From Dehalococcoidia bacterium (lineage in GTDB: Bacteria; Chloroflexota; Dehalococcoidia; SpSt-223): a stretch of 64,000 nt of DNA. The stretch covers positions 124,001 to 188,000 of the forward strand of contig JANWZD010000005.1 of the NCBI GenBank assembly GCA_025054935.1, read 5' to 3'. The position numbers were made by a program, and so were the translations under genes. Shown in pieces: positions 1 through 64,000 of the stretch (the first letter of the stretch is position 1; every line of letters begins with the position of its first letter). Below the pieces are notes generated by a model. It ran no database searches. It was given only the letters and a program-made list of their open reading frames with translations, and had not been told where the DNA came from.

Positions 1-192
1 CCCGCGGGCGCGGAGGAAGTCAAGCTCCTCGAGGGGGAAATCCGTCCCGACGACAGCGACAAGCTTCACCTCGGTGAACAGGCTGGCCGCTGCCGCGAAG
101 TAGACGGCGGAGCCGCCAAGCACCTCGGTCTCTTTGCCAAACGGCGTTTCAACGGTGTCGAGGGCGACCGAGCCGACGACCAGAATACTCAT
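1..192 (-). CDS. PfkB-family carbohydrate/nucleoside kinase, N-terminal part (runs off the window)
   Basis: The first 64 codons of a minus-strand gene are visible, starting ATG at 192 and still open at base 1. The start MSILVVGSVALDTV followed by VLGGSAVYFAAAASL is the typical N-terminal strand and the GG(S/A)xxN-like substrate lid of PfkB (ribokinase/adenosine kinase) sugar and nucleoside kinases. A GGAGCGG ribosome site lies just upstream. It is the last gene of the apt-mtnA-mtnP operon (51 nt after mtnP), so a role in phosphorylating adenosine or a ribose derivative from methylthioadenosine salvage is reasonable but inferred. The ATP-binding C-terminal half is outside the window. Confidence 0.75.
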   Translation of the reverse strand, partial: MSILVVGSVALDTVETPFGKETEVLGGSAVYFAAAASLFTEVKLVAVVGTDFPLEELDFLRARG

Positions 193-213
193 TGGTATGC
201 CGCTCCGATCAGC

Positions 214-245
214 AGTCCTGAAAGTCCAAAGTCCAATTCAGGACT
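214..245. other. Perfect 9-bp inverted repeat between mtnP and pfkB
   Basis: AGTCCTGAA at 214-222 and TTCAGGACT at 237-245 are exact complements around a 14-nt loop that itself holds AGTCC twice. The right arm overlaps the mtnP stop codon. No T-run follows on either strand, so it is more likely an intercistronic RNA hairpin (stability or translation coupling) than a classical terminator. Confidence 0.45.
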
Positions 246-1119
246 AAGTCGACTTGTCAAGATACTTGTCGATGAGGAGTCCGTACTTGCGCCGATGTTC
301 CGGCGTAATGTACCGCCGGTCGGTGATGATCGCGAACTCCAGCGCCCGCTCGCATTTACAGTCTCGTTTCATGTCGATCCTTGCGACGACGGACTTGATG
401 ATGGCCTGCGCCGTCGCGGTATTCCGGAGCAGGTTTTGGATCACCATATCGATGGTGACGTCGTCGTGGTGCGGGTGCCAGACGTCGTAGTCGGTGGCAC
501 AGGCGAGCGTGGCGTAGCACAGTTCCGCTTCGCGCGCGAGCTTCGCCTCGGGCAGCGCAGTCATCCCGATGATATGAGCCCCCCAAGAGCGGTACAGCTC
601 CGACTCGGCGCGGGTGGAGAAGAGGGGGCCTTCCATCACGATCAGCGTTCCGCCGCGGTGGACCGTTGCGCCCGTCTCCTCGGCGCACGCGGCGACAATG
701 GCGCTCAACTCCGCGCAGAAGGGGTCGGCGAAGGCGGCGTGGACGACAATGCCGTCTTCGAAGAAGCTGTTGACCCGGCTCTTCGTCCGGTCGATGATCT
801 GGTCGGGCACGACGAGGTGAAGCGGCGCGATCTCCTCGCGCAGGCTGCCGACCGCGGACACCGACAGCACCTTGCGGACGCCGAGCGACTTGAGCGCCCA
901 AATGTTGGCGCGCACGGGCAGTTCGGTAGGGCTGATGCGGTGGCCGACCCCGTGACGGGGAAGGAAAGCAACGCGCTTGCCCGCAATCTCGCCGATGACA
1001 ATCCGGTCGCTCGGCTTGCCGAAGGGGGTGTCGATGTCGACTTCCTCCAGTTTGATGAACCCCTCTTCAAGCGCATAGAGGCCGCTGCCGCCGATCACGG
1101 CAAATTCTGCGGTCGTCAT
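244..1119 (-). CDS. mtnP: S-methyl-5'-thioadenosine phosphorylase
   Basis: This 291-residue protein is of the length normal for MTAP-type phosphorylases. It cleaves methylthioadenosine with phosphate to adenine and methylthioribose-1-phosphate. Visible family motifs are GGSGLY at the N-terminus (phosphate loop), [42 protein letters not shown] and TDYDVWH (base-specificity Asp region). The ATG at 1119 overlaps the mtnA stop as ATGA; the reading frame stays open much further upstream, but that part is antiphase to mtnA and is not coding. The products feed the neighbouring genes: adenine to apt and the sugar phosphate to mtnA. A 6-oxopurine preference (methylthioinosine) cannot be excluded from motifs alone. 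Confidence 0.93.
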
Positions 1120-2183
1120 CTCCCATCCTTTCGCGATCGCGCCGCGACGGCAGCGCGCAGCCCCGGCTCGAACGGCGGGCGGAGAACGGCCACCTCGGTG
1201 ACGATCGCGCTGACATAGCGGTAAGGCGTGACGTCGAAGGCAGGATTGGCGACGTCGACCCCTGCGGGGGCGACCACGCAGCCGCCGAAGGAGGTCACTT
1301 CCTCGGGCCGCCGCTGTTCGATCGGGATCGCGTCGCCAGAGGGGGTGGCGAGGTCGATCGTGCTGGTAGGCGCGGCAACGTAAAACGGGACGCCGTTTTC
1401 CTTCGCGAGCACCGCCAGGGTGTAGGTGCCGATCTTGTTCGCGACGTCGCCGTTGGCAGCGACGCGGTCGGCGCCGACGATCACCGCCGAGATCGCGCCT
1501 TGGCGCAGGAAATAGCCCGCCATCGTGTCGGTGATTAAGGTGAGCGGGATGCCATCTTGCGCCAGCTCCCAGGCGGTCAGCCGCGCGCCCTGCAGCAGCG
1601 GGCGCGTTTCGTCGACGAAAACGCGCCGCACCTTCCCCTGTTCCCATCCGGCGCGGATGATGCCGAGGGCGGTTCCGTAATCGACCGTGGCCAACGCCCC
1701 AGCGTTGCAATGGGTGAGCACGGTCGCGCCGTCGGGCAGCAGCGCCGCGCCCCGCTCCCCGATCGCACGGCAGGCGGCGATATCCTCCTCAGCGATCCGC
1801 TGCGCCTCGGCGAGCACCGCGGCCCGAACAGCGTCGGGCGTCTCTCCGACGGCGGCGGCGAGCACGCGATCGATCGCCCAGAACAGGTTGACGGCAGTTG
1901 GCCGGGTGGCACGGAGCCGGTCGGCGGCGGCGGCGAGGTCGGCCCGCAATGCAGCCGCAGTGGTTGCCCGGCTGGCGCGGGCAGCGAGCGCCAAGCCGAA
2001 AGCGGCCGCCGCGCCGATCGCCGGCGCGCCGCGTACCCGCATCTCGCGGATAGCGTCTCCCAAGGCCCGGTCGTCGTCGAACTCGAGCCACACGACCTCA
2101 TGCGGCAGCCGGGTCTGGTCGATCAGCCGGACCCGGCCATCCCGCCAAGAGACGGTTTGCTCGCGGCGTCCTGTCGTCTGCAC
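1116..2183 (-). CDS. mtnA: Methylthioribose-1-phosphate isomerase
   Basis: The 355-aa protein converts 5-methylthioribose-1-phosphate to methylthioribulose-1-phosphate in methionine salvage. It has the eIF2B-like isomerase signatures: LIDQTRLP near the start, [10 protein letters not shown], the catalytic-cysteine block [18 protein letters not shown], and the catalytic-aspartate block [19 protein letters not shown]. Length matches the family. It sits 15 nt after apt and overlaps mtnP by 4 nt, so the three are translationally coupled. I see none of the later mtn genes (mtnB, mtnC, mtnD) here, so the pathway downstream of the isomerase is either elsewhere or replaced. Confidence 0.95.
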
Positions 2184-2198
2184 CGGCCGCCACCCCCG

Positions 2199-2723
2199 CT
2201 AGAAATGGATGATGCTGACCACTTCACGGCCTTTCAGGCGCTGGCGGCCGTTCAGGAAATCGAGCTCAACGAGAAAGCCGATGCCGACGACATGGCCGCC
2301 GAGCAGTTCAACGAGCTGGGCCGTCGCGTTGATGGTGCCGCCGGTGGCGAGCAGGTCGTCGATGATCAAGACGCGCTCGCCGCGCCGGATCGCATCTTTA
2401 TGGATCTCGAGCGTCGCCGTGCCGTACTCGAGGGTATATTCCTGCGCGATCGTCTCGTGGGGGAGCTTGCCTACCTTGCGGACCGGAACGAACCCCGCGT
2501 TCAACGCGAGGGCGATCGGCGCGCCGAAGATGAAGCCGCGGGATTCGACGCCGACCACCCGGTCGATACCCCGCTGCTGCCACGGCTCGGTCATCGCCCG
2601 GATAGCCTCGCGGAAGGCGGCGGGGTCAGCGAGGATCGGCGTGATGTCCTTGAAGACAATGCCAGGCTGAGGGAAGTCCGGGATATCGCGCACGAGTGCG
2701 TGCCACCACACCGTTTCCGCCAT
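2199..2723 (-). CDS. apt: Adenine phosphoribosyltransferase
   Basis: This 174-aa enzyme makes AMP from adenine and PRPP. The start region VRDIPDFPQPGIVFKDITP and the PRPP-binding loop VLIIDDLLATGGT are diagnostic of Apt. The frame continues upstream to 2813, but a good promoter lies inside that stretch (see 2784-2813), so the ATG at 2723 giving MAETVWWHALVRDIP is the start. It is the first gene of the operon and recycles the adenine released by MtnP. The genes therefore work as one salvage unit. Confidence 0.95.
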   Translation of the reverse strand: MAETVWWHALVRDIPDFPQPGIVFKDITPILADPAAFREAIRAMTEPWQQRGIDRVVGVESRGFIFGAPIALALNAGFVPVRKVGKLPHETIAQEYTLEYGTATLEIHKDAIRRGERVLIIDDLLATGGTINATAQLVELLGGHVVGIGFLVELDFLNGRQRLKGREVVSIIHF

Positions 2724-2783
2724 TGAGACCGTCCCCGGACAGTAAGCGTGTCGGGCGCGCTGGGATGCGCGCGGAACCGCAGA

Positions 2784-2813
2784 ACTATAGTCAGCCCGTC
2801 CCGATACCGTCAA
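2784..2813 (-). promoter_or_regulatory. Promoter of the apt-mtnA-mtnP-pfkB operon
   Basis: On the minus strand TTGACG (2813-2808) is followed after 18 nt by TATAGT (2789-2784), a sigma-70-like pair about 60 nt upstream of the apt ATG. It fixes the apt start and lies in the divergent gap with glcF. Confidence 0.55.
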
Positions 2814-2835
2814 CGTCGCGCCGATCGCCTACACT

Positions 2836-4131
2836 TTGCCGGTGACCCGCGCTGCCCAACCGCCGCTGCCTGCCCATCCCGATGGCCCGACGGCGGCCGA
2901 CCTTGTCAAATGCGTGCGCTGCGGACTGTGTCTCAGCGCCTGTCCGACGTATCACCTGCTCGGCCTAGAGACCGATTCGCCGCGGGGACGGATCCACCTC
3001 ATGCGCGGGCTCGCCGAGGGCCGGCTGGCCTTAACCCCGGGCGTGGTGCGCCACCTGGACCAGTGTCTCGGGTGTCGAGCGTGCGAGACGGTGTGTCCGT
3101 CCGAGGTGCCCTTCGGCCGCATGCTCGAAGCAACGCGGGCGGTCATCGCTGACCGCCGCCCGACCCCGGGCTGGCGCGGCCGTCTCCAGCGGTTCGCCCT
3201 GCGCCAGCTCCTCCCTGCGCCGCGGCGCCTGCAGGCAGTCGGCGTAGTCCTCTGGGCGATGCAGCGGCTTGGCCTCCTGCAGGCCGCCGCCCGCTTGCCG
3301 GGGTGGGTGGGCATGGCCGCCGCGCTCGTGCCTCCGCTTCCGTCGCGTCCCTCCCGTCCGCCTGCTGGCCGGCGCGCCGCGCTGGGGCCGCGGCGCGGGC
3401 GCGTGATCCTCTTTCAGGGCTGCATCATGCCGATCCTGTTTGGCGACGTAATGCGGGAGACGGAAGAGGTGCTCCAGCGCAACGGCATGGACGTCGTGAT
3501 CCCGGCGGGGCAGACATGCTGCGGCGCCCTGATGGCGCACGCGGGCGAGCGGCGGCTCGCACAAGCGCTGGCGCGCCGAAACATCGAGGCGTTGGCCGGC
3601 GACGACCCGATCGTCGTCAACGCTGCCGGCTGCGGCGCGATGCTCAAAGAGTATGGCGAACTCCTCGCCGCTGACCCGGCCTATGCGTCTCGGGCGGCTG
3701 CCTTTGCCGCTCGCGTTCGCGACGTGACCGAACTGCTGGACGCGGTCGGGCTGACGGCGCCGCTCGGCCGTCTCGAGCGGACGGTCACATATCAAGATGC
3801 CTGCCATCTCCTCCATGGGCAAGGGATCCGCCGTCAGCCGCGTCAGCTCCTCAGCCGGATCCCGGGGCTTCGCCTCGTTGAGCTGCCCGCCAGCGACCGC
3901 TGCTGCGGCAGCGCCGGAATCTACAACCTAACCCATCCGACCCTCGCCCGCGCGCTCGGCGAGCAGAAAGTCGACGCCATCCTCCACACCGGGGCCGACA
4001 CCGTTGCAGTCGGCAATCCGGGCTGCCTGATCCAGATCGGCGCCGGACTGCGTGCCCGCCGCGCGCGGGTGCAGGTCGCTCATCCCATCTCCCTCCTCGC
4101 GGAAGCGGCGCGGCGCAGTCTCGGCGCGTAG
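2836..4131 (+). CDS. glcF: Glycolate oxidase iron-sulfur subunit-like protein (GlcF family)
   Basis: A 431-aa soluble iron-sulfur protein with two N-terminal [4Fe-4S] ferredoxin motifs, CVRCGLCLSACP (about residues 25-36) and CLGCRACETVCP (about 75-86), and two C-terminal cysteine-rich CCG domains (CCGALMAHAGE near 230 and CCGSAGIYNL near 355). This is the domain order of GlcF, which passes electrons from the flavin subunits of glycolate or lactate oxidase to quinone. The start is a TTG at 2836 with a GTG at 2842 as alternative. The FAD subunits GlcD/GlcE are not adjacent in this window, so the exact substrate (glycolate, lactate, glycerol-3-phosphate) is inferred from family only. Confidence 0.85.
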   Translation: MPVTRAAQPPLPAHPDGPTAADLVKCVRCGLCLSACPTYHLLGLETDSPRGRIHLMRGLAEGRLALTPGVVRHLDQCLGCRACETVCPSEVPFGRMLEATRAVIADRRPTPGWRGRLQRFALRQLLPAPRRLQAVGVVLWAMQRLGLLQAAARLPGWVGMAAALVPPLPSRPSRPPAGRRAALGPRRGRVILFQGCIMPILFGDVMRETEEVLQRNGMDVVIPAGQTCCGALMAHAGERRLAQALARRNIEALAGDDPIVVNAAGCGAMLKEYGELLAADPAYASRAAAFAARVRDVTELLDAVGLTAPLGRLERTVTYQDACHLLHGQGIRRQPRQLLSRIPGLRLVELPASDRCCGSAGIYNLTHPTLARALGEQKVDAILHTGADTVAVGNPGCLIQIGAGLRARRARVQVAHPISLLAEAARRSLGA

Positions 4132-4468
4132 TCCGGGCACGCCCAGCCGCCGACGGCCTCCTCCCAAGTGGCTAGCGGTGCCGCTGGCCGCTCCCGCCGC
4201 GGCGGCACCCGAGACCGCGATCGTCCGCCAATATTATGAAAAGAAATGGCGCAGTCGTGTCAGGGCGAGGCGCGCACAATTTTTATGACAACTTTCTGCC
4301 GCCCGGCAACTGTTCACTATATTTACGTCAAGCAGAGATCTATCTTCACGGCGACGTGCTTTCCGAAAGTTTTATGACAAGAATGCGCGATCGCGCAGTG
4401 AGCAAAGAGCGCAGTGAATGTCCGGCGGCGGAGCGTGGCGGCCGGAGGGGGGAGAACTGCGGCAGGGA
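4132..4468. other. Intergenic stretch between convergent genes
   Basis: No credible gene is visible. The sequence drops in GC at about 4230-4390, with several A/T-rich runs such as CAATATTATGAAAAG and CACAATTTTTATGACA, unlike the surrounding coding DNA. It may hold 3' ends and termination signals for glcF and the facing gene; I could not define a convincing hairpin plus T-run. Confidence 0.4.
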
Positions 4469-5140
4469 CTACGCGGTGGCCGTCCGCCACGCCCGGATCA
4501 GGCGGCCGAAGAAGCCGGCCAGTTCTTCTTCGCTCATCGACAGCGCCTCGGCGGGCAGGACGAGGCTGAGCGCCGGAGGGTCGCTTCGCGTTCCCTCGGC
4601 GGCCACCGCGCGCGGCTGCGCCGTTCGGGTCCGCCGGCTGGCGCTGCCCGGTTCGGCCGTCCGTCGGAGCTCGGCCGTCCGCTCATCGTGGCTGTCAGCG
4701 CGCTCGATGCCGACTTGGAACCCCGCTGCCCGCGCTAATTCGAGGAAGAAGCGCGTCGCCTTCGCCGCCATCTCGGGCTGGAGGCCGAGGTCGGCGAGGA
4801 AGTGGTTGTAGATGTCGTCGCGGGTTGCGGCGCGGAGGTCCAGCTTGCGGAAGAGGGTCGGATACGCATCGCGGACGATCTGCTGCAGGTTGAGCAGCTG
4901 GACCGCGCCCCGCGCTTTCAGCAGGCGCGCCCGTTCCGTCGGGCGCCCCTCCTCATCGATCAGGCCGAGGTAGCGCAGCGCGCCGACGACCTTGTATTCG
5001 TTGCCGCGCGCAATCCCGTGCGAGCGCAGCAGCTCTTGGTCGACGATGCTCGGCGAGGTGCGCTGGAGCAGGCGCAGCCCTTCCAGCATCCCTTTCGCCG
5101 GGCCGTAGGGCGGGGTCCGCCGAACCGCTTCGGTCGCCAT
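4469..5140 (-). CDS. DUF5343-like protein
   Basis: A 223-aa protein with a strong ribosome site (AAGGAGG, 7 nt before ATG). Residues about 8-140 show the pattern of the DUF5343 family: PPYGPAKGMLEGLRLLQR, then GIARGNEYKVVGALRYLGLI followed by DEEGRPTERARLL, and a helical part with a YNHF/FF motif. The family looks like a winged-helix-type alpha-helical domain and has no agreed function; members often sit near defence or regulatory genes. The last 70 residues are polar, arginine-rich and low-complexity and then LSMSEEELAGFFGRLIRAW. It is monocistronic here. Assignment is from pattern memory only. Confidence 0.6.
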   Translation of the reverse strand: MATEAVRRTPPYGPAKGMLEGLRLLQRTSPSIVDQELLRSHGIARGNEYKVVGALRYLGLIDEEGRPTERARLLKARGAVQLLNLQQIVRDAYPTLFRKLDLRAATRDDIYNHFLADLGLQPEMAAKATRFFLELARAAGFQVGIERADSHDERTAELRRTAEPGSASRRTRTAQPRAVAAEGTRSDPPALSLVLPAEALSMSEEELAGFFGRLIRAWRTATA

Positions 5141-5962
5141 CAGCCAACCTCCTTCATCTCCTGCATCTCCAGTCCACCGCAGTGTACCACGGTCTCAGGG
5201 AAGAATGGAACCCTATTGAGACTTTTTGGGACTACAAGAAACTAGCCACATTGGACTGCGATTGCTGTCTCTCTTAGTCCGAAATATTCTGGACGGACTG
5301 GACTCGCCTTAGCTGTCGGCGCGCAGGTGTCAGCGGCCGTGGGGAGATGGCGGGGAGGGCGAGATTGCCGAGAGTGCGAGGAAGTGCGCGGCGCGGAGAC
5401 CCGGCGTTGGAGAGGGCGCGAGCTTGGGGATGGTGCCGTGCTCGCGCCGCAGGCCGGCTCTCGCGCTGCAGCGCCGCCCAATGCCGGGCAAGGTCGGCAG
5501 GGGAAGCGCCGCTCAGCGCCGCGTAATGCTGTGCACTGCTGCGATGATGTGCACAAATTGCAAAGAAATTGCCCAATTTATAAGGCTTGCACAGATTTGG
5601 ATCTCTGCTGTGCACGGGACAACGGCGGAGGCGCGATCGTCCCACCCTGTGCGGCAAAGGCCGCTCGCTCAGGGCGCTGCCCTGCTCAGCCAGCGCGCGA
5701 GCGCTAGAGCGCAGCGACGCGCTGCGCCAGCTCTGCCATCCTCGCCCCGACGCGATTCCGGCCAGCCCCGGGCCGGAACTTGCCGATCGTGCCGTGGCGC
5801 GTCTCGCGAACAGTCCGGGCGCGAGTGTCAAGTGTGGCAGCGCGCGTTCCGTTTGCGCGAGCGGAGATGCAGCGGACGACGGCGCAACCGCCGGCGGCAG
5901 CGGGCGGCGCGGCTGCAGGGCCGCCCGCGAGGCACTCCGAACCGCGACGGCCGGAGCGGCGG
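5141..5962. other. 820-bp stretch without a recognisable gene
   Basis: Several frames are open because of high GC, but none shows family motifs, a ribosome site or sensible composition. A local AT-rich island at about 5545-5600 includes a 14-bp palindrome AAATTGCCCAATTT at 5566-5579 and two TGTGCAC boxes at about 5549 and 5611. This could be an operator or a degraded promoter region; no adjacent gene start explains it, since both neighbours are transcribed leftwards and the cdd end is at 5963. Confidence 0.35.
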
Positions 5963-6403
5963 TCAGGCGCGGGGGGGATCGCCGAAGAAGGAAGCGCGCT
6001 CAAACGCCTCAGGAAGCAGTGAGCGCACGCTCCGCCGGATGGGGTCGCGCGCGTCCACGGCAGCGATCAGCACGCTCGGCGCGTCTCGCTGGTCGTGCGC
6101 CCACAGCTCCCAGAGCACTTGTCGACAGGCGCCGCAGGGGGGGACTGCAGAGGGAGCGGCGACGATCGCAATCGCCGTAATGGCGCGCTCTCCCGCCGTG
6201 ACAGCCGCGCCGACGGCGACCCGCTCAGCGCAGAGCGTCAAGCCGAACGACGCATTCTCGACGTTCGTGCCGCGGTAGATCTGGCCGCTTGCGCCGCGCA
6301 CAGCCGCGCCGACTGCGAACCCGCTGTAGGGGCTGTAAGAAGCAGCGCGGGCAGCGCGCGCCGCCGCGAGCAGGCGCGCTTCGTCTGCCCGGTCAATCGC
6401 CAT
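5963..6403 (-). CDS. cdd: Cytidine deaminase
   Basis: A 146-aa homotetrameric-type cytidine deaminase that converts cytidine and deoxycytidine to uridine and deoxyuridine in pyrimidine salvage. YSPYSGFAVGAA, the zinc-ligand and catalytic-Glu motif TNVENASFGLTLCAERVA and the second zinc motif PCGACRQVL are all intact. It is the last gene of the ridA-glmU-like-corC-cdd operon and overlaps the preceding gene by 11 nt. The C-terminal 20 residues (RASFFGDPPRA end) are slightly longer than usual but harmless. Confidence 0.95.
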   Translation of the reverse strand: MAIDRADEARLLAAARAARAASYSPYSGFAVGAAVRGASGQIYRGTNVENASFGLTLCAERVAVGAAVTAGERAITAIAIVAAPSAVPPCGACRQVLWELWAHDQRDAPSVLIAAVDARDPIRRSVRSLLPEAFERASFFGDPPRA

Positions 6404-7700
6404 GGCTCGCGGTGTCCCGCGCCGGCTCGCGGGGAGCGTCGGGCAGCGTGATGCGGACCGAGCGGATGCCGCGGCCAGACACCTCGTTCACTTCGAAGGT
6501 GATCCCGTCGATGACGACCGTGTCGCCCACCTCTGGCGCCTCGCCGAGCCGGTCGGTGACGAGGCCGCCCACGCGGTCCACTTCCTTCTCGTCGAAGCGA
6601 TGGCCGATCAGGTCGCTCAGGTCGTCCAACGACATGCGGCCGGAGACGATCACCTCTTTGCCCTCGCGCACCCACGTCACATCCACGACCGGCGCGTCAT
6701 ATTCGTCCTGGATTTCGCCGACGATTTCCTCGATCAGGTCTTCGATTGTCACCAGCCCTTCCACGCCGCCGTATTCATCCGCGACGATGGCGAGGTGCTT
6801 CTTCCGCTCCTGCAGCGCATGAAGCAGCTGGTCCACGCGCATGCCGGGCGGAATGATGTACGGCTCGCGCGCGATATCGCGCAGGGTGAACGGCTCGCCG
6901 CTGATCAGCTTCGCGAGGAGATCTTTGGCGTACACCACGCCGACGATGTGGTCGATGGTATCGGTGTAGACGGGAATGCGGCTGTAGCCGCTCTGCACGA
7001 TCAGTTTGGCGAGGTCGAGCGGGTCGCTCTCAATCGGCGCGCACACCATCGCGACGCGCGGCGTCATCACCTCGCGCACCGTCGTATCTTCCAGTTCGAA
7101 GATGTTGTCGATCATGTCGAGCTCATCGGCTTGGATGACGCCCTGTTCGCGGCCGACACTGAGCAGCAGATGCACCTCTTCCTCGCTGACAAGGAGCGAC
7201 GCTTGCCCGCCGCGCCGCCATCCGAAGGGCCGCAGCAGCAGGCCGGTGATCCATTCCAAGGCACGGACGATCGGCAGCAGCGCTACCGAGAGGGCGTAGA
7301 CCGGCCGGCCGACCAGCCGCGCGATGGCCTCCGGCCAGAGCCCGGCGATCGCTTTGGGGATGATCTCGCCGATCACCAAGAGGAGGAGCAGCACAATTCC
7401 GATGCCGGCGACGAGCGCCCAGGGGCCGATCAGGGCCGACCACCACTCGATCGCGAGCTGCGCTCCCACCGCCGCCGAGACGACGCTCGCGAGCACATTG
7501 ACAAAGATGATGGCGCTCAGCACTTGGCCCGGGCGCTCAAGGAGCGCCTTGACCACTTCCGACTTCGCTTCGCTCTGCTCGAAGGCGCGTCGAGCGCGCA
7601 GCCGGTTCGACGAGAGGATGGCCGCCTCCGCAAGCGAGGCAAAAGCGTTGACGAGGATCCCAAGAAGGACGACCGCTACGCCGAGGCTCGTCGGGATCAC
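6393..7700 (-). CDS. CNNM/CorC-HlyC family membrane protein with CBS domains (hemolysin-like transporter)
   Basis: The 435-aa protein has the three-part architecture of the CNNM/CorC group. An N-terminal DUF21 transmembrane domain (about residues 1-180) has a long first helix and the SLAEAAILSSNRLR motif. Two CBS domains follow (about 205-330; EVMTPRVAMVCA and VVYAKDLL), then a C-terminal CorC_HlyC domain (GRMSLDDLSDLIG onward). Family members bind ATP-Mg in the CBS pair and are implicated in magnesium/cobalt efflux; the name hemolysin is historical. ATG at 7700 overlaps the stop of the upstream gene by 4 nt. Confidence 0.9.
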   Translation of the reverse strand: MIPTSLGVAVVLLGILVNAFASLAEAAILSSNRLRARRAFEQSEAKSEVVKALLERPGQVLSAIIFVNVLASVVSAAVGAQLAIEWWSALIGPWALVAGIGIVLLLLLVIGEIIPKAIAGLWPEAIARLVGRPVYALSVALLPIVRALEWITGLLLRPFGWRRGGQASLLVSEEEVHLLLSVGREQGVIQADELDMIDNIFELEDTTVREVMTPRVAMVCAPIESDPLDLAKLIVQSGYSRIPVYTDTIDHIVGVVYAKDLLAKLISGEPFTLRDIAREPYIIPPGMRVDQLLHALQERKKHLAIVADEYGGVEGLVTIEDLIEEIVGEIQDEYDAPVVDVTWVREGKEVIVSGRMSLDDLSDLIGHRFDEKEVDRVGGLVTDRLGEAPEVGDTVVIDGITFEVNEVSGRGIRSVRITLPDAPREPARDTASHGD

Positions 7701-8713
7701 GGCGCGGCGTCTCCCGCAATCCGCTGGAACGACTCGACGACGCTTCCCGGCGGAAGGACCGCCCGCCGAATGTCGGCGGCGCGGACCGTCGCTCCGTCGC
7801 CGATGACGGCATCTTCGAGGATGGCGTGTGGACCAATGCGGCAGCCGCGTCCGACCCGCGTCCGCCCGAGGAGGAGCGAGCCGGGCAGGATCACCGTGTC
7901 AAAGCCGACCTCCACATCGATGTCGATCACCGTAGTTTCCGGGCTGATGAGCAGCACGCCGCGCTCGAGCAGACGGCGCCGGATGCGCTCGCGGAGGACG
8001 GCCTCGCTGCGCGCCAGTTCGGTCCGGTCGTTGATGCCGGCCACGGCGAGCGCGTCGTGGGTAGTCACGGTGGTCAGCGTCTCTTCGGCGGCGGCGAGCG
8101 CGACGAGGTCGGTGAGGAAGAGTTCGCCCGTCGCGCTCGGCCGCAGCGACTCCAGCCGCGGCCAGAGCCATTCGCCGGCAAAGGCATAGAGCCCGGTGTT
8201 CCACTCGCGGATCGCCCGCTCCTCCTCGCTCGCGACCCGCTCCTCGACGACCGCCACCGGCCGGCCGCCGCGCCGGACGACCCGGCCGAGCCCGGTCGGG
8301 TCGCCGTGGTCACACGTCAACAGGGCCATGGCCGCGCCCGCCTCACGCCGCGCCCGGTGCAGCGTTGCAATCATGTCTGGCGGGACGAGCGGAACATCCC
8401 CATAGATTATGACAAGATCTTCCGTGCCGGTGAAAGCGGACCGAGCTTGGAGCAGGGCGTGGCCGGTGCCGAGCTGGTCCGCTTGGAGGACGAACTCGCG
8501 CTCGGGAAAGACGGCGCGGACGTGGTCGGCGCCGTAGCCCAGAACGAGAACGGTACGGGACGCGCCGGCGGCGTCGAGGGCGGCGAGGACATGGCCAAGC
8601 AGCGGGCGGCCGGCGAGCGGCTGGAGCACCTTCGGGAGCGGCGACCCGAAGCGCGTTCCGCGGCCGGCCGCTAAGACGACCGCCGCGAAGGGAGAGGGAG
8701 GCTCCTCACTCAC
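7697..8713 (-). CDS. GlmU-like nucleotidyltransferase with shortened left-handed beta-helix
   Basis: Residues 1-230 are a complete GlmU-type pyrophosphorylase domain: LAAGRGTRF with PLPKVLQPLAGRP, QADQLGTGHALLQA, YGDVPL, EWNTGLYAF and ELFLTDLVAL. This half makes UDP-GlcNAc from UTP and GlcNAc-1-phosphate in bona fide GlmU. The hexapeptide-repeat domain is only about 110 residues (to residue 338) against about 220 in full GlmU (about 450 aa), so the acetyl-CoA-dependent active-site part is absent. It is therefore a uridylyl- or other sugar-nucleotidyltransferase only. GTG start overlaps the ridA stop. Confidence 0.82.
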   Translation of the reverse strand: MSEEPPSPFAAVVLAAGRGTRFGSPLPKVLQPLAGRPLLGHVLAALDAAGASRTVLVLGYGADHVRAVFPEREFVLQADQLGTGHALLQARSAFTGTEDLVIIYGDVPLVPPDMIATLHRARREAGAAMALLTCDHGDPTGLGRVVRRGGRPVAVVEERVASEEERAIREWNTGLYAFAGEWLWPRLESLRPSATGELFLTDLVALAAAEETLTTVTTHDALAVAGINDRTELARSEAVLRERIRRRLLERGVLLISPETTVIDIDVEVGFDTVILPGSLLLGRTRVGRGCRIGPHAILEDAVIGDGATVRAADIRRAVLPPGSVVESFQRIAGDAAP

Positions 8714-9093
8714 GGGCGGACTGCGATCGCGTCGATCTCAATGCGGGCGTCGCGGGGAAGCCGCGCCACCTGCACCGTTGACCGCGCCGGCGGATCGACA
8801 GGGAAATACTCGCCGTAGACGGCATTAACGGTCGCGAAGTCGTCCAAATCGGCGAGAAAGATCGTCGTCCGCACCACGTGCCGAAGATCGAGCCCGGCCG
8901 CAGCGAGCACGGCGCGCACGTTTTCCATCACCCGCCGCGTTTGAGCGGCGATGTCGCCATCGACAAGCTGTCCTGTTGCCGGGTCAAGCGGGATCTGGCC
9001 GGAGAGGAAGAGGAAGCGGTCCCAGCCGACGGCCTGGGAATACGGCCCGATTGCAGCGGGGGCAGCGGAAGTGGCAATGATCTGGCGGTCCAC
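8710..9093 (-). CDS. ridA: RidA family reactive intermediate/imine deaminase
   Basis: A 127-residue protein of normal RidA length. Members hydrolyse reactive 2-aminoacrylate and related enamine/imine intermediates. Family marks are IGPYSQAVGWDRFLFLSGQIPLD split over the start, a conserved Arg in VVRTTIFLADL, the YGEYF box, and PPARSTVQVARLPRDARIEIDAIA at the end. I chose the GTG at 9093, not the upstream open frame to 9159, because a promoter occupies 9132-9159 and the family starts here. First gene of the four-gene operon. Confidence 0.92.
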   Translation of the reverse strand: MDRQIIATSAAPAAIGPYSQAVGWDRFLFLSGQIPLDPATGQLVDGDIAAQTRRVMENVRAVLAAAGLDLRHVVRTTIFLADLDDFATVNAVYGEYFPVDPPARSTVQVARLPRDARIEIDAIAVRP

Positions 9094-9131
9094 GCGGTCC
9101 TCAGCTCCGTTTTGAAGGCACGCTTGACCAT

Positions 9132-9159
9132 ATTGTAGAATGAGGCGACCTGACGTCAA
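9132..9159 (-). promoter_or_regulatory. Promoter of the ridA operon
   Basis: Minus-strand TTGACG (9159-9154), a 16-nt spacer and TACAAT (9137-9132) place transcription start about 30 nt before the ridA GTG. It is one of the best sigma-70-like promoters in the window and lies in the divergent gap with alaS. Confidence 0.65.
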
Positions 9160-9281
9160 CCCCGGCCCGTTCCGCTCGGCTCTGGCAGCGCCGGCCGTTC
9201 ATCTTCAGGGCCTTCCGGCGACCGCCGGCCGCTCCGCCAACGCGCGGCGCGTCCGGCAAGCTACCGCGAGGGTGCGAGCAA

Positions 9282-11942
9282 GTGACCAGCGACGAGATCC
9301 GCGAAGCGTTCTTGCGCTACTTTGAGCGCAACGGGCATACCCGCGTTCCAAGTTCCTCCCTCATTCCCGGCAACGACCCGACCCTGCTCTTTACCAATGC
9401 CGGGATGGTCCAATTCAAAGAGGTGTTCCTCGGCCTTGAGGAGCGTCCGTACCGCCGAGCGACGAGTGTCCAGCGGTGTGTCCGTGCCGGCGGCAAGCAC
9501 AACGACCTCGATAATGTCGGCCGCACCGCCCGCCATCACACCTTCTTCGAGATGCTCGGCAACTTCTCCTTCGGCGACTACTTTAAGGAAGACGCTATCC
9601 GCTTCGCCTGGGAGTTTGTCACCGTCGAGCTCGGGCTCGACCCGTCGCGGCTCTGGGTGACGGTCTTCCGCGAGGACGACGAGGCGGCCGAGCTGTGGCA
9701 GCGCATCGCCGGCTTGCCCCCAGCGCGCATCGTCCGCTTGGGCGAGAAGGATAACTGGTGGGCAATGGCCGAGACGGGCCCGCAAGGGCCGTCGTCCGAG
9801 CTCCTCATCGACCGGGGCGCGGAGCGCGCGTGCGGTCCAGACTGCGGCATCGGCCGCTGCGACTGCGACCGCTGGCTCGAATTCTGGAACCTCGTCTTCA
9901 TGCAGTACGACCGCGATGCCAGCGGCCGCCTCACTCCGCTCCCGAAGCCGTCGATCGACACGGGGATGGGCCTCGAGCGCATCGCCGCGATCGTTCAGAA
10001 CGTTGAAAGCAACTGGGAGACCGACCTCTTTCAGCCGATCATCGCCCGCATCGAAGCGCTCTGCCGCCGCCCGTACGACCGCGGCGAGGCCGGCTTCCCC
10101 TTCCGGGTGATTGCCGATCATGCGCGCGCCTGCACCTTTTTGATCTGCGACGGCGTCCTGCCGAGCAATGAGTGGCGCGGCTATGTTCTGCGCCGGATCT
10201 TGCGGCGCGCCGTGCGCTTCGGGCGCAAGCTCGGCATGGAGGGGCCGTTCCTCGCCGAGGTTGCCGACGCTGTCGTCGACCGGATGGCCGGCGCCTATCC
10301 GGAACTGGTGAAGCGGCGCGACTTCATTCGCCGGGTAATCGAACTCGAAGAAGAGCGGTTTGGGCGGACGCTCGCCGCCGGCCTCCAGCTGCTGGACACC
10401 CTGATCGTCGCTGCCCGGCGGGACGGACGCGCCACCCTCGCGGGCGAAGACGCGTTCCGCCTCTACGACACCTACGGTTTCCCTCGCGAGCTGACCGAAG
10501 AGGTCGCGGCCGAGCACGGCGTCACTGTCGACCGGGCCGGCTTCGACGCCGCCCTCGCGCGCCAACGCGAGCAGTCCAAGGCGAGCGCCCGTTTCCGCGG
10601 CGCCGGCGTGGAACGCTTCAACGCCCTCGAGTTGCCGGAGCTGCGCTTTGTCGGCTACGACCGCCTCATCCACACTTCGCCGATCGTCGCGCTGCTGCGC
10701 GAGGGCGAGCCGGTCGATGCTGCGGCCGAGGGACAGGAAGTCGAATTGCTGGTGCGCGAGACGCCCTTCTATCCGGAGGGGGGCGGCCAAGTCGGCGATA
10801 CCGGCACCGTCCGAACCGCGACGGGCGTCGCGACCGTGCTGGACACTCAGCGGCCGGCGCCCGAGATCATTGTCCATCGCGCAGTCATCGACTCGGGCTT
10901 TCTTGCCGTCGGCCAAGAGGCGCGGCTGGAGGTCGACGCGCCCCGGCGCGCCAACATCAAGCGCAACCATACCGCCACCCACCTGCTCCATGCCGCGCTG
11001 CAGGAGGTGCTGGGACCGCACGCGCGCCAAGCAGGCTCGCTCGTCGCTCCCGACCGGCTGCGCTTCGACTTCACCCACCTCGCCCCCGTCTCTGACGAGG
11101 AACTGCGGCAGATCCAACGCTGGGTGGCGCGGCGGATTTACGAAGATTTGCCGGTTACCCCCGCCTACGCGCGCTACGATGAGGCGATTGCTGCCGGCGC
11201 CATTGCGCTCTTCGGCGAAAAATACGGCGATACCGTCCGCACGATCTGCATTCGTCGTCCTCCCGAAGAAGAGCTCGAGGTGGGGGTGCCGTGCGCGAGC
11301 TTGGAATTGTGCGGCGGCACGCACTGCGACCGGACGGGTGAGATCGGCCCGTTCGTGATCATCTCGGAGGGGAGTGTCGGCTCCGGCATCCGGCGGATTG
11401 AGGCGGTGACTGGGCCCGCGGCTGAAGAAGCGATCCTCGAGCGCATGGGCGTGTTAGAGAGCGTGGCGCGGCGGCTGAAGGCGGCGCCGACCGAGGTCGA
11501 AACGCGGGTCGCGAGCCTGCAGGCTGAACTGGCTGCCGAACGCCGGCGGGTCGAGCAGCTCGAACGCGAACTGGCGCGTCGCGAAATCGAGGCGCTCCTT
11601 CAGCGCGCAGAGCAGGTGAACGGCGTCACCCTGCTCGCCTCACGCGTCACAGCGTCGCGTCCTGAAGCGCTGCGCGAGATGACGGATTGGCTGCGCGAGC
11701 GCTTGAAGAGCGCGGTGATCGTTCTCGGCGCGCAGATCGGCGACCGGCCCTACTTCATTGCTGCGGTCACGCCCGACCTCGTCGCGAAAGGCTATCACGC
11801 AGGAGAGATTGTCCGTCAGGCGGCGCTGCTCGCCGGCGGCGGCGGCGGCGGCCGGCCCGAGCTTGCCCAAGCCGGCGGCAAAGACCCGACGAAGATCGAA
11901 GAAGCGCTTCGGGCGGCGCGCCAGGCGGTGCAGCGGATATGA
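9282..11942 (+). CDS. alaS: Alanine--tRNA ligase
   Basis: An 886-aa class II synthetase that charges tRNA-Ala and edits mischarged serine and glycine. The catalytic domain begins with the GTG at 9282 (TSDEIREAFLRYFERNGHTRVPSSSL) and shows LLFTNAGMVQFKEVFLG and GLERIAAIVQ. The editing domain has the zinc-binding HTATHLLHAAL and the CGGTHCDRTGEIG motif. The C-terminal oligomerisation/DHHA1 region ends with the glycine run GGGGGGRPELAQAGG and KIEEAL. All key motifs are present. It heads an operon; the next gene overlaps its stop by 4 nt. Confidence 0.98.
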   Translation: MTSDEIREAFLRYFERNGHTRVPSSSLIPGNDPTLLFTNAGMVQFKEVFLGLEERPYRRATSVQRCVRAGGKHNDLDNVGRTARHHTFFEMLGNFSFGDYFKEDAIRFAWEFVTVELGLDPSRLWVTVFREDDEAAELWQRIAGLPPARIVRLGEKDNWWAMAETGPQGPSSELLIDRGAERACGPDCGIGRCDCDRWLEFWNLVFMQYDRDASGRLTPLPKPSIDTGMGLERIAAIVQNVESNWETDLFQPIIARIEALCRRPYDRGEAGFPFRVIADHARACTFLICDGVLPSNEWRGYVLRRILRRAVRFGRKLGMEGPFLAEVADAVVDRMAGAYPELVKRRDFIRRVIELEEERFGRTLAAGLQLLDTLIVAARRDGRATLAGEDAFRLYDTYGFPRELTEEVAAEHGVTVDRAGFDAALARQREQSKASARFRGAGVERFNALELPELRFVGYDRLIHTSPIVALLREGEPVDAAAEGQEVELLVRETPFYPEGGGQVGDTGTVRTATGVATVLDTQRPAPEIIVHRAVIDSGFLAVGQEARLEVDAPRRANIKRNHTATHLLHAALQEVLGPHARQAGSLVAPDRLRFDFTHLAPVSDEELRQIQRWVARRIYEDLPVTPAYARYDEAIAAGAIALFGEKYGDTVRTICIRRPPEEELEVGVPCASLELCGGTHCDRTGEIGPFVIISEGSVGSGIRRIEAVTGPAAEEAILERMGVLESVARRLKAAPTEVETRVASLQAELAAERRRVEQLERELARREIEALLQRAEQVNGVTLLASRVTASRPEALREMTDWLRERLKSAVIVLGAQIGDRPYFIAAVTPDLVAKGYHAGEIVRQAALLAGGGGGGRPELAQAGGKDPTKIEEALRAARQAVQRI

Positions 11943-13453
11943 CGAAGGGAGCCGGCGGCAGCCGCGGCTCGTCCTCTCCATACGCTCTCGGCCACGACCA
12001 GCCGTCTGCCGGACCCCTGAGCAGCGCCCCGACTGTGCTCCCCGTCGAGCCTGACGACGATATCGGCTCGCTGCGCGAAAAACTTGACCTCGCCGAGAGC
12101 CGTCGCGTGGTGCTCGTCGTTCCGCGCAGTGCCCGCCTCTTTCGCAACCCCGTCCGGCTGAAACTGCTCCGTCGCTATGCGCGCCAGGTCGCGCGCGAGG
12201 TTGCGATCGTCGCTGAGGATGGCGAGGTGCGGCGCTTGGCGCGGGCAGAAGGGTTCCGCGTTGCGCGCTCTGTTGAGGCGGTTTCTTTTGCTCCGGGCGC
12301 CCGGTCGCTCGCGTTGCCGGCGATTTCGCCGGCGGGGCTGATCGCCGGCGGTGCGCTCCTCGCCCTCATCCTGCTCGCCTGTTCGACCGCGTCGGCGCTT
12401 CTCGTGCCGAGCGCGACGGTCGAGATCGCGCCCGTCGCCACGCCGGTCACCGAGGTGCTGACCGTCCGCGCCTCGCGCCAAGCGCGCGGGGTCAATGCCG
12501 ACCAGCGCACCGTGTCAGCGCGGCTGGTGACGGCGGAAGCCGAGGCGTCGGATACAACCGAGGCGACGGGGAGAAAATCGGCCCCGACCGAACGCGCCAA
12601 AGCCCGGGTCACGATCACCAATCGGAACCCGCAGGACGGGCAGTTCACCCTTCCGCGGGGGACGCTGGTGCGGACACTGGGCAACATCCAGTTTGCGCTT
12701 GATGACGCCGTCGTAGTGCCCGCTTCCCCGGCGCCCGTGCAGGTAGGAGTGACAGCGGTGGAGCCCGGCGTCTCTGGCAATGTCGCTGCCCGCGCTATCA
12801 CCGCCTTCTCCGACCCGGCGCTGAACACCCGGGCGACCGTGGTCAATGAGCAGCCGGCGACGGGCGGGGCTCAGAGCGAAACCCCCTTCGTTACGCTTGC
12901 CGACCGCAATCGGCTGCGCCAGACGGTGATCGAAAAGCTTCGCGCCGCAGGCTATGCCCAGCTGTATGATACGAAGCGTCCCAACGAGTCGATCTACCGC
13001 GAGACGGTGCAGGTGACGGTGGTCGAAGAGACGTTCGACCGGCTGCTCGACGAAGAAGCGAGCACCGTCACAATCCGAGCGCGAGCGCGGGTCTCCGCGA
13101 TCGCTTTCACGTCGGACGATGTTCTCGAGCTTGGACAGCGGGTCGCGCGCGCGCAGGTGCCGCCGGGCCAGCAGATCCTGCCGGGCAGTCTTACCGTCGC
13201 GCCCCTTGGGCTGGTGGGGGCAGACGACGATGCGGTTTCCTTTAATTTAAGCGTGACGTATCTCGCTATTCCCCAGATCGACGAGGCGCAGATCAAATCG
13301 GCAATTGCGGGGCAGCCGGTCGGTCAAGCTGAGCGCTATCTCGCTTCCACGCTCCAGCTTCGCCGCCCGCCGACGATCTCGGTCTGGCCGGGCGGTCTGC
13401 CGTGGCTGCCGCGCTTGACCCAGCGCCTTGAGCTGAGGATCGTTGGCAGCTGA
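11939..13453 (+). CDS. Membrane-anchored protein with baseplate J-like domain
   Basis: A 504-aa protein read from an ATG that overlaps the alaS stop. Residues 1-125 are cytoplasmic, with SLREKLDLAESRRVVLVVP followed by an Arg-rich alpha/beta segment. One transmembrane helix lies at about 131-157 and the rest is predicted outside. The outer part contains the GTLVRT ... VGVTAVEPGVSGNVAARAI pattern that makes databases call such proteins baseplate J/gp47-like. The same neighbour order with alaS, ruvX and mltG recurs in Chloroflexota as far as I recall, so I infer an envelope function rather than a phage part. No phage genes are nearby. Confidence 0.65.
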   Translation: MTKGAGGSRGSSSPYALGHDQPSAGPLSSAPTVLPVEPDDDIGSLREKLDLAESRRVVLVVPRSARLFRNPVRLKLLRRYARQVAREVAIVAEDGEVRRLARAEGFRVARSVEAVSFAPGARSLALPAISPAGLIAGGALLALILLACSTASALLVPSATVEIAPVATPVTEVLTVRASRQARGVNADQRTVSARLVTAEAEASDTTEATGRKSAPTERAKARVTITNRNPQDGQFTLPRGTLVRTLGNIQFALDDAVVVPASPAPVQVGVTAVEPGVSGNVAARAITAFSDPALNTRATVVNEQPATGGAQSETPFVTLADRNRLRQTVIEKLRAAGYAQLYDTKRPNESIYRETVQVTVVEETFDRLLDEEASTVTIRARARVSAIAFTSDDVLELGQRVARAQVPPGQQILPGSLTVAPLGLVGADDDAVSFNLSVTYLAIPQIDEAQIKSAIAGQPVGQAERYLASTLQLRRPPTISVWPGGLPWLPRLTQRLELRIVGS

Positions 13454-13871
13454 ACGGATTGGCCGCTGGCTGGCAGTGGACCTTGGCGACCGCCGCATCG
13501 GCGTGGCGGTATCGGACGAGCTCGGGCTGATCGCCACCCCGCTGGCGGTCCTGCCGGCGCGCGGCCGGCGCGTCGACATCCCCGCTCTCCTCGCTCTCGC
13601 CGAACGCGAGGGCGTCGTCGGCATCGTTGTCGGGCTTCCCATCCGCGATGACGGAGCGCGCACCGAGCAGACGGCGAAAGCGGAGCGGTTTGCGCGCCGC
13701 TTGGCTGCGGCAACCGCGCTCCCCGTCTGTTTGCACGACGAGCGCTACACCACCTGGGAGGCGCAGCAGCGCCGTCTCGGGCGGCGGCGCGGCCCGGACG
13801 ATGCCGAGGCGGCGGCGGTGCTGCTGGAGAGCTTTCTTGCCGACCGACAGTTTCTCAAGGCAGGAGGGTGA
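13443..13871 (+). CDS. ruvX: Putative Holliday junction resolvase / pre-16S rRNA nuclease YqgF
   Basis: A 142-aa RNase H-fold nuclease of the YqgF/RuvX family, which matures the 5' end of 16S rRNA (and was proposed to resolve Holliday junctions). Motifs with the acidic metal ligands are complete: LAVDLGDRRIGVAVSDELG, the GIVVGLPIRDDG loop, LHDERYTTWEAQ, and DDAEAAAVLLESFL. The start is a TTG at 13443 inside the end of the previous gene (11-nt overlap). It is translationally coupled to both neighbours. Confidence 0.9.
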   Translation: MAAERIGRWLAVDLGDRRIGVAVSDELGLIATPLAVLPARGRRVDIPALLALAEREGVVGIVVGLPIRDDGARTEQTAKAERFARRLAAATALPVCLHDERYTTWEAQQRRLGRRRGPDDAEAAAVLLESFLADRQFLKAGG

Positions 13872-14950
13872 TGGGGCGCGTCATCGCTGGCGGCATTGTG
13901 ATCGCGGCGCTCTCCTTCTGCGCGTGCCTAGCGGCAGCGCTGGGGCCGCTGCTTGCGAGTGAGGCAGGGCGCAGCGCGGTTATCGACCTGCTCGACCGCC
14001 CGGCAGCGCTCGACCCGACCCCGATCGCGTTCACCGTCGAGCCGGGGGACGACGCTGGCACCATCGCGCGCCGGCTGAAGGAGCAGGGGCTGATTGGGGA
14101 TGAGCGGCTCTTCCGCTATCTTGCGAGCGCGACCGGACTTGGCGTCGCGATCCAAGTCGGCCAGTATGAACTGCGGCGCGACATGACAAGCCGCGCCATC
14201 CTCGAAAAGCTCGCTCGCGGCGAGGTCCTGCTTCGCACGTTTACGGTGCCGGAGGGATGGCAGGCGCTCCAAATCGTAGAAGGGCTCGAAAAGCAGGGGG
14301 TCGGCGACCGCGCAGCGCTGTCAGCGGCCCTTGCCCAGCTCACGGCCTCCCCGCCGCCGGGAACGCTCGCGGCTGCCCGCCCGCCCGGTCAGTCGCTCGA
14401 AGGCTATCTCTTTCCTGAGACCTATCGCCTCGCGCGCGATGCAACGCCCATCGAGGCGCTCACGCTCATGCTGCGCCAGTTGGACGAAGCGTTTACGCCG
14501 GAGCTGCGCGCTGCGGTCGCGGCGCGCGGGCTCACGCCGCATCAGGCACTGACGCTCGCGTCGATTGTCGAACGCGAGGCGGTGAAGGCGGAGGAGCAGC
14601 CGATCATTGCCGCCGTCTTCCTGAACCGGCTGCGTCTCGGCATGCCCTTGCAGGCCGACCCGACGGTTCAATTCGCGCTTGCGCTCGACCCGGTCCGGCG
14701 TGCTCGCGACGGCTACTGGAAGAAGGACCTGACGGTCGAGGACCTCGCGATCGACTCCCCCTACAACACCTATCGCGTGCCGGGGTTGCCCCCCGGGCCG
14801 ATCTGCAGCCCGGGGCTGGGAGCGCTGCGCGCAGTGGCGAAGCCGGCCGAGGTCGACTACCTCTACTTCGTCGCGCGCCCGGATGGCTCCCATGCCTTCG
14901 CCCGCACCCTCGCTGAGCACAATGCGAACGTTGCGCGCTATCAACGGTAG
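13871..14950 (+). CDS. mltG: Endolytic murein transglycosylase MltG
   Basis: A 359-aa YceG-like protein: one N-terminal membrane helix (about residues 3-30), a LysM-like region (FTVEPGDDAGTIARRLKEQG), and the catalytic domain with LASIVEREAVKAEEQPIIA (catalytic Glu in SIVERE), VFLNRLRLGMPLQADPTVQ, and the C-terminal DSPYNTYRVPGLPPGPICSP block. It cleaves nascent glycan strands and so sets their length. ATG at 13871 follows an AGGAGG; a GTG one codon earlier overlaps the ruvX stop. The family length is normal. Confidence 0.93.
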   Translation: MGRVIAGGIVIAALSFCACLAAALGPLLASEAGRSAVIDLLDRPAALDPTPIAFTVEPGDDAGTIARRLKEQGLIGDERLFRYLASATGLGVAIQVGQYELRRDMTSRAILEKLARGEVLLRTFTVPEGWQALQIVEGLEKQGVGDRAALSAALAQLTASPPPGTLAAARPPGQSLEGYLFPETYRLARDATPIEALTLMLRQLDEAFTPELRAAVAARGLTPHQALTLASIVEREAVKAEEQPIIAAVFLNRLRLGMPLQADPTVQFALALDPVRRARDGYWKKDLTVEDLAIDSPYNTYRVPGLPPGPICSPGLGALRAVAKPAEVDYLYFVARPDGSHAFARTLAEHNANVARYQR

Positions 14951-14965
14951 CGCGGGGAGGAAAAG

Positions 14966-15565
14966 ATGGCGCTCCGGCGCTTCCAGCGGGACGAACTCGG
15001 CGGGCGGCTTGCGCGCTTGTGGGACGAGGCGCGCGCCGCCGGCAACGAGCCGCGCTTTCTCGAGGTTGTCGCCAACGCTCCGAATGTCGCCGACTTCTAT
15101 TTCGACCGCTTCTACGGCGAGCTGTTTTTCCGCGGCATCGCGCCACGGCGGGTCAAGGAGCTGGTCCGGCTGCGGCTGAGCATCCTCCACGGCTGCGCCT
15201 CCTGAAACCGCTCGAACACCGTCTCGGCGAGACGGGCGGGGATCAGCGACGACGAGATCGACGCGCTCTGGCGCAACGAGCGCGCCCCGTTTACTGACGG
15301 AGAGAACGCGGCCCTTGAACTGGCGAGCCTCCTCTCGAATGCCACGCCGGACGGCCCGATCGAGGAGGATCTGCTTGCCCGCCTGCAAGCCGAATTCAGC
15401 GACGGGCAGATCGTCGAGATCGCGGTGGTCTGCGCGGTCCTGACGGGAATGGCCAAGCTGCTCTTCGCCTTCGACCTTGGGGAACGGGAGGACTTCTGCG
15501 CCTTCCCGGGCCACGGCTGGACGGCTGGCGAAGAACGCTCCGACGGCCGCGCCGGTTCGCCCTAA
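14966..15565 (+). CDS. AhpD/carboxymuconolactone decarboxylase-like protein with in-frame TGA in the CxxC motif (candidate CxxU selenoprotein)
   Basis: With a clear ribosome site (GGGGAGG) 15 nt after mltG, the frame reads 79 codons to TGA at 15203-15205 and then stays open in the same frame for 119 more codons to a TAA at 15563-15565, giving 199 residues. The sequence before the TGA, KELVRLRLSILHGCAS, and after it, NRSNTVSARRAGISDDEID, together make the AhpD-like redox-active site. In this family a CxxC sits exactly here, so the TGA replaces the second cysteine (C-A-S-U). Downstream FTDGENAALELASLL and VEIAVVCAVLTGMAKLLFAF complete the helical fold. Selenocysteine insertion is my preferred reading; a TGC-to-TGA nonsense mutation is the alternative. 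Members act as thiol peroxidases or gamma-carboxymuconolactone decarboxylases; the substrate is unknown. Confidence 0.65.
15219..15235 (+). promoter_or_regulatory. Candidate bacterial SECIS hairpin
   Basis: CCGTCTC, loop GGC, GAGACGG: a perfect 7-bp stem with a G-starting triloop, beginning 13 nt after the TGA at 15203-15205 (loop 20 nt after it). An outer CCGC (15208-15211) / GCGG pairing can extend it with a bulge. Position, small loop and a G in the first two loop bases fit the general bacterial SECIS description. The stem also has to encode TVSARR, so its perfection is not forced by coding. Confidence 0.5.
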
Positions 15566-15662
15566 GAGCGCCGAACCGGGGAGCGAGCAGCGCGGCTGTT
15601 CCGTTCGCTGGGCGAGAAGCGCGCGCCTTGCGCGGCGGCCTTGCTGCCGCGAGCGGGGCTGG

Positions 15663-17006
15663 CTATGCGTTCGCGGCGCGCGCCGCGCTGCCCTGCTCGG
15701 CCGCCGCCACGAAGCGCGCTGCCGCTTCCTGATGCGCCAGCAGATAGAGATGAACGAAGCTGCCGAGGACCCGTCCGCTGCTGAAGCCTTCGACAGCCTC
15801 GCTTCCGGCGAGACGCCAGGCCGGCAGGGGGCTTCCCTCCATGCGCGCGTAGTGAAACTCGTGGCCGCGCAGCCGCCAGCCGGGCAGCGCTACCGGGCTC
15901 TCCCGGAGCGCGATGACCTCCCGATAGCCGAGGACGGGACGGTCGGCGAGGACGGCCTGACCGGGCAGGAGCCCCACCATCGCAGCGCGTCGGTCCCCAA
16001 TGACGAGGGCTTGGGCAAGGTACATATAGCCGCCGCACTCGGCCACAATCGGTCCGGGGAAGGCGCGGATCGCTTCGCGCATCGGCCGATTGGCCGCGAG
16101 CGCCTCGGCATGCAGTTCGGGATAGCCGCCTCCGAAGTAGAGCGCATCGACCGCCGGCAGCTGCGCGTCGGCAAGGGGGCTGAACGGCACGATCTCGGCG
16201 CCAAGCCGGCGCAGCAGCTCCCGCGTCTCGGGGTAGGCAAATTGGAACGCAGCATCCTCGGCCCAGCCGATCCGGACGCGCGGCGGCTGCGGCTCTGGAA
16301 AGACCGCCGCCGCCGGGGGCAGGGGGCCGGCGCTCCGGGCGAGACGCACGAGAGCCGCAACGTCGAGGTGGCGGCCTGCCGCACGCAGCGCCTCTTCCGG
16401 GATCGCCATTTCGCCGGCCAAGATAAGCCCGAGATGGCGCTCCGGCAGATGGAGCTGGGGGTCGTTTGGCAGCCAGCCGACGAGCGGCAGGCCGACCGCT
16501 GCCAGCGCCTCGCGCAGCAGGTCGGCGTGCCGCTCCGAGCCGACCCGGTTCGCGATGACGCCGCCGACCTGCACCCGCCGGTCGAAGGCGGCAAAGCCGT
16601 GCGCCACGGCCGCGATGCTGCTTGCCATCCCGCTCGCGTCGACGACGAGCAGGACGGGCGCGTTGAGAGCGGCGGCAAGGTCCGCCGTCGACCCCGCGCT
16701 CCCGGCGCCGGCGCGGCCGTCGAACATGCCCATCACCCCCTCCACGACGGCGATGGTCGCCCCGCGCATCGCCTCGGCAAACAGTCCCCGCGTCTGGCTG
16801 GGGGTGAGAAACCAGGTATCGAGGTTGTACGGCGTCCGCCCTGCCGCTGCGCCAAGATGGGAGGGGTCGATATAGTCTGGCCCCGCCTTGAACGGCTGGA
16901 CGCGCTCGCCGGCGCGGCGAAGCGCCGTGATCGCGACGAGAGCGACCGTCGTTTTGCCGGCGCCGGAGCTTGGGGCCGCGAGGACGATGCGGGGAACGGT
17001 GCGCAT
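15663..17006 (-). CDS. cobB: Cobyrinate a,c-diamide synthase
   Basis: A 447-aa CobB/CbiA-type enzyme that amidates cobyrinic (or hydrogenobyrinic) acid side chains a and c using glutamine and ATP. The N-terminal dethiobiotin-synthetase-like domain has the P-loop APSSGAGKTT and the PFKAGPDYIDP motif. VVEGVMGMFDG follows, then a C-terminal class I glutamine amidotransferase domain with the nucleophile loop VAECGGYMYLA and the late GHEFHYA histidine. The ATG at 17006 starts MRTVPRIVLAAP; the frame is open 40 codons further upstream. It stands alone, so cobamide synthesis or cobyrinate salvage genes must be elsewhere. Confidence 0.93.
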   Translation of the reverse strand: MRTVPRIVLAAPSSGAGKTTVALVAITALRRAGERVQPFKAGPDYIDPSHLGAAAGRTPYNLDTWFLTPSQTRGLFAEAMRGATIAVVEGVMGMFDGRAGAGSAGSTADLAAALNAPVLLVVDASGMASSIAAVAHGFAAFDRRVQVGGVIANRVGSERHADLLREALAAVGLPLVGWLPNDPQLHLPERHLGLILAGEMAIPEEALRAAGRHLDVAALVRLARSAGPLPPAAAVFPEPQPPRVRIGWAEDAAFQFAYPETRELLRRLGAEIVPFSPLADAQLPAVDALYFGGGYPELHAEALAANRPMREAIRAFPGPIVAECGGYMYLAQALVIGDRRAAMVGLLPGQAVLADRPVLGYREVIALRESPVALPGWRLRGHEFHYARMEGSPLPAWRLAGSEAVEGFSSGRVLGSFVHLYLLAHQEAAARFVAAAEQGSAARAANA

Positions 17007-17124
17007 GGCGGCTCCGCTGTCGGGCAGCATATGACCGAGGGCTGCCTGCTCGCGCTGAGCGGGGATTGTAGCCCGCTGCTGCCGCAGTTGACAGCGGCGC
17101 GCCCTCGCTCTACCCTGCGCTGCC

Positions 17125-18066
17125 ATGAGCGATGTGCGCCGGATGCAGCGCGCCTACGCGATGATCCGGGAGCTGACGCTGCCGACGACGCTGCCGGTGA
17201 GCGGGCAGCTGCCGGGCGTGGTGGATATCCACGTCCATGTTGGCGTCGGACTGATCGACCCGCTCGAGCTGGGGCTGCGCGCCACTGCGGCGGGAATGCG
17301 CGCAATCGTCTTCAAGACCCCGTCGCCGACCCTCGACCTCGCCCTCACGGTGAATGCGGCGCTGCGTCGCCTCGCCGCCGGCCAGACGCCCGTCGAATGT
17401 ATCGGCGGCGTCGTGCTCGAAACGGCCGGCCCGCCCCACGCCGCCGCGGCAAGGCGGTGGCTGGAGAAAGGCGCTCGCGTTGTCTGGTTCGCGACCGGCT
17501 CGAGCGCCAACCATCGGGAGCGCGCCCATGGCCTGCCCCGGCGGACAGCGCGCCGAAGCGGTCAGTATGTCCTGAAGGGCGGCGCACTGATCCCCGAGGC
17601 GATCGAGGTGATCGAGACCGCCCTCGAGTTTGGGGCAGCGCTCTCCTTCGGCCACCTCTCGCGCGAGGAGCTGGTCGCGCTCGCCCGTGAAGCGGAGCGT
17701 CGCGGGCTGACGCGGGCATTCGTGGACCATCCGCTCAATCCCGTAATGGGCCTCGCTGTCGACGATTGCGCGCGTCTCGCCAGCCACGGCGTTTGGCTGA
17801 ATTTCACAGCTGCCGAGCTGTCGCCGATGTTTGGCGTCGACCCCGCCGAGATGGGGCGGGCGATCCGGGCGGCGGGGGTGGACCGGGTCGTGCTCTCCTC
17901 CGATGCCGGCCACCCAACGATGGCCGACCCGGTTGAGGCGATGCGCATGTGGCGCGCAATCGCCCTCTGGCAAGGGTTCAGCGAGCGTGAGATCGACCAG
18001 ATGATGGTGGCGAACCCGGCGCGAGTGATCGGCCTGCCCGAGATTGCCCCCGCCACCGGGGGTTGA
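17125..18066 (+). CDS. DUF6282 family amidohydrolase-like protein
   Basis: A 313-aa TIM-barrel metal-hydrolase-like protein. Metal-ligand candidates are visible in the expected order: VVDIHVHVG (HxH), a Lys in IVFKTPSPT, SFGHLSREE, AFVDHPLNP, and the terminal VLSSDAGHP (Asp). The chain ends with VANPARVIGLPE as in amidohydrolases. DUF6282 proteins have no established substrate. The gene is divergent from cobB with a 118-nt gap and is followed at once by tRNA-Ser. Confidence 0.8.
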   Translation: MSDVRRMQRAYAMIRELTLPTTLPVSGQLPGVVDIHVHVGVGLIDPLELGLRATAAGMRAIVFKTPSPTLDLALTVNAALRRLAAGQTPVECIGGVVLETAGPPHAAAARRWLEKGARVVWFATGSSANHRERAHGLPRRTARRSGQYVLKGGALIPEAIEVIETALEFGAALSFGHLSREELVALAREAERRGLTRAFVDHPLNPVMGLAVDDCARLASHGVWLNFTAAELSPMFGVDPAEMGRAIRAAGVDRVVLSSDAGHPTMADPVEAMRMWRAIALWQGFSEREIDQMMVANPARVIGLPEIAPATGG

Positions 18067-18083
18067 TATACTTGGTTGCTACT

Positions 18084-18173
18084 GGGGGGATCGCATAGTT
18101 GGTCTAGTGCGGCCGCCTGCTAAGCGGTTACTCGGGGAAACCCGGGTCGAGGGTTCGAATCCCTCTCCTCCCG
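18084..18173 (+). tRNA. tRNA-Ser (anticodon GCT)
   Basis: A 90-nt type II tRNA. The acceptor GGGGGGA (18084-18090) pairs with TCCTCCC (18166-18172) with one G-U; the anticodon loop is CTGCTAA. A long variable arm (ACTCGGGGAAACCCGGGT) and T-arm GAGGGTTCGAATCCCTC follow, with discriminator G. CCA is not encoded. It lies 17 nt after the DUF6282 stop. Confidence 0.95.
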
Positions 18174-18182
18174 CCCCGCTTG

Positions 18183-18210
18183 AAACCGGCTCACGCGGAG
18201 CCGGTTTTTG
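18183..18210 (+). terminator. Rho-independent terminator after tRNA-Ser
   Basis: AAACCGGCTC (18183-18192) and GAGCCGGTTT (18198-18207) form a 10-bp stem around ACGCG and run into TTTTTG. This is a textbook intrinsic terminator 10 nt after the tRNA. Confidence 0.9.
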
Positions 18211-18503
18211 TTGTCTCGCGGAAACGGCCTGCCTCTCCGCGCGGAAGCACAGGCGGCCGCGCGGAGAGCGTGTGCCGGCCGCAGCGCGGCTCCCCCTCTC
18301 TTGGCGCGCGGCTGCCGGCCGCGCTGGAGAGCGGCGTCGGTGCTCTGGGCGCGGGGCGCAAGGTCGCGAGGCCGCCGCGAGCGCCCGAGGCGGAAAGGGG
18401 ACAGGGCAGCGGATGGGCGCCGCGGCTGCTCGGCGAAGGCTGGGCAGGCGAGCGAATGAGCGCGCTCTCCTAATGCCCGCAAAAGCGCTATACTCCGACT
18501 GTT
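18211..18503. other. Gap between the two tRNA genes
   Basis: About 290 bases of GC-rich sequence with no recognisable gene; small open frames here have no ribosome site or motif. A TATACT at 18490-18495 about 10 bases before the tRNA-Pro is a possible -10 element, without a clear -35. Confidence 0.35.
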
Positions 18504-18581
18504 CGGGATGTAGCGCAGCCCGGTTAGCGCACTTGACTGGGGGTCAAGAGGTCGCCGGTTCAAATCCGGCCATCCCGACCA
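18504..18581 (+). tRNA. tRNA-Pro (anticodon GGG)
   Basis: Acceptor CGGGATG (18504-18510) pairs perfectly with CATCCCG (18571-18577). The anticodon stem-loop is CTTGA-CTGGGGG-TCAAG and the T-arm GCCGGTTCAAATCCGGC. Discriminator A is followed by an encoded CCA ending at 18581. Confidence 0.95.
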
Positions 18582-18680
18582 TGGAGCGCCTGCGAGGCGG
18601 GCCAACGCGTCCTGACCGCTAAGGCGCCGCCCGAAGAACGTCTCGCCGCCAGCTCCGCTTGCCGGGAGGGCGCCCGCCGC

Positions 18681-20051
18681 GTGGCCTCATTCCATTCTCC
18701 GCGACCATGGCAGCGCCGCCGCGCCGCCTTTCCCCTCCTCGCTGTGGCTGCGCTGCTGCTTGCGTTCCCGCCGGGGTTCTCCTTTGCGGCGGCAGAGCGG
18801 AGCGACGCCCTGCAGGGGCAGCCGGCAGAGCGCCGGGGAGGCGAACCCGGGCAGCTGCCGGCCGCGGTCCAGCCGGCGTCCGGCTATGCGCTCCGCTTCT
18901 TCGGCAGCGGCCGCGACGGGGTCGACCGGGTGACCGTTCGCATCGACGGCGCCGGCAACCCGGCGAACGTGGGCGGCGATTTTACCCTCGAGTTCTGGCT
19001 GAAAGCGCTGCCCGGCGAAAATCGCAGCGGGCCCTGCCGCACCGGCGCCGACGCTTGGACGAACGGGAATATCATCGTCGACCGCGATATCTTCGGGCCG
19101 GGCGATGACGGCGATTACGGGATTTCGCTCTTCGGCGGCGTGATTGCGTTCGGCGTGGCAGTCGGCTCCGCGGGCGCGTCGCTCTGCGGCACAACCCGGG
19201 TCGATGACGGCGCGTGGCATCACGTTGCCGTCACGCGCCGGCGGGCAGACGGCCGCCTCCAATTGTTCGTCGACGGTCGGCTCGATGCGTCGGTCATGGG
19301 GCCGTCCGGCTCCGTCGCCTACCGAAGCGGGCGCGCGAGCAGCTGGCCGAACGACCCCTATCTTGTCCTCGGCGCCGAGAAGCACGATTACGACCCGGCG
19401 GCCTATCCCTCATTCCGCGGCTGGCTCGATGAGCTGCGGCTCTCGACGGTCGTTCGGTATGCTGCTCCCTTCACGCCGCCGGCCGCGCCCTTCGCGCCGG
19501 ATGCGAGCACAGCGCTGCTCTTCCATTTCGATGAGGGGCCGGAAGGACCGTGCACCGGAACGGTCGTCGACTCGGCGCCGGGAGGGAGGAGCGCGGGCGT
19601 CTGCGCGTTTGGCGGCCTATCGGGAGGCGGCCCGCGCTATGTTCGCGACACGCCGTTCCAGCCGGCAAACGAACCGCCTCGCGTCGTCAGCATCACGCGC
19701 GCCGACCCGAATCCTGCGGCCGGCGGCTCGCTCCGGTTTCGTGTCCTCTTTTCCGCGCCGGTCGAGCAGGTCGACCCGGCCGACTTCGCGCTGACGGTGC
19801 TGAGCGGCGGGTTTGCGTCGCTCAGCGTTGCTGAGGTGGCTGGCGCGGACGCTGCCTACACGGTTACAGCGCTCGTCGGCGCGGGCGCTGGGCTGGTCCG
19901 TCTCGATGTTCCTGCAAGCGCGACGATCGTCGACGGCGCCGGCCGGCCGCTTGCCGGTCTCCCGTTCACCGCCGGCGAGGCGTATCTTCTCCCGCGCGAC
20001 CGCCAGTTCGCGCCGCTTGCCTTGCTCCGCGGCTCTCCAGCGGCCAACTGA
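18681..20051 (+). CDS. Secreted LamG (concanavalin A-like lectin) domain protein
   Basis: A 456-aa exported protein starting at GTG 18681 with an Arg-rich n-region and a hydrophobic core PLLAVAALLLAFPPGFSFA as signal peptide. Residues about 66-280 are a LamG/laminin-G-like jelly roll: FTLEFWLKA, DDGAWHHVAVTR, LQLFVDGRLDASV, and WLDELRLSTVVRYAAPFTPP are its typical strands. Residues about 320-430 look like a bacterial Ig-like (SwmB/Big-type) domain (VVSITRADPNPAAGGSLRF). Probable carbohydrate- or surface-binding function. It is monocistronic; no anchor is visible. Confidence 0.8.
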   Translation: MASFHSPRPWQRRRAAFPLLAVAALLLAFPPGFSFAAAERSDALQGQPAERRGGEPGQLPAAVQPASGYALRFFGSGRDGVDRVTVRIDGAGNPANVGGDFTLEFWLKALPGENRSGPCRTGADAWTNGNIIVDRDIFGPGDDGDYGISLFGGVIAFGVAVGSAGASLCGTTRVDDGAWHHVAVTRRRADGRLQLFVDGRLDASVMGPSGSVAYRSGRASSWPNDPYLVLGAEKHDYDPAAYPSFRGWLDELRLSTVVRYAAPFTPPAAPFAPDASTALLFHFDEGPEGPCTGTVVDSAPGGRSAGVCAFGGLSGGGPRYVRDTPFQPANEPPRVVSITRADPNPAAGGSLRFRVLFSAPVEQVDPADFALTVLSGGFASLSVAEVAGADAAYTVTALVGAGAGLVRLDVPASATIVDGAGRPLAGLPFTAGEAYLLPRDRQFAPLALLRGSPAAN

Positions 20052-20941
20052 TCGCTCGTGTTTGCACGGTCGCTCATTCCTGGCGCCGTAAACCGGCCGC
20101 TCCCATGCGCGGGGGCAGGTATTGCGCTGCTGCCGCCTCGTCTTGAGCCGTAACGGCATGCTCCGGAACGCGCCGGACCCTGCGCTGAGGCTTGCGCCGC
20201 TCAGGGGCGCTGAGCACGCCGGCGCCGCTGTGTCGCGCGCGTTCTCAGGAACGGCCGTCTTCGGCGCGCGGCCGGGCGGAGAACGGTGAGCATCTTGTTC
20301 CGCGGGGCTGCGCTCTCCCGCGGAAGGTTGTGCCGCGGGGCAGCGCGCGCCCCGCGTTCGGCCGGAGCCGATCCCGCTGAGCAGGTCGGCCGCAAGCGAT
20401 GTTGGGCGGATCGCGCTGGTGAGGTGGCGCGCGATCGAAGCGGGCAGGACGCGTCCTGAGCAGCCGAAGCCGGCATCTGGCCTCCTGCTGCCGCAGCATC
20501 TGCAGACAGGTTTGAAGCTCGCGTGCGTGACTGAGGGGGCGGCAAGCGGAACAGCCTCCCTGTTCCAGCAAAAGGCGCATCGCGCTGATGCAGGAAAGTT
20601 TTCCGCTCACACGCACGAGCCAGCCGACAGCTATCGAGATGGAGGACTACCCCCAGAGCGGCGCCCGCTGCGGGAAAATCCGTGTGATGGCTGCGCATTG
20701 CCGACGCGGGGGTGATAAGGGGTTCGACTGCCGTCGCGGCGGTACTGCTTCGCGGCCTGAGCTCCGGCGGTCATTTCGGCCGCGCAAACAGCGGGAGCGC
20801 ATTGCGGTTGGCGCGACCGGCTGCGGTTTCGGCGCTGGGAAAGCAAGGCCTGCGCTCTAACGATGTTCTATTAGAAAACTACCGATAATTTCTCTATAAT
20901 TTCGGCGCGTTCAGCGTTCTGATCCGTGTTTGGAGGAGCCG
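20052..20941. other. 890-bp stretch without a recognisable gene; promoter at its right end
   Basis: Open frames on both strands here have shifting composition, no ribosome sites and no motif I know. At the right end the sequence becomes AT-rich: TTAGAA (20871-20876) and TATAAT (20895-20900), 18 nt apart, form a likely promoter about 40 nt before the nuclease start. Confidence 0.45.
20871..20900 (+). promoter_or_regulatory. Promoter of the secreted nuclease gene
   Basis: TTAGAA, 18-nt spacer, perfect TATAAT, about 40 nt upstream of the ATG at 20942, with GGAGGAGCC as ribosome site in between. Confidence 0.55.
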
Positions 20942-21664
20942 ATGCGTTTCGTTCGCCGTGCGCTGGTCTTTGTCCTCGCTCTTGTCCTCCTTGCGCCGCA
21001 GGTGGCATTCGCGCAGGAGGGGAGCTGGTGGCAGACCATCCGCATCGTCGACGGCGACACGCTGTGGGTCGCTGGCCTTGGCAGCGCAATCCGGCTCGCC
21101 GGCATCAACGCGCCGGAGCCGGGCCAGCGGTGCGCTGCAGAGGCGACAGAGCTCGTGCGCCAACTCGCATTTCCGAGGGTGTTTCTCGAATTCGCCTCGC
21201 CGCAGCGCGACCAGTACGGCCGCTACCGGGCGTACGTGCGCTATCTCGACCGCGACGGCCAACTCTGGACGATCCAAGAGCGGCTGCTGCAGGCGGGCTA
21301 TGCAACTGCCGACAGCGGCCGGTTCCGCGACCCGCGCTATGGCAACTGGTTCGCTGCCGCGGAGGCGGAGGCCATTGCCGCTGGCCGCGGCATCTGGGGC
21401 GGGCAATGCTCAGGCAGGGGCGGCATCATCGATCCATTCGCCACCTCGTCACCGCCGCCGCCTCCTCCGCCGCCGGTTGAGCCGGGCATCGTGCCGCCGC
21501 TCGCGCCGTTCACCTGCCCGGCCTCCCATCCCATCAAATTGAACGCCAACAGCGGCATCTATCACGTGCCCGGCGGAGCGTTCTACAACGCCACGAACCC
21601 CGAGGCCTGCGCGAGGACCGAGGCTGATGCCCGCGCGGCCGGCTATCGACGAAGCTTGCGTTGA
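20942..21664 (+). CDS. Secreted thermonuclease-like (SNase) protein with C-terminal sunset-type domain
   Basis: A 240-aa protein with a Sec signal (RRALVFVLALVLLAPQVAFAQ, split at the Ala). Its staphylococcal-nuclease-like OB-fold spans about residues 30-165. IVDGDTLWV, RLAGINAPEPGQRCAAEAT and RDQYGRYRAYVRY carry the catalytic Asp/Arg/Glu pattern, and NWFAAAEAEAIAAGRGIW closes the domain. A proline run (PPPPPPPP) links it to a short C-terminal module (HPIKLNANSGIYHVPGGAFY and CARTEADARAAGYR) found after many bacterial SNase domains. ATG 20942 follows GGAGGAG; the frame opens slightly upstream at a TTG. It degrades extracellular nucleic acid by family inference. Confidence 0.88.
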   Translation: MRFVRRALVFVLALVLLAPQVAFAQEGSWWQTIRIVDGDTLWVAGLGSAIRLAGINAPEPGQRCAAEATELVRQLAFPRVFLEFASPQRDQYGRYRAYVRYLDRDGQLWTIQERLLQAGYATADSGRFRDPRYGNWFAAAEAEAIAAGRGIWGGQCSGRGGIIDPFATSSPPPPPPPPVEPGIVPPLAPFTCPASHPIKLNANSGIYHVPGGAFYNATNPEACARTEADARAAGYRRSLR

Positions 21665-21723
21665 GCGGGGGACGGCGGGCGAGGCGCACGAACCTCGCAC
21701 GCCGTCATTTGATAGGCGTGGAC

Positions 21724-22425
21724 ATGCCGATGGCGACGCGTCCTGTGATATATCCCTCTTCGGACCAGACGATTGAGGTGGCGATCCATTGCCACAGCAG
21801 TACTCCGCCCTCGGTGCAGTTTCTTTGCTTTCCTTCGAGAGAACATCTCGATCTCTGCTTCTATGTTCTTCTCGCCGCGTATGGCCTTCGGCAGCTCTCC
21901 AACTCTCGATTTCTTTTTGGCAAACCGGGCGGAAAGTGGTTTGATGAAGAGGTGCTGTTCAACGATAATCCGACGGACTTCTGGCGTCCTTGGGATGGAG
22001 AGACTGCTCAACGGCAGTTCCGTCCCAAGCTCGTCTTTTCAGAGCGAAAGCTGCTTTTTACGCTCGGATTGAAAGGGGTTGGCTTTTTTCCAGAGCCGGT
22101 CAAACTGTGGTTTGATATCGTCGCTTCTCTTCATGCATTAGTGTGGGAAATGGCACTGCAGTTTGGTCGGATGAGCAATCCGACTGGATATCGAGGGCTT
22201 GCAGTAGTCTGGCATTCGCTCGCAAAGATGCTGCATGGCGAGCCTCCTCGGAAGAGTATCAAGCATAGCGATCGCGATTTGGCGCTCGTGCTTGCTGGTC
22301 TAGGATATGAGCTCGCCGAGCGGGCAACTCCTCCTTTCCAGATAGATTTCTGTGAATACGCCCGTATACATCTCATGAATTCTCGGTGGTGGGCGGATTC
22401 TCCGCCGACTGCATTGCCCCTGTAG
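21724..22425 (+). CDS. Hypothetical protein, AT-rich orphan
   Basis: A 233-aa protein I do not recognise. It contains runs such as VQFLCFPSREHLDLCFYVLL, LFTLGLKGVGFFPEPVKLWF, and a C-terminal CEYARIHLMNSRWWA. There is no signal peptide or clear membrane segment; it looks like a soluble alpha/beta protein. GC content is far below the neighbours (many stretches near 45-50 percent against about 65-70), which suggests recent transfer. The start is uncertain: ATG 21724, ATG 21730, or a TTG at 21661 overlapping the nuclease stop. It marks the left edge of the accessory island. Confidence 0.6.
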   Translation: MPMATRPVIYPSSDQTIEVAIHCHSSTPPSVQFLCFPSREHLDLCFYVLLAAYGLRQLSNSRFLFGKPGGKWFDEEVLFNDNPTDFWRPWDGETAQRQFRPKLVFSERKLLFTLGLKGVGFFPEPVKLWFDIVASLHALVWEMALQFGRMSNPTGYRGLAVVWHSLAKMLHGEPPRKSIKHSDRDLALVLAGLGYELAERATPPFQIDFCEYARIHLMNSRWWADSPPTALPL

Positions 22426-22541
22426 CGTCCTTGTCACGATGACGGTGAAGTGAGAGGTGCGAGGCGCGCCGTCGCGGAGGGCGGAAGAGAGCAAGGCGCG
22501 GCCTCTCTCTTCCTGATAATCACCTTGCTGTTCTTGAACGC

Positions 22542-22838
22542 CTAGAAGGAGAGGCCTATCTCCTGCAGCCGGCGGAACAGCGCGGCTGCCTCCGGTGAAC
22601 CGCTTCGGCCCAGCCGCTCGCGAATGCCGTCTCAGTGCTCGGCGCGGAGTTGAACTTCCCGGTCTCGGAGGAGGCGGTCCACGCCCGGCAATTGCGGACG
22701 AAGGCCGAACTCGTCGCCCTTCTTGCGCGCTTCTTCCCGCGGCATCGCGCCGGTCCAGACGGCGAACAGCAGGCCGGCAGTGCGGAGATTGTACGCCGCT
22801 GCCCAGCGCGCAGCCTGGATGGTGCGCGGCGGCAGCCC
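22542..22838 (-). pseudogene. Decayed gene fragment next to mini-array 1
   Basis: One minus-strand frame reads plausibly as protein: LPPRTIQAARWAAAYNLRT, then AGLLFAVWTGAMPREEARKK and LPGVDRLLRDREVQL. It hits a TGA at 22634-22632 and continues in the same frame as DGIRERLGRSGSPEAAALF to a TAG at 22544-22542. The upstream end runs into the CRISPR-like repeat, so no start is available. I could not name the family. Interpreted as a remnant with a nonsense codon. Confidence 0.4.
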
Positions 22839-22843
22839 GCCCT

Positions 22844-22951
22844 CTCTTGGGGATGGTTGGGATGGCGACCGGTCACGGACTGTGTGTTACTCGACGGACG
22901 CTGATGATCTCCGTGTTTCTACCCCATCCGGGGTGGCGACCGGTCGCGGAC
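22844..22951 (-). CRISPR. CRISPR-like mini-array 1 (two repeats, one 34-nt spacer)
   Basis: Read on the minus strand, a 37-nt repeat (22951-22915) contains GACCGGTCGCCACC, the hairpin ACCCCGGATGGGGT, and ends AGAAAC, as many CRISPR repeats do. After a 34-nt spacer (22914-22881) a second unit (22880-22844) keeps 16 of the first 17 bases but is degenerate in its 3' half, as expected for the trailer-end repeat. Period 71 nt. A GTTTCT at 22987 is a further 72 nt along but otherwise unlike the repeat. Distinctive because the same repeat recurs at 24257-24293. Confidence 0.6.
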
Positions 22952-23539
22952 CAAGATCCCGAGCGGGGTCGGGTTGTGTCGGGGAGGTTTCTTCTCCGTT
23001 CGAGCCTAGCCCAGAAGAAGAGGAATGACGCGGAACTGGGCAGCTGGAGCGCGTTCCTGCTGGAGGGGGCAGCCATCCTCGAACGCATTGTCGAAGTCGG
23101 GCGTCAAGGCGGGAAGATGTGGAAAAGAGGAATTCCGCGACGGGCGGAGCGAGGGGGCACCAGCGGGCCGGCAGGCCGGGAAAGAGGTGGCAGAGGCTGC
23201 GCTCAAGCTGGCAGCGGAGTTGACGTTCTCCTGCCGATTGAGCGCCTGACCTCTCCCCTCTCGATGAGGCGGGATGGCGGCGGGAAACGGTCGGCGAGGA
23301 ACAAGGGAGAGCGCGTCCACGGACGAGGCGCGCTTTGCTCCTGCGTCTCGTCCGCGCTGCCGCCCGAGAGCGCTTGGGCGGCCCCGAGTTTGAGCGCGCC
23401 GGCGCGAAACGCCGCTGGATGCGAGAATGCGCCTTTGGAGCAAGGCGAGCGCGTGAACAAACGAGAGAAAGGGGAGGGCGAGTATGGGGCCGTGCAACAA
23501 AAGTCAGCCCGATGCAGTCCAATACACAAGGAGGGAGCC
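22952..23539. other. Gene debris between mini-array 1 and the small acidic gene
   Basis: A single long plus-strand frame spans this stretch, but coding-like segments switch frame. KKRNDAELGSWSAFLLEGAA and ILERIVEVGRQGGKMWK lie in one frame, and GKEVAEAALKLAAELTF in another. This suggests a frameshifted, decayed gene at about 22995-23250. The rest (23250-23539) shows nothing recognisable. Confidence 0.3.
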
Positions 23540-23872
23540 ATGAACGACCGCGACGAGGATCTGAGGACAGAACGGCTTCGCAAGCTCTACCGGTTCGGGA
23601 AAGTTGACGAGCCGGAGCAGCCGGAGTTCGATTTTTCTTCGCTTTGCGACGAGGATGGGGGGGAGTTCGTCGAGTTCGATTCGCTTTGCGACGAGGATGT
23701 GGGGGAGTCCGTCGAGTTCGCCAGTCCGGAATGGCGAGGGGATGGGAAGAGCGGCGGCGAGCGCGGTCTCAGCATGTTCAGCTTCTTGCCGATCGAGACC
23801 CTCCTCTCCGCGCTCGGCGACACGGATAACGATGGCGGCGAGCAGGAAGGAGAGGGCGAGGATGAATGGTAG
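23540..23872 (+). CDS. Small acidic protein with a 14-residue tandem repeat
   Basis: A 110-aa protein preceded by a strong ribosome site (AAGGAGGGAGCC). Two consecutive copies of a 14-residue unit, SLCDEDGGEFVEFD and SLCDEDVGESVEFA, lie at about residues 34-61, encoded by a 42-nt DNA duplication. A hydrophobic stretch LSMFSFLPIETLLSAL and an acidic tail (DNDGGEQEGEGEDEW) follow. No family recognised. The acidic, cysteine-containing repeat could bind metal, but that is speculation. The ribosome site argues it is expressed despite lying in gene debris. Confidence 0.45.
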   Translation: MNDRDEDLRTERLRKLYRFGKVDEPEQPEFDFSSLCDEDGGEFVEFDSLCDEDVGESVEFASPEWRGDGKSGGERGLSMFSFLPIETLLSALGDTDNDGGEQEGEGEDEW

Positions 23873-23915
23873 GGGTGGAAGTGAGAGGGAGACGAAAGTG
23901 CACCGTTTGTCGACA

Positions 23916-24183
23916 TCACAGAGATACATCGCGCTTGAAACGGAGCACGCGGCGCCCGTGGGGGAGATAGCAATCTACTCGTAGTTCTTGCTCCCCTGTC
24001 GCCTCAATGGGGTCGAATACGTCGTGCTGGTTGCTCTTCTACCGCTCCGCCGGTTTGTGCTCGGCAAAGAGGTCGTCGCAAATGGCAGCCATGATTGCCC
24101 CCTCGCCGCTCGAGTCGAGGAACGCGGCAATACGAACGCGGCGCGGCGGATCGACGCATTGGGCGAGCTGAGGTGTAATTTGT
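23916..24183 (-). pseudogene. Decayed gene fragment next to mini-array 2
   Basis: The minus-strand frame reads ITPQLAQCVDPPRRVRIAAF, then LDSSGEGAIMAAICDDLFAE and HKPAER, then a TAG at 24041-24039. It goes on in the same frame as FDPIEATGEQELRVDCYL and PHGRRVLRFKRDVSL to a TGA at 23918-23916. The coherent sequence on both sides of the TAG indicates a gene broken by a nonsense codon. Its upstream end merges into the mini-array, leaving no start. Family unknown. Confidence 0.4.
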
Positions 24184-24293
24184 CTGTTGTTGGAAAATCG
24201 CTCGGCGGCCGGTCCCGCACCTTGCTCTCCGTAGTCTCCCTCTCCGCCGTTCGGAGGTTTCTGCCCCAGCCGGCGTGACGACCGGTCTCGTTC
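24184..24293 (-). CRISPR. CRISPR-like mini-array 2 (two repeats, one 36-nt spacer)
   Basis: The repeat at 24293-24257 matches the 37-nt repeat of mini-array 1 at 30 of 37 positions, including GACCGGTCG and the CAGAAAC end. After a 36-nt spacer (24256-24221) a second unit (24220-24184) matches 14 of the first 17 bases and is degenerate in its 3' half, exactly the layout of mini-array 1. Orientation is the same. Confidence 0.55.
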
Positions 24294-24468
24294 CCCATCT
24301 ACGCAATCAGTGCGGCACGGGCAAGCCCCGCCGCCCGCGCAACGCATCACCACACTACGGCCATGGCCCTCTTCTGACCGCACTGTCCGCGGTCGGTGAG
24401 CGTGTCGCAGTTTTCTTCATTCCCCGGAATTGCACTTCGGTGGCGGCACACTTGGTCCTCGAGGAGGA

Positions 24469-25362
24469 ATGACCGTGAAGCTCAACGCGCTGTTCACGAT
24501 CTTCGCTTTGACGCTCGCTCTCACGGGCTGCGCTGGACCCCGCTCGGCGCCCGCCGCCGAGATCCCTGCCTGCGACGGCTCTCCGATCCCCCGCTACCCG
24601 AACGCGCCCCACCAGACGTGGGTCATCGCCTTCGACCGGTCGACCAGCTATCCGGTCGCCGTCCGCGAGGCGGGGCAGCGCGAGGCCGCCGACCTGATCG
24701 ACGGTTTGGTCCGCCCCGGCGCCGGCGCGACGATCCATATCCTGTTCATCGGCCGCAACTCCTACGACCCGGAGAACAGCCTCCCGGCGATCGTCGTGCC
24801 GTCGGTGAGGCCCGCGGCTGAGCCGCCGCCCCCGCCGACCCCGCCCGGCAACCGGTTCGACCCCCGCGAGCGGAAGCGGTATGAGGAGGCGGTGAGGGCG
24901 TGGTGCGACGGCATTCGCGCCGAGGCGGAGCGCGTCGAGCGCGAGCTAGCGGCTGCCGCCGAGCAGGTGCGCGTCCGCACCGACGGGCTGCGGCATCATC
25001 GGGTGCGCCACGAGGACGGCAGCGACTTCTGCTCCATTGTCATCCGCGCCGAGGAGCGCTTCACCAACGCTCTGGACGGTTCGTTCCGCCGGCTGTTCTG
25101 GTATTCCGACATGGAGCCGTACGGCTACCAAGGCTGCAATCTCGATCGGCTCCCCCTGCTCAGCGGCGTCGAGGTCATCATCTCGCACTGGTACTGTCCC
25201 AGCGCCGCGCTCTGCCAGCGGCTGCGCGCTGCTTGGAACGAGCGGTTCGCGGCTGCCGGCGCTGCCTCGGTGCGGTGGTATGCCGTCGGCGAGCCGCTGC
25301 CGAAGGAGGAGATCCTCGCGGTGCCCGCTGCGCCTATCATGACCGTCGCAGGCTCGCGCTGA
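24469..25362 (+). CDS. Lipoprotein with von Willebrand factor A-like domain
   Basis: A 297-aa lipoprotein: signal FTIFALTLALTGC with the lipobox Cys at about residue 22. The domain that follows starts WVIAFDRSTSYPVAV, whose D-x-S-x-S is a MIDAS metal-binding motif. After a proline-rich linker and a charged helical insertion (about residues 125-180) it resumes with LFWYSDMEPYGYQG, LLSGVEVIISHWYC and AAWNERFAAAGAASVRWYAV, the usual second half of a vWA fold. It probably mediates extracellular protein contact. AGGAGG precedes it; a GTG two codons in is an alternative start. The next gene encodes a membrane partner candidate. Confidence 0.7.
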   Translation: MTVKLNALFTIFALTLALTGCAGPRSAPAAEIPACDGSPIPRYPNAPHQTWVIAFDRSTSYPVAVREAGQREAADLIDGLVRPGAGATIHILFIGRNSYDPENSLPAIVVPSVRPAAEPPPPPTPPGNRFDPRERKRYEEAVRAWCDGIRAEAERVERELAAAAEQVRVRTDGLRHHRVRHEDGSDFCSIVIRAEERFTNALDGSFRRLFWYSDMEPYGYQGCNLDRLPLLSGVEVIISHWYCPSAALCQRLRAAWNERFAAAGAASVRWYAVGEPLPKEEILAVPAAPIMTVAGSR

Positions 25363-25423
25363 GGGGCGCGGGCAGGGACGATCGCGCCTGTTTTCCTGAC
25401 GCCCTTGGGAGGAGGAAGGACCA

Positions 25424-26545
25424 ATGAGGTGGGTGTTCGTCGCGGCGCTCCTCGCCGCTGCCTGCACGCCGAACGGCGAGATGCCGCGGGTCGGTCTGCC
25501 GGCGCTGGAGACGCTGATCCTCGGCGTCTTCATCGTCGGCTTTCTCCGCAACCGGCTGATGCAGGCCATCAACGCCTTCTTCGCCGTGCTCGCCTGGCCG
25601 TTCGTCGTCATCGCCCGCGCCTGCCAGCCGGCGATCGCCGCGCTCTCCGCTGCCATCGACGATGCCGCTGCGGCACTGCGGACCTACGGCGGCCGCTTGA
25701 ACGACCCGGCGCCGCTCCTCTTCGAGCTGATCGCGCCGCTGGTCTATCTCGCCTTGTTCGTCATCATCGCCCTCGCTGACTTCACGGTCGCCCGGCTGCG
25801 CTTCGGCGCCCTCTTCGGCGAAGCGGTGAGCGAGGCGGACTGGTTCGGCATCAATCTCGCCGATGCGACCGGCCTGCTCTTGATCGCGGTGTTTATCGTC
25901 CTCGGCTACATCCTCTTCGATGCTCTCGGCATCGCTCCCAATCGCCTGCCGTGGGGGCTGCTCGACTCGACTTGGCGCGCTCGGCTCATCCGCGGCGCGT
26001 GGGCGGGGCTCATCCTGACAGCGATCGCCACCGTCGCCTTTTTCTGCTGGGGCCAGCTCCAGCTGCTCGACGATGCCGAGCGGCCGCTCCTGCTTTCGAC
26101 CATCCTCGAGTATCTGTTCATCGTTCCGCTCGCCATCCTCCTTGTCGCCACGACGCTGCTCTCGGCATGGGCGGTGATCGTGTCGGCCGGCGCGCTCTGG
26201 GCGATCGTCCTCTTTGCGGTGCGGATCCTGCTCTGGATCGTCCGCGCGCTGGCCGTCCTCGGCGCTCGCGGGCTCGACCTCGCGGCGGCGCTGGCGGTGT
26301 TCGTGCTCGATGTCATCGCTGCCGGCCCGATCTGGCTGAAGAATTGGCTGGCCGGCTATGAGGCGCTGCGGCGCTGGCTCCACCTCACGCCGTACGAGCG
26401 CGAGGCGCGCCCGCCGATCGATGTCGACCTCGACCGGCCGCTGTTTGCGCCTGCCGCCTCCGGCTCACTCGCCGGCGAGCGCCCGCTCCTCGAGCAGGGC
26501 CGCCAGCCCGAACCCACAGGCCGTCTTCCGGCCGACGCCGGCTAG
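25424..26545 (+). CDS. Polytopic membrane protein of unknown function
   Basis: A 373-aa protein with a GGGAGGAGG-type ribosome site, 61 nt after the vWA lipoprotein gene. It starts with a lipobox-like signal (FVAALLAAAC) followed by about seven hydrophobic segments (roughly residues 28-50, 100-125, 145-170, 188-212, 225-250, 255-285, 288-310). The C-terminal 60 residues are charged and proline-rich. No family recognised. The last 80 bases overlap the antisense cas6 remnant, so the final residues after about position 345 may be acquired read-through. Likely works with the lipoprotein. Confidence 0.6.
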   Translation: MRWVFVAALLAAACTPNGEMPRVGLPALETLILGVFIVGFLRNRLMQAINAFFAVLAWPFVVIARACQPAIAALSAAIDDAAAALRTYGGRLNDPAPLLFELIAPLVYLALFVIIALADFTVARLRFGALFGEAVSEADWFGINLADATGLLLIAVFIVLGYILFDALGIAPNRLPWGLLDSTWRARLIRGAWAGLILTAIATVAFFCWGQLQLLDDAERPLLLSTILEYLFIVPLAILLVATTLLSAWAVIVSAGALWAIVLFAVRILLWIVRALAVLGARGLDLAAALAVFVLDVIAAGPIWLKNWLAGYEALRRWLHLTPYEREARPPIDVDLDRPLFAPAASGSLAGERPLLEQGRQPEPTGRLPADAG

Positions 26546-26922
26546 CGCGCCGAAGCGGAGCAGCTGGGCAAGGAGCATCCACGCCCCGGGGTCAGGCGAG
26601 AGGCAGCGGAACGCGACCGTCCCCACAAACCCAACCACGGCGCCGAGCGGAACGGGACGGCGAGCGTCCGCAGCGATTCCACTCGCGCCACAGCCGCAAG
26701 CTGGCCGAGCTTGGCGAGCACGTCTGCCGGCAGGGCGCGGTCGGGAAAGAGCGCGTTCCAGCGCCGGCCGAGATGCTCGACCAGCTTCGCTGGGTCGGGC
26801 AGCACGATCGGGCGGTCGATGCGGCGGCCGCCCGGCAGCGCGATGGCGTCGGCGAAGCTCGTGGGCGTGAGGAAACGCAGCCAGATCGGCGCCGCCAGCC
26901 GTTCACTTGGGACCGAGTCCAT
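26465..26922 (-). pseudogene. cas6 remnant (C-terminal part, frameshifted)
   Basis: In frame 1 (from 26922) the sequence APIWLRFLTPTSFADA and LPDPAKLVEHLGRRWNALFP is the characteristic start of the Cas6 C-terminal RAMP domain. At about 26654, in a CCC run, the homology moves to another frame and continues GAVVGFVGTVAFRCLSPDPG, LLAQLLRFGALAGVGRKTA and CGFGLAALLEE to TGA at 26467-26465. That includes the glycine-rich loop typical of CRISPR pre-crRNA endonuclease Cas6. The N-terminal domain (about 110 residues) is missing: the RAMP gene on the other strand begins there. So it is doubly broken, unless the shift is an assembly error. Confidence 0.7.
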
Positions 26923-26934
26923 GGGCTGCGCGGG

Positions 26935-27840
26935 GTGATCTGGGGGACGATTACCGCCGAAACGGCGGTGCTCCTTCACGATGGCCGCAGCGACAATCCG
27001 ATGCGCTTCCTGCGCCTGCCCGGCGGGGCGGCGTCCATTCCCGGCAGCAGCCTGAAGGGGATGATCCGGAGCGTCGTTGAGACGGTCGGTCCCGGCTGCT
27101 GGTGGCGCAGCGACGAGGGCCAAGGAGCAGGCGCGATCCCGCGCGACTTCCGGTCCTGCGCCGACCGGTCCGCGCTCTGCCCGGCCTGCCGGCTGTTCGG
27201 CTTCCTCGGCGCGGGGAGCGACGCTTCCGCCCTCCTCGGCGCCGCCGCCTTTCTCGATGCGATCGCTCAGCAGGAAGTTCGGCTCGAACCGGTCTGGGTC
27301 GGCCCATTCGGGTCGCCGAAACCCCAGCGTAGGGCTTGGTATTTCCCGAACGGCGCGGTCGCCGGGCGCAAGTTCTACTGCCACCACGTCCCGACGTTCC
27401 TGCGCAGCGACCCCGGCCGCGGGAAGCGGCTCGAGCCGCTTGGGGCGGGCTCGTCGTTCCGCTTTTCCGCCCGGTTCGACAATGTCGCCGAGGACGACTG
27501 GGCACTGCTGCTCTCTGCGCTCGTGCTCGAGCCGGCTCTCCGCCATAAGCTCGGCTACGGCAAACCCGCGGGCTTGGGCTCGGTCCGGATCGAGATCGAC
27601 CGCATCGAATTCCTTCCGCCGCCTGGGAGCGACGGCCGGTCGCAGCGGCTCCTCGAAGGCGACGCTTTGCGGCAGTATCTCGACCAGCAGACTGAAGCGT
27701 TCCGGCGGCGCACTGATCCGACGCTCACTGCGCTGCGCCGAATTTGGGGATGGCCGCCCGCGGCCGGCGTCACCTATCGCTATCCCTCGCTGCAGTGGTT
27801 CCGCGCCAACCCGGCCGCTCCCCTCTCCGCGACGCGCTAG
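26935..27840 (+). CDS. RAMP superfamily protein (type III CRISPR-Cas-like)
   Basis: A 301-aa protein read from a GTG at 26935. Features are GVIWGTITAETAVLLHDG, the hallmark IPGSSLKGMIRSVVETVG, CPACRLFGFLGAG, a middle WYFPNGAVAGRKFY region and the C-terminal glycine-rich HKLGYGKPAGLGSVRIEI. All are typical of RAMP subunits (Csm3/Cmr/Csx-like) that bind guide RNA in type III effector complexes. The frame stays open upstream over the cas6 remnant (HGLRG, RVH), so a longer N-terminus is possible. No Cas10, Csm/Cmr partners, Cas1 or Cas2 lie in the window: an orphan. It ends 4 nt inside the stop of the facing gene. Confidence 0.75.
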   Translation: MIWGTITAETAVLLHDGRSDNPMRFLRLPGGAASIPGSSLKGMIRSVVETVGPGCWWRSDEGQGAGAIPRDFRSCADRSALCPACRLFGFLGAGSDASALLGAAAFLDAIAQQEVRLEPVWVGPFGSPKPQRRAWYFPNGAVAGRKFYCHHVPTFLRSDPGRGKRLEPLGAGSSFRFSARFDNVAEDDWALLLSALVLEPALRHKLGYGKPAGLGSVRIEIDRIEFLPPPGSDGRSQRLLEGDALRQYLDQQTEAFRRRTDPTLTALRRIWGWPPAAGVTYRYPSLQWFRANPAAPLSATR

Positions 27841-29276
27841 GGCGAAGCAGGCGTCGGTATGTCCTCCGGCGGGGCTGCGTCCTGCTCGCCCATAAGGCGG
27901 CGCACCACCCGCCGCAGTTCTGCCCGCGAGAACGGCTTCGGCACCACCGCGCTGACCATTCTCGCCACCGCCGGGTCGCCGTCGCGCTGCGCGAACTGGC
28001 TCACGAGGAGAATGATCGGCAGCGTCGGGCAGCCGGCGCGCAAGGCGCGGATCGTCTCGCCGCTGTCGCTGAAGGGATCGAAGTCGACGATGGCCATTTC
28101 GATCGGAGCAGACCCCAGCAGCTCGGCCGCTTCGCCGGCGGACTCGGCGACGAGCACGCTGTATCCCTCCGCGATCAGCTGAAGCGCGAGCGCCTCGCTC
28201 AGTGTCGGGTCTCCGCTGACAACGAGGAGAGGAGAAGCAGGAGCGCGCCCGGACGCGCTGCCCGGCGCGAGCGGCGTCGGCTGGGTCTGCGGCAGGGGGT
28301 CGAGCGCGAGAACGAATCCCCCCGCGCCGTCATCGAGGCGTTGGGCCACTGCGCGCGTCCAGAGCGCGCTCCCGTCGCCGCGGCGTAAGCGCAGGTTGCG
28401 GCGGTCCGGACCAGGCGACGCTGGCCAGCCGTCCGGCGGAGCGCTTTCCGCAAAGAGCGCAGGGAGCGGAGCGCCGATGAGCCGCTCTGGCGCGCTCGCG
28501 AGGAGGGCTGCTGCTGCCCGATTAATCAACCGGATCACGCCGCCGGCGTCGCTCAGCACGACCCCCTGGGGCAGCGCGTCGAGGACGGCAGACAGCAACA
28601 GCGCGCTGGAGGCCGAGTCGACGAGACGGTCAAGCGACAGGAGCATCCGGTCGACGGATCGGCGGGCGTTTCGGCGATCCGGCAGGGGAACAAAGTAGTG
28701 GTTCGGCACAATGCACCCGCTCCGGACAATGAGCGGATGCGCTCGCAGCGCAGCTTCAAGAGCGTGCGGAGGAAAGCGCACCCGGTCGTAGAGGAGCAGC
28801 GCAACGGCTGCGCGCTTCGCGAGCACGGCCCCCAGTCCCTCGGCAAAGCGGCCGATCTGCTCCGGGCTGCCGGTGGGGCGGAGCGCCCATGTCATATCGA
28901 CGCAGATTCGCGCCCCGGCATAGCCCGCTGCGCGCGCCGCCTCCACTGCTCGCTCGGCAAGCGCGACCGCCGTGTCGGAGTCGAAGGTCCACTCTCGGAG
29001 GACGTAGTCGCGGTTCGTCACCGGCTCGACCGGCTGCCGCTCCATCGCCACTGCCGGCGAACTGGGCAGCGCCGCCCACACGTGGTCGACGAAACGGCGG
29101 TCGGCGAGCAGGACCCCGCGTTCGCCCCGCGCGAGCCCGTCGCTAAGGAATGCCACCGTTGCGGCAAGCTGGTCCTCTGGGCTGTCAACGATCGCGCAGA
29201 GCAGGTCGCCCGGCGCGGGCGCTCTGCCGCGCAAGCGGGGAACTGCGCCGTACTGCGTCACACCGTCTGCTCTCAC
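27837..29276 (-). CDS. MEDS-PAS-receiver domain signalling protein
   Basis: A 479-aa cytoplasmic protein from GTG 29276. Residues about 20-195 match the MEDS (DcmR-type sensory) domain (GDLLCAIVDSPEDQLAATVA, GARICVDMTWAL). About 215-330 is a PAS domain (LDALPQGVVLSDAGGVIRLI, then NRAAAALLA). About 345-460 is a receiver-like domain (LLVVSGDPTLSEALALQLIA, MAIVDFDPFSDSGET, VVPKPFSRAELRRVV). There is no output DNA-binding or kinase domain, so it would act through protein contact. MEDS domains are thought to bind small hydrocarbons or act as sensors. It is convergent with the RAMP gene (4-nt overlap). Confidence 0.75.
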   Translation of the reverse strand: MRADGVTQYGAVPRLRGRAPAPGDLLCAIVDSPEDQLAATVAFLSDGLARGERGVLLADRRFVDHVWAALPSSPAVAMERQPVEPVTNRDYVLREWTFDSDTAVALAERAVEAARAAGYAGARICVDMTWALRPTGSPEQIGRFAEGLGAVLAKRAAVALLLYDRVRFPPHALEAALRAHPLIVRSGCIVPNHYFVPLPDRRNARRSVDRMLLSLDRLVDSASSALLLSAVLDALPQGVVLSDAGGVIRLINRAAAALLASAPERLIGAPLPALFAESAPPDGWPASPGPDRRNLRLRRGDGSALWTRAVAQRLDDGAGGFVLALDPLPQTQPTPLAPGSASGRAPASPLLVVSGDPTLSEALALQLIAEGYSVLVAESAGEAAELLGSAPIEMAIVDFDPFSDSGETIRALRAGCPTLPIILLVSQFAQRDGDPAVARMVSAVVPKPFSRAELRRVVRRLMGEQDAAPPEDIPTPASP

Positions 29277-29737
29277 ACCGCGTTCCTCAAGCTGCGCCCG
29301 CCTTGCGCAGTGACGTGCCTCTGCCGGCGGGCGGCGCAGCCTAGCATCGTGCCCTCACCTTCGCGCGGCGCGAGTATACCGACCCCGGCAGAGAGACGAA
29401 ATCAGATCGCCCGAAACGGTAGAAGAGCGATCGGAAGCTGCCTCGCAGATGACGGGGGCGCGCGACAGGCGGAGACGAAGCGCTGACCTGAGGACCGTGC
29501 CGCAGGAACTGCCGACCTGCCCCTCACCGTCGAGGCGGGGCGAGCCGGCAGCGAAGGCCGCTGATTGACAGGATTGACAGCCGGCACGGCGTTGGCAGGA
29601 TGCCCCGCGCGCGCCGTCCGGCGGCGGCCGTCGTCCAATCGACAGGTGATGAGGCGCGCGCCGGCTTCGCCCGTCTGACAGGCTGAAGGGGCTTCTGCTC
29701 GCCGAACGCGAAACAGTCAGCGCTGCGCGGAAGAAGA
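29277..29737. other. 460-bp stretch without a recognisable gene
   Basis: No gene or clear terminator visible. It contains TTGACAGGATTGACAG at about 29563-29578, two TTGACA boxes 9 bases apart, without a matching -10 on the plus strand. The divergent upstream region of the MEDS gene lies at its left end. Confidence 0.3.
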
Positions 29738-30682
29738 TCAGCGCAGCAGCGGGATGACCTCCCTGCCGAAGCGCTCGATGCTCTCCATCTGGGCTGCATG
29801 GCTGATGTCCCAGAAGAAGGCGATAAACAGCGACGCGCCGGCCTCGAAGTACGGGCGGATGCGCTCGGCGACCTGCTCGGGGCTGCCGAGGTTGGCTCGC
29901 TGGAGCAAGCTCCGCTGCTCCGGCCGGCTGGCGATGATCCGCTGCAGCCGCTCCTCTGCTTTGCCTGGCTCGTCCACGATGATCATCTGGTGGACGGCGC
30001 GGCGGATTGTCGCCGGGTCGCGGCCGATCTCCTCGCAGTAGCGGTCGAGGATGGCGCTCTTGCGCCTGAAGTCTTCTACGTTCGCAGAAGACTCCCAGAT
30101 GTCGGCGTGGCGGGCGACATTCTTGAGCGCGAGCTGCTCGCCGCTCGCGCCGATGAGGATCGGCGGATGCGGCCGCTGGATCGGGAATGGCTCGCAGACC
30201 GCTTCATGGATACGGTGATAGCGGCCTTCGAAGGTGGGAGCGGGCTCGGTCCACATCTTGCGGATGATCTGGATCGCTTCGCCGAGGGCGCGAATGCGGT
30301 CGGCCTGCGGCGCGAGCTCCCAGCCATAGCGGGTGAATTCGCGCTTGGCATTCGGCGACCCCGCGCCAAGCCCGAGGATCAGCCGGCCGTGGCTCATCAC
30401 GTCGATCGTCGCGCCCATCTTGGCGATGAGCGCCGGGTTGCGCCAAGGAGTGCAGACCACGAGAGTGCCGAGTTTGACGCGCTGGGTGTCGCGCGCCAAG
30501 CCGGCGAGGGTGGTGAACACTTCTAGACAGTTCGGGTCGCCCGTTGTCTCAGGAATGGCGACGTGGTCGCGGATCCAGATCGAGTCGAAGCCGGCGGCCT
30601 CGGCCGCCCGCGCCTGCGCCGCTGCGTCGTCGTAGCGTGCCAGCCCCGTCTCCACTCGACAGCCAAACGATCGATTGCTCAC
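29738..30682 (-). CDS. LLM-class (luciferase-like) F420- or flavin-dependent oxidoreductase
   Basis: A 314-aa TIM-barrel oxidoreductase. Family motifs: GFDSIWIRDHVAIPET, ARDTQRVKLGTLVV with TPWRNPALIAKMGATIDVMS, GRLILGLGAGSPNAKREF (cofactor loop), and PHPPILIGASGEQ. The GTG at 30682 follows GGGAGGAAC, so I prefer it over the frame opening at 30715. The group includes F420-dependent reductases and FMN monooxygenases; the substrate cannot be told from sequence. Monocistronic, divergent from the next gene. Confidence 0.88.
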   Translation of the reverse strand: MSNRSFGCRVETGLARYDDAAAQARAAEAAGFDSIWIRDHVAIPETTGDPNCLEVFTTLAGLARDTQRVKLGTLVVCTPWRNPALIAKMGATIDVMSHGRLILGLGAGSPNAKREFTRYGWELAPQADRIRALGEAIQIIRKMWTEPAPTFEGRYHRIHEAVCEPFPIQRPHPPILIGASGEQLALKNVARHADIWESSANVEDFRRKSAILDRYCEEIGRDPATIRRAVHQMIIVDEPGKAEERLQRIIASRPEQRSLLQRANLGSPEQVAERIRPYFEAGASLFIAFFWDISHAAQMESIERFGREVIPLLR

Positions 30683-30851
30683 CGTTCCTCCCATCGTGCA
30701 GCCGCGAGGCAGCATACGGGACGGTCAGCAGCAAGGCAACAGCACCCGGCGTGACGAAGTATTGGGCTGAAGCTTGCGCAACGTAGAAAAATCAGATAGT
30801 TCTAGGCTATTATGGTTCGATTGCCGAATAGTGCTTTCGGAGGAAGGAAGA

Positions 30852-32141
30852 ATGCGCCCCGGCCGCGGTCTCCTGTTAGGCCTGCTCGCTGCAGGCGTCG
30901 TGCTGGGCCTAGGGTATCGCTGGATGGGCTCGCGAGCGTACGCGGACGCGGTAGCCCTCCAGCTGGCAGACCGCTGCGCTGAGGCGATCCCGCGGTTTCA
31001 GCAGGTCGTAGACCTGTACGATGATTTCTCAGATCTGACCCAAGCGGCGAGGCAGCAGATCGATCTTTGCGAGCAACTCGTGCGCGCTGATACTGCGCGG
31101 GCCGCTGCGCGCTGGCGAGACGCCGTCCGCGGCTATCAAGCGGCGGCGCGCGCGGCAGCCGGTCAGCCATTCGAAGCCGTTCTCCTCAGGCGACTGGCGG
31201 ACATTCAGCCGGAATACCGCAGTGCGGCGGAGAAAGCGTACGCGGATGCGGTGGCGGTCCAGTTAGCGGGCCGTTGCCTCGATTCTTTCTCCCTCTTCCA
31301 GACGGTCATAGAGTTGTACAACGACTTCTCGGACCTGACCCAATCAGCGAGGCAGCAGATCGATATCTGCGCCCAAGTAGTGCGCGCAGACAATGCGCGG
31401 AATAGCGGGCGCTGGCAAGAGGCCGTCCGCGGCTACCAGGCGGCGGCGCGCGCCGCCGCCGGTCAGCCAGCTGAGGTTGTCCCGCTCGGCCGGCTCGCGG
31501 ATCTCCAAGCTATCGCGATTGCCGACTCCACCACCCTCGACGCCTGTCGAGGGATCGGCATTTTGGACGCGTTTCGCGCCGAAGGGGTCTCGCTCTCGCG
31601 TCAAGCGCAGGCAGCGATCCCGACCGCGATCTTCCAGTGCGGGCGAGCAAGCGACAACGCGAACAACTATCGTCTAGCAGCTGACATGTATGCGCGGCTG
31701 CTTACGGATTATCCTTCCCATCCCAATGCTCGGGAGGCGCGCCGGCTTCGCGCCGATGCAGAAGTCAACGACGCTTTCAGCAAGTCCACGCCCCGGCATT
31801 CATCGCTTCAACCGAGCGGGCCTGGCCGCGCCGGGGTCGTGACGCTGGAGATCGTGAATGACTCCCCTGAACCCCTCGAATTCTTCTTCAGCGGCCCGAC
31901 CTCCGATGTCATCGTCCTGGGGCCATGCCCGACCTGCCAAACGTACCCTTTGTTTGGGCCGTTGTACTGCCCAAACCGCGGGCCTCGGCAGATCATCACC
32001 CTGCCGCCTGGGACATACCGCGTGCTTGCACGAAGCCGTGGCGGGACGAGTGTGACCTCCCACCACGCTGTCTGGGATCTCGCGAGCGGCATGTGGTACA
32101 CAAACTGCTACGTCATCAACGTCTGGAGATTCGGGGGCTGA
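30852..32141 (+). CDS. Membrane-anchored TPR-like protein with a 100-residue internal duplication
   Basis: A 429-aa protein with GGAGGAAGGAAG before ATG 30852 and an N-terminal anchor (LLLGLLAAGVVLGLGY). Two copies of a 100-residue helical unit follow, starting AYADAVALQLADRCAEAIP and AYADAVAVQLAGRCLDSFS. In DNA they are exactly 300 bp apart (30936 and 31236). A third, diverged helical unit (NNYRLAADMYARLLTDYPSH) has TPR character. The C-terminal about 110 residues form a beta-rich domain with paired cysteines (GPCPTCQTYP, YCPNRG) and LPPGTYRVLARSRGG. Probably exported and surface-exposed; function unknown. The DNA repeat implies a recent duplication. Confidence 0.7.
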   Translation: MRPGRGLLLGLLAAGVVLGLGYRWMGSRAYADAVALQLADRCAEAIPRFQQVVDLYDDFSDLTQAARQQIDLCEQLVRADTARAAARWRDAVRGYQAAARAAAGQPFEAVLLRRLADIQPEYRSAAEKAYADAVAVQLAGRCLDSFSLFQTVIELYNDFSDLTQSARQQIDICAQVVRADNARNSGRWQEAVRGYQAAARAAAGQPAEVVPLGRLADLQAIAIADSTTLDACRGIGILDAFRAEGVSLSRQAQAAIPTAIFQCGRASDNANNYRLAADMYARLLTDYPSHPNAREARRLRADAEVNDAFSKSTPRHSSLQPSGPGRAGVVTLEIVNDSPEPLEFFFSGPTSDVIVLGPCPTCQTYPLFGPLYCPNRGPRQIITLPPGTYRVLARSRGGTSVTSHHAVWDLASGMWYTNCYVINVWRFGG

Positions 32142-32235
32142 GATTTGAGCACCCGCTGACCGGCTCGGTATCATCGGGCGGGGGGGCACCCTCCTAGCAG
32201 CGCGCCTCCCAGCATCAGAGACTGGCACATCCGCG

Positions 32236-34035
32236 ATGGACCTCTTCTCACCGCTGCGGCCGTTCGGCCTGCTGCTTCGGGAGCGGGCGCGCCGGCTCGA
32301 GGTGCCCTTTCCGCGCGCCGTTCGCCGCTGGCTTTTCATCGGCGGGTTGACCCTCGCCGGGCTCGCCGCGCTCTGGCCGGTGCTCGTGCGCGCCGCGCGC
32401 GTTCCCACCCTCGCCGACGCCGTCATCTGGCTGGCCGGGCTGCTCACGGTCGCTGCGCTCCTCGGCGCCGCCGATCTCCATCAGGGGCATCGCAGGCCAG
32501 CTGCTCCCACAGAACGCTGGCTGCTCACGGCCGGTCTCGTCGCGCTGCCGATGGCGCTTGCTGCACTCCTCACCTTCCCGACGCTCGCCGACCCGTATTT
32601 CTCGGCGATCGGCGACGAGTATGCCTTCTGGGAGTTCGCCCGCGCCTTGGCCCGAGGCGCGCCGCATGATCCGTTCACGCAGGCCGGGGTCTATGGCAAC
32701 CATCCCGTGCTCTCGTCCTACCTCATGGCCGGCACGATGCGGCTGCTGGGGCCAGAGCAAGTGGGCTGGCGGGCCGCCTCGGCGTTGTCGCATGTCGTGG
32801 CGGCGGGCGCGCTGACCGCGCTCGGCATGCTGGCGTTCAACCGCTTCGCCGGTCTCGTCGCTGGGGTCGGCCTTGCTGCCGCACACCCGCTCCTCGCCTA
32901 TGCCCACACCGGCTACAACAACATCCAATCGGTGCCGCTGACGATCCTCGCGCTCGTCTTCGGCGTGGCAAGCCGCCGGTTCGGCAGCCTCGCCTGCGCC
33001 TTTGTCGGCGGCGTCTTCGCCGGCGCAGGCTGGTACACCTTTTATACCTCGCGCGTCGCGGTCGTCGCGCTTCTTGCCCTCCTGCTCCTCCAGCCTGGTC
33101 GCGGGCGCCGCATGGGACAGATTTTCGTCGCGCTTGCCGGGTTTGCGCTTGCTGTCCTCCCGCTTGTTGTCGCAAGCCGGGAACAGGTGATCCTCAAGAT
33201 GCTCGCCGAGAGCGCTGCTGCGCCTGCCGCAGGAGCGACCACCGCCGCTGCCGTCCTCGCGCGCCTGCTGACGCTCACCGCCCAGGCAATCCGGGCGCCT
33301 TGGGCGGGGGACCGCACAAGCCATTACATCTCCGGTCCCCTTCTCGACCCCGTGAGCGGCGTGGTCGTCGCTGCCGGGGCGATCCTCGGCGTGCTGCTGG
33401 TTCGGCGGGCGCCGTGGCGCTGGCTGTGGGTGTGGTATGGGCTGGCACTTCTCGCCGGCGGCGCCACCTCGCAATACGACCACCTGCCAAACTCGCGCTC
33501 ATTCTTCTTCCTGCCGCCCCTGCTCCTTATCGGCGGGCTGGCAGCCGGGAAGGCGTGGGAGCGCGTTTGCCGCACGCGCTGGACGGCAGTGGCCTTCAGT
33601 GCGTTTGCCCTCGTCCTTGGGGTCGTCGTCGTCGCGCTCAATCTCTCCCGACTTCACGTCGAGACGCCGCGGGTGCTTCCCCTGTCGGCAGAAGCGGTGG
33701 CGGCAATGACGAGCGAGCGTCATCGTTGTCGTGAGGCACCGGCGGGGCCGCTTTTCCTCGCCGACCATCCGGAGCCGGTCTTCGAGAAACTGGTCGCTGC
33801 CTCTGGCTGGACGGAGCGGGTCGAGATCAGGAAGATGCCATCGTCGCTCAGTGCGCGCGACTTGGCGACCGGCCGCTGCATCATCGCCTTCGGAAGTGCT
33901 GCCGTCGCAGAACTGCAGCGGCTCGCCGCGGAGACAGGCCGGATAGATCAGCTTGTCTGGGCGACGGACGGTCCGGGAAACCGCCGGGCCGTGCTGTTGC
34001 GCCGGACGGCGGATGACCGTTCGCCGCCGCGCTAG
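32236..34035 (+). CDS. Integral membrane glycosyltransferase-like protein (GT39/PMT type)
   Basis: A 599-aa protein with about 11-12 membrane helices and a C-terminal soluble tail. After the second helix pair, the loop DPYFSAIGDEYAFWEFARAL carries the acidic D-E motif of polyprenyl-phosphate-sugar-dependent (GT-C) glycosyltransferases. PFTQAGVYGNHPVLSSYLMA and the later HTGYNN loop also fit this class. It would transfer a sugar from a lipid carrier at the outer membrane face. The tail (from about residue 490) is an alpha/beta domain. Acceptor and sugar are unknown. It is the first of several surface-related genes. Confidence 0.72.
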   Translation: MDLFSPLRPFGLLLRERARRLEVPFPRAVRRWLFIGGLTLAGLAALWPVLVRAARVPTLADAVIWLAGLLTVAALLGAADLHQGHRRPAAPTERWLLTAGLVALPMALAALLTFPTLADPYFSAIGDEYAFWEFARALARGAPHDPFTQAGVYGNHPVLSSYLMAGTMRLLGPEQVGWRAASALSHVVAAGALTALGMLAFNRFAGLVAGVGLAAAHPLLAYAHTGYNNIQSVPLTILALVFGVASRRFGSLACAFVGGVFAGAGWYTFYTSRVAVVALLALLLLQPGRGRRMGQIFVALAGFALAVLPLVVASREQVILKMLAESAAAPAAGATTAAAVLARLLTLTAQAIRAPWAGDRTSHYISGPLLDPVSGVVVAAGAILGVLLVRRAPWRWLWVWYGLALLAGGATSQYDHLPNSRSFFFLPPLLLIGGLAAGKAWERVCRTRWTAVAFSAFALVLGVVVVALNLSRLHVETPRVLPLSAEAVAAMTSERHRCREAPAGPLFLADHPEPVFEKLVAASGWTERVEIRKMPSSLSARDLATGRCIIAFGSAAVAELQRLAAETGRIDQLVWATDGPGNRRAVLLRRTADDRSPPR

Positions 34036-34204
34036 GCCGCCAGTCGGTCGACTGGCTCGTTGCTGCTCGTCGGGGCGGCCGGCAGCGGGCCGCCGGTTCG
34101 ATGCGCTCCTTCTCTTCGCTCCGAGCGGCGGAACCGGCTGCGGGTTGTCAGGTTGGTCACTTGCATTTCATAATTCCAGCGCGGGCGTCAGAGGAACCAC
34201 AACT

Positions 34205-34579
34205 ATGCCGCGCGTCGCTCTGCTTGTCATTGCTGCTGCTTGGCTGCTGGTCGCCTCGTCAACAGCCGCAGCTCAGCCAGTCCGCTTTGTCGCGCTCGAG
34301 CCGGCAGTTGGAACGCTTGACACGGTGTTCACCGTCACCGGCACCGGTTTCTTGCCCGGAGAAGCGGCGATCCATCGCTTCACGAGCCCCGATGGCCTCG
34401 TCTTTTCCCCCGCTGACGACCTCGCAGCGCTCCATCTCGCGGATGAGCAGGGAGTGTTCCAGTTTCAGTTCGTTCCGCTCCACGACTTTGTGGCGCCGTC
34501 TCCCGGGCAATGGACACTGACCGTCTGTCTCACCGACCGGCGCACCTGCGCCACGCTTGAGTTCACGCTCACGGGCTGA
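34205..34579 (+). CDS. Small secreted beta-sandwich protein
   Basis: A 124-aa exported protein: signal peptide ALLVIAAAWLLVASSTAAAQ, cleavage after AAA. The mature part FVALEPAVGTLDTVFTVTG and GTGFLPGEAAIHRFTSPDG resembles IPT/TIG-like immunoglobulin domains (pattern: T-x-F-x-V-x-G-x-G-F-P-G-E). It ends with a Cys pair (VCLTDRRTCA). ATG 34205 fits the signal peptide; the frame is open upstream but antiphase to the previous gene end. Function unknown. Confidence 0.65.
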   Translation: MPRVALLVIAAAWLLVASSTAAAQPVRFVALEPAVGTLDTVFTVTGTGFLPGEAAIHRFTSPDGLVFSPADDLAALHLADEQGVFQFQFVPLHDFVAPSPGQWTLTVCLTDRRTCATLEFTLTG

Positions 34580-34733
34580 GCGCGCTGCTTGGGCAGCGGT
34601 TCCGCTCGGCGATCTCCTGGCCTCCCGTCGGCGGGGCGCTCCGGCAGCATCGTGACGGGTATGCCTCGTGGTCAGCTCGACTGCCGCAACTGCGCTACCA
34701 TCTGGGCAGACCCGAGAAGGAGCGAACACCGCA

Positions 34734-36131
34734 ATGGCAACGACCTATGACGTGGTAGTGCTCGGCGCAGGGCCGGGCGGCTATGTGGCGGCAATCCGCG
34801 CTGCCCAGCTTGGCCTCAAGACGGCGATCGTCGAGAAACAATGGTGGGGCGGCGTTTGCCTCGCCGTTGGGTGCATCCCTTCGAAGTCGCTGCTCCACAA
34901 TGCGTATCTCACCCACCTTATGACGCATCGCGCCGCCGAATTCGGCTTCACCTTTGAAGGATTGAAGGCGGACTATGCTGTTGCCTTCAAACGAAGCCGC
35001 GACGTCGCCGAAGGGCGGATGAAGGGCGTCAACTTCCTGATGCGCAAGAACAAGATCGACCAGTATCACGGTTGGGGCACCTTCCAGGGGCCAACCACCC
35101 TGACCGTTGCGCTGAATGAGGGAGGCGAGCAGCGGCTCGAAGCGAAGAATGTCATCATCGCCACGGGCGCAGTTGCCCGGCTGCTGCCGGGGACCAAGAC
35201 GGGCCGGCGCGTTATCACCTACCTCGAGCAGATCCTGAGCGATCGTGTCCCGAAGGACATCGTCATCATCGGGGCGGGCGCGATCGGCGTCGAGTTTGCC
35301 TATGTCCTGAATGCCTACGGGACAAAGGTGACCCTCCTAGAATACCTGCCCTCGATCGTCCCGCTCGAGGACGAAGACGTGTCGAAAGAGCTCGACCGGC
35401 AGTACCGACGACTTGGCATTCGGGTTATCACGGGCGCGCGCGTTGTTTCGGTGGAGGAAACCGAGGACGAGGCGATCGTCGTCTACGAGAAGGACGGCAA
35501 GGAAGAGCGCCTGACAGCGGAATACGCAATGCAGGCGGTCGGCTGGGCGCCGCGCGAGGATACCTATGGCCTCGCGACCACGGGCGTCGCCCTGAATGCG
35601 CGCGGCTGGATCGAGGTCGACAGCCGGATGGCGACGAATGTTCCCGGCGTTTACGCGATCGGCGATGCGACGGGGATCCTGCAGCTGGCGCACGTTGCGA
35701 GCGCGCAAGGGATCATCGCTGCCGAAGCGATTGCTGGACGGCCGACGAAAGCGCTCGATTATGTCATGATGCCGCGCTGCACCTACTGCCAGCCCCAAAT
35801 CGCCAGTTTCGGCTATACCGAGAAACAGGCGCGGGAACACGGCTTCGACGTGAAAGTGGCGAAGTTCCCGTGGGTTGCTAACGGCAAAGCGAATGGGCTG
35901 GGGGAAACGGCAGGGTTCCTGAAGCTGGTCACCGATGCCAAATACGGCGAGATCCTCGGCGCGCACCTGATCGGCCCCGAGGTGACCGAGCTCCTGCCGG
36001 AGTTGACGCTTGCTCAGCAGTTCGAGATGACTGCGGCGGAGATCGGCCACAATGTCCACGCGCACCCGACGCTCAGCGAGGCATTGATGGACCTCGCTCA
36101 TGTCGCGGAGGGCATGCCGATCAATCTCTGA
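34734..36131 (+). CDS. lpd: Dihydrolipoyl dehydrogenase
   Basis: A 465-aa flavoprotein disulfide reductase that reoxidises dihydrolipoamide of 2-oxoacid dehydrogenase or glycine cleavage complexes with NAD. FAD motif [20 protein letters not shown], redox disulfide [18 protein letters not shown] (Cys 42 and 47), NAD motif [20 protein letters not shown]-binding VYAIGDATG, and the catalytic [12 protein letters not shown] are all present. The redox loop VCLAVGC differs from the common TCLNVGC but keeps both cysteines. GAGAAGGAG precedes the ATG. The E1/E2 partners are not in the window. Confidence 0.95.
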
Positions 36132-36215
36132 GCCCTCGCTCGCGCCAGCCTCCCGCAGCGAGGAGGCGCCGGGGGCGGCGCTGCAGCCCCCCTTCGCTGC
36201 CGGACAGGACGGCCG

Positions 36216-37451
36216 TCAGTATCTGCTCGCGTGCTGTGCCGCCGCCGCGGCTGCTGCCGAGCGGGCAATGGAGCGCGTGAGCGCGGCTCCTGCTGCCAAG
36301 GCAGCAGCGAACAGCGCCGAAGCGAGGAGAAAAAGCAGCCGCAGGTCGTAGGTTGCGACGAGGGCAGCGAGGACTGGCCCCAAGAACATCCCTGTGTTGC
36401 GGGGGAAGGGCGCGAGGCTGATCAGCGCGGCGCGGTTATCCGCCGGCGCATGGAGCGCGAGCGTCGCATTGAGCGGGCTCATCGTGCTTGAGGCGGGGAT
36501 GTTGCGGAGCAGCAGAAGCGTGACGAGCGCAAGGGGGCCGTTCAGGAGGAATAGGAGCACGTGGATCCCCACTAACGCGCCGAGGCCGAGCAGGGCGAAG
36601 CGGTCATGGCCGTGGCGATCGCCCAGAAATCCGATCAGCGGCGTGACCAGCACTGTCGTCAGGCCGGCGGAGCCGAGGACAAGCCCGATCATCCGCGCCA
36701 GCGCGTCTCCCTCGTAATACTGACTGAGGAAGACCGGAATATACGGCTGGACCGCCGTCATCCCAATCAGCATCAGGAACATCGTCAAGAAGGTCCAGCG
36801 CATCGCCGGCAAGCGCACAGCTTGGCGGAAGGTCAGCTTGAGATGCGCGCCGAGGCTCTCGCGGCGTGCGGCGCGCTGCGGGTCGCGGATGCCGACAATG
36901 AGGATGAGCGCCGACAGCGTGACGAGCACAGCATCGATCGCGAAGAGCCCGCGGAGCCCGACGAGCGGAATAAGCAAAGAGCCAACAAGCGGGCCGAGAC
37001 TTTGGCCGAGCGGCACTGCAGCCTGGATGATGCTGATCGCGAAGCCGACGCGATGCGTCGGCGTCACCTGCGCGAGCACGGCCATCAGCACGGCGATATT
37101 CCCATACGTGAGGCCGAGCAGGAGCGCCGCGCCGAAGAAGTGGGGGAGGGTGGCGGCGAAGACCATGCCGAGATAAACCACGAGTTCAAAAACCTGTGCG
37201 CGGACGATGATCAGCTTCGGGCTGTAGCGCTCGGCCCACACCCCCCAGAACGGCGCGAGGCAGAGGGCGATGGCGAGCGGAATGCCGGCGACAAGCCCCG
37301 TCCACAGCTTCACCTCGGCCGAGCTCAGCTGCAGTTCGGTCGCGAGGTAGAGCGGGACGAACGCGCCGACGTGGCTGAAGGTCAGCACCTCGAGCAGCAG
37401 CGCGACCGTCAGGACGACGAGCACGCGCCGCCAATCCTGCTGGGAAGACAT
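36216..37451 (-). CDS. Major facilitator superfamily transporter
   Basis: A 411-aa protein with 12 predicted membrane helices in two halves of six. The loop after helix 2 has the MFS signature in the form APFWGVWAERYSPKLIIV, repeated in the second half as TPLIGFLGDRHGHDRFALLG. The arrangement is typical of the drug:H+ antiporter DHA1 group, but the substrate is not predictable. It is convergent with lpd and stands just before rsmE on the same strand, 58 nt away. Confidence 0.9.
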   Translation of the reverse strand: MSSQQDWRRVLVVLTVALLLEVLTFSHVGAFVPLYLATELQLSSAEVKLWTGLVAGIPLAIALCLAPFWGVWAERYSPKLIIVRAQVFELVVYLGMVFAATLPHFFGAALLLGLTYGNIAVLMAVLAQVTPTHRVGFAISIIQAAVPLGQSLGPLVGSLLIPLVGLRGLFAIDAVLVTLSALILIVGIRDPQRAARRESLGAHLKLTFRQAVRLPAMRWTFLTMFLMLIGMTAVQPYIPVFLSQYYEGDALARMIGLVLGSAGLTTVLVTPLIGFLGDRHGHDRFALLGLGALVGIHVLLFLLNGPLALVTLLLLRNIPASSTMSPLNATLALHAPADNRAALISLAPFPRNTGMFLGPVLAALVATYDLRLLFLLASALFAAALAAGAALTRSIARSAAAAAAAQHASRY

Positions 37452-37509
37452 GGTGCGGATTAAACCACGAAACGGGCGCGGAGAGCGGCGGTTCGTATAC
37501 GGAGGCGGC

Positions 37510-38292
37510 TCACCCGCCGAGGTCGCCGAGCTCGTAGAGGATCACGCTCGCCGCGACCACGCCGGCGGTCTCGGCCCGGAGAATGCGCGGACCGAGCGAG
37601 ACGGGGATCGCGCCATGTTCGAGAGCGAGGGCGATTTCGTCCTCGCGGAAGCCGCCTTCGGGCCCGATGAACAAGTTGACGGCGAACACCTTGCGGCCGG
37701 CCAGCGCAGCGCGAATGCTGCGGCGCTCCTCTCCTTCCCACGGGATCAGCGTGAGGCCGGCCGCTTGCGAGAGAGCCGACTTGAAGTCGACAACGGGATG
37801 CAGGCGCGGCAGCCGGCCGCGGCGGGCCTGCTCTGCCGCTTCTTGAATGATGCGGCTCCAGCGGGCGTAACGGTCTGCCGCGCTCTCCGCGGGAACGATG
37901 GCGCGGGCGGTCGTAATCGGCACAAAGGCAGCCACCCCCACCTCGGTGCACTTCTGCAGCACGTATTCGAACTTGCTCCCCTTGAGCAAGCCCTGAAAGA
38001 GGACGATCTTGGTGCGCGGCTCACCGCTCGCCAGCTTCTTGCCGCGCACTGAGCCGGTTGCGCTCTGCCGATCGACGGTCTCGAGCTGAACCGTGTACTC
38101 CCAGCCGGAGTCGTCGAGCACGATCACGTGGTCGCCGGGCGCAAGGCGCAAGACATCGCGCAGCTGGCGGGTTGTGAGGGCGTCGAAGGTGACGGTGTTG
38201 CCAGCGAAAGCGCTTGCGGGGAGAAAGAAGCGATGGAGCGTGATCGGCGTCCTACCGGCAGAGCTGGTCGACCGCCTGCGCGCCGCGGACAA
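37510..38292 (-). CDS. rsmE: 16S rRNA (uracil(1498)-N(3))-methyltransferase
   Basis: A 260-aa SPOUT-class methyltransferase that modifies U1498 of 16S rRNA. N-terminal PUA-like part: LHRFFLPASAF, LRDVLRLAPGDHVIVLD. SPOUT domain: LFQGLLKGSKFEYVLQKCTE with VGVAAFVPITTARAIV, WSRIIQEAAEQARR, then the SAM knot NLFIGPEGGFREDEI and SLGPRILRAETAGVVA. The only ordinary start codon is the TTG at 38292, which overlaps the upstream kinase-like gene by 41 nt; the family usually starts just before LHRFF. Confidence 0.93.
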   Translation of the reverse strand: MSAARRRSTSSAGRTPITLHRFFLPASAFAGNTVTFDALTTRQLRDVLRLAPGDHVIVLDDSGWEYTVQLETVDRQSATGSVRGKKLASGEPRTKIVLFQGLLKGSKFEYVLQKCTEVGVAAFVPITTARAIVPAESAADRYARWSRIIQEAAEQARRGRLPRLHPVVDFKSALSQAAGLTLIPWEGEERRSIRAALAGRKVFAVNLFIGPEGGFREDEIALALEHGAIPVSLGPRILRAETAGVVAASVILYELGDLGG

Positions 38293-38893
38293 TCATGTCC
38301 ACCGCCGCATCTTGGCCGACCCGGCCCAAATTCACGATCAAATCGTAGTGACGCGTATCAACCCAGTCGATCCCGTACTGGGTCTGGAAGAAGGCGCGCC
38401 AATCGCGGTCGTGCTGCAGCACCACTTTTTCGGCGGTCTTGCGGTCGAGCCCCTCGTCCAGCATCACTTTCTGGATCCGGTAGGAGAGGGGAGCGACGAG
38501 AAAGACGCGAAAAACCCGCGGATGATCTTTCAGCACCACCTGAGCGCCGTGGCCGAGGATCACACAGTCGCCTCGCGCCGCCACCTCGCGAATGAACTCA
38601 TCGATCAGCTTGCGATACTGTTCGTGGGTCGGAGGAGGAGCGGGGGGCATTCCCGCCATCGACCACGACAGCAGGTCGTCCATCGGATAGCGCGCGAGCA
38701 GTTCGGCCATCCGCGTGAGGAGACTCGGCGTCTTGGTCGCTTCGCGAAGCGTCTCTTCTGAGACCCCGGCGCGAACTGCGACGGCGTTCGTAATCTCACG
38801 GTCGAGTAACGGAAGGTTGAGGCGATCGGCTACCACCCGCGCCACTTCGTCGCCGCCGCTGCCATATCCCCGCTGGACGGTAATCACCGCCAT
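38252..38893 (-). CDS. Cytidylate kinase-like family protein
   Basis: A 213-aa P-loop-type protein of the cytidylate kinase-like (AAK6/Cmk-like) family: MAVITVQRGYGSGGDEVARV is the modified Walker A, then PLLDREIT and ILGHGAQVVLKDHPRVF. VFLVAPLSYRIQKVM corresponds to the phosphate/lid part. Unlike true Cmk (about 225 aa with GKGTVA) its P-loop is GYGSGGDE, as in the family members of unknown substrate. It lies between prmA and rsmE in a translation-linked cluster. Confidence 0.85.
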   Translation of the reverse strand: MAVITVQRGYGSGGDEVARVVADRLNLPLLDREITNAVAVRAGVSEETLREATKTPSLLTRMAELLARYPMDDLLSWSMAGMPPAPPPTHEQYRKLIDEFIREVAARGDCVILGHGAQVVLKDHPRVFRVFLVAPLSYRIQKVMLDEGLDRKTAEKVVLQHDRDWRAFFQTQYGIDWVDTRHYDLIVNLGRVGQDAAVDMIVRGAQAVDQLCR

Positions 38894-38911
38894 CCGACCT
38901 CCTGCCCACGA

Positions 38912-39841
38912 TCATTCTCCCGGTCGCGTCGCTCTCGCGCTCACAGTATCGCGCACTGCCTCAGTGAGCCTCCAGTCGGCCTCGCCGCTGCTCCCTGTGA
39001 CGTGAAAGCCTGCCGCTGCCAGGGCGAGCGCAACCGCTATCTCCCGGTCGTCGAGAAAGCCGCTGACGAGCAGCCGCCCGCCCGGACGGGTAACGCGGGC
39101 CAACTCGGAAGCGATCGCAAGGATCACGTTGGCGCTGATGTTCGCTACGACGACGTCGAACGCCGCCTCGGACGCCGCTTCGACTGTCCCCTCTATCACC
39201 GTCACCGACCCGGCGACGCCGTTGGCAGCGATATTGGCGGTCGCCGCGCGGACAGCGACGGGGTCGATATCGATCGCAAGCACCTCAGCTGCGCCAAGCT
39301 TTGCCGCCGCAATGGCGAGGATCCCCGACCCGGTTCCGAGGTCGAGCAGGCGGTCTCCGGGCCGCACCACGCGCTCAAGGGCGGCGAGGCAGAGGCGCGT
39401 CGTCGGGTGCAAGCCGGTACCAAAGGCCATACCGGGGTCCAATTCGATGACGACGTCGGCTGCGGCCGGCGTGTAGTCACGCCACGACGGCCGAATGACC
39501 AGCCGCTCCCCGACCCGATGGACGACGAAATGCTCCTTCCAGGCCTCAGCCCATTCGGTGTCGTCGACTTCTCGGACTTGCAGGGGACAGATTGGTCGCA
39601 GCTGCGCCAAGTGCCAGAGTGCCCGCTCGATGCGCTTGCGCTTGGCGCCGACGCCGCGGACCGCGGGAAGGTAGGTGCGGAGCCGAACCGGACGCGCAGG
39701 GTCGGCTTCCCATCCGCCCCACTCGCTGGTCGGCGTGATCGCTTCGTCGATGATGACGGCGCCGCCTGCCGCGCTGAAGACCGCCGCCACGGGCTCGACC
39801 GCTTCGCGATCGACCTCCGCTATCAGTTCCAACCAGCGCAC
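38912..39841 (-). CDS. prmA: Ribosomal protein L11 methyltransferase
   Basis: A 309-aa SAM-dependent methyltransferase for L11. N-terminal recognition domain: WLELIAEVDREAVEPVAAVF, then VDDTEWAEAWKEHF. Catalytic domain: VIELDPGMAFGTGLHPTTRL followed by LLDLGTGSGILAIAAAKLG (SAM motif I), AIDIDPVAV, VVANISANVI (NPPY-like post-motif NIS), and PGGRLLVSGFLDDR. Start GTG at 39841 with GAGGAGG upstream. It follows dnaJ directly (56 nt), a common pairing, and is followed by the kinase-like gene and rsmE. Confidence 0.94.
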   Translation of the reverse strand: MRWLELIAEVDREAVEPVAAVFSAAGGAVIIDEAITPTSEWGGWEADPARPVRLRTYLPAVRGVGAKRKRIERALWHLAQLRPICPLQVREVDDTEWAEAWKEHFVVHRVGERLVIRPSWRDYTPAAADVVIELDPGMAFGTGLHPTTRLCLAALERVVRPGDRLLDLGTGSGILAIAAAKLGAAEVLAIDIDPVAVRAATANIAANGVAGSVTVIEGTVEAASEAAFDVVVANISANVILAIASELARVTRPGGRLLVSGFLDDREIAVALALAAAGFHVTGSSGEADWRLTEAVRDTVSARATRPGE

Positions 39842-39897
39842 CGCGCCTCCTCATCGCGCGTTGCCGGGATCAGGGCGGCCTGTCGGGCTGGAAAGAG

Positions 39898-41010
39898 CTA
39901 CCCGCCGCTGATCGCGTCCTTCAGTTTGCTGAAAAAGCTCCGCTCTTCTTGATGGTGTTGGGTGCCGGTGCCGAACGTCTTCGCGAGCTCGCGGAACAGC
40001 TCCTTTTGGTAATCGGACAGATTGGTCGGGGTGACAACCCGGATCTTGACAAGCTGGTCGCCGCGGCCGCCGCCGCGGAGATAGGGCACCCCTTTCTCCT
40101 TTAAAGTGTAGATCCGGCCGGTCTGGGTGCCAGGGGCGATCTTCAGCTTGTAGGTGCCGTCCACCGTCGGCACGTCGACCTCATCGCCCAAGGCTGCCTG
40201 AGCAAAGTTGATCGGCAGCTCATACAAGATGTCATAGTCGCGCCGCTTGAAGAAAGGATGCTCGCGGACGTTGATGACAATGTACAGGTCACCGTTTGGA
40301 CCGCCGCGCTGCCCTGCTTCACCCTTGCCCGGGAGGCGGAGTTCGCGGCCGTCGTCGATGCCGGCCGGAATGTCGACTTCGAGCTTCTCGCTCTTCCGCT
40401 CACGGCCGCTTCCCCGGCACACGCGGCACGGCTTGACAATGACCCGGCCTTCGCCGTTGCAGCGGCCGCAAGGAGCGACATTGACAAAATGGCCGAAGAT
40501 GCTCTGCTGGACGCGGCGCACTTGACCGCTACCGTTGCAGTTGGTGCAGCGCTCCGGCGGAGTGTCCGGGTCAGACCCGATCCCGCCGCAGGTGGCACAC
40601 GTTTCTGTGCGGACGATCTCGATGATCTTCCGGGTCCCAAACACCGCTTCTTCGAAGTCGATCGTCAGGTCATAGCGCAGGTTCGCGCCGCGGCGCGGCC
40701 CTCGTCTCGCCTGCTGAGCGCCTCCGAAGAACGTTTCGAAGATATCGCCGAAGCCACCAAATCCGTTGAAGGGATCAAACGCCCCCGTCGCCTCCGCCGT
40801 CCCGTAGCGATCGTAGGCAGCACGCTTCTGGCTGTTGCTCAGCACCTCGTAGGCCTCGTTCACTTCTTTGAACTTAGCCTCGGCATCGGGAGAGGGGTTC
40901 CGATCCGGGTGGTACTGGAACGCCAGCCGGCGAAACGCTTTCTTGATCTCCTCTTCAGTTGCGTCTCGGCGTACGCCGAGCACCTCGTAGTAATCGCGCT
41001 TGGTGGGCAT
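39898..41010 (-). CDS. dnaJ: Chaperone protein DnaJ
   Basis: A 370-aa full-length DnaJ, co-chaperone of DnaK. The J domain has [20 protein letters not shown] and the HPD motif ([11 protein letters not shown]). A Gly/Phe region follows ([20 protein letters not shown]). The zinc domain has four CxxCxGxG repeats ([32 protein letters not shown]), and two C-terminal substrate-binding domains end at [13 protein letters not shown]. dnaK and grpE are not in the window. An inverted repeat just upstream may be a regulatory site. Confidence 0.97.
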
Positions 41011-41036
41011 TCGGACGTTCCTTGCCCAACTGTGGG

Positions 41037-41062
41037 AAAGTGGTGACAGGTATACCCACTTT
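41037..41062. promoter_or_regulatory. Inverted repeat upstream of dnaJ
   Basis: AAAGTGG (41037-41043) and CCACTTT (41056-41062) flank a 12-nt spacer containing GGTATAC, 27 nt before the dnaJ ATG. It is neither the CIRCE element nor a HAIR (HspR) site. Possible operator overlapping a dnaJ promoter. Confidence 0.35.
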
Positions 41063-41175
41063 TCAGTGTATGGGAGTGACCCGCGCCGGGCAAGAAAGAG
41101 TTCTGTTAGAGTTCCATTTGCTCGGCGAGTGCGCTCCAGGTGCTCCTATTTCGCTCTCGGAGGGGGTGTCGAGCA

Positions 41176-42177
41176 GTGTCCTTCCCGATCGCTTCTGATG
41201 CGGCGGAGGCGCCGCCGGCGATGTCGGTCGTCCTCCTCGTCGACCGTCGCCGGGAACGCGGGGCGCGCGCCCTTGGTTCCTTGCTTCGTCAGACCGTTAT
41301 CGATCGTCTCGAAATCGTGCTCCTCGACTTCGGCGGGCCGCGCATTCCGCCGCTTCCCGGCTCCGAGCATCCGCGCGTCCGGACGATCCGCTTGCGGCGC
41401 GGACTGCCCTACGGAGTTGCCAAGCTGATCGGCTTCCGGGCGGCGCGCGCGCCGCTCGTCGCCTTCACCGAGGAGCACTGCCTCTATTCAGCGCAATGGG
41501 CGGAGGCGCTTCTTGCGGAGTTTGCTGACAGTCGCGTCGGCGCCGTCAGCGGCGAGATGCACAATGCCACGCCCGGGCGCGGCATGTCGGATGCCATTGC
41601 GATCGCGATCGCAGGGCCGTGGGCGGCGCCGGCTCGTCCGGGCCCTGCCCGAGCGCTCTCCTCGAACAACGCTGTCTATCGGCGCGCCGTGCTCGAGCGG
41701 CGGGCCGCCGACCTCGACCGTCTGCTCCGCGCCGAGCCGCTGCTTCTGGCTTGGCTTCGTGCTGAAGGCTATCACCTCCGTATCATCCCTGGAGCAAAAT
41801 ACGCCCACGAATTCGAGGCGGTGCTGAGCGACTATCTGGTACCTCGCTTTCTCCACGATCGGGTCACTGTCGCGACGCGGGCAGAGATGGAAGCGTGGGG
41901 GCAGGGACGGCGCCTCCTCTTCGTGGCAATCACGCTCCCCTGGCTGGCGGCGCGCTTGGTCTGGAAGCCGCTTCGGCTGGCGCGCCGACCAGGGGTCGGC
42001 TGGCGCGTCGTGCCGGCCATCCCCGCCATCGTTGTGGGCGAGGCGGCGGCGCTGGCGGGGATGGCGGTCGGCGCACTGCGCGGACTGGGGCGCGCTGATA
42101 TCACGCTGCTGGACTACGACTTGAATGCCCGGCGCAGCGTCATCGAGCGGCAGGTTGGTCCTCGTCCTTTCCTTTGA
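41176..42177 (+). CDS. Family 2 glycosyltransferase-like protein
   Basis: A 333-aa GT-A-fold protein with a C-terminal membrane-associated part. GTG 41176 follows GGAGGGGG by 9 nt. MSVVLLVDRRRERGARALG, VIDRLEIVLLDFGG, LPYGVAKLIGFRAARAPLVA and FTEEHCLYSAQWAEALL correspond to the nucleotide-sugar-binding strands, with the EEH in place of the more usual DxD/DAD. SSNNAVYRRAVLE is the acceptor loop. Two hydrophobic segments near residues 255-310 may tether it to the membrane. Its 3' end overlaps the following glycosyltransferase by about 50 nt. Confidence 0.75.
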   Translation: MSFPIASDAAEAPPAMSVVLLVDRRRERGARALGSLLRQTVIDRLEIVLLDFGGPRIPPLPGSEHPRVRTIRLRRGLPYGVAKLIGFRAARAPLVAFTEEHCLYSAQWAEALLAEFADSRVGAVSGEMHNATPGRGMSDAIAIAIAGPWAAPARPGPARALSSNNAVYRRAVLERRAADLDRLLRAEPLLLAWLRAEGYHLRIIPGAKYAHEFEAVLSDYLVPRFLHDRVTVATRAEMEAWGQGRRLLFVAITLPWLAARLVWKPLRLARRPGVGWRVVPAIPAIVVGEAAALAGMAVGALRGLGRADITLLDYDLNARRSVIERQVGPRPFL

Positions 42178-43390
42178 CTATGGCTCGCCGAGCGGCGGTG
42201 CCATTATCGCCGAGCAGATCAGCCGCCGCCTCGCCGCTGACTTCACTCTGCGGGTAATCCGCTTCTGCGACGAGCGCCGTCCCGGTGAATTGCCGTGGGC
42301 GCGCTTCGCGGACACGCAGTCCCGCCAGTTCGTCCGTCACGGCATTCCTGTGACCCAGCTCGGCCCGGCGGCGCCGCTTGCGCCGCTGCTGCGCGCGCTC
42401 ACGCGCGCAAGCCGCGCCGCGCCGCCGCTGCGGCTCCCGCTAAGCGCGCTGTTCTATGCCGTGCATCGCGCTGCGCTCCGCCGCGAGATTGCCGCCGCTG
42501 ACCTCGTCCATCTCTATTACGGCGGGCTTCCTTTTGCAGCGTGGCGCATTGCTCGGCTTGCAGCGGGGAATGGGGTGCCAGTTGTGCTCACGCCCTTTCT
42601 CCATCTCGAACGGCAGGGCCGGACGGTGAGCATGCCGCTTCGGCTTGGCAGTGTGCTCTTGCCCGTCCTGTGCCGCGAGGCAGCTGCAGTCATTGCCATG
42701 ACCGAGGTTGAGCGCCGCTGGCTGATCGACCGCGGGGTGGCGCCGGCGCGCTGCTTCGTCGCGCCCGGCGCGCCGTCTCTCGACCCGGCTCATGAAGCCG
42801 ATCCCGACCGTTTCCGAGCGACCTCCGGTCTCGGCGGGGATCCGATCGTGCTGTTCCTCGGCCGCCTTAGCCGCGCCAAAGGAGCCGAACGGCTGCTGCG
42901 CGCCGCCCCGCTCGTCTGGCGCGTTGCGCCGCAGACACGCTTCGTCTTCATCGGCCCCCTAGTCGAGCAGGAGGTCGATCCGCGGCGGTTCACGGACCCG
43001 CGGCTTTGCTTTCTCAAGGCCATGGGCGCCGAGAAGGCCGACGCGCTCGCGGCGTGCTCGCTCCTCTGCGTCCCCTCCGAGGCGGAGAGCCTTGGCCTCG
43101 TCTACCTCGAAGCGTGGGCGTTCGCGAAGCCGGTTGTCGCGCTCCGGCTGCCCGTTCTCGAGACGGTCATCAACGATGGCGAGGATGGGCTGCTCGTCGA
43201 CCCGGCGCCCGAGGCGATCGCCCGGGCGATTGTGACGCTGCTTGCCGCACCGGAGACAGCAAAGCGGCTCGGGCTGGCCGGTCGGGCGAAGGTCCAGCGA
43301 AACTTTGTCTGGGAGCGGTCGGCGGCGCAGGTCGCTGCCGCCTATCGCCACGCGCTCGGCGGCGCAGCGCTTGACCGCGCCCGAGACTGA
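42125..43390 (+). CDS. Family 4 glycosyltransferase
   Basis: A 421-aa GT-B-fold glycosyltransferase. N-terminal domain: LVLVLSFDYGSPSGGAIIAE (glycine loop). C-terminal domain: IVLFLGRLSRAKGAERLLRA, TRFVFIGPL, and the donor-binding E-x7-E motif in PSEAESLGLVYLEAWAFAKP followed by LPVLETVINDGEDGLLVDP. ATG at 42125 lies within the previous gene; a TTG at 42155 is an alternative that shortens the overlap. Coupled with the upstream GT2, it probably extends a surface glycan. Confidence 0.9.
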   Translation: MPGAASSSGRLVLVLSFDYGSPSGGAIIAEQISRRLAADFTLRVIRFCDERRPGELPWARFADTQSRQFVRHGIPVTQLGPAAPLAPLLRALTRASRAAPPLRLPLSALFYAVHRAALRREIAAADLVHLYYGGLPFAAWRIARLAAGNGVPVVLTPFLHLERQGRTVSMPLRLGSVLLPVLCREAAAVIAMTEVERRWLIDRGVAPARCFVAPGAPSLDPAHEADPDRFRATSGLGGDPIVLFLGRLSRAKGAERLLRAAPLVWRVAPQTRFVFIGPLVEQEVDPRRFTDPRLCFLKAMGAEKADALAACSLLCVPSEAESLGLVYLEAWAFAKPVVALRLPVLETVINDGEDGLLVDPAPEAIARAIVTLLAAPETAKRLGLAGRAKVQRNFVWERSAAQVAAAYRHALGGAALDRARD

Positions 43391-43410
43391 GCCTGTGCAG
43401 GAGGCGCGCT

Positions 43411-43686
43411 ATGGAGATCCGTCATGAGCCGGAACAGCAGCGCTTCGTCGCCGTTCTTCCCGCCGGGGAGGCCGAATTGCGCTATGTCGACCGCGGAGAC
43501 GGGGTGCTCGATTTCGTCTCTACCTTCACGCCGCCTGCTGAGCGCGGCAAGGGCGTCGCCGCTCGGCTGGTCGCTGCGGCGGTCGCGTACGCGCGCGAAC
43601 GCGGGCTGCGTGTCGTCGCAAGCTGCTGGTACGCGCGCGATTGGCTCGCGGCCCATCCGGAGGAGAGCGCCGCCGTGCGCCCTTAG
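43411..43686 (+). CDS. GNAT-like N-acetyltransferase (YjdJ type)
   Basis: A 91-aa minimal acetyltransferase. The core TFTPPAERGKGVAARLVAAA holds the acetyl-CoA pyrophosphate loop (R-G-K-G-V-A), and RVVASCWYARDWLAAHPE ends the domain, the pattern of the short YjdJ/GNAT single-domain family. ATG 43411 lies 20 nt after the glycosyltransferase stop, with AGGAGGCGC upstream. Substrate unknown. Confidence 0.82.
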   Translation: MEIRHEPEQQRFVAVLPAGEAELRYVDRGDGVLDFVSTFTPPAERGKGVAARLVAAAVAYARERGLRVVASCWYARDWLAAHPEESAAVRP

Positions 43687-44519
43687 GGGGTGAAGAGACT
43701 GAGGATCTTCCCGAGCGTGTCGGGCAGGTCCTTGCGCGGGACGACGAGGTCGATCATGCCGTGTTCGAGCAGGAACTCGGCGGTCTGAAAGCCGGGGGGA
43801 AGCCGCTGGCGGGTCACCTGCTCGATGACGCGCGGTCCGGCAAAGCCGATGAGAGCACCCGGCTCGGCGATGGTGATGTCGCCGAGGCTGGCAAAGCTGG
43901 CGGTGACGCCGCCAGTCGTCGGGTCGGTCAGGACGGCAATGTAGGGGACGCGCGCCTCTCCCAGCCGGCTGAGGCTGGCAGCGGTTTTTGCCATCTGCAT
44001 CAGGGAGATGGCCCCCTCGTACATCCGGGCGCCGCCCGAGGCGCTGACGACAACTAAGGGCCAGCGCCGGCGCAGTGCCTCCTCGACGGACCGCGTGACT
44101 TTCTCCCCGACAACCGACCCCATTGAGCCGCCGAGGAAGCCGAAGTCGAGAACCGCCAACACGACTGGATGCCCTCGGATCGCGCCGCCGCCGCAAACGG
44201 CCGCCTCGACCAAGCCGGTGACGCGCTGGGTCTCTTCGAGCTTCGCGAGGTAGGTCTGGCTCTCGGTCTTGAAGCCGAGCGGGTCAGTCGGCGCGAGGTC
44301 GGCAAACCATTCCTCGAAATGCCCCCGGTCGACCAGCTGAGCGATCCGCTCGCGGGCGCTCAGCCGAAAGTGGTACCCGCACTTGACGCACACTTTCAGG
44401 TTGTCTTCGAGCTCGCGGACGTAGTTCAGTTCCCGACAGCGCAGGCAGCGCACCCAGAGCGTTTCCGATGGCCCGCGCGTCCCGCGGCCGGCCGAGAACG
44501 ACTTGCGCAGCCGGTCCAC
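43683..44519 (-). CDS. accD: Acetyl-CoA carboxylase carboxyltransferase subunit beta
   Basis: A 278-aa AccD. The N-terminal zinc ribbon has WVRCLRCRELNYV and KVCVKCGYHFRLSAR; the crotonase-fold core has VVLAVLDFGFLGGSMGSVVG, SASGGARMYEGAISLMQM, PTTGGVTASFASLGD and FAGPRVIEQVT. With AccA it transfers carboxyl from biotin to acetyl-CoA, giving malonyl-CoA. accA is not visible nearby; accB is at 55.7 kb. GTG start. Overlaps the convergent acetyltransferase gene by 4 nt. Confidence 0.95.
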   Translation of the reverse strand: MDRLRKSFSAGRGTRGPSETLWVRCLRCRELNYVRELEDNLKVCVKCGYHFRLSARERIAQLVDRGHFEEWFADLAPTDPLGFKTESQTYLAKLEETQRVTGLVEAAVCGGGAIRGHPVVLAVLDFGFLGGSMGSVVGEKVTRSVEEALRRRWPLVVVSASGGARMYEGAISLMQMAKTAASLSRLGEARVPYIAVLTDPTTGGVTASFASLGDITIAEPGALIGFAGPRVIEQVTRQRLPPGFQTAEFLLEHGMIDLVVPRKDLPDTLGKILSLFTP

Positions 44520-44525
44520 GTCGCC

Positions 44526-44795
44526 CTAGTCGTCCGGCTCCTCGCCGGCGCGGTCGTCATCGTCGTCGCGCTGCCAGTCCGCCTCGGCCTCTTGGAATTC
44601 CTGCAGGAGCTGCCGCGCCACCGGCGCCTGCTCGACCGGCACCATCAAGCGGACCGGGATGGCCGAGACGCCGAGAAACGAGACGGCGTCTTCCGGCTCG
44701 AGCATGGCGACGACCCCCTCTTCTTCAAGCATCGCCTTCAGCATTTCGCCGATGGTTTGGTCGGGGGCGGTGATGACGTGCTCCCAGCCTTCCAC
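44526..44795 (-). CDS. DUF2007-like putative signal-transducing protein
   Basis: An 89-aa protein, HVITAPDQTIGEMLKAML then EEEGVVAMLE, and IPVRLMVPVEQAPVARQLLQ. This is the single alpha/beta domain called DUF2007 (access to a substrate through a small ferredoxin-like fold, function not established). The acidic tail DWQRDDDDDRAGEEPDD is extra. It sits 6 nt upstream of accD on the same strand and is probably co-transcribed. Confidence 0.65.
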   Translation of the reverse strand: MEGWEHVITAPDQTIGEMLKAMLEEEGVVAMLEPEDAVSFLGVSAIPVRLMVPVEQAPVARQLLQEFQEAEADWQRDDDDDRAGEEPDD

Positions 44796-44914
44796 TGCAG
44801 TTCCTCAGCGCGAGCGTCGCGCAATTCTACAGCACCTGCCGGCGCGGAGCCGCAGCGGCGGCCGCATACTCTCGCCGGCACCCAGCTTTTGGCAGCCGTG
44901 TCGCGGACGCCTGG

Positions 44915-45181
44915 TTAGTCTGCCGCGCTCGCAGCGAGCTTGGCGCGCACCGCTGCCGCGATCGTTTCGGGGTCCGGGAACCCTCCCTCGCGATACATTG
45001 AATGGACCAGCTCGCCGCCGACGGTGACGTCGAAGCTTCCGTCCTGCCAGGGGATGATCTCGATCGACGACAGCTGGTCGCGGAACTCCAGCATCAGATG
45101 GTTCGCGAGCGCAATCGTATACGGCTCATAGCCGCATTCAGCACAGTAGACGATCTGCACCTTGACCGGTTTTGGTGCCAT
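44915..45181 (-). CDS. Rdx (SelW/SelT/SelH-like) thioredoxin-fold protein
   Basis: An 88-aa protein from ATG 45181. VQIVYCAECGYEPYTIALA has the CxxC redox motif (Cys-Ala-Glu-Cys) at the position where vertebrate SelW has CxxU, followed by FDVTVGGELVHSMYREGGFP, the diagnostic second half of the Rdx family. This is a cysteine-containing relative of a selenoprotein family. The preceding gene is a thioredoxin-like protein ending 3 nt upstream, so they are probably one redox unit. Confidence 0.88.
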   Translation of the reverse strand: MAPKPVKVQIVYCAECGYEPYTIALANHLMLEFRDQLSSIEIIPWQDGSFDVTVGGELVHSMYREGGFPDPETIAAAVRAKLAASAAD

Positions 45182-45183
45182 TG

Positions 45184-45792
45184 CTACACCTTCTGCGCAA
45201 ACGCCTGTTCGACGATCGCCCGCAGTTCGGCGATGACATCGCGGTTGTCGAGGTCGCGCCACTGTTCGCGCGCGTTCGCCATTTCCTGCATCAGCTTGAC
45301 GCGGATCTCCTCCGGCAGCTCGGCGATCGACCGGTCGGGCGGGCCGAACTCGGGGTTCTTCCGGTACAGCTCCTCTCGAAATTGCCTCCGCCGGGCGGTC
45401 GCGCTCGCGGGGCGTTCGATGAAGAGCCCGACTTGGTTGAACGCTTCGTCGAAGAAGACGAACGTCGGGATCGAGCGGAACTTCCCTTGGTAGAGCCACT
45501 GATCCATCAGGTCAAGGTTCTGATCGCGCAGGAAGATGCGGAGGTTCAGCTTGCCGCTTTCGCGGGCGAGCCGCCCGAGGATCGGCAGGTTGTCGATCAC
45601 GTCGCCGCACCAATCTTCTGCGAGGACGAGCACGTTCAGGGGCTTCGGCAGCCGCTTAAACGCCTCGAGGTCCTCGGCCGCAATCTGGACGCCGGCCTCG
45701 TTCTGCTCCAGCCGCTCGCGATTGCGGGTCATCTGCGCCTTAAATTCCTCATAGGTCATGCCCTGGGCAAACCGCTCGGGGGTGACGGTCAT
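45184..45792 (-). CDS. Thioredoxin-like protein (Thioredoxin_9 type)
   Basis: A 202-aa cytoplasmic protein. ATG 45792 follows GAGGAG. The core LVLAEDWCGDVIDNLPILGR, then RIFLRDQNLDLMDQWLYQG and SIPTFVFFDEAFNQVGLF (cis-Pro loop), is the fold of the thioredoxin family. Only the first active-site cysteine is present (W-C-G-D), as in that subfamily, so classical dithiol exchange is unlikely. It overlaps nothing and is followed 3 nt later by the Rdx gene. Confidence 0.82.
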   Translation of the reverse strand: MTVTPERFAQGMTYEEFKAQMTRNRERLEQNEAGVQIAAEDLEAFKRLPKPLNVLVLAEDWCGDVIDNLPILGRLARESGKLNLRIFLRDQNLDLMDQWLYQGKFRSIPTFVFFDEAFNQVGLFIERPASATARRRQFREELYRKNPEFGPPDRSIAELPEEIRVKLMQEMANAREQWRDLDNRDVIAELRAIVEQAFAQKV

Positions 45793-45914
45793 TGGGAGCT
45801 CCTCAGGGGCGAACCGAGCTGCGATCTCGGCCGAATTCGATGGAGTTTTATCACAGGGGCGGAAGAGCGACAAACGCAAGCGCTGCGGTGGTCAGACCGC
45901 GCTGAAGGAGGGCT

Positions 45915-46829
45915 ATGACAACCGTTTCATTCTCGCAGCCGTGGGTCGCGGCGGTCGTCCATGCGCCGCTGGTCGGGGTCCAGTCGGATGAAAGCGCCAA
46001 GGAGACCCAGCGCCGCAACGCGCACCGGATCGCAGCGCAGATCGATCGGATCGTTCAGACCTGGGAGCCGTCGCCTCGCCTGCTCGTCTACCCGGTGCTC
46101 TGCTTGACCAGCCCGCGCCGGAGTGCCGCCGGCGTCCGCATGGAGACCGTTGCGGTCGAGCTGCCAGGCGAGGAGTTTCAGCCGATCCTCGATGCCTGCC
46201 GGCGGAACAACTGCTATTTCGTCTCCAGCACCCAAGAGCGGACGAGCAAGCTCCCCGGGCGCTACTTCCACACCGGCTTCATGCTCGGGCCGAACGGGCT
46301 TGTCCTGCGCTCGCCGAAAGCGCAAGCGTTCAGCGCTCCTGAAACCACGGCCTTGCGCGACATGATCGAAGAGTACGAAGCCGCCTTCGGCGCGGGGTCG
46401 GTGCTTCCAGTGGCGACGACCGAACTTGGGACGGTCGGCTGCCTTGTCGAAGCGGAGATCGCTGTTCCCGAGGCGGCGCGGCTCCTCCGCGCGAAAGGGG
46501 CCGACCTGATTGTTCACCCGACAGTCGAGCAGGCGAGCGGCCCAGCCCGCCCCCCGATGCAGGCGCTCAAGCAGGCAGTCGCTTTTGCCGCCGGTGTCTA
46601 TCTGCTGTCGGCGGCCGCATCGCGCATCGTCGGCTATCCGGACGAAGCTCCCACCCTCGGCGCATACTCGATGATCGTTGGGCCGGACGGCGCGATCGAG
46701 GCGTCGGTCGGTCCGCGCGACGGCATCGCGACGGCGATGATCGACCCAGATCGGCTCGCGGAGGCGCGCCGCCGAGCCGAGCGCTCCACCACGCCGGCGA
46801 CGGCCCTCTACCGCGAGGTGTATCGCTAG
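45915..46829 (+). CDS. Nitrilase-superfamily protein lacking catalytic Glu and Cys
   Basis: A 304-aa protein with the carbon-nitrogen hydrolase fold: LLVYPVLCLTSP, NCYFVSSTQERTSKLPGRYF, TGFMLGPNGLVLRSPKAQ, GCLVEAEIAVPEAARLLRAK then GADLIVHPT, and AYSMIVGPDGAIEAS. In active members the first motif is PE, and the nucleophile sits as CxDxxFPE. Here Glu is Val (YPVL) and Cys is Glu (LVEAEIAVPE). The Lys in SPKA may remain. So it is probably a non-catalytic or altered family member. Divergent from the thioredoxin gene. Confidence 0.8.
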   Translation: MTTVSFSQPWVAAVVHAPLVGVQSDESAKETQRRNAHRIAAQIDRIVQTWEPSPRLLVYPVLCLTSPRRSAAGVRMETVAVELPGEEFQPILDACRRNNCYFVSSTQERTSKLPGRYFHTGFMLGPNGLVLRSPKAQAFSAPETTALRDMIEEYEAAFGAGSVLPVATTELGTVGCLVEAEIAVPEAARLLRAKGADLIVHPTVEQASGPARPPMQALKQAVAFAAGVYLLSAAASRIVGYPDEAPTLGAYSMIVGPDGAIEASVGPRDGIATAMIDPDRLAEARRRAERSTTPATALYREVYR

Positions 46830-46924
46830 GGCGAGCCCTTGCTCAGCGGACGAGATCGCCGGCGGCAGGCGCGACAGGCGGCGGCACGTCGCATGTCGAC
46901 CCTGCTGGCCGGCAAACCGCTCTG

Positions 46925-47572
46925 CTATCCAGCCGACGACTGCCGGCCGGCGACTTTGGCACTCTTGTTGTGCGCAGCTCCGTCGAGCCGAAGGCTGGTC
47001 AGCAGCGAGGCGGCGGCGCACCAGCGGGCCTGCAGGGCGGCCGTTGTGTTCGGCAGAACTCCCCGGTCGGCGAGGCTCTGGATGATCATGACCGGCGGGC
47101 TGGGCGGCAGCGGCGTCTGGGCGAGCAGCGCGCGCCGCTAGGCAGGGTCGGTGGCGGGGGCGACGCGGAAGAACGCCTCGCCGAACCGTTCGCGCGCGCG
47201 GCCGATCATGCCGGCGGCCGCCAGACACTGCTGAGCGGGCGACGGGTATGTCGACAGTCCGGTCGTGGTCAGCAGCGGCGCGACCGGGAGATCGGGGCAG
47301 ACAGTCGTCTAGGCGGCGACGACGTCGCGCCCGATCACCCAAGCGGGCGCGTTGTTCCATGGCCGGCCCGCGAGGGGAAGAAACTCGGCGGCGGGCGCCG
47401 CGGCCGCGACGGCGAGCAGCAACAGCTTGGGGGCGAGCTGGCTCGCGAGAGCGCCGGTCCAGAGCGCGCTGTGGCCGACGGCCCAGCAGGAACTTGCGTT
47501 TGCATTGGCGCTCGCTGCGCCGACAACATCCTGCGCCTCAGACCGCCGATCACGGAGAGCGACCTGCTTTCC
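46925..47572 (-). pseudogene. Decayed secreted lipase (alpha/beta hydrolase)
   Basis: Minus-strand translation gives DRRSEAQDVVGAASANANAS, then CWAVGHSALWTGALASQLAP (nucleophile elbow GHS), AVAAAAPAAEFLPLAGRPW, AAGMIGRARERFGEAFFRVA and PPVMIIQSLADRGVLPNTTA, ending GAAHNKSAK. That is the second half of a LIP-type secretory lipase, with the Asp and His positions visible. Two TAG codons interrupt it (at 47312-47310 and 47123-47121), the N-terminal half is missing and two TGAs precede the readable part. A pseudogene. Confidence 0.65.
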
Positions 47573-47603
47573 TCATCACAGGATCGGCAGGGTGTGATAG
47601 ACT

Positions 47604-47728
47604 GATAAACAGCAGAGCCAAAAGACGGGGCGCTCGTCACCCGCTATCCGGCGAGCAGGAGGAGACGGCCAACGCCGTCTCTTCGTGTGTTGGGCGCGGG
47701 ACGGCTCTCTCCGTAAGGTTCGAGGTCG
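47604..47728 (+). promoter_or_regulatory. Structured leader of nhaA (candidate cis-regulatory RNA)
   Basis: The 125 nt before nhaA contain consecutive hairpins: GCTCG (47632-47636) with CGAGC (47652-47656), and GAGACGGC with GCCGTCTC around CAAC (about 47662-47681, 8 bp, perfect). A further GC-rich element ends at CTCTCCGTAAGG. TAGACT at 47598-47603 could be the -10. The position before a Na+/H+ antiporter block suggests ion- or pH-responsive control, but I cannot match it to a named riboswitch class. Confidence 0.35.
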
Positions 47729-47734
47729 GTGGCG

Positions 47735-49111
47735 ATGAGCGGCGCAGCGCACACTCGAGAACAGCGCTTGATCAGCGTCGAGCCGTCACGCTTTGCTCGC
47801 CGGGTTGGGATCCCCGTTCAGCGATTTATCTCGACCGAGGCGGCGAGCGGCGCGATCCTAATGACGGCGGTGATCGCCGCGCTGCTCTGGGCGAATTCGC
47901 CCTGGGCGGCGAGCTACCACGCGCTCTGGGCAGCGCCGGTCGCTGTCACGGTCGGCAGCCTCGCGATTGACAAGCCGCTCCTGCTCTGGGTGAACGATGG
48001 GCTGATGGCGATCTTCTTCTTTGTCGTCGGCCTCGAGATCAAGCGCGAGCTGCTGCACGGCGAGCTGTCGTCACCGCGGGCGGCGGCGCTGCCGATTGCG
48101 GCGGCCATTGGCGGCATGATCGCGCCGGCGGTTATTTATGTCGCGATTAACGGGTTCGGCGAGACCGCGCGCGGCTGGGCGGTTCCGATGGCGACCGACA
48201 TCGCGCTTGCGCTCGGCGTGCTGGCGCTGCTCGGCCGGCGGGCGCCAACCGAACTGCGGGTCTTCCTGCTCGCGCTGGCGATCGTCGACGACCTCGGCGC
48301 GATCGCTGTCATCGCCCTCTTCTACACCGAAGCGCTGTCGCTGCAGGCGCTGCTGGTCGCGGCGGGGCTGTTCGGGCTGATCGCGCTGGGGGTGCGCGCT
48401 GGGATGCGGTCGACGTTCGTCTATCTGGTCTTGGCGGTGGTGTTCTGGGTCGCGATTCTGAAGTCGGGCGTCCATGCCACCATCGCCGGGGTGCTGCTGG
48501 CGATGGTGGTCCCGGCTTCGGCGAAGATTGCGCCCGACCGCCTCGCAGAGGCGATCGGCGCCGTGCTCGATCGGCTGGAGAAACCGGCCGGCGAGCCGAA
48601 GGAGGCGATCGGCACGGTGGGTCGGCTGCTCCCGCTCGCCGAAGCGCCGCTTGAGCGCCTCGAACGGCTGCTCCATCCGTGGGTCAGCTATCTCGTCGTG
48701 CCGATCTTCGCGCTGGCGAATGCCGGCGTGGTTATCTCCGGCGAGGCGCTGACCGACGCTGCAACGAGCACCATCACCCTCGGCGTGGCGGCGGGGCTGC
48801 TGCTCGGCAAACCGCTCGGCATTCTCGGTGCAAGCGCGATCATGGTCCGGCTTGGGCTAGCGGTGCTGCCCCATCGGGTTCGGTGGGTGCAGCTCGCCGG
48901 GGCTGGGGTGCTGGCCGGGATCGGGTTCACCGTCGCGCTCTTCATCGACGAACTCGCCTTCGTTCTGCCGGAGCAAGAAGACCTTGGGAAAGTCGGCATC
49001 CTCGCCGCCTCAGTCGTGGCGGGCATTGCCGGCTATCTCCTGCTGCGCCTGACAACCGCGTCTCCTCCCCGCAGGAGCGCGGTGGAGCCAATCGTGCCGG
49101 CCAAATCGTAG
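47735..49111 (+). CDS. nhaA: Na+/H+ antiporter NhaA
   Basis: A 458-aa antiporter with about 12 membrane helices. It exports Na+ (Li+) in exchange for protons. ISTEAASGAILMTAVIAALL starts the core. VNDGLMAIFFFVVGLEIKRE then LLHGELSS, GWAVPMATDIALALGVLALL, LALAIVDDLGAI (the ion-binding Asp pair) and KPLGILG are diagnostic. ATG 47735 is preceded two codons earlier by a GTG. The C-terminal helices include FTVALFIDELAFV. It directly precedes the mrp operon (58-nt gap), so Na+/H+ exchange functions are grouped. Confidence 0.96.
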   Translation: MSGAAHTREQRLISVEPSRFARRVGIPVQRFISTEAASGAILMTAVIAALLWANSPWAASYHALWAAPVAVTVGSLAIDKPLLLWVNDGLMAIFFFVVGLEIKRELLHGELSSPRAAALPIAAAIGGMIAPAVIYVAINGFGETARGWAVPMATDIALALGVLALLGRRAPTELRVFLLALAIVDDLGAIAVIALFYTEALSLQALLVAAGLFGLIALGVRAGMRSTFVYLVLAVVFWVAILKSGVHATIAGVLLAMVVPASAKIAPDRLAEAIGAVLDRLEKPAGEPKEAIGTVGRLLPLAEAPLERLERLLHPWVSYLVVPIFALANAGVVISGEALTDAATSTITLGVAAGLLLGKPLGILGASAIMVRLGLAVLPHRVRWVQLAGAGVLAGIGFTVALFIDELAFVLPEQEDLGKVGILAASVVAGIAGYLLLRLTTASPPRRSAVEPIVPAKS

Positions 49112-49168
49112 TGCCGAGCGTACGAGCGGACGAAGATCGATGCCGTTGCGTTGACAGAGCCATCCACC

Positions 49169-51466
49169 ATGCTCGCTGCCGTCCTCGCTCTCGCCATTCT
49201 TGCCGGCGGCGCGCCGTGGCTGCGCCGCTTCGCGGGTTCCGCGGCGCTGCCGCTGCTGGCGCTCTTCCCCGCCGGGCTGACGGTCTGGCTGCTGAACCGG
49301 CTCGAGGCTGTCGCCGACGGCGGCCGTATCGTTGAAGCGACACCGTGGGCGCCGAACCTCGGCCTCTGGCTGTCGTTTTCCCTCGACGGGCTGAGCCTCC
49401 TCTTCGCGCTCCTGATCAGCGGCATCGGCGCGCTCATTGTCCTGTACACCGGCGGCTACTTGGCGGGAAACCCCCGCATTGGCCGCTTCACCGCGTTCTT
49501 GCTCGCCTTTATGGCGTCGATGCTCGGGGTCGTGCTCGCCGACAATGTCATCCTGCTCTACGTCTTCTGGGAGCTGACGAGCCTGACGTCGTTTCTGCTG
49601 ATCGGGTTCGAGCACGAGAAAGCCGAGACGCGCGCCGCTGCCTGGCAGGCCCTGCTGGTGACGGGCGCCGGCGGCCTCAGCTTGCTGGCGGGGCTTGTTC
49701 TCCTTGGGCTGGTCGCCGGAACCTTCGAACTTTCGGCGCTGCTCGCTGCCGGCGACCGTGTTGCGGCCAGCCCTGCTGCGCCCGCGATCGTGACGCTCGT
49801 CCTGCTGGGGGCGTTCACTAAGTCGGCGCAGTTCCCGTTTCACTTCTGGCTGCCGAATGCGATGGCGGCGCCGACACCGGTCAGCGCCTATCTCCATTCG
49901 GCGACGATGGTGAAGGCCGGCGTCTACCTGATCGCGCGCTTGAGCCCCGTGCTGGGCGGCGTGCCCGGCTGGAGCGAGGCGGTCACGGTCGTCGGTGCTC
50001 TCACAATGCTCGTCGGCGCGACACTCGCGCTCGCACAGACCGACCTGAAACGCCTCCTCGCCTATTCGACGGTGAGCGTCCTCGGCACGCTGACAATGCT
50101 GCTTGGGCTGGGCACCCCGCTCGCGGCAAAAGCGGCTGTCAGCTTTCTCCTTGCTCATGCGCTGTACAAGGCGGCGCTCTTTCTGGCGGCGGGAACGCTC
50201 GACCATGAGACGGGCACGCGTGATGTGACCCAGCTCAGCGGCCTCGCGCGGAAGCTGCCGATCACGGCGACGGCGGCGATCCTCGCTGGGGCATCGATGG
50301 CGGGGCTGCCGCCGTTCCTCGGTTTTCTCGGCAAGGAGACGCTGCTCGACGCCGCTGCGGCAGCGGGGAATGTCGCGCTGACCGCGACGGTGCTGGTTGC
50401 CTCAACATTCCTTGTCGCGGTGGCGGGGATTACGGCGCTGACGCCCTTTGTTGGCCAGCCGCAGCCGACACCGAAGGCGGCGCATGAAGGCGCGATCAGC
50501 CTCTGGCTCGGGCCGCTCGTCCTCGCGCTGCTCGGGCTGGTGATCGGCCTCGCGCCGGCGCTGGTGGCTGCGCCGCTGCTCGCGCCGGCGGCGAGCGCGG
50601 TGCGGGGCGAGACGGTGGCGGTCGACCTGAAGCTCTGGCCCGGCTTCACGCTCGTCCTCGCCCTGAGCGGCGCTGTCCTTGCGGCGGGGGCGCTCCTCTT
50701 CTGGCGGCAGGCGCAGCTCCGCGGGCTGCTCGCTCGCGGCGCGCCGCTGGCGCGCCTCGGCCCCGGCCGCTGGTATGACGAGGCGGTCAGCGCCCTGAAC
50801 GCCGTCGCCAGCTGGCAGACGCGGCTGCTGCAGAACGGCTATCTGCGGCGCTATCTGGTGGTCGTCATGCTGACGGCGGTCCTGCTGAGCGGGACAGTGC
50901 TCCTCGGCCGGGGCGCGCTTCCGCAGCCGAACTTCGCGATCCCCGACGAGCGGCTGTTTATGGTCGGCGTGCTGGCGCTGATCGTGGCAGCGTCCGGGGC
51001 GACCACGATCGCGCAGTCGCGCCTTGCGGCGGTGGCGAGCCTTGGCGTCGCCGGCTTCGGGATCGCGCTCGTCTATGTGCTCTTCGGCGCGCCCGACCTC
51101 GCCATGACGCAGATCTTGGTCGATATTCTGACCGTCGTCCTGTTCATTCTCGTCTTCTATCACCTGCCGCGGCTGCCGCGCCCGGCGCGGCTGCAGAGCC
51201 GGCTGCGCGACGCTGTGGTCGCGCTTTCGGCCGGCGCGCTCGTGACGGTCCTAATCTGGGCGGCGAATGCCGGGCCGCATCCCGGCACGCTCGCTACGTT
51301 CTACAGCGAGAACAGCTACGACGCCGGCCGCGGCCGCAATGTGGTCAATGTCATCCTCGTCGACTTCCGAGCGTTCGACACGCTCGGCGAGATCGTCGTT
51401 CTCGGCGTGGCGGCGTTTGGGGTTTACGCTCTGCTGAAGCTGCGCGTCCGGGAGGGGCGCGAATGA
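49169..51466 (+). CDS. mrpA: Multisubunit Na+/H+ antiporter subunit MrpA
   Basis: A 765-aa membrane protein related to NADH dehydrogenase NuoL. The proton channel core has [39 protein letters not shown] and [20 protein letters not shown], the [17 protein letters not shown] half-helix, and [10 protein letters not shown]. The C-terminal DUF4040/MrpB-like part has [18 protein letters not shown] and [22 protein letters not shown] 49169 is chosen; a TTG at 49151 is possible. The subunit ends 4 nt inside mrpB. Confidence 0.95.
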
Positions 51467-51876
51467 CCTCCCTCATCCTCCAGACAGCGGCGCGCTTTCT
51501 GTTGACCTTGATGCTGCTGTTTTCGGTCTTTCTCCTCCTGCGTGGCCACGACCTTCCCGGGGGCGGGTTTATCGGCGGGCTGGTGGCTGCCGCCGCGTTC
51601 GCGCTCTACGCCTTCGCTTTTGATGTCGAGGCGGCGCGGCGCGCGCTCTCGGTCTCGCCGCAGCTGCTGATTGCGGCCGGCCTGCTCGTTGCCCTGCTGA
51701 GCGGCACGACGGCGATGCCGGAAGGGATGGCGTACCTCACGCCGCGCTGGATTGAGACGGTGCTGCCCGCCGTCGGCGCGGTCAAGGTCGGCACGCCGCT
51801 CCTCTTTGACCTTGGGGTCTACCTCGTCGTTATTGGCGTTGTGCTGCTGATCACCTTCAGTCTCGCGGAGGAGTAG
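51463..51876 (+). CDS. mrpB: Multisubunit Na+/H+ antiporter subunit MrpB
   Basis: A 137-aa, four-helix protein. [20 protein letters not shown] is the highly conserved MrpB motif (G-H-x-x-P-G-G-G-F), and [20 protein letters not shown] follows near the end. Starts inside the mrpA stop. Confidence 0.95.
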
Positions 51877-51877
51877 C

Positions 51878-52258
51878 ATGGAGTCGTATGTGGCGATTGT
51901 CGCCGGCGCGCTCTTCGCTGCCGGAATCTACTTGCTTCTCCAGCGGACGCTCGCGCAGCTCATCCTCGGTCTCGCGCTGATCAGCAACGGCGCCAATCTG
52001 GCGATCTTCACCGCTGCCGGCTTGCGGTGGGGGGAGCCGCCCCTCATCCCCGAGGGGGCGACCCGCTTGGCCGGCCCCGCGGCCGACCCGGTGCCGCAGG
52101 CGCTCATCCTGACGGCAATCGTCATCGGGTTCGGCACGCTCGCTTTCACTACCGCGCTCGTCCATCGCGTCCATCAGACCGTCGGCACCGACAATCTCGA
52201 TGACATGCGCGCCACCGACCTGCTCGACCCGTCGTCTGGCGCGACGGACAAGTCGTGA
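51878..52258 (+). CDS. mrpC: Multisubunit Na+/H+ antiporter subunit MrpC
   Basis: A 126-aa NuoK-like subunit with three helices: [20 protein letters not shown], then SNGANLAIF, and [20 protein letters not shown], the conserved P-Q-A-L-x-L-T-A-I-V-I motif. One base separates it from mrpB. Confidence 0.95.
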
Positions 52259-52265
52259 GGGGGGC

Positions 52266-53771
52266 ATGAACCAGCTTGTCGTGCTGCCCCTGCTCGTCTC
52301 GCTGCTGACGGCGGTGCTCTGTCTCCTCTCCTCGCGGTCGCGGGTGGCGCAGCGTCGGATTGCGATGGCGGGCGGCGCAGTGCTGCTGGCGGTCTCCCTT
52401 GGGCTGCTGCTGGCTGTCTGGACGGAGGGGATCCTCGTGGTTGCGATCGGCAGCTGGCCGGCCCCCTTCGGCATCGTGCTGGTTGCCGACCTGTTGAGCG
52501 CGATTATGGTGGCGATCACCGGTATCACCGGCGCGACGGTCCTTGTCTATTCGCTCCTGACCATCGACCGGCGGCGCCAGACCTTCGGCTACTACCCGGT
52601 CTACTTCGTCCTTCTCGGCGGGATCTGCGGCGCCTTTCTGACCGGCGACTTGTTCAACCTGTTCGTCTGGTTCGAGGTGATGCTGATCGCCTCCTACGTT
52701 CTGCTGGCGCTGGGCGGGGAGCGCGCTCAATTGGAAGGTTCGATCAAATATGTCACGCTCAACTTGATCGCATCATTCCTCTTCTTGACGGCGGTCGGCG
52801 TGCTCTATGGGACGGTCGGCACGCTGAACATGGCCGACCTTGCCATTCAATTGAACACTATCGCGCCGCCAGCGCTCGTCACCAGCCTTGCGATGCTCTT
52901 CCTGGTGGCGTTCGGCATCAAGGCGGCGATCTTTCCTCTCTTCTTTTGGCTTCCCGCCTCCTACCACACGCCGCCGGTCGCCGTCTCCGCAATTTTCGCC
53001 GGCATGCTGACGAAGGTCGGCGTCTACGCGCTCATTCGCGTCTTCACGCTGCTCTTCACCGCCGATACCGCAGTAACGCACACGCTCATCCTCGTTATCG
53101 CTGCTCTAACGATGATCACGGGGGTGTTGGGCGCAGTAGCGCAGTATGAGCTGCGGCGCGTCCTGTCGTTCCATATCATCAGCCAGATTGGCTACATGAT
53201 CATGGGGCTCGGGCTGTTCACGCCGCTCGGTCTGGCAGGGTCGATCTTCTACATCATCCATCACATCATCGTGAAGACAAACCTCTTCCTCATCGGAGGG
53301 ATCGCGGCGCGCGTGGTGGGGGCAGAGGACCTTCGTCGGATGGGCAGTCTCGTGACGTGGTTTCCTCTCCTTGCCGGGCTGTTTTTGATCCCGGCACTCT
53401 CGCTTGGCGGCGTCCCTCCCTTTTCGGGGTTCTTTGCCAAGCTGGCACTGGTCCAAGCTGGGCTGGCAGCCGGCCAGTACGTGGTCGTCGGCATCTCGCT
53501 CGCTACCGGCCTGCTGACCCTCTATTCGATGATCAAGATCTGGAACGAAGCGTTCTGGAAGCCGGCGCCGCCGGGCGCCGACGGCGAGCCGCCTCGTGAG
53601 CCGACGAAACGGATCATCGCGCTGCGGCCTTTGCTCGGGCCGGTAGTGACGCTCGCTGCGCTTACGGTTCTTATTGGCGTGCTCGCGGGGCCCGTGTTTG
53701 CGCTCGCTGAGGAAGCAGCCGACCAGCTCCTTGCCCGCGAGCGCTACATCGAAGCCGTGCTGGGGAGGTGA
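52266..53771 (+). CDS. mrpD: Multisubunit Na+/H+ antiporter subunit MrpD
   Basis: A 501-aa NuoN/NuoM-like subunit from ATG 52266. [20 protein letters not shown] then [65 protein letters not shown] and [13 protein letters not shown] mark the conserved Glu and Lys of the proton pathway. Its 14 helices are as expected. Seven bases separate it from mrpC and one from mrpE. Confidence 0.95.
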
Positions 53772-53772
53772 G

Positions 53773-54246
53773 ATGCGCGGCCTGCTGATCAACATCTTTC
53801 TTGCCGCCAGCTGGGCAGCTGTGTCGGGGCGGCTCGACCTGCTCAACCTGAGCGTGGGATTTGCTCTCGGCTTCGTCATCCTGCTGTTCACGCACCATGT
53901 TGTCGGCGCCACCAGCTATATCCGGCGGGTCCGCAGCGTGCTCGAGCTCGCCGCGTTCTTTCTCGTCCAACTCGTTGCCGCGAACTTCCGCGTCGCCTAT
54001 GAGGTGCTGACGCCAAACTATCGGGCGCGTCCGGGGATCCTGGCGATCCCCCTCGATGCCAAGAGCGATGTCGAAATCACCGTGCTCGCCAATCTGATCA
54101 GTCTCACCCCCGGCACGCTCAGCCTCGACCTCTCCGACGACCGATCGACCCTGTTTATCCATACGATGTACATCGACGACGTCGAAAAGACCCGGCGCGA
54201 CATTAAGAACGGCTTCGAACGGCGGGTGATCGAGGTGTTCCGATGA
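53773..54246 (+). CDS. mrpE: Multisubunit Na+/H+ antiporter subunit MrpE
   Basis: A 157-aa subunit: two N-terminal helices (GFALGFVILLFTHHV and LELAAFFLVQLVAANFRVAY), then the soluble part with ITVLANLISLTPGTLSLDLS and LFIHTMYIDDVEK, the conserved MrpE motif. It overlaps mrpF by 4 nt. Confidence 0.94.
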   Translation: MRGLLINIFLAASWAAVSGRLDLLNLSVGFALGFVILLFTHHVVGATSYIRRVRSVLELAAFFLVQLVAANFRVAYEVLTPNYRARPGILAIPLDAKSDVEITVLANLISLTPGTLSLDLSDDRSTLFIHTMYIDDVEKTRRDIKNGFERRVIEVFR

Positions 54247-54530
54247 TGGTGGAAGGCCCGTTTTGGTTTCCAGCGGTTCTCTCCCTCGTTGTCGCGACGC
54301 TCGGGGTTGGGCTGGTGCTCAGCTTCCTGCGGGTGCTGATCGGTCCCCGGCCGGCTGACCGAGTGGTCGGCCTCGACCTAATCGCGTCGATCGTCGTCGC
54401 CGCGATCGCCGTCTTCGCGGTCGCGAGCGGCGACCGCGTCTATCTGGACGTGGCGATCGTGCTGGCGCTGATTGCTTTTCTCGGCACGATCGCCTTTGCC
54501 AGCTATCTCGTCAAGGCGCGGCTGCGATGA
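54243..54530 (+). CDS. mrpF: Multisubunit Na+/H+ antiporter subunit MrpF
   Basis: A 95-aa protein with three helices and the MrpF motif FLRVLIGPRPADRVVGLDLI, followed by YLDVAIVLALIAFLGTIAFA. Overlaps both neighbours by 4 nt. Confidence 0.95.
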   Translation: MMVEGPFWFPAVLSLVVATLGVGLVLSFLRVLIGPRPADRVVGLDLIASIVVAAIAVFAVASGDRVYLDVAIVLALIAFLGTIAFASYLVKARLR

Positions 54531-54961
54531 AAGACCTCGTCGTTTTGGCTTTGCTCCTCCTCGGCGCAGCGCTCTTGCTGCTCGCTGCGCTCGGTGTGCT
54601 CCGGATGCCGGATGTGTTCATGCGGATGTCGGCGGCGACGAAAGCGTCCTCGCTCGGCGCGGGATTGGTGGTGCTGGCGGTCGCGCTCTACTTCGGCGAT
54701 CTCGCGACGGTGACGCGCGCGCTGGCAGTGATCGCGTTTCTCTTCCTGACGGTGCCGGTCGCTTCTCACTTGATCGGCCGGGCGGCCTATATCGATGGCG
54801 CGCCGTTGTGGGAGCGAACGGTTGTCGATGAGCTGGCTGGCCACTACGAGCGTGCTCTCGAAGAGCGTGGCGGTCAGCCGACTGCGCTCTTCCCGCGACG
54901 CCCGCCTGCCTCTGCCCGCGCTGTTCCGTCGCTGCTGCGTGACCGCGAGGCGCCGGATTAA
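54527..54961 (+). CDS. mrpG: Multisubunit Na+/H+ antiporter subunit MrpG
   Basis: A 144-aa protein with three helices; ALGVLRMPDVFMRMSAATKA is the MrpG signature and FLTVPVASHLIGRAAY closes the domain. The C-terminal 40 residues are polar and extend beyond the family core. It is the last gene of the complete seven-gene mrp operon. Confidence 0.94.
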   Translation: MKDLVVLALLLLGAALLLLAALGVLRMPDVFMRMSAATKASSLGAGLVVLAVALYFGDLATVTRALAVIAFLFLTVPVASHLIGRAAYIDGAPLWERTVVDELAGHYERALEERGGQPTALFPRRPPASARAVPSLLRDREAPD

Positions 54962-55084
54962 GCGGCTGCTTGCCTCGCGGCCTGTCAGCGCTGCCTGCGC
55001 GCTCCCGATTCGACCGGCTCGAGCGTGCTAGGCTAGAATTCGCCGCAGTTTGCGTCCGGACTCGCCCTGCCCGAGGGGGATGGC

Positions 55085-55654
55085 ATGGAAGGCGGTATGT
55101 CCAGCGAGCCCGATGGCGTTCTCATTCAGCGCGCGAAGGAGCAGGTTTCTGCCTTCGGCGCGCTCTACGAGCGGCATGTTGACCGGGTCTTTGGGTACGT
55201 CCTTGCGCGTGTCGGCGACCCCGCCGAGGCCGAGGATGTGACGGCGCGCGTCTTCCTCCAAGCGCTTACCCATCTTCCTGGCTACACAGACCGCGGCGCG
55301 CCGTTTTCCGCCTGGCTGTTCCGCATTGCGCACAATTTAGTGGCAAACTGGCATCGCGAGCGCGAGCGCCGCCAGCGCGCTCTCGGGGAAATGCTGCGCC
55401 AAGAGCTTGACCGCACGAGTGAGCGCTTGGAGGCGCTGACCCGGCATGACGCCCTCGTCCAACTGCGCAACGCCCTCCAGAGCTTGCCGCTGGACCGCCA
55501 ACGGCTGCTCACGCTCAAGTTTGTCGACGACCTCTCGAACGCGGAGATCGGCCGGCTAATGGGGCGGAGCGAAGGCGCAATAAAGGCGCTCCTGCACCGC
55601 ACAGTCGCCACCCTGCGCCGGGCGCTGAGAACAATGGACGACGCCCTTGCGTGA
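55085..55654 (+). CDS. ECF-type RNA polymerase sigma factor
   Basis: A 189-aa sigma-70 family protein of the extracytoplasmic-function class. Region 2: FGALYERHVDRVFGYVLARV, then AEDVTARVFLQAL and FSAWLFRIAHNLVANWHRER. Region 4: LQSLPLDRQRLLTLKFVDDL, then SNAEIGRLMGRSEGAIKALL, an ordinary helix-turn-helix. No anti-sigma factor gene is adjacent. ATG 55085, with MSS 4 codons later as alternative. It is followed 6 nt later by accB, suggesting co-transcription with lipid synthesis genes. Confidence 0.9.
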   Translation: MEGGMSSEPDGVLIQRAKEQVSAFGALYERHVDRVFGYVLARVGDPAEAEDVTARVFLQALTHLPGYTDRGAPFSAWLFRIAHNLVANWHRERERRQRALGEMLRQELDRTSERLEALTRHDALVQLRNALQSLPLDRQRLLTLKFVDDLSNAEIGRLMGRSEGAIKALLHRTVATLRRALRTMDDALA

Positions 55655-55660
55655 GTCGGC

Positions 55661-56080
55661 GTGACGGTGTCGCCGACCTGGCCGACGACCCTGCGCTCGC
55701 TCTTGGCTGAGCTTGCCGCGAGCGGGGTCGACGAGTTCGAATTCGCAAGCGGCGACACGCGACTGCGGATTCGCCGGAAGCCGGGGCAACTGGCGGCGGC
55801 GCGCGACGCTTCTGCAGCCGCAGTGCCGCCGGTCCGCGGCGCAACGATCGTCGCGCCGCTGGCAGGGATCTTCTATCGCGCTGCCTCGCCCGGCGCGGAG
55901 CCGTTCGTTCGCGAAGGAGATACGGTCGCACCGGGGCAGCCGATCGGCCTGATCGAGGCGATGAAAGTGTTCAACGAAGTGCGCGCTGACCGCGGCGGGC
56001 GGATTGTCCGCTTCCTGGTCGACAATGGTCAGCTCGTTCGGGCGGGCGACCCGCTCGTGGAGCTGGAGGAAGCGGAATGA
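55661..56080 (+). CDS. accB: Biotin carboxyl carrier protein of acetyl-CoA carboxylase
   Basis: A 139-aa AccB starting at GTG. An N-terminal FEFASGDTRLRIRRKPG segment, a Pro/Ala linker, and a C-terminal biotinyl domain: VAPLAGIFYRAASPGAEPFV (thumb region), GDTVAPGQPIGLIEAMKVFN (biotinylated Lys in EAMK) and DNGQLVRAGDPLVELE. It carries CO2 between biotin carboxylase and AccA/AccD. fabH starts in its stop codon (ATGA). accC is not in the window. Confidence 0.94.
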   Translation: MTVSPTWPTTLRSLLAELAASGVDEFEFASGDTRLRIRRKPGQLAAARDASAAAVPPVRGATIVAPLAGIFYRAASPGAEPFVREGDTVAPGQPIGLIEAMKVFNEVRADRGGRIVRFLVDNGQLVRAGDPLVELEEAE

Positions 56081-57156
56081 GCCGCGTTCGGATCGTCGGC
56101 TGGGGCAAGCATCTTCCGAGCAAGGTGGTGACGAACGACGATCTGGCGCTGATCGTCGACACCTCCGACGAGTGGATCCGGACCCGCACCGGCATTCAAA
56201 CGCGCCGGATCGCGCAGGATGACGAGAGCGCCGCGTCGCTGGGCGCGGCGGCGGCGTGTCGGGCGCTCGAACGAGCAGCAATCGCGCCGACAGAGGTCGA
56301 CCTGATCATCTGCGCGACGGCAACCCCCGACCGCATCTTTCCCTCGACTGCCTCGCTTATCCAGCATGCGATCGGTGCCACGCGGGCTGCTGCTTTCGAC
56401 CTCGGTGCGGCCTGCTCCGGGTTCGTCTACGCCTTTGTCACTGCGGCGCAGTTCATTGCCAGCGGCGCCTACCGCACGGTGCTGGTTGTGGGAAGCGAGA
56501 TTTTCAGCCGAATCCTCGACTGGAGCGATCGCAACACGTGCGTGCTGTTTGGCGACGGCGCCGGCGCAATGGTGCTGCAAGCCGGTGAGGGCGAGGAGGA
56601 TGTCCTCGGCTTCACCCTCCGCTCTGATGGAAGCGGCGCCGACCTCCTCTACGTGCCCTGCGCGACCGGAGTGAAGGCGTTCCAGCCGCCGGATGGACGG
56701 CCCGCCCTGCGGATGCAGGGCAGCGAGGTGTTCAAGTTCGCCGTTCAAGCGATCGTCGAGTCGACCCAGGCAGTGGTTGCGGCGGCAGGGCTGGACCTCG
56801 CGGAGGTCGACATGATCGTCGCTCATCAGGCCAATGAACGTATCCTCCGCTCGGCAGCGAAGCAGCTGGGGCTGCCTGGGCGGAAGTTCTATCAGAACCT
56901 CCAGCGGTACGGGAACACCTCTGCGGCGTCGATCCCGATCGCGTTCACGGAAGCAGTCGAAGAGGGCAAGATCCGGTCCGGAGACAAGGTGATCTTCGTC
57001 GGGTTTGGAGGCGGGCTCGCCTGGGGCGCGGTGCTTGTCCAGTTCGGCGTCCGCGCCGCGAGCGCGCCGCGCCGTCCATTTCCTGCCACGGTCTGGCACA
57101 AGGCGCAGGACGTCAGGCGGTGGCTTCCTCTCGGGCGCCGCCGTCCTCTGCCCTAA
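56077..57156 (+). CDS. fabH: Beta-ketoacyl-ACP synthase III
   Basis: A 359-aa condensing enzyme that starts fatty acid synthesis from acyl-CoA and malonyl-ACP. Catalytic Cys in FDLGAACSGFVYAF (about residue 113), His in IVAHQANERIL, Asn in YGNTSAASIPIA, and FVGFGGGLAWGAVL near the end. The first part VGWGKHLPSKVVTNDDL fits the family. About 30 residues after the usual end (ASAPRRPFPATVWHKAQDVR on) are an unusual basic C-terminal extension. Confidence 0.95.
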   Translation: MSRVRIVGWGKHLPSKVVTNDDLALIVDTSDEWIRTRTGIQTRRIAQDDESAASLGAAAACRALERAAIAPTEVDLIICATATPDRIFPSTASLIQHAIGATRAAAFDLGAACSGFVYAFVTAAQFIASGAYRTVLVVGSEIFSRILDWSDRNTCVLFGDGAGAMVLQAGEGEEDVLGFTLRSDGSGADLLYVPCATGVKAFQPPDGRPALRMQGSEVFKFAVQAIVESTQAVVAAAGLDLAEVDMIVAHQANERILRSAAKQLGLPGRKFYQNLQRYGNTSAASIPIAFTEAVEEGKIRSGDKVIFVGFGGGLAWGAVLVQFGVRAASAPRRPFPATVWHKAQDVRRWLPLGRRRPLP

Positions 57157-57159
57157 GCA

Positions 57160-57184
57160 GTCGCCGGTCCGACGGACCGGCGAC
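57160..57184. terminator. 11-bp perfect hairpin between fabH and the small membrane protein gene
   Basis: GTCGCCGGTCC and GGACCGGCGAC around the loop GAC, 3 nt after the fabH stop and between convergent genes. No T-run follows on either strand, so bidirectional termination is probable but not certain. Confidence 0.5.
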
Positions 57185-57208
57185 ATGGCAATGGAGGCGA
57201 GCCGCGCT

Positions 57209-57322
57209 CTAGCGCGACGAGACCTTCCACGTGCTCAGCATATGCGTGCCGGCGATCGCCAGCACCGCTGAAACGAGCGAGACGAGCAGCAATCCTGAGA
57301 TGGTTCCAAGGTGTTCGATCAT
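57209..57322 (-). CDS. Small membrane protein (37 aa)
   Basis: An ORF of 37 codons with an AGGAG ribosome site 8-9 nt before ATG 57322. It is MIEHLGTISGLLLVSLVSAV then LAIAGTHMLSTWKVSSR: one transmembrane helix flanked by a short N-terminus and a positively charged tail, so an N-out/C-in single-span protein by the positive-inside rule. Stop TAG at 57211-57209. No relative recognised. It lies between fabH and the proline-rich membrane protein, in its own transcription direction. Confidence 0.5.
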   Translation of the reverse strand: MIEHLGTISGLLLVSLVSAVLAIAGTHMLSTWKVSSR

Positions 57323-57448
57323 GGCGCGAATCTCCTGAGTGCAGGATGGCTCCAGTATTGCGTGCTATCCTGCTCGCGCCATTGTCCGGGCGGCGGGACT
57401 TTGGGCGCGACCTCCGGTCAGGGGCAGCGCTGTCCAAAAGGACAGCGT

Positions 57449-58303
57449 TTAGGGACGGGGCGATGGGGAGGGGCTGGCAGTAGGCGTCTGCGGTGGGGGA
57501 GTAGCCGTTGCCGGAAGCTGGCTGGGCGGCGTGATGGCGGGCGGCCGCGTTGGCGGGCGATAGCCGGGCTGGGTGGCGATGGCGGGTGGCCGAGTCGGGG
57601 GGCGATAGCCGGGTTGGCCGGGCAGGGCCGTCGCTGCTCCCGCCGGTGTCGTCATGGCGTCGGCGCGCACCTCGAAGCGGACAGCCCCGACGGTCTCCCG
57701 CTGCCCATCGGGACCGACGAGGGCAAGCCGGAACTGATACTGCCCCGGCGGGAAGGGCTGCCGAAGGGCATACCACCACGTTGTGCCCGTCATGGACTCA
57801 GCGACTTGGACGATATCGGGCGGCCGAATCTCTGTCGCTCTGCCGCTGCCCTCGACCCGCTCCCAGATGACGAGGGCCTCTCCGCGATAGCCGCGCGGAA
57901 CCCACTCATAGATGACCCGGCCGGCCATGCCGCGATTATCCGCGGGAAAGGCGGAAGCGGCACTGTGATACTGGCCATCGGGGCCGATTGGCGCGACCTT
58001 CACGACGCGGACGACGGGCTTGCCGCTCGCACCGGCGACGAGGCGAGGACCAACACCGCTCCAGAGGATGCCGACGCCGCCCCCAAGCATGACGCACAGC
58101 ACGGCGAGACAGCCAAGCGCTGGTGGGATGAAGGGCAGTGGTCCCCCGCGGTGCGCCGACCCTGCGGCGGCGGGACGGGAAGCAGCGGCTGGCTCGGGAC
58201 TGGGCGGCGGAGAGGGGGCGAGCGCCTCATCGAGAGGGGGGGGCGCCTCGCTTGTCGAGGTGGCGTCCTGGGAGGAAGGTAGTTCGTGGGGCGGCTCGTG
58301 CAC
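57449..58303 (-). CDS. Membrane-anchored protein with proline-rich tail
   Basis: A 284-aa protein. GTG 58303 follows AGGAG; the frame opens at a GTG 12 bases earlier. Residues 1-60 are Pro/Ser/Ala-rich cytoplasmic. A helix at about 62-85 (ALGCLAVLCVMLGGGVGILW) anchors it. Residues about 95-215 form a beta-rich outer domain (ALVIWERVEGSGRA, PPGQYQFRLALVGPDGQRET). The tail holds two copies of GYRPPTRPPAIAT-like repeats and then PATATPPPQTPTASPSPSPR. Unknown function; likely surface or cell-wall spanning. Confidence 0.65.
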   Translation of the reverse strand: MHEPPHELPSSQDATSTSEAPPPLDEALAPSPPPSPEPAAASRPAAAGSAHRGGPLPFIPPALGCLAVLCVMLGGGVGILWSGVGPRLVAGASGKPVVRVVKVAPIGPDGQYHSAASAFPADNRGMAGRVIYEWVPRGYRGEALVIWERVEGSGRATEIRPPDIVQVAESMTGTTWWYALRQPFPPGQYQFRLALVGPDGQRETVGAVRFEVRADAMTTPAGAATALPGQPGYRPPTRPPAIATQPGYRPPTRPPAITPPSQLPATATPPPQTPTASPSPSPRP

Positions 58304-58373
58304 GGCTCTCCTCACTCGCCCGGAGTGCTCCTACGATAGCGCGATGTCCGCGGGTTTGCGATCCCCTTGCTGG

Positions 58374-59012
58374 TCAGGGAAGAGCATTCTCGGCGTGTTT
58401 GAGGTAGTACGTCATCGATTGGAGGGCAACGACAGGGTCGATGTCGCGCACGCGGACATGCGGCGGAACGCTAAGGGTGATCGGCGCGTAGTTCAAGAGC
58501 CCGGTGACGCCGACAGCGACAAGCTGGTCGACGACCGTCTGCGCCTGCGCGGCGGGTACGGCGACGATCCCGATATCGAGCCGCTCTGCCCGAGCAACGG
58601 TGGCGAGGTCGTCCATCGAACGGACGATCAGGTCGCCGACCGCGGTGCCGATCTTCGCCGGGTCGTTATCGAAGAGCGCGACGACGCGGAAGCCCTCGGA
58701 CGCGAAGCCGGGGTAGCTGGCGATCGCGCGGCCGAGCCGGCCGATGCCGATGATCGCCATCCGCCATTCGCGGTCGAGCCCCAGGATGCGGCGGATCTCG
58801 GTCTTGAGATGAGCAACGTCGTAGCCGGTGCCCTGCTTGCCGAATTCTCCGAAGTAGCTGAGGTCCTTGCGGATTTGGGCGGGGGTAACGCCGAGGAGGC
58901 GGCCGAGGTCGAGGGAGCTGATGACGGCGGTCCCCCGCGCTTCCAGCTGGGCGAGCGCGCGCGCGTAGATGGGCAGCCGGCGAACGACAACTTCAGGAAT
59001 GCGCGAACTCAC
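58374..59012 (-). CDS. rex: Redox-sensing transcriptional repressor Rex
   Basis: A 212-aa Rex: N-terminal winged helix (VVRRLPIYARALAQLEARG, DLGRLLGVTPAQIRKDLSYF then GEFGKQGTGYDV) and C-terminal Rossmann domain for NAD(H) (WRMAIIGIGRLGRAIASYPG, ALFDNDPAKIG, GIVAVPAAQAQ, LLNYAPITLSVP). It represses fermentative and respiratory genes when NADH is low and lets go when NADH is high. GTG 59012 overlaps the ubiE stop by 4 nt. A Rex-like site lies upstream of ubiE, consistent with autoregulation. Confidence 0.94.
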   Translation of the reverse strand: MSSRIPEVVVRRLPIYARALAQLEARGTAVISSLDLGRLLGVTPAQIRKDLSYFGEFGKQGTGYDVAHLKTEIRRILGLDREWRMAIIGIGRLGRAIASYPGFASEGFRVVALFDNDPAKIGTAVGDLIVRSMDDLATVARAERLDIGIVAVPAAQAQTVVDQLVAVGVTGLLNYAPITLSVPPHVRVRDIDPVVALQSMTYYLKHAENALP

Positions 59013-59725
59013 GGTGCGGCCTCGAGCGGCTTCGTGCCCCAGTGGATGGCGATCGTACCGAAGTTCAGCGGTTCGTACTCGGGGAAGAGCAGACCGCATT
59101 CGGCGAAGAGGGTACGTAGGGCCTCAGCGTCGGGAAAGTGGTCGACCGACTGGGGCAGGTAACGATAGGCGGCGAAGCTGCCGGAGACGAGCCCGCCGAT
59201 GAGGGGGACAACCCGGTGAAAGTAGAGCCGGAAGAGAGGAGCAATCCACGGCAGGAGAGGACGCGTCAACTCGAGGCAAACCACCCGTCCCCCCGGGCGG
59301 ACGACACGGATCATCTCGGCGAGGGCGCGGCGCAGGTCCGGGAGATTGCGCAAGCCGAACCCGATGGTGACGCCATCGAAGCTGTTGTCGCGAAATGGAA
59401 GCGCAAGGGCATCGCCCTCGACGCGGGCGATCCGGCCGGATGCGCGGACCTTCGCATCGCCCGCAAGGAGCATCGGGCGGGAGAAATCGAGGCCGACCAC
59501 GAAGGGGGCAAGCGTTGCGAGGTCGGTGGCGATGTCGCCGGTGCCGGTTGCAACGTCGAGGAAGCGCTCTCCCACGATCGGAGCGGCGATCTCGGCGGCG
59601 CGGCGCTGCCAGCGGCGATACTGGCCGAACGTCATGATGGCGTTCATCAGGTCGTAGTGACCGGCGATGCGGTCGAACATGCGCCGGACGTAGCGCGCGC
59701 GCGCCGCGCCGCGGAGATGCGCCAT
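59009..59725 (-). CDS. ubiE: UbiE/MenG-type demethylmenaquinone methyltransferase
   Basis: A 238-aa SAM-dependent enzyme that C-methylates demethylmenaquinone (or 2-polyprenyl benzoquinone) in quinone synthesis. YVRRMFDRIAGHYDLMNAIM then TFGQYRRWQR is the UbiE signature. FLDVATGTGDIATDLA is the SAM loop; GDALALPFRDNSFDGVTIGF then GLRNLPDLRRAL is the second signature. YRYLPQSVDHFPDAEALR closes it. ATG 59725 follows GGGAGG; the frame opens upstream to 59815. Cotranscribed with rex, linking quinone supply and redox control. Confidence 0.93.
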   Translation of the reverse strand: MAHLRGAARARYVRRMFDRIAGHYDLMNAIMTFGQYRRWQRRAAEIAAPIVGERFLDVATGTGDIATDLATLAPFVVGLDFSRPMLLAGDAKVRASGRIARVEGDALALPFRDNSFDGVTIGFGLRNLPDLRRALAEMIRVVRPGGRVVCLELTRPLLPWIAPLFRLYFHRVVPLIGGLVSGSFAAYRYLPQSVDHFPDAEALRTLFAECGLLFPEYEPLNFGTIAIHWGTKPLEAAP

Positions 59726-59815
59726 CCTCGGCGGCCTCCCGCTGGGGAGTGGAGTAAGCTGTCGACCCTCGCGTCGACGGTGCCGCAAGCAGAAGCGCAA
59801 GGCCACAAGCGGCAT

Positions 59816-59833
59816 TTGTACATTCTATCACAA
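59816..59833. promoter_or_regulatory. Probable Rex operator upstream of ubiE-rex
   Basis: TTGTACATTCTATCACAA is 18 bp, with TTGT and ACAA ends and CACAA intact. The known Rex operator is TTGTGAnnnnnnTCACAA; there are 3-4 mismatches, mostly in the left inner arm. It lies 90 nt before the ubiE ATG. The minus strand within it reads TAGAAT, a possible -10 box, so binding would block the promoter. Confidence 0.5.
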
Positions 59834-60189
59834 TCATGTCCCTCGCATGCGCCGAGAAGCGAGCAGAAGCGCGGGCAGGGAAGACGGCTGCTTTCGAGGT
59901 CAGGGCGGGCGCGCTCCGCACGCTGGACCAGATGGAAGATGCGGAGGGGGAAAGCGGCTGCCTGGCACGCGACGCGCTCCTGATGCTCGCGGCGAAGAGG
60001 CGCAACAGGCGCTTGCCGTGCCGACCACGGCGTGGGCCGAGGGCGCAGCGCGTCCGCTAGCCCGGCTCGCATTCAGGTCCTCGGCTGCGCCGGGACGGCC
60101 GCTGCTTAGACGAGAGCGCGGGGTTCTCGCCGATGCCGATCCCGCTCCCGGCGCACCTTGCTGTCCGGCGCGTTCTCTTCGCGGCAGCG
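59834..60189. other. Intergenic stretch upstream of ubiE and after the surface-protein operon
   Basis: Convergent/divergent gap of about 355 bases. Open frames here lack ribosome sites and motifs. No terminator found. Confidence 0.3.
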
Positions 60190-62235
60190 TTATCGCCGAC
60201 GGTAGCCTGGCGTTCCGAAGGGGTTCGTAGCGTGAATGACCTGCAGCGCGGTGGTGATGTCATCCCAGTAGACGAAGAGGGGGTTCCCGTCGGAGCCGAT
60301 TGTGACTGCTGTGTGCCATCCTGAGGACGCCGCCGGCACGCGGCCGATGTCCTGAATAGTCAATCGCGTGCCGCTGCAGTCGAAGTCGGTGCAGAGAAGG
60401 CCGCGCAGCTGCGCAGTCGGCGGATGGACATAGAAGATGAACGCCTGACCGGTGGGGAGGACCGTCACCGACGGCATCCGTGCGCCGCTCGGTCCTGAGA
60501 ACTGGTTGGCGGTGGAACAGGCGTCGTTGGCGCAGCGGAAGAGGTCGAGCCGGTTCACGCTCTCGTTGCGTGCCACGAGCAAGGGGCGGCCTGTGGCGAG
60601 GATTGTGGCGGCGAACTCGGAGAAGGGCGTTCCCGAGCTGTCGATATCGCCGGTTGTTCCGCCGCTGGCGCAGGTTGTGGGGGATTGGCACGCGAAGTAG
60701 CGAATGCCGGCGGGGCTGCTCGTCTTCTTGCTGAAGACAAAGGGAAGCCCCGTTCCTGGAAAGGTGACGGCGGTCGCCCATTGCCCAATGCCGGCGCTGT
60801 CGACGGCGGCGACGTCTGCGGCGGGGACGAAGGTCGTGCACGCCGCATCTTGACACTGGATCACCTTCAGCCGCGTGAGCGACGCATCGTAGTAGGCGAT
60901 GAAAACCTGCCCATTGCCGTTCTCGTCGTCGTCCTTCATGACCGTGACCGACGTGTACAGCCCTGTATTGCCGCTCTCGTCGAGCGTGGTAATGGTGGCG
61001 GAGGTGCAGCGGAGATTGTGGCAGTGCGCGACCTTGAGCGCCGTATTCGTAACGTCGTAGTAGCTGATAATGCCGCGACCATCCGGCCCGATCGTCAGCG
61101 ACGTGAACTGGCCGACGTCGCTCGTTGCGCCGTCAAGGGTTGAGATGGTCGCCGTTGAGCAGGCGATGTCCTCGCAGTGCGCCACTTTCAAGTCGCCGTT
61201 GGTGCGGTCGTAGTAGCTGATCAAGGCCAATCCGTCGACACCGATTGCGACAGCGGGCCACTCCCCGACATTGGTCGTCTGGCCGTCGAGAAGTGTCCGC
61301 GCGATGGTCGGTCGCGGCGCCGCCGCTACGCTGAACTCGGTGCCGGCGAGCGTAAGCCCCATGCCGGCGGCGTAGGTGGTGTCGAGGTCGTTCTGACACG
61401 CCCACGTGGTGCCCGTCCACTTCGGCACGTGCCCTGTCGAGCAGGGGGAGGGAGCGCCGATGGCCGCAAGCGGAGTGGGGATGCCGGTGAGGCCGGCGAA
61501 CGGCGCTGCCGAGGCAGTGAGAGCAGCGGTCGCAGAGAGAGCGTGAGCGGCTGTGTAGGCAGCGGTGGCGGTAAGCGCGGTCGTTGCACTCAGCGCTGTC
61601 GTCGCGCTCTGGGCAGCGGTTGCGCTGAGCGCGCTCGTTGCAGTGACGGCGGTTGCAGCGGTCGATGCCGAAATTGCGCCGAGGGCGGTCGTTGCGGTCG
61701 CTGCCGTCGTTGCGGTGAGGGCGGTTGCCGCCGTCAAGGCGGAAGCTGCGCTGAGGGCGGTCGTTGCACTCAGCGCTGTCGTCGCGGTGGTTGCCGTCAG
61801 GGCGGTGCCGGCGGCGAGCGAAAACAGGGCGTACGGCGTGGGGGTAAGGGCGGTGCGCGGGAGGAGCGTGGTCATCCCGGGGTCTCCTGCGCACTGGACT
61901 GCGATTTCGAGAAAACGAGCATGGCCGGGGAAGGCGCCTGCGCCGAAGTCGAGGACGGTGGAAAAGAGCCCTTGGCTCACTAGGAGACCAGAACGCGTGA
62001 GCGTCGCGCCGATCTGGATGCCGCCTGTTTCAGCGTCGAACAGCCGGAACTCGAAATCGCAGGCGCCGGTGTGGGGAACGCCAGCGCGCGCCAGGTGTCC
62101 TTGATAGGTGAACGCAGTGGGGAGCGGCGTGCCGAGAGTGCCCGGCCCTGGGGGCGGCGCTGCTCGGACGAGGAGCGCGCTGAAGAGGGCTGCGCTGACA
62201 GCTGCGACCAAGGGTGCGAACTGAAGGCGGGCCAT
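60190..62235 (-). CDS. Secreted protein with Ala/Thr hexapeptide stalk and propeller-like repeats
   Basis: A 681-aa exported protein with signal peptide (LVAAVSAALFSALLVRA). Residues about 40-140 form a beta domain (TAFTYQGHLARAGV, ending TALTPTPYALFSLAA). About 144-245 are some seventeen copies of a six-residue unit [ST]A[TA][TS]A[LVA], for example TALSATTALSAA, encoded by an 18-nt tandem repeat. About 305-680 hold five to six copies of a propeller-like repeat: VAIGVDGLALISYYD followed by LKVAHCEDIACSTAT, with paired cysteines in each. Likely a stalk-and-head surface fibre. Operon with the next gene upstream. Confidence 0.7.
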   Translation of the reverse strand: MARLQFAPLVAAVSAALFSALLVRAAPPPGPGTLGTPLPTAFTYQGHLARAGVPHTGACDFEFRLFDAETGGIQIGATLTRSGLLVSQGLFSTVLDFGAGAFPGHARFLEIAVQCAGDPGMTTLLPRTALTPTPYALFSLAAGTALTATTATTALSATTALSAASALTAATALTATTAATATTALGAISASTAATAVTATSALSATAAQSATTALSATTALTATAAYTAAHALSATAALTASAAPFAGLTGIPTPLAAIGAPSPCSTGHVPKWTGTTWACQNDLDTTYAAGMGLTLAGTEFSVAAAPRPTIARTLLDGQTTNVGEWPAVAIGVDGLALISYYDRTNGDLKVAHCEDIACSTATISTLDGATSDVGQFTSLTIGPDGRGIISYYDVTNTALKVAHCHNLRCTSATITTLDESGNTGLYTSVTVMKDDDENGNGQVFIAYYDASLTRLKVIQCQDAACTTFVPAADVAAVDSAGIGQWATAVTFPGTGLPFVFSKKTSSPAGIRYFACQSPTTCASGGTTGDIDSSGTPFSEFAATILATGRPLLVARNESVNRLDLFRCANDACSTANQFSGPSGARMPSVTVLPTGQAFIFYVHPPTAQLRGLLCTDFDCSGTRLTIQDIGRVPAASSGWHTAVTIGSDGNPLFVYWDDITTALQVIHATNPFGTPGYRRR

Positions 62236-62253
62236 AGTGCACCGTTCCGGAGA

Positions 62254-62649
62254 TTAGTCGCCGTTCGCGTAGAGAGCGCTCTTGGGGAGGTAAACCGTGT
62301 TGAAGCGAGGAGTTGGAGCGGTCGGGGGTGCTGGGGTGGGGGCGTCGAGTGGAGGAGGAGGCGTGACCGCCGCGTGGAGAAATCCTGCGGTCAGGCGATA
62401 CTGCTCTCCTGCAGCAGAGCCCACGCTCAGCTGGCCGACAGCACCGACCAGCTGGAAGGCAGAGGCAGCGCTCAGCCCTCCGCCGCCATCGTGACGGTCG
62501 CGAGTGAGTGAATAGGGAGCGGGCGCTGCGCCTGCAGTCGGTCGAACAGGGAGGACCATCATCAGCGCCAAGACCGAGCCGGCGACCCCTGCCAGAACTG
62601 CGCGCATGAGGGCCATCCAATCGTTTGTTCTCTTGGCGCCGGCGGCCAT
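62254..62649 (-). CDS. Secreted small protein of the GGG...GFL...VYLP type
   Basis: A 131-aa exported protein from ATG 62649 with signal peptide (LAGVAGSVLALMMVLPVR). The mature part has HDGGGGLSAASAFQLVGAVG then QLSVGSAAGEQYRLTAGFLH. This is the repeated pattern found in many Chloroflexota secreted proteins. A Pro/Thr-rich linker and a terminal TVYLPKSALYANGD follow. The frame stays open into the wecG region but that part is antiphase. Precedes the hexapeptide-stalk gene by 18 nt. Function unknown. Confidence 0.6.
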   Translation of the reverse strand: MAAGAKRTNDWMALMRAVLAGVAGSVLALMMVLPVRPTAGAAPAPYSLTRDRHDGGGGLSAASAFQLVGAVGQLSVGSAAGEQYRLTAGFLHAAVTPPPPLDAPTPAPPTAPTPRFNTVYLPKSALYANGD

Positions 62650-62750
62650 TGTACTCTTTTGCTTGCGCACTGTCCAGCCGCCCCTCGCTTTGCGAAGGAG
62701 ATGACCCGAGAGCAGCGGGTCGAGGGACGGGGGGCTTGCAGGCGGTGGAG

Positions 62751-63254
62751 CTACTGCCGGTAGCGTTCGGCGAAGAGCGGGAATTGCCGCCAGCCGAACC
62801 GTTGCTGCACGACCCACCAGAAGAAGATGGGATCCTCGAGAAGGGAGCGTCGTCCGAGCCGCTTGGGGTCTTGCGGAATGCGAAACAGCCATTCGAGGCC
62901 GACCTTGGTCATCCACCCGGGAGGGACCGGGACATCGCCAGACATCCGGTCGAACGTCGAGCCGACCCCGATCATGACGGGGATACCCATGCGGTGCTGA
63001 TGGCGTGCCATGAAGAACTCCTGTCGTGGCGTCCCCATCGCGACAGCCAGGATTTCGAGTCCATCCGGGACAGCGCGTTCGGCGGCCTTGAGCATGGTGA
63101 ACAACGCCGGACTGTGTTGCGCCTGCGTGATGTAGTCGACATTCGGTGTAACGATAAGATGGGGCTTATGGCTTGCGATCATGGGCTCAATCGAGGCGAG
63201 CGTTTCGGCCCAAGTACCGTCGCGGACGCCGACGCCGAGAATGAAACGTCTCTG
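62751..63254 (-). pseudogene. WecG/TagA/CpsF-family glycosyltransferase with internal deletion
   Basis: The frame reads FILGVGVRDGTWAETLASIE, PHLIVTPNVDYITQAQHSPA, LKAAERAVPDG, then at once LEILAVAMGTPRQEFFMARH, PVMIGVGSTFDRMSGDVPVP and GLEWLFRIPQDPKRLGRRSL. In WecG/TagA proteins about 90 residues lie between the first PDG and the VGMGSPKQE-like part; they are missing. There is no start codon before the homologous region, and TAG codons occur in frame at 63257-63255 and 63287-63285. The ATG at 63182 could give 143 aa. I call it a pseudogene; a shortened protein is less likely. Confidence 0.6.
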
Positions 63255-63444
63255 CTACGGATCGGCGGAGAGGATGCTGGAGATCTAGCGGAACTGACGG
63301 CGCGCGTTGGGGCGGCTTCTTCGCGGGAGAGCAGCCTTCAGAAGCACGGGATGCAGAACTGCGTGCGGCTCATGTGGCACGCTGCTGCCCCCTCTGATAC
63401 CATCAGGGCTGTTCTTGCGATGCGCTGATCTCTTCGAGCGGCTC

Positions 63445-64000
63445 GTGCGAATTCTGTTCCTCAACCATAACGTGGCGTTCACTGGAGGGACATTCAATCG
63501 TGCCCTCGACATTGGGCACTACCTCTCGACGAGAGGGCATGAGGTCACGCTTTTGTCGATCAGCAAGTCGAATCGATGGGCATTCTCTGAGAAGTGGGTA
63601 CGAGGTGTTCACCTGTTCGAGACACCAGATTTGCTTGTCGGGCGTGCCCGAACAGGCTGGGACCTGTATGATGCCTTGCGCCGAGCAGGGTTTGTTGCTA
63701 AGCGAGACTGGGATCTGATCCACGCGTGGGACTGTCGCCCTGTTGTTATTCTTCCTGCGCTGGTTGCGCGTCGCGTGAGCGGCGCCCCGCTATTTATCGA
63801 CTGGTGTGACTGGTGGGGGCGCGGCGGCACCATCCAAGAGCGCTCCGGCTGGGTCGTGCGTACATTCTTCGGCCCGGTCGAGACATTTTTTGAAGAGGCG
63901 TTCCGTACCTCTGCCGATCGGACGACCGTGATCTCGACGGCGCTCAGAGAGCGCGCGGTCAGGCTCGGGGTGCCTCGCGAAACGATCCACCTCATGCCGC
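63445..64000 (+). CDS. Glycosyltransferase family 4-like protein, N-terminal part (runs off the window)
   Basis: 185 codons visible from GTG 63445: VRILFLNHNVAFTGGTFNRA is the typical GT4 start (nucleotide-independent glycine loop), followed by GHEVTLLSISKSNR, DLIHAWDCRPVVILPALVAR, APLFIDWCDWWGRG and RTTVISTALRERAVRLGVP (linker before the donor domain). The C-terminal domain lies beyond base 64000. The ribosome site is weak. Divergent from the wecG remnant. Confidence 0.8.
   Translation, partial: MRILFLNHNVAFTGGTFNRALDIGHYLSTRGHEVTLLSISKSNRWAFSEKWVRGVHLFETPDLLVGRARTGWDLYDALRRAGFVAKRDWDLIHAWDCRPVVILPALVARRVSGAPLFIDWCDWWGRGGTIQERSGWVVRTFFGPVETFFEEAFRTSADRTTVISTALRERAVRLGVPRETIHLMP

Follow-up and report, generated by a model that had tools for sequence, protein, structure and literature searches.

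An in-frame UGA predicted to encode selenocysteine in an AhpD/CMD-like oxidoreductase gene of a Dehalococcoidia bacterium

Within the 64,000-nucleotide stretch of Dehalococcoidia DNA analyzed here (the window), codon 80 of an AhpD/CMD-like gene is a UGA which, judging from the sequence, is almost certainly decoded as selenocysteine (Sec), yielding a 199-residue oxidoreductase of the AhpD/CMD fold. The frame opens with ATG at 14966, reaches the TGA at codon 80, continues through 119 sense codons and closes with TAA at 15563-15565. The features of the locus are as follows.

13868-14950, + strand: mltG (endolytic transglycosylase-like), upstream neighbour, name given by eye from the sequence
14956-14960, + strand: ribosome-binding site GGAGG, 5 nt upstream of the ATG, read directly from the sequence
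14966-15565, + strand: AhpD/CMD-like putative selenoprotein gene, 199 codons plus TAA, TGA at codon 80 read through
15158-15160, + strand: codon of Glu65, equivalent to relay Glu36 of PA0269 and Glu118 of M. tuberculosis AhpD, based on the 12-residue spacing to Cys77, the PA0269 alignment and the residues in PMC3141380
15194-15196, + strand: codon of Cys77, first position of CxxU
15203-15205, + strand: in-frame TGA, predicted selenocysteine 80, motif HGCAS-U-NRSNT
15219-15235, + strand: SECIS-type hairpin CCGTCTC-GGC-GAGACGG, loop GGC at 15226-15228, constraints per PMC13188914

The earlier note on this DNA had described the TGA as flanked on both sides by AhpD-like sequence, and indeed the Pfam CMD match (PF02627, residues 45-120, E 6.4e-14, 52.1 bits against a gathering cut-off of 23) runs across it. 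The good ribosome site and the closely preceding mltG were likewise found as described, the mltG stop (TAG, 14948-14950) lying 15 nt ahead of the ATG. When adjacent-gene pairs and antisense frames were excluded, this was the sole TGA in the window with coding-like composition on both sides. When PF02627 was surveyed in 148 genomes of the class, an in-frame TGA occurred in just two of about 150 matches listed, in both cases at CxxU and in genomes with selA.

The gene order ruvX-mltG-ahpD-like is retained in related genomes (gene names by eye), and mltG precedes the ahpD-like gene in both congeneric genomes. On the other side the gene adjoins a cobyrinate a,c-diamide synthase-like gene (15663-17126, - strand), followed on the opposite strand by an amidohydrolase-like gene (17125-18066, +), both named by eye; at the corresponding loci of the two related genomes the amidohydrolase-like gene stays nearby, with no cobyrinate synthase-like gene seen in between. 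No arsenic or radical-SAM gene was noticed beside the selenoprotein gene, whose neighbours are ruvX and mltG. An Rfam scan at gathering thresholds returned two ordinary tRNAs and nothing else, a promoter and terminator scan found nothing, and a search for plasmid relatives gave one distant match.

The best NCBIfam match was NF053654 GroundWater_YciW ('YciW-related (seleno)protein', E 1.6e-9), which spans the same CxxU site, but with 37.8 bits against a curated cut-off of 310 the window protein falls outside that equivalog. It shares the AhpD core domain around the redox site with the arsenosugar/arsenite-linked AhpD-domain (seleno)proteins TIGR04169 and NF041537, but lies far under their cut-offs (18.6 vs 120 and 14.9 vs 510 bits, respectively). 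Identity to anything found outside the genus was about 35% or less. The closest solved structures by sequence and fold were the AhpD-like 2ijc, 2o4d, 7xw1 and 2gmy; the top structural matches were AhpD-like proteins, with TM about 0.5-0.6 by target. The model, of mean pLDDT 59, is confident in the core only, where blocks 61-120 score 72-91, and is weak elsewhere. The predicted core is a helical hairpin in which residues 60-75 and 78-90 are helical (pLDDT about 75-91).

The AhpD proton relay consists of Glu36, Cys48, Tyr50, Cys51 and His55 in PA0269, and includes Glu118, His132 and His137 in M. tuberculosis AhpD (PMC3141380). By alignment, Glu65, Cys77 and Sec80 occupy the places of PA0269 Glu36, Cys48 and Cys51, and the helical-hairpin active site with its Glu-(12)-Cys-x-x-Cys spacing is common to PA0269 (2ijc, 2o4d), M. 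tuberculosis AhpD and the window protein (Glu65-Cys77-x-x-Sec80). However, the second Cys is replaced by Sec, Tyr50/His132 by Ser79 and His55/His137 by Asn84, so that the five-residue relay (Glu, Cys, His/Tyr, Cys, His) is incomplete at these last two positions. Cys77 and Sec80 would act as a redox couple (selenenylsulfide / selenolate-thiol) where a helix starts, near Glu65, with Sec80 as the attacking or resolving selenol of the CxxU pair. By analogy with AhpD, the protein probably reduces hydroperoxides or hands electrons to a peroxiredoxin-type partner, and its activity may be lower or different because two of the AhpD relay residues are Ser and Asn in its sequence. When Sec is scarce, a truncated product of 79 residues is possible.

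A different function is a less likely but serious alternative, namely that Sec is inserted and the protein is a selenol-dependent oxidoreductase of another substrate, neither a peroxidase nor an AhpC reductase; this alternative bears on function alone and leaves the Sec reading intact. Besides the replacement of the relay His/Tyr and His by Ser79 and Asn84 (PMC3141380), it is favored by Asn or Arg at position 84 in many Chloroflexota Sec members, and by the neighborhood, since no AhpC-type gene was noticed adjoining the selenoprotein gene. Against it, Glu65, Cys77 and the CMD domain are retained, and Sec may do without the same proton relay. The pKa of Sec is about 5.

The Sec reading itself is supported by conservation within the genus. 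Two congeneric genomes, Dehalococcoidia bacterium KatS3mg060 and Chloroflexi MAG HOT.Cluster.3, have orthologues at 82 and 77% identity (protein divergence among the three species 18-24%) with the TGA at the identical codon; a plain Cys codon in close species was looked for and not found, these having TGA and neither TGC nor TGT. Glu65 is invariant across the genus. The dN/dS values (NG86) were about 0.11-0.24 downstream of the TGA and 0.15-0.21 upstream, and the low downstream values indicate that the codons following the TGA are subject to selection at the protein level. The earlier note had also raised the alternative of a one-base nonsense mutation (TGC to TGA) or pseudogene, in which the TGA merely truncates the protein. 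The two codons are indeed one base apart, and other pseudogenes had been claimed in the window, but the same TGA persists in three assemblies of species this divergent, under the constraint just described, and in the same column of 82 distinct homologues, which makes this explanation very improbable.

These homologues came from a search of 400 Chloroflexota genomes with a profile of CxxU members, which matched in 203 of them. About 90 of the roughly 155 best matches listed were TGA-bearing genes. Among the homologues whose whole sequence was read, 86 (82 distinct) had the TGA, all at the same column and with Cys at -3, and 40 had CxxC, as do the PDB chains 7xw1, 2gmy and 2ijc (also Cys); the alignment at residue 80 that the earlier note had proposed thus gave CxxU in 82 distinct genes and CxxC in 40. 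These counts carry a sampling bias, because the profile was built from Sec members. About six Sec/Cys changes are needed on the tree, where the window trio makes up a starred clade whose branch is long (1.42); no close Cys relative of the trio was found. His at +4 was present in 45 of the 86 CxxU members versus 32 of the 40 CxxC members; we do not claim that loss of the relay His is linked to Sec, since independent tree pairs show no signal (5 starred pairs, median p 1). A change from Sec to Cys after loss of selA was also considered and is unsupported, the Cys-bearing genomes tested having retained SelA.

AhpD/CMD-like CxxU genes are abundant in the phylum (e.g. L088-L194); they also occur in very large genomes of up to 13.7 Mb (family code f91), and several Chloroflexota genomes hold more than one. 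One AhpD-like homologue (L162, G479:C1:529308-530339) has two in-frame TGAs inside the matched stretch. Elsewhere two AhpD-like genes lie side by side (L007/L021, G004:C191), one with CxxU (CHNU) and the other with C-A-Y-D in place of Sec; this looks like a tandem duplication in which the site of one copy has changed.

A sequencing or assembly error at 15203-15205 might be suspected in a genome of 93 contigs, but it is even less credible than a mutation, as the identical TGA stands on contigs of separate MAGs (BPIC01000001.1 and JAILZB010000181.1).

The search for sel genes in the host genome (3.57 Mb, 93 contigs, 96.8% complete) recovered the entire set looked for: tRNA-Sec (anticodon TCA, 68 bits vs cut-off 47), SelA (559 bits), a full-length SelB with GTPase and C-terminal parts in a single 674-aa frame, and SelD (397 bits). 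SelA was found in same-genus genomes too, so contamination of a single assembly does not account for the machinery. Further, of the 8 Dehalococcoidia genomes that have a TGA homologue, 7 gave SelA over the cut-off (the exception is 54% complete), as did 27 of another 31 TGA-bearing genomes (the four exceptions are 76-86% complete). The SelD of the host genome is itself a selenoprotein candidate (G000:C15:53052-53978, - strand), with an in-frame TGA in LSHGAG-U-ACKLG (GUACK motif); SelD is a known selenoprotein family (PMC2398784). An in-frame TGA inside a functional gene could also arise if TGA were reassigned genome-wide (e.g. to Trp) or read by a non-Sec suppressor, but the code is not reassigned, because 30 of the 53 predicted genes in the window end with TGA as their normal stop; with tRNA-Sec(TCA), SelA, SelB and SelD all present, and with Cys rather than Trp or Gly at the position in homologues, we regard this explanation as extremely remote.

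A 7-bp hairpin (CCGYCTC-GGC-GAGRCGG) follows the UGA, its stem beginning 13 nt and its GGC loop 20 nt past it. Published bSECIS constraints are a loop of 3-9 nt, a stem of 4-16 bp, G in the first two loop positions, a spacing of 16-37 nt and MFE <= -7.5 kcal/mol (PMC13188914), and the window hairpin lies within them, with 7 bp, a spacing of 20 nt, a loop of 3 nt whose first base is G, and an energy under -7.5 kcal/mol. For the UGA plus the 48-60 nt that follow it, folding energies in the three species range from -14.7 to -25.9 kcal/mol; when a stretch of 48 nt is folded, the top of the hairpin stem is open in the minimum-energy structure. The folding-energy z-score was -0.7 to -1.8 in the window and -3.1 in the relative L050, values unexceptional for GC-rich sequence. 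As the MFE z-score is weak in such sequence, we dropped it as proof of a SECIS and used covariation, codon conservation and the CxxU/CxxC contrast instead. The pair 15222-15232 is U-A in the window and C-G in HOT.Cluster.3 (L003/L050), a compensatory change whose 5' half recodes Val86 to Ala, so that pairing was retained while the residue changed. Codons identical among the three species made up 13 of 19 within codons 75-98 versus 33 of 109 elsewhere (Fisher p 0.003), and a SECIS-type hairpin was found in 77 of the 82 CxxU genes versus 15 of the 40 CxxC genes. SelB would bring Sec-tRNA(Sec) to the ribosome and bind the hairpin 13 nt past the UGA, and Sec would be inserted at codon 80. The selenocysteine that the earlier note had proposed at residue 80 is thus supported, at the level of sequence, by the sel genes, the conserved TGA and the hairpin.

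Reports of AhpD-like CxxU selenoproteins go back to 2005 (PMC1088965), hundreds were counted in ocean data (PMC2398784), and two kinds with CxxU are described, 'AhpD-like 1' (COG2128/YciW) and 'AhpD-like 2' (PF02627) (PMC1088965, PMC2398784, PMC13188914). The window gene resembles them in its CMD/AhpD domain, the TGA at the second position of the motif and the bSECIS-type hairpin directly downstream. Compared by description, it differs in coming from a Chloroflexota (Dehalococcoidia) genome, whereas those came from marine metagenome reads, and in having Ser79/Asn84 in relay positions. The gene is a divergent Chloroflexota member of a known selenoprotein kind and, because such proteins have been known since 2005, not a new kind. 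Three selenoproteins were listed for Chloroflexi in a 2006 survey (PMC1794560), Chloroflexota are unmentioned in the portion of text searched of a 2026 review (PMC13188914), and we found no papers on AhpD-like Sec abundance in Chloroflexota in a literature covered in part.

Understanding of the Sec insertion mechanism is unchanged by this finding, which corrects a gene that ordinary annotation would label a pseudogene or two fragments. Tentatively, and as a possibility more than an expectation, we suggest that Chloroflexota hold a phylum-wide, so far unnamed AhpD/CMD-like CxxU set, in which the genus would represent a distinct reduced-relay subfamily (Glu-Cys-Ser-Sec-Asn), where Sec may take over from the proton-relay His and allow redox chemistry of another type. 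For the phylum, the finding means that the use of Sec in AhpD-like proteins is common in Chloroflexota.
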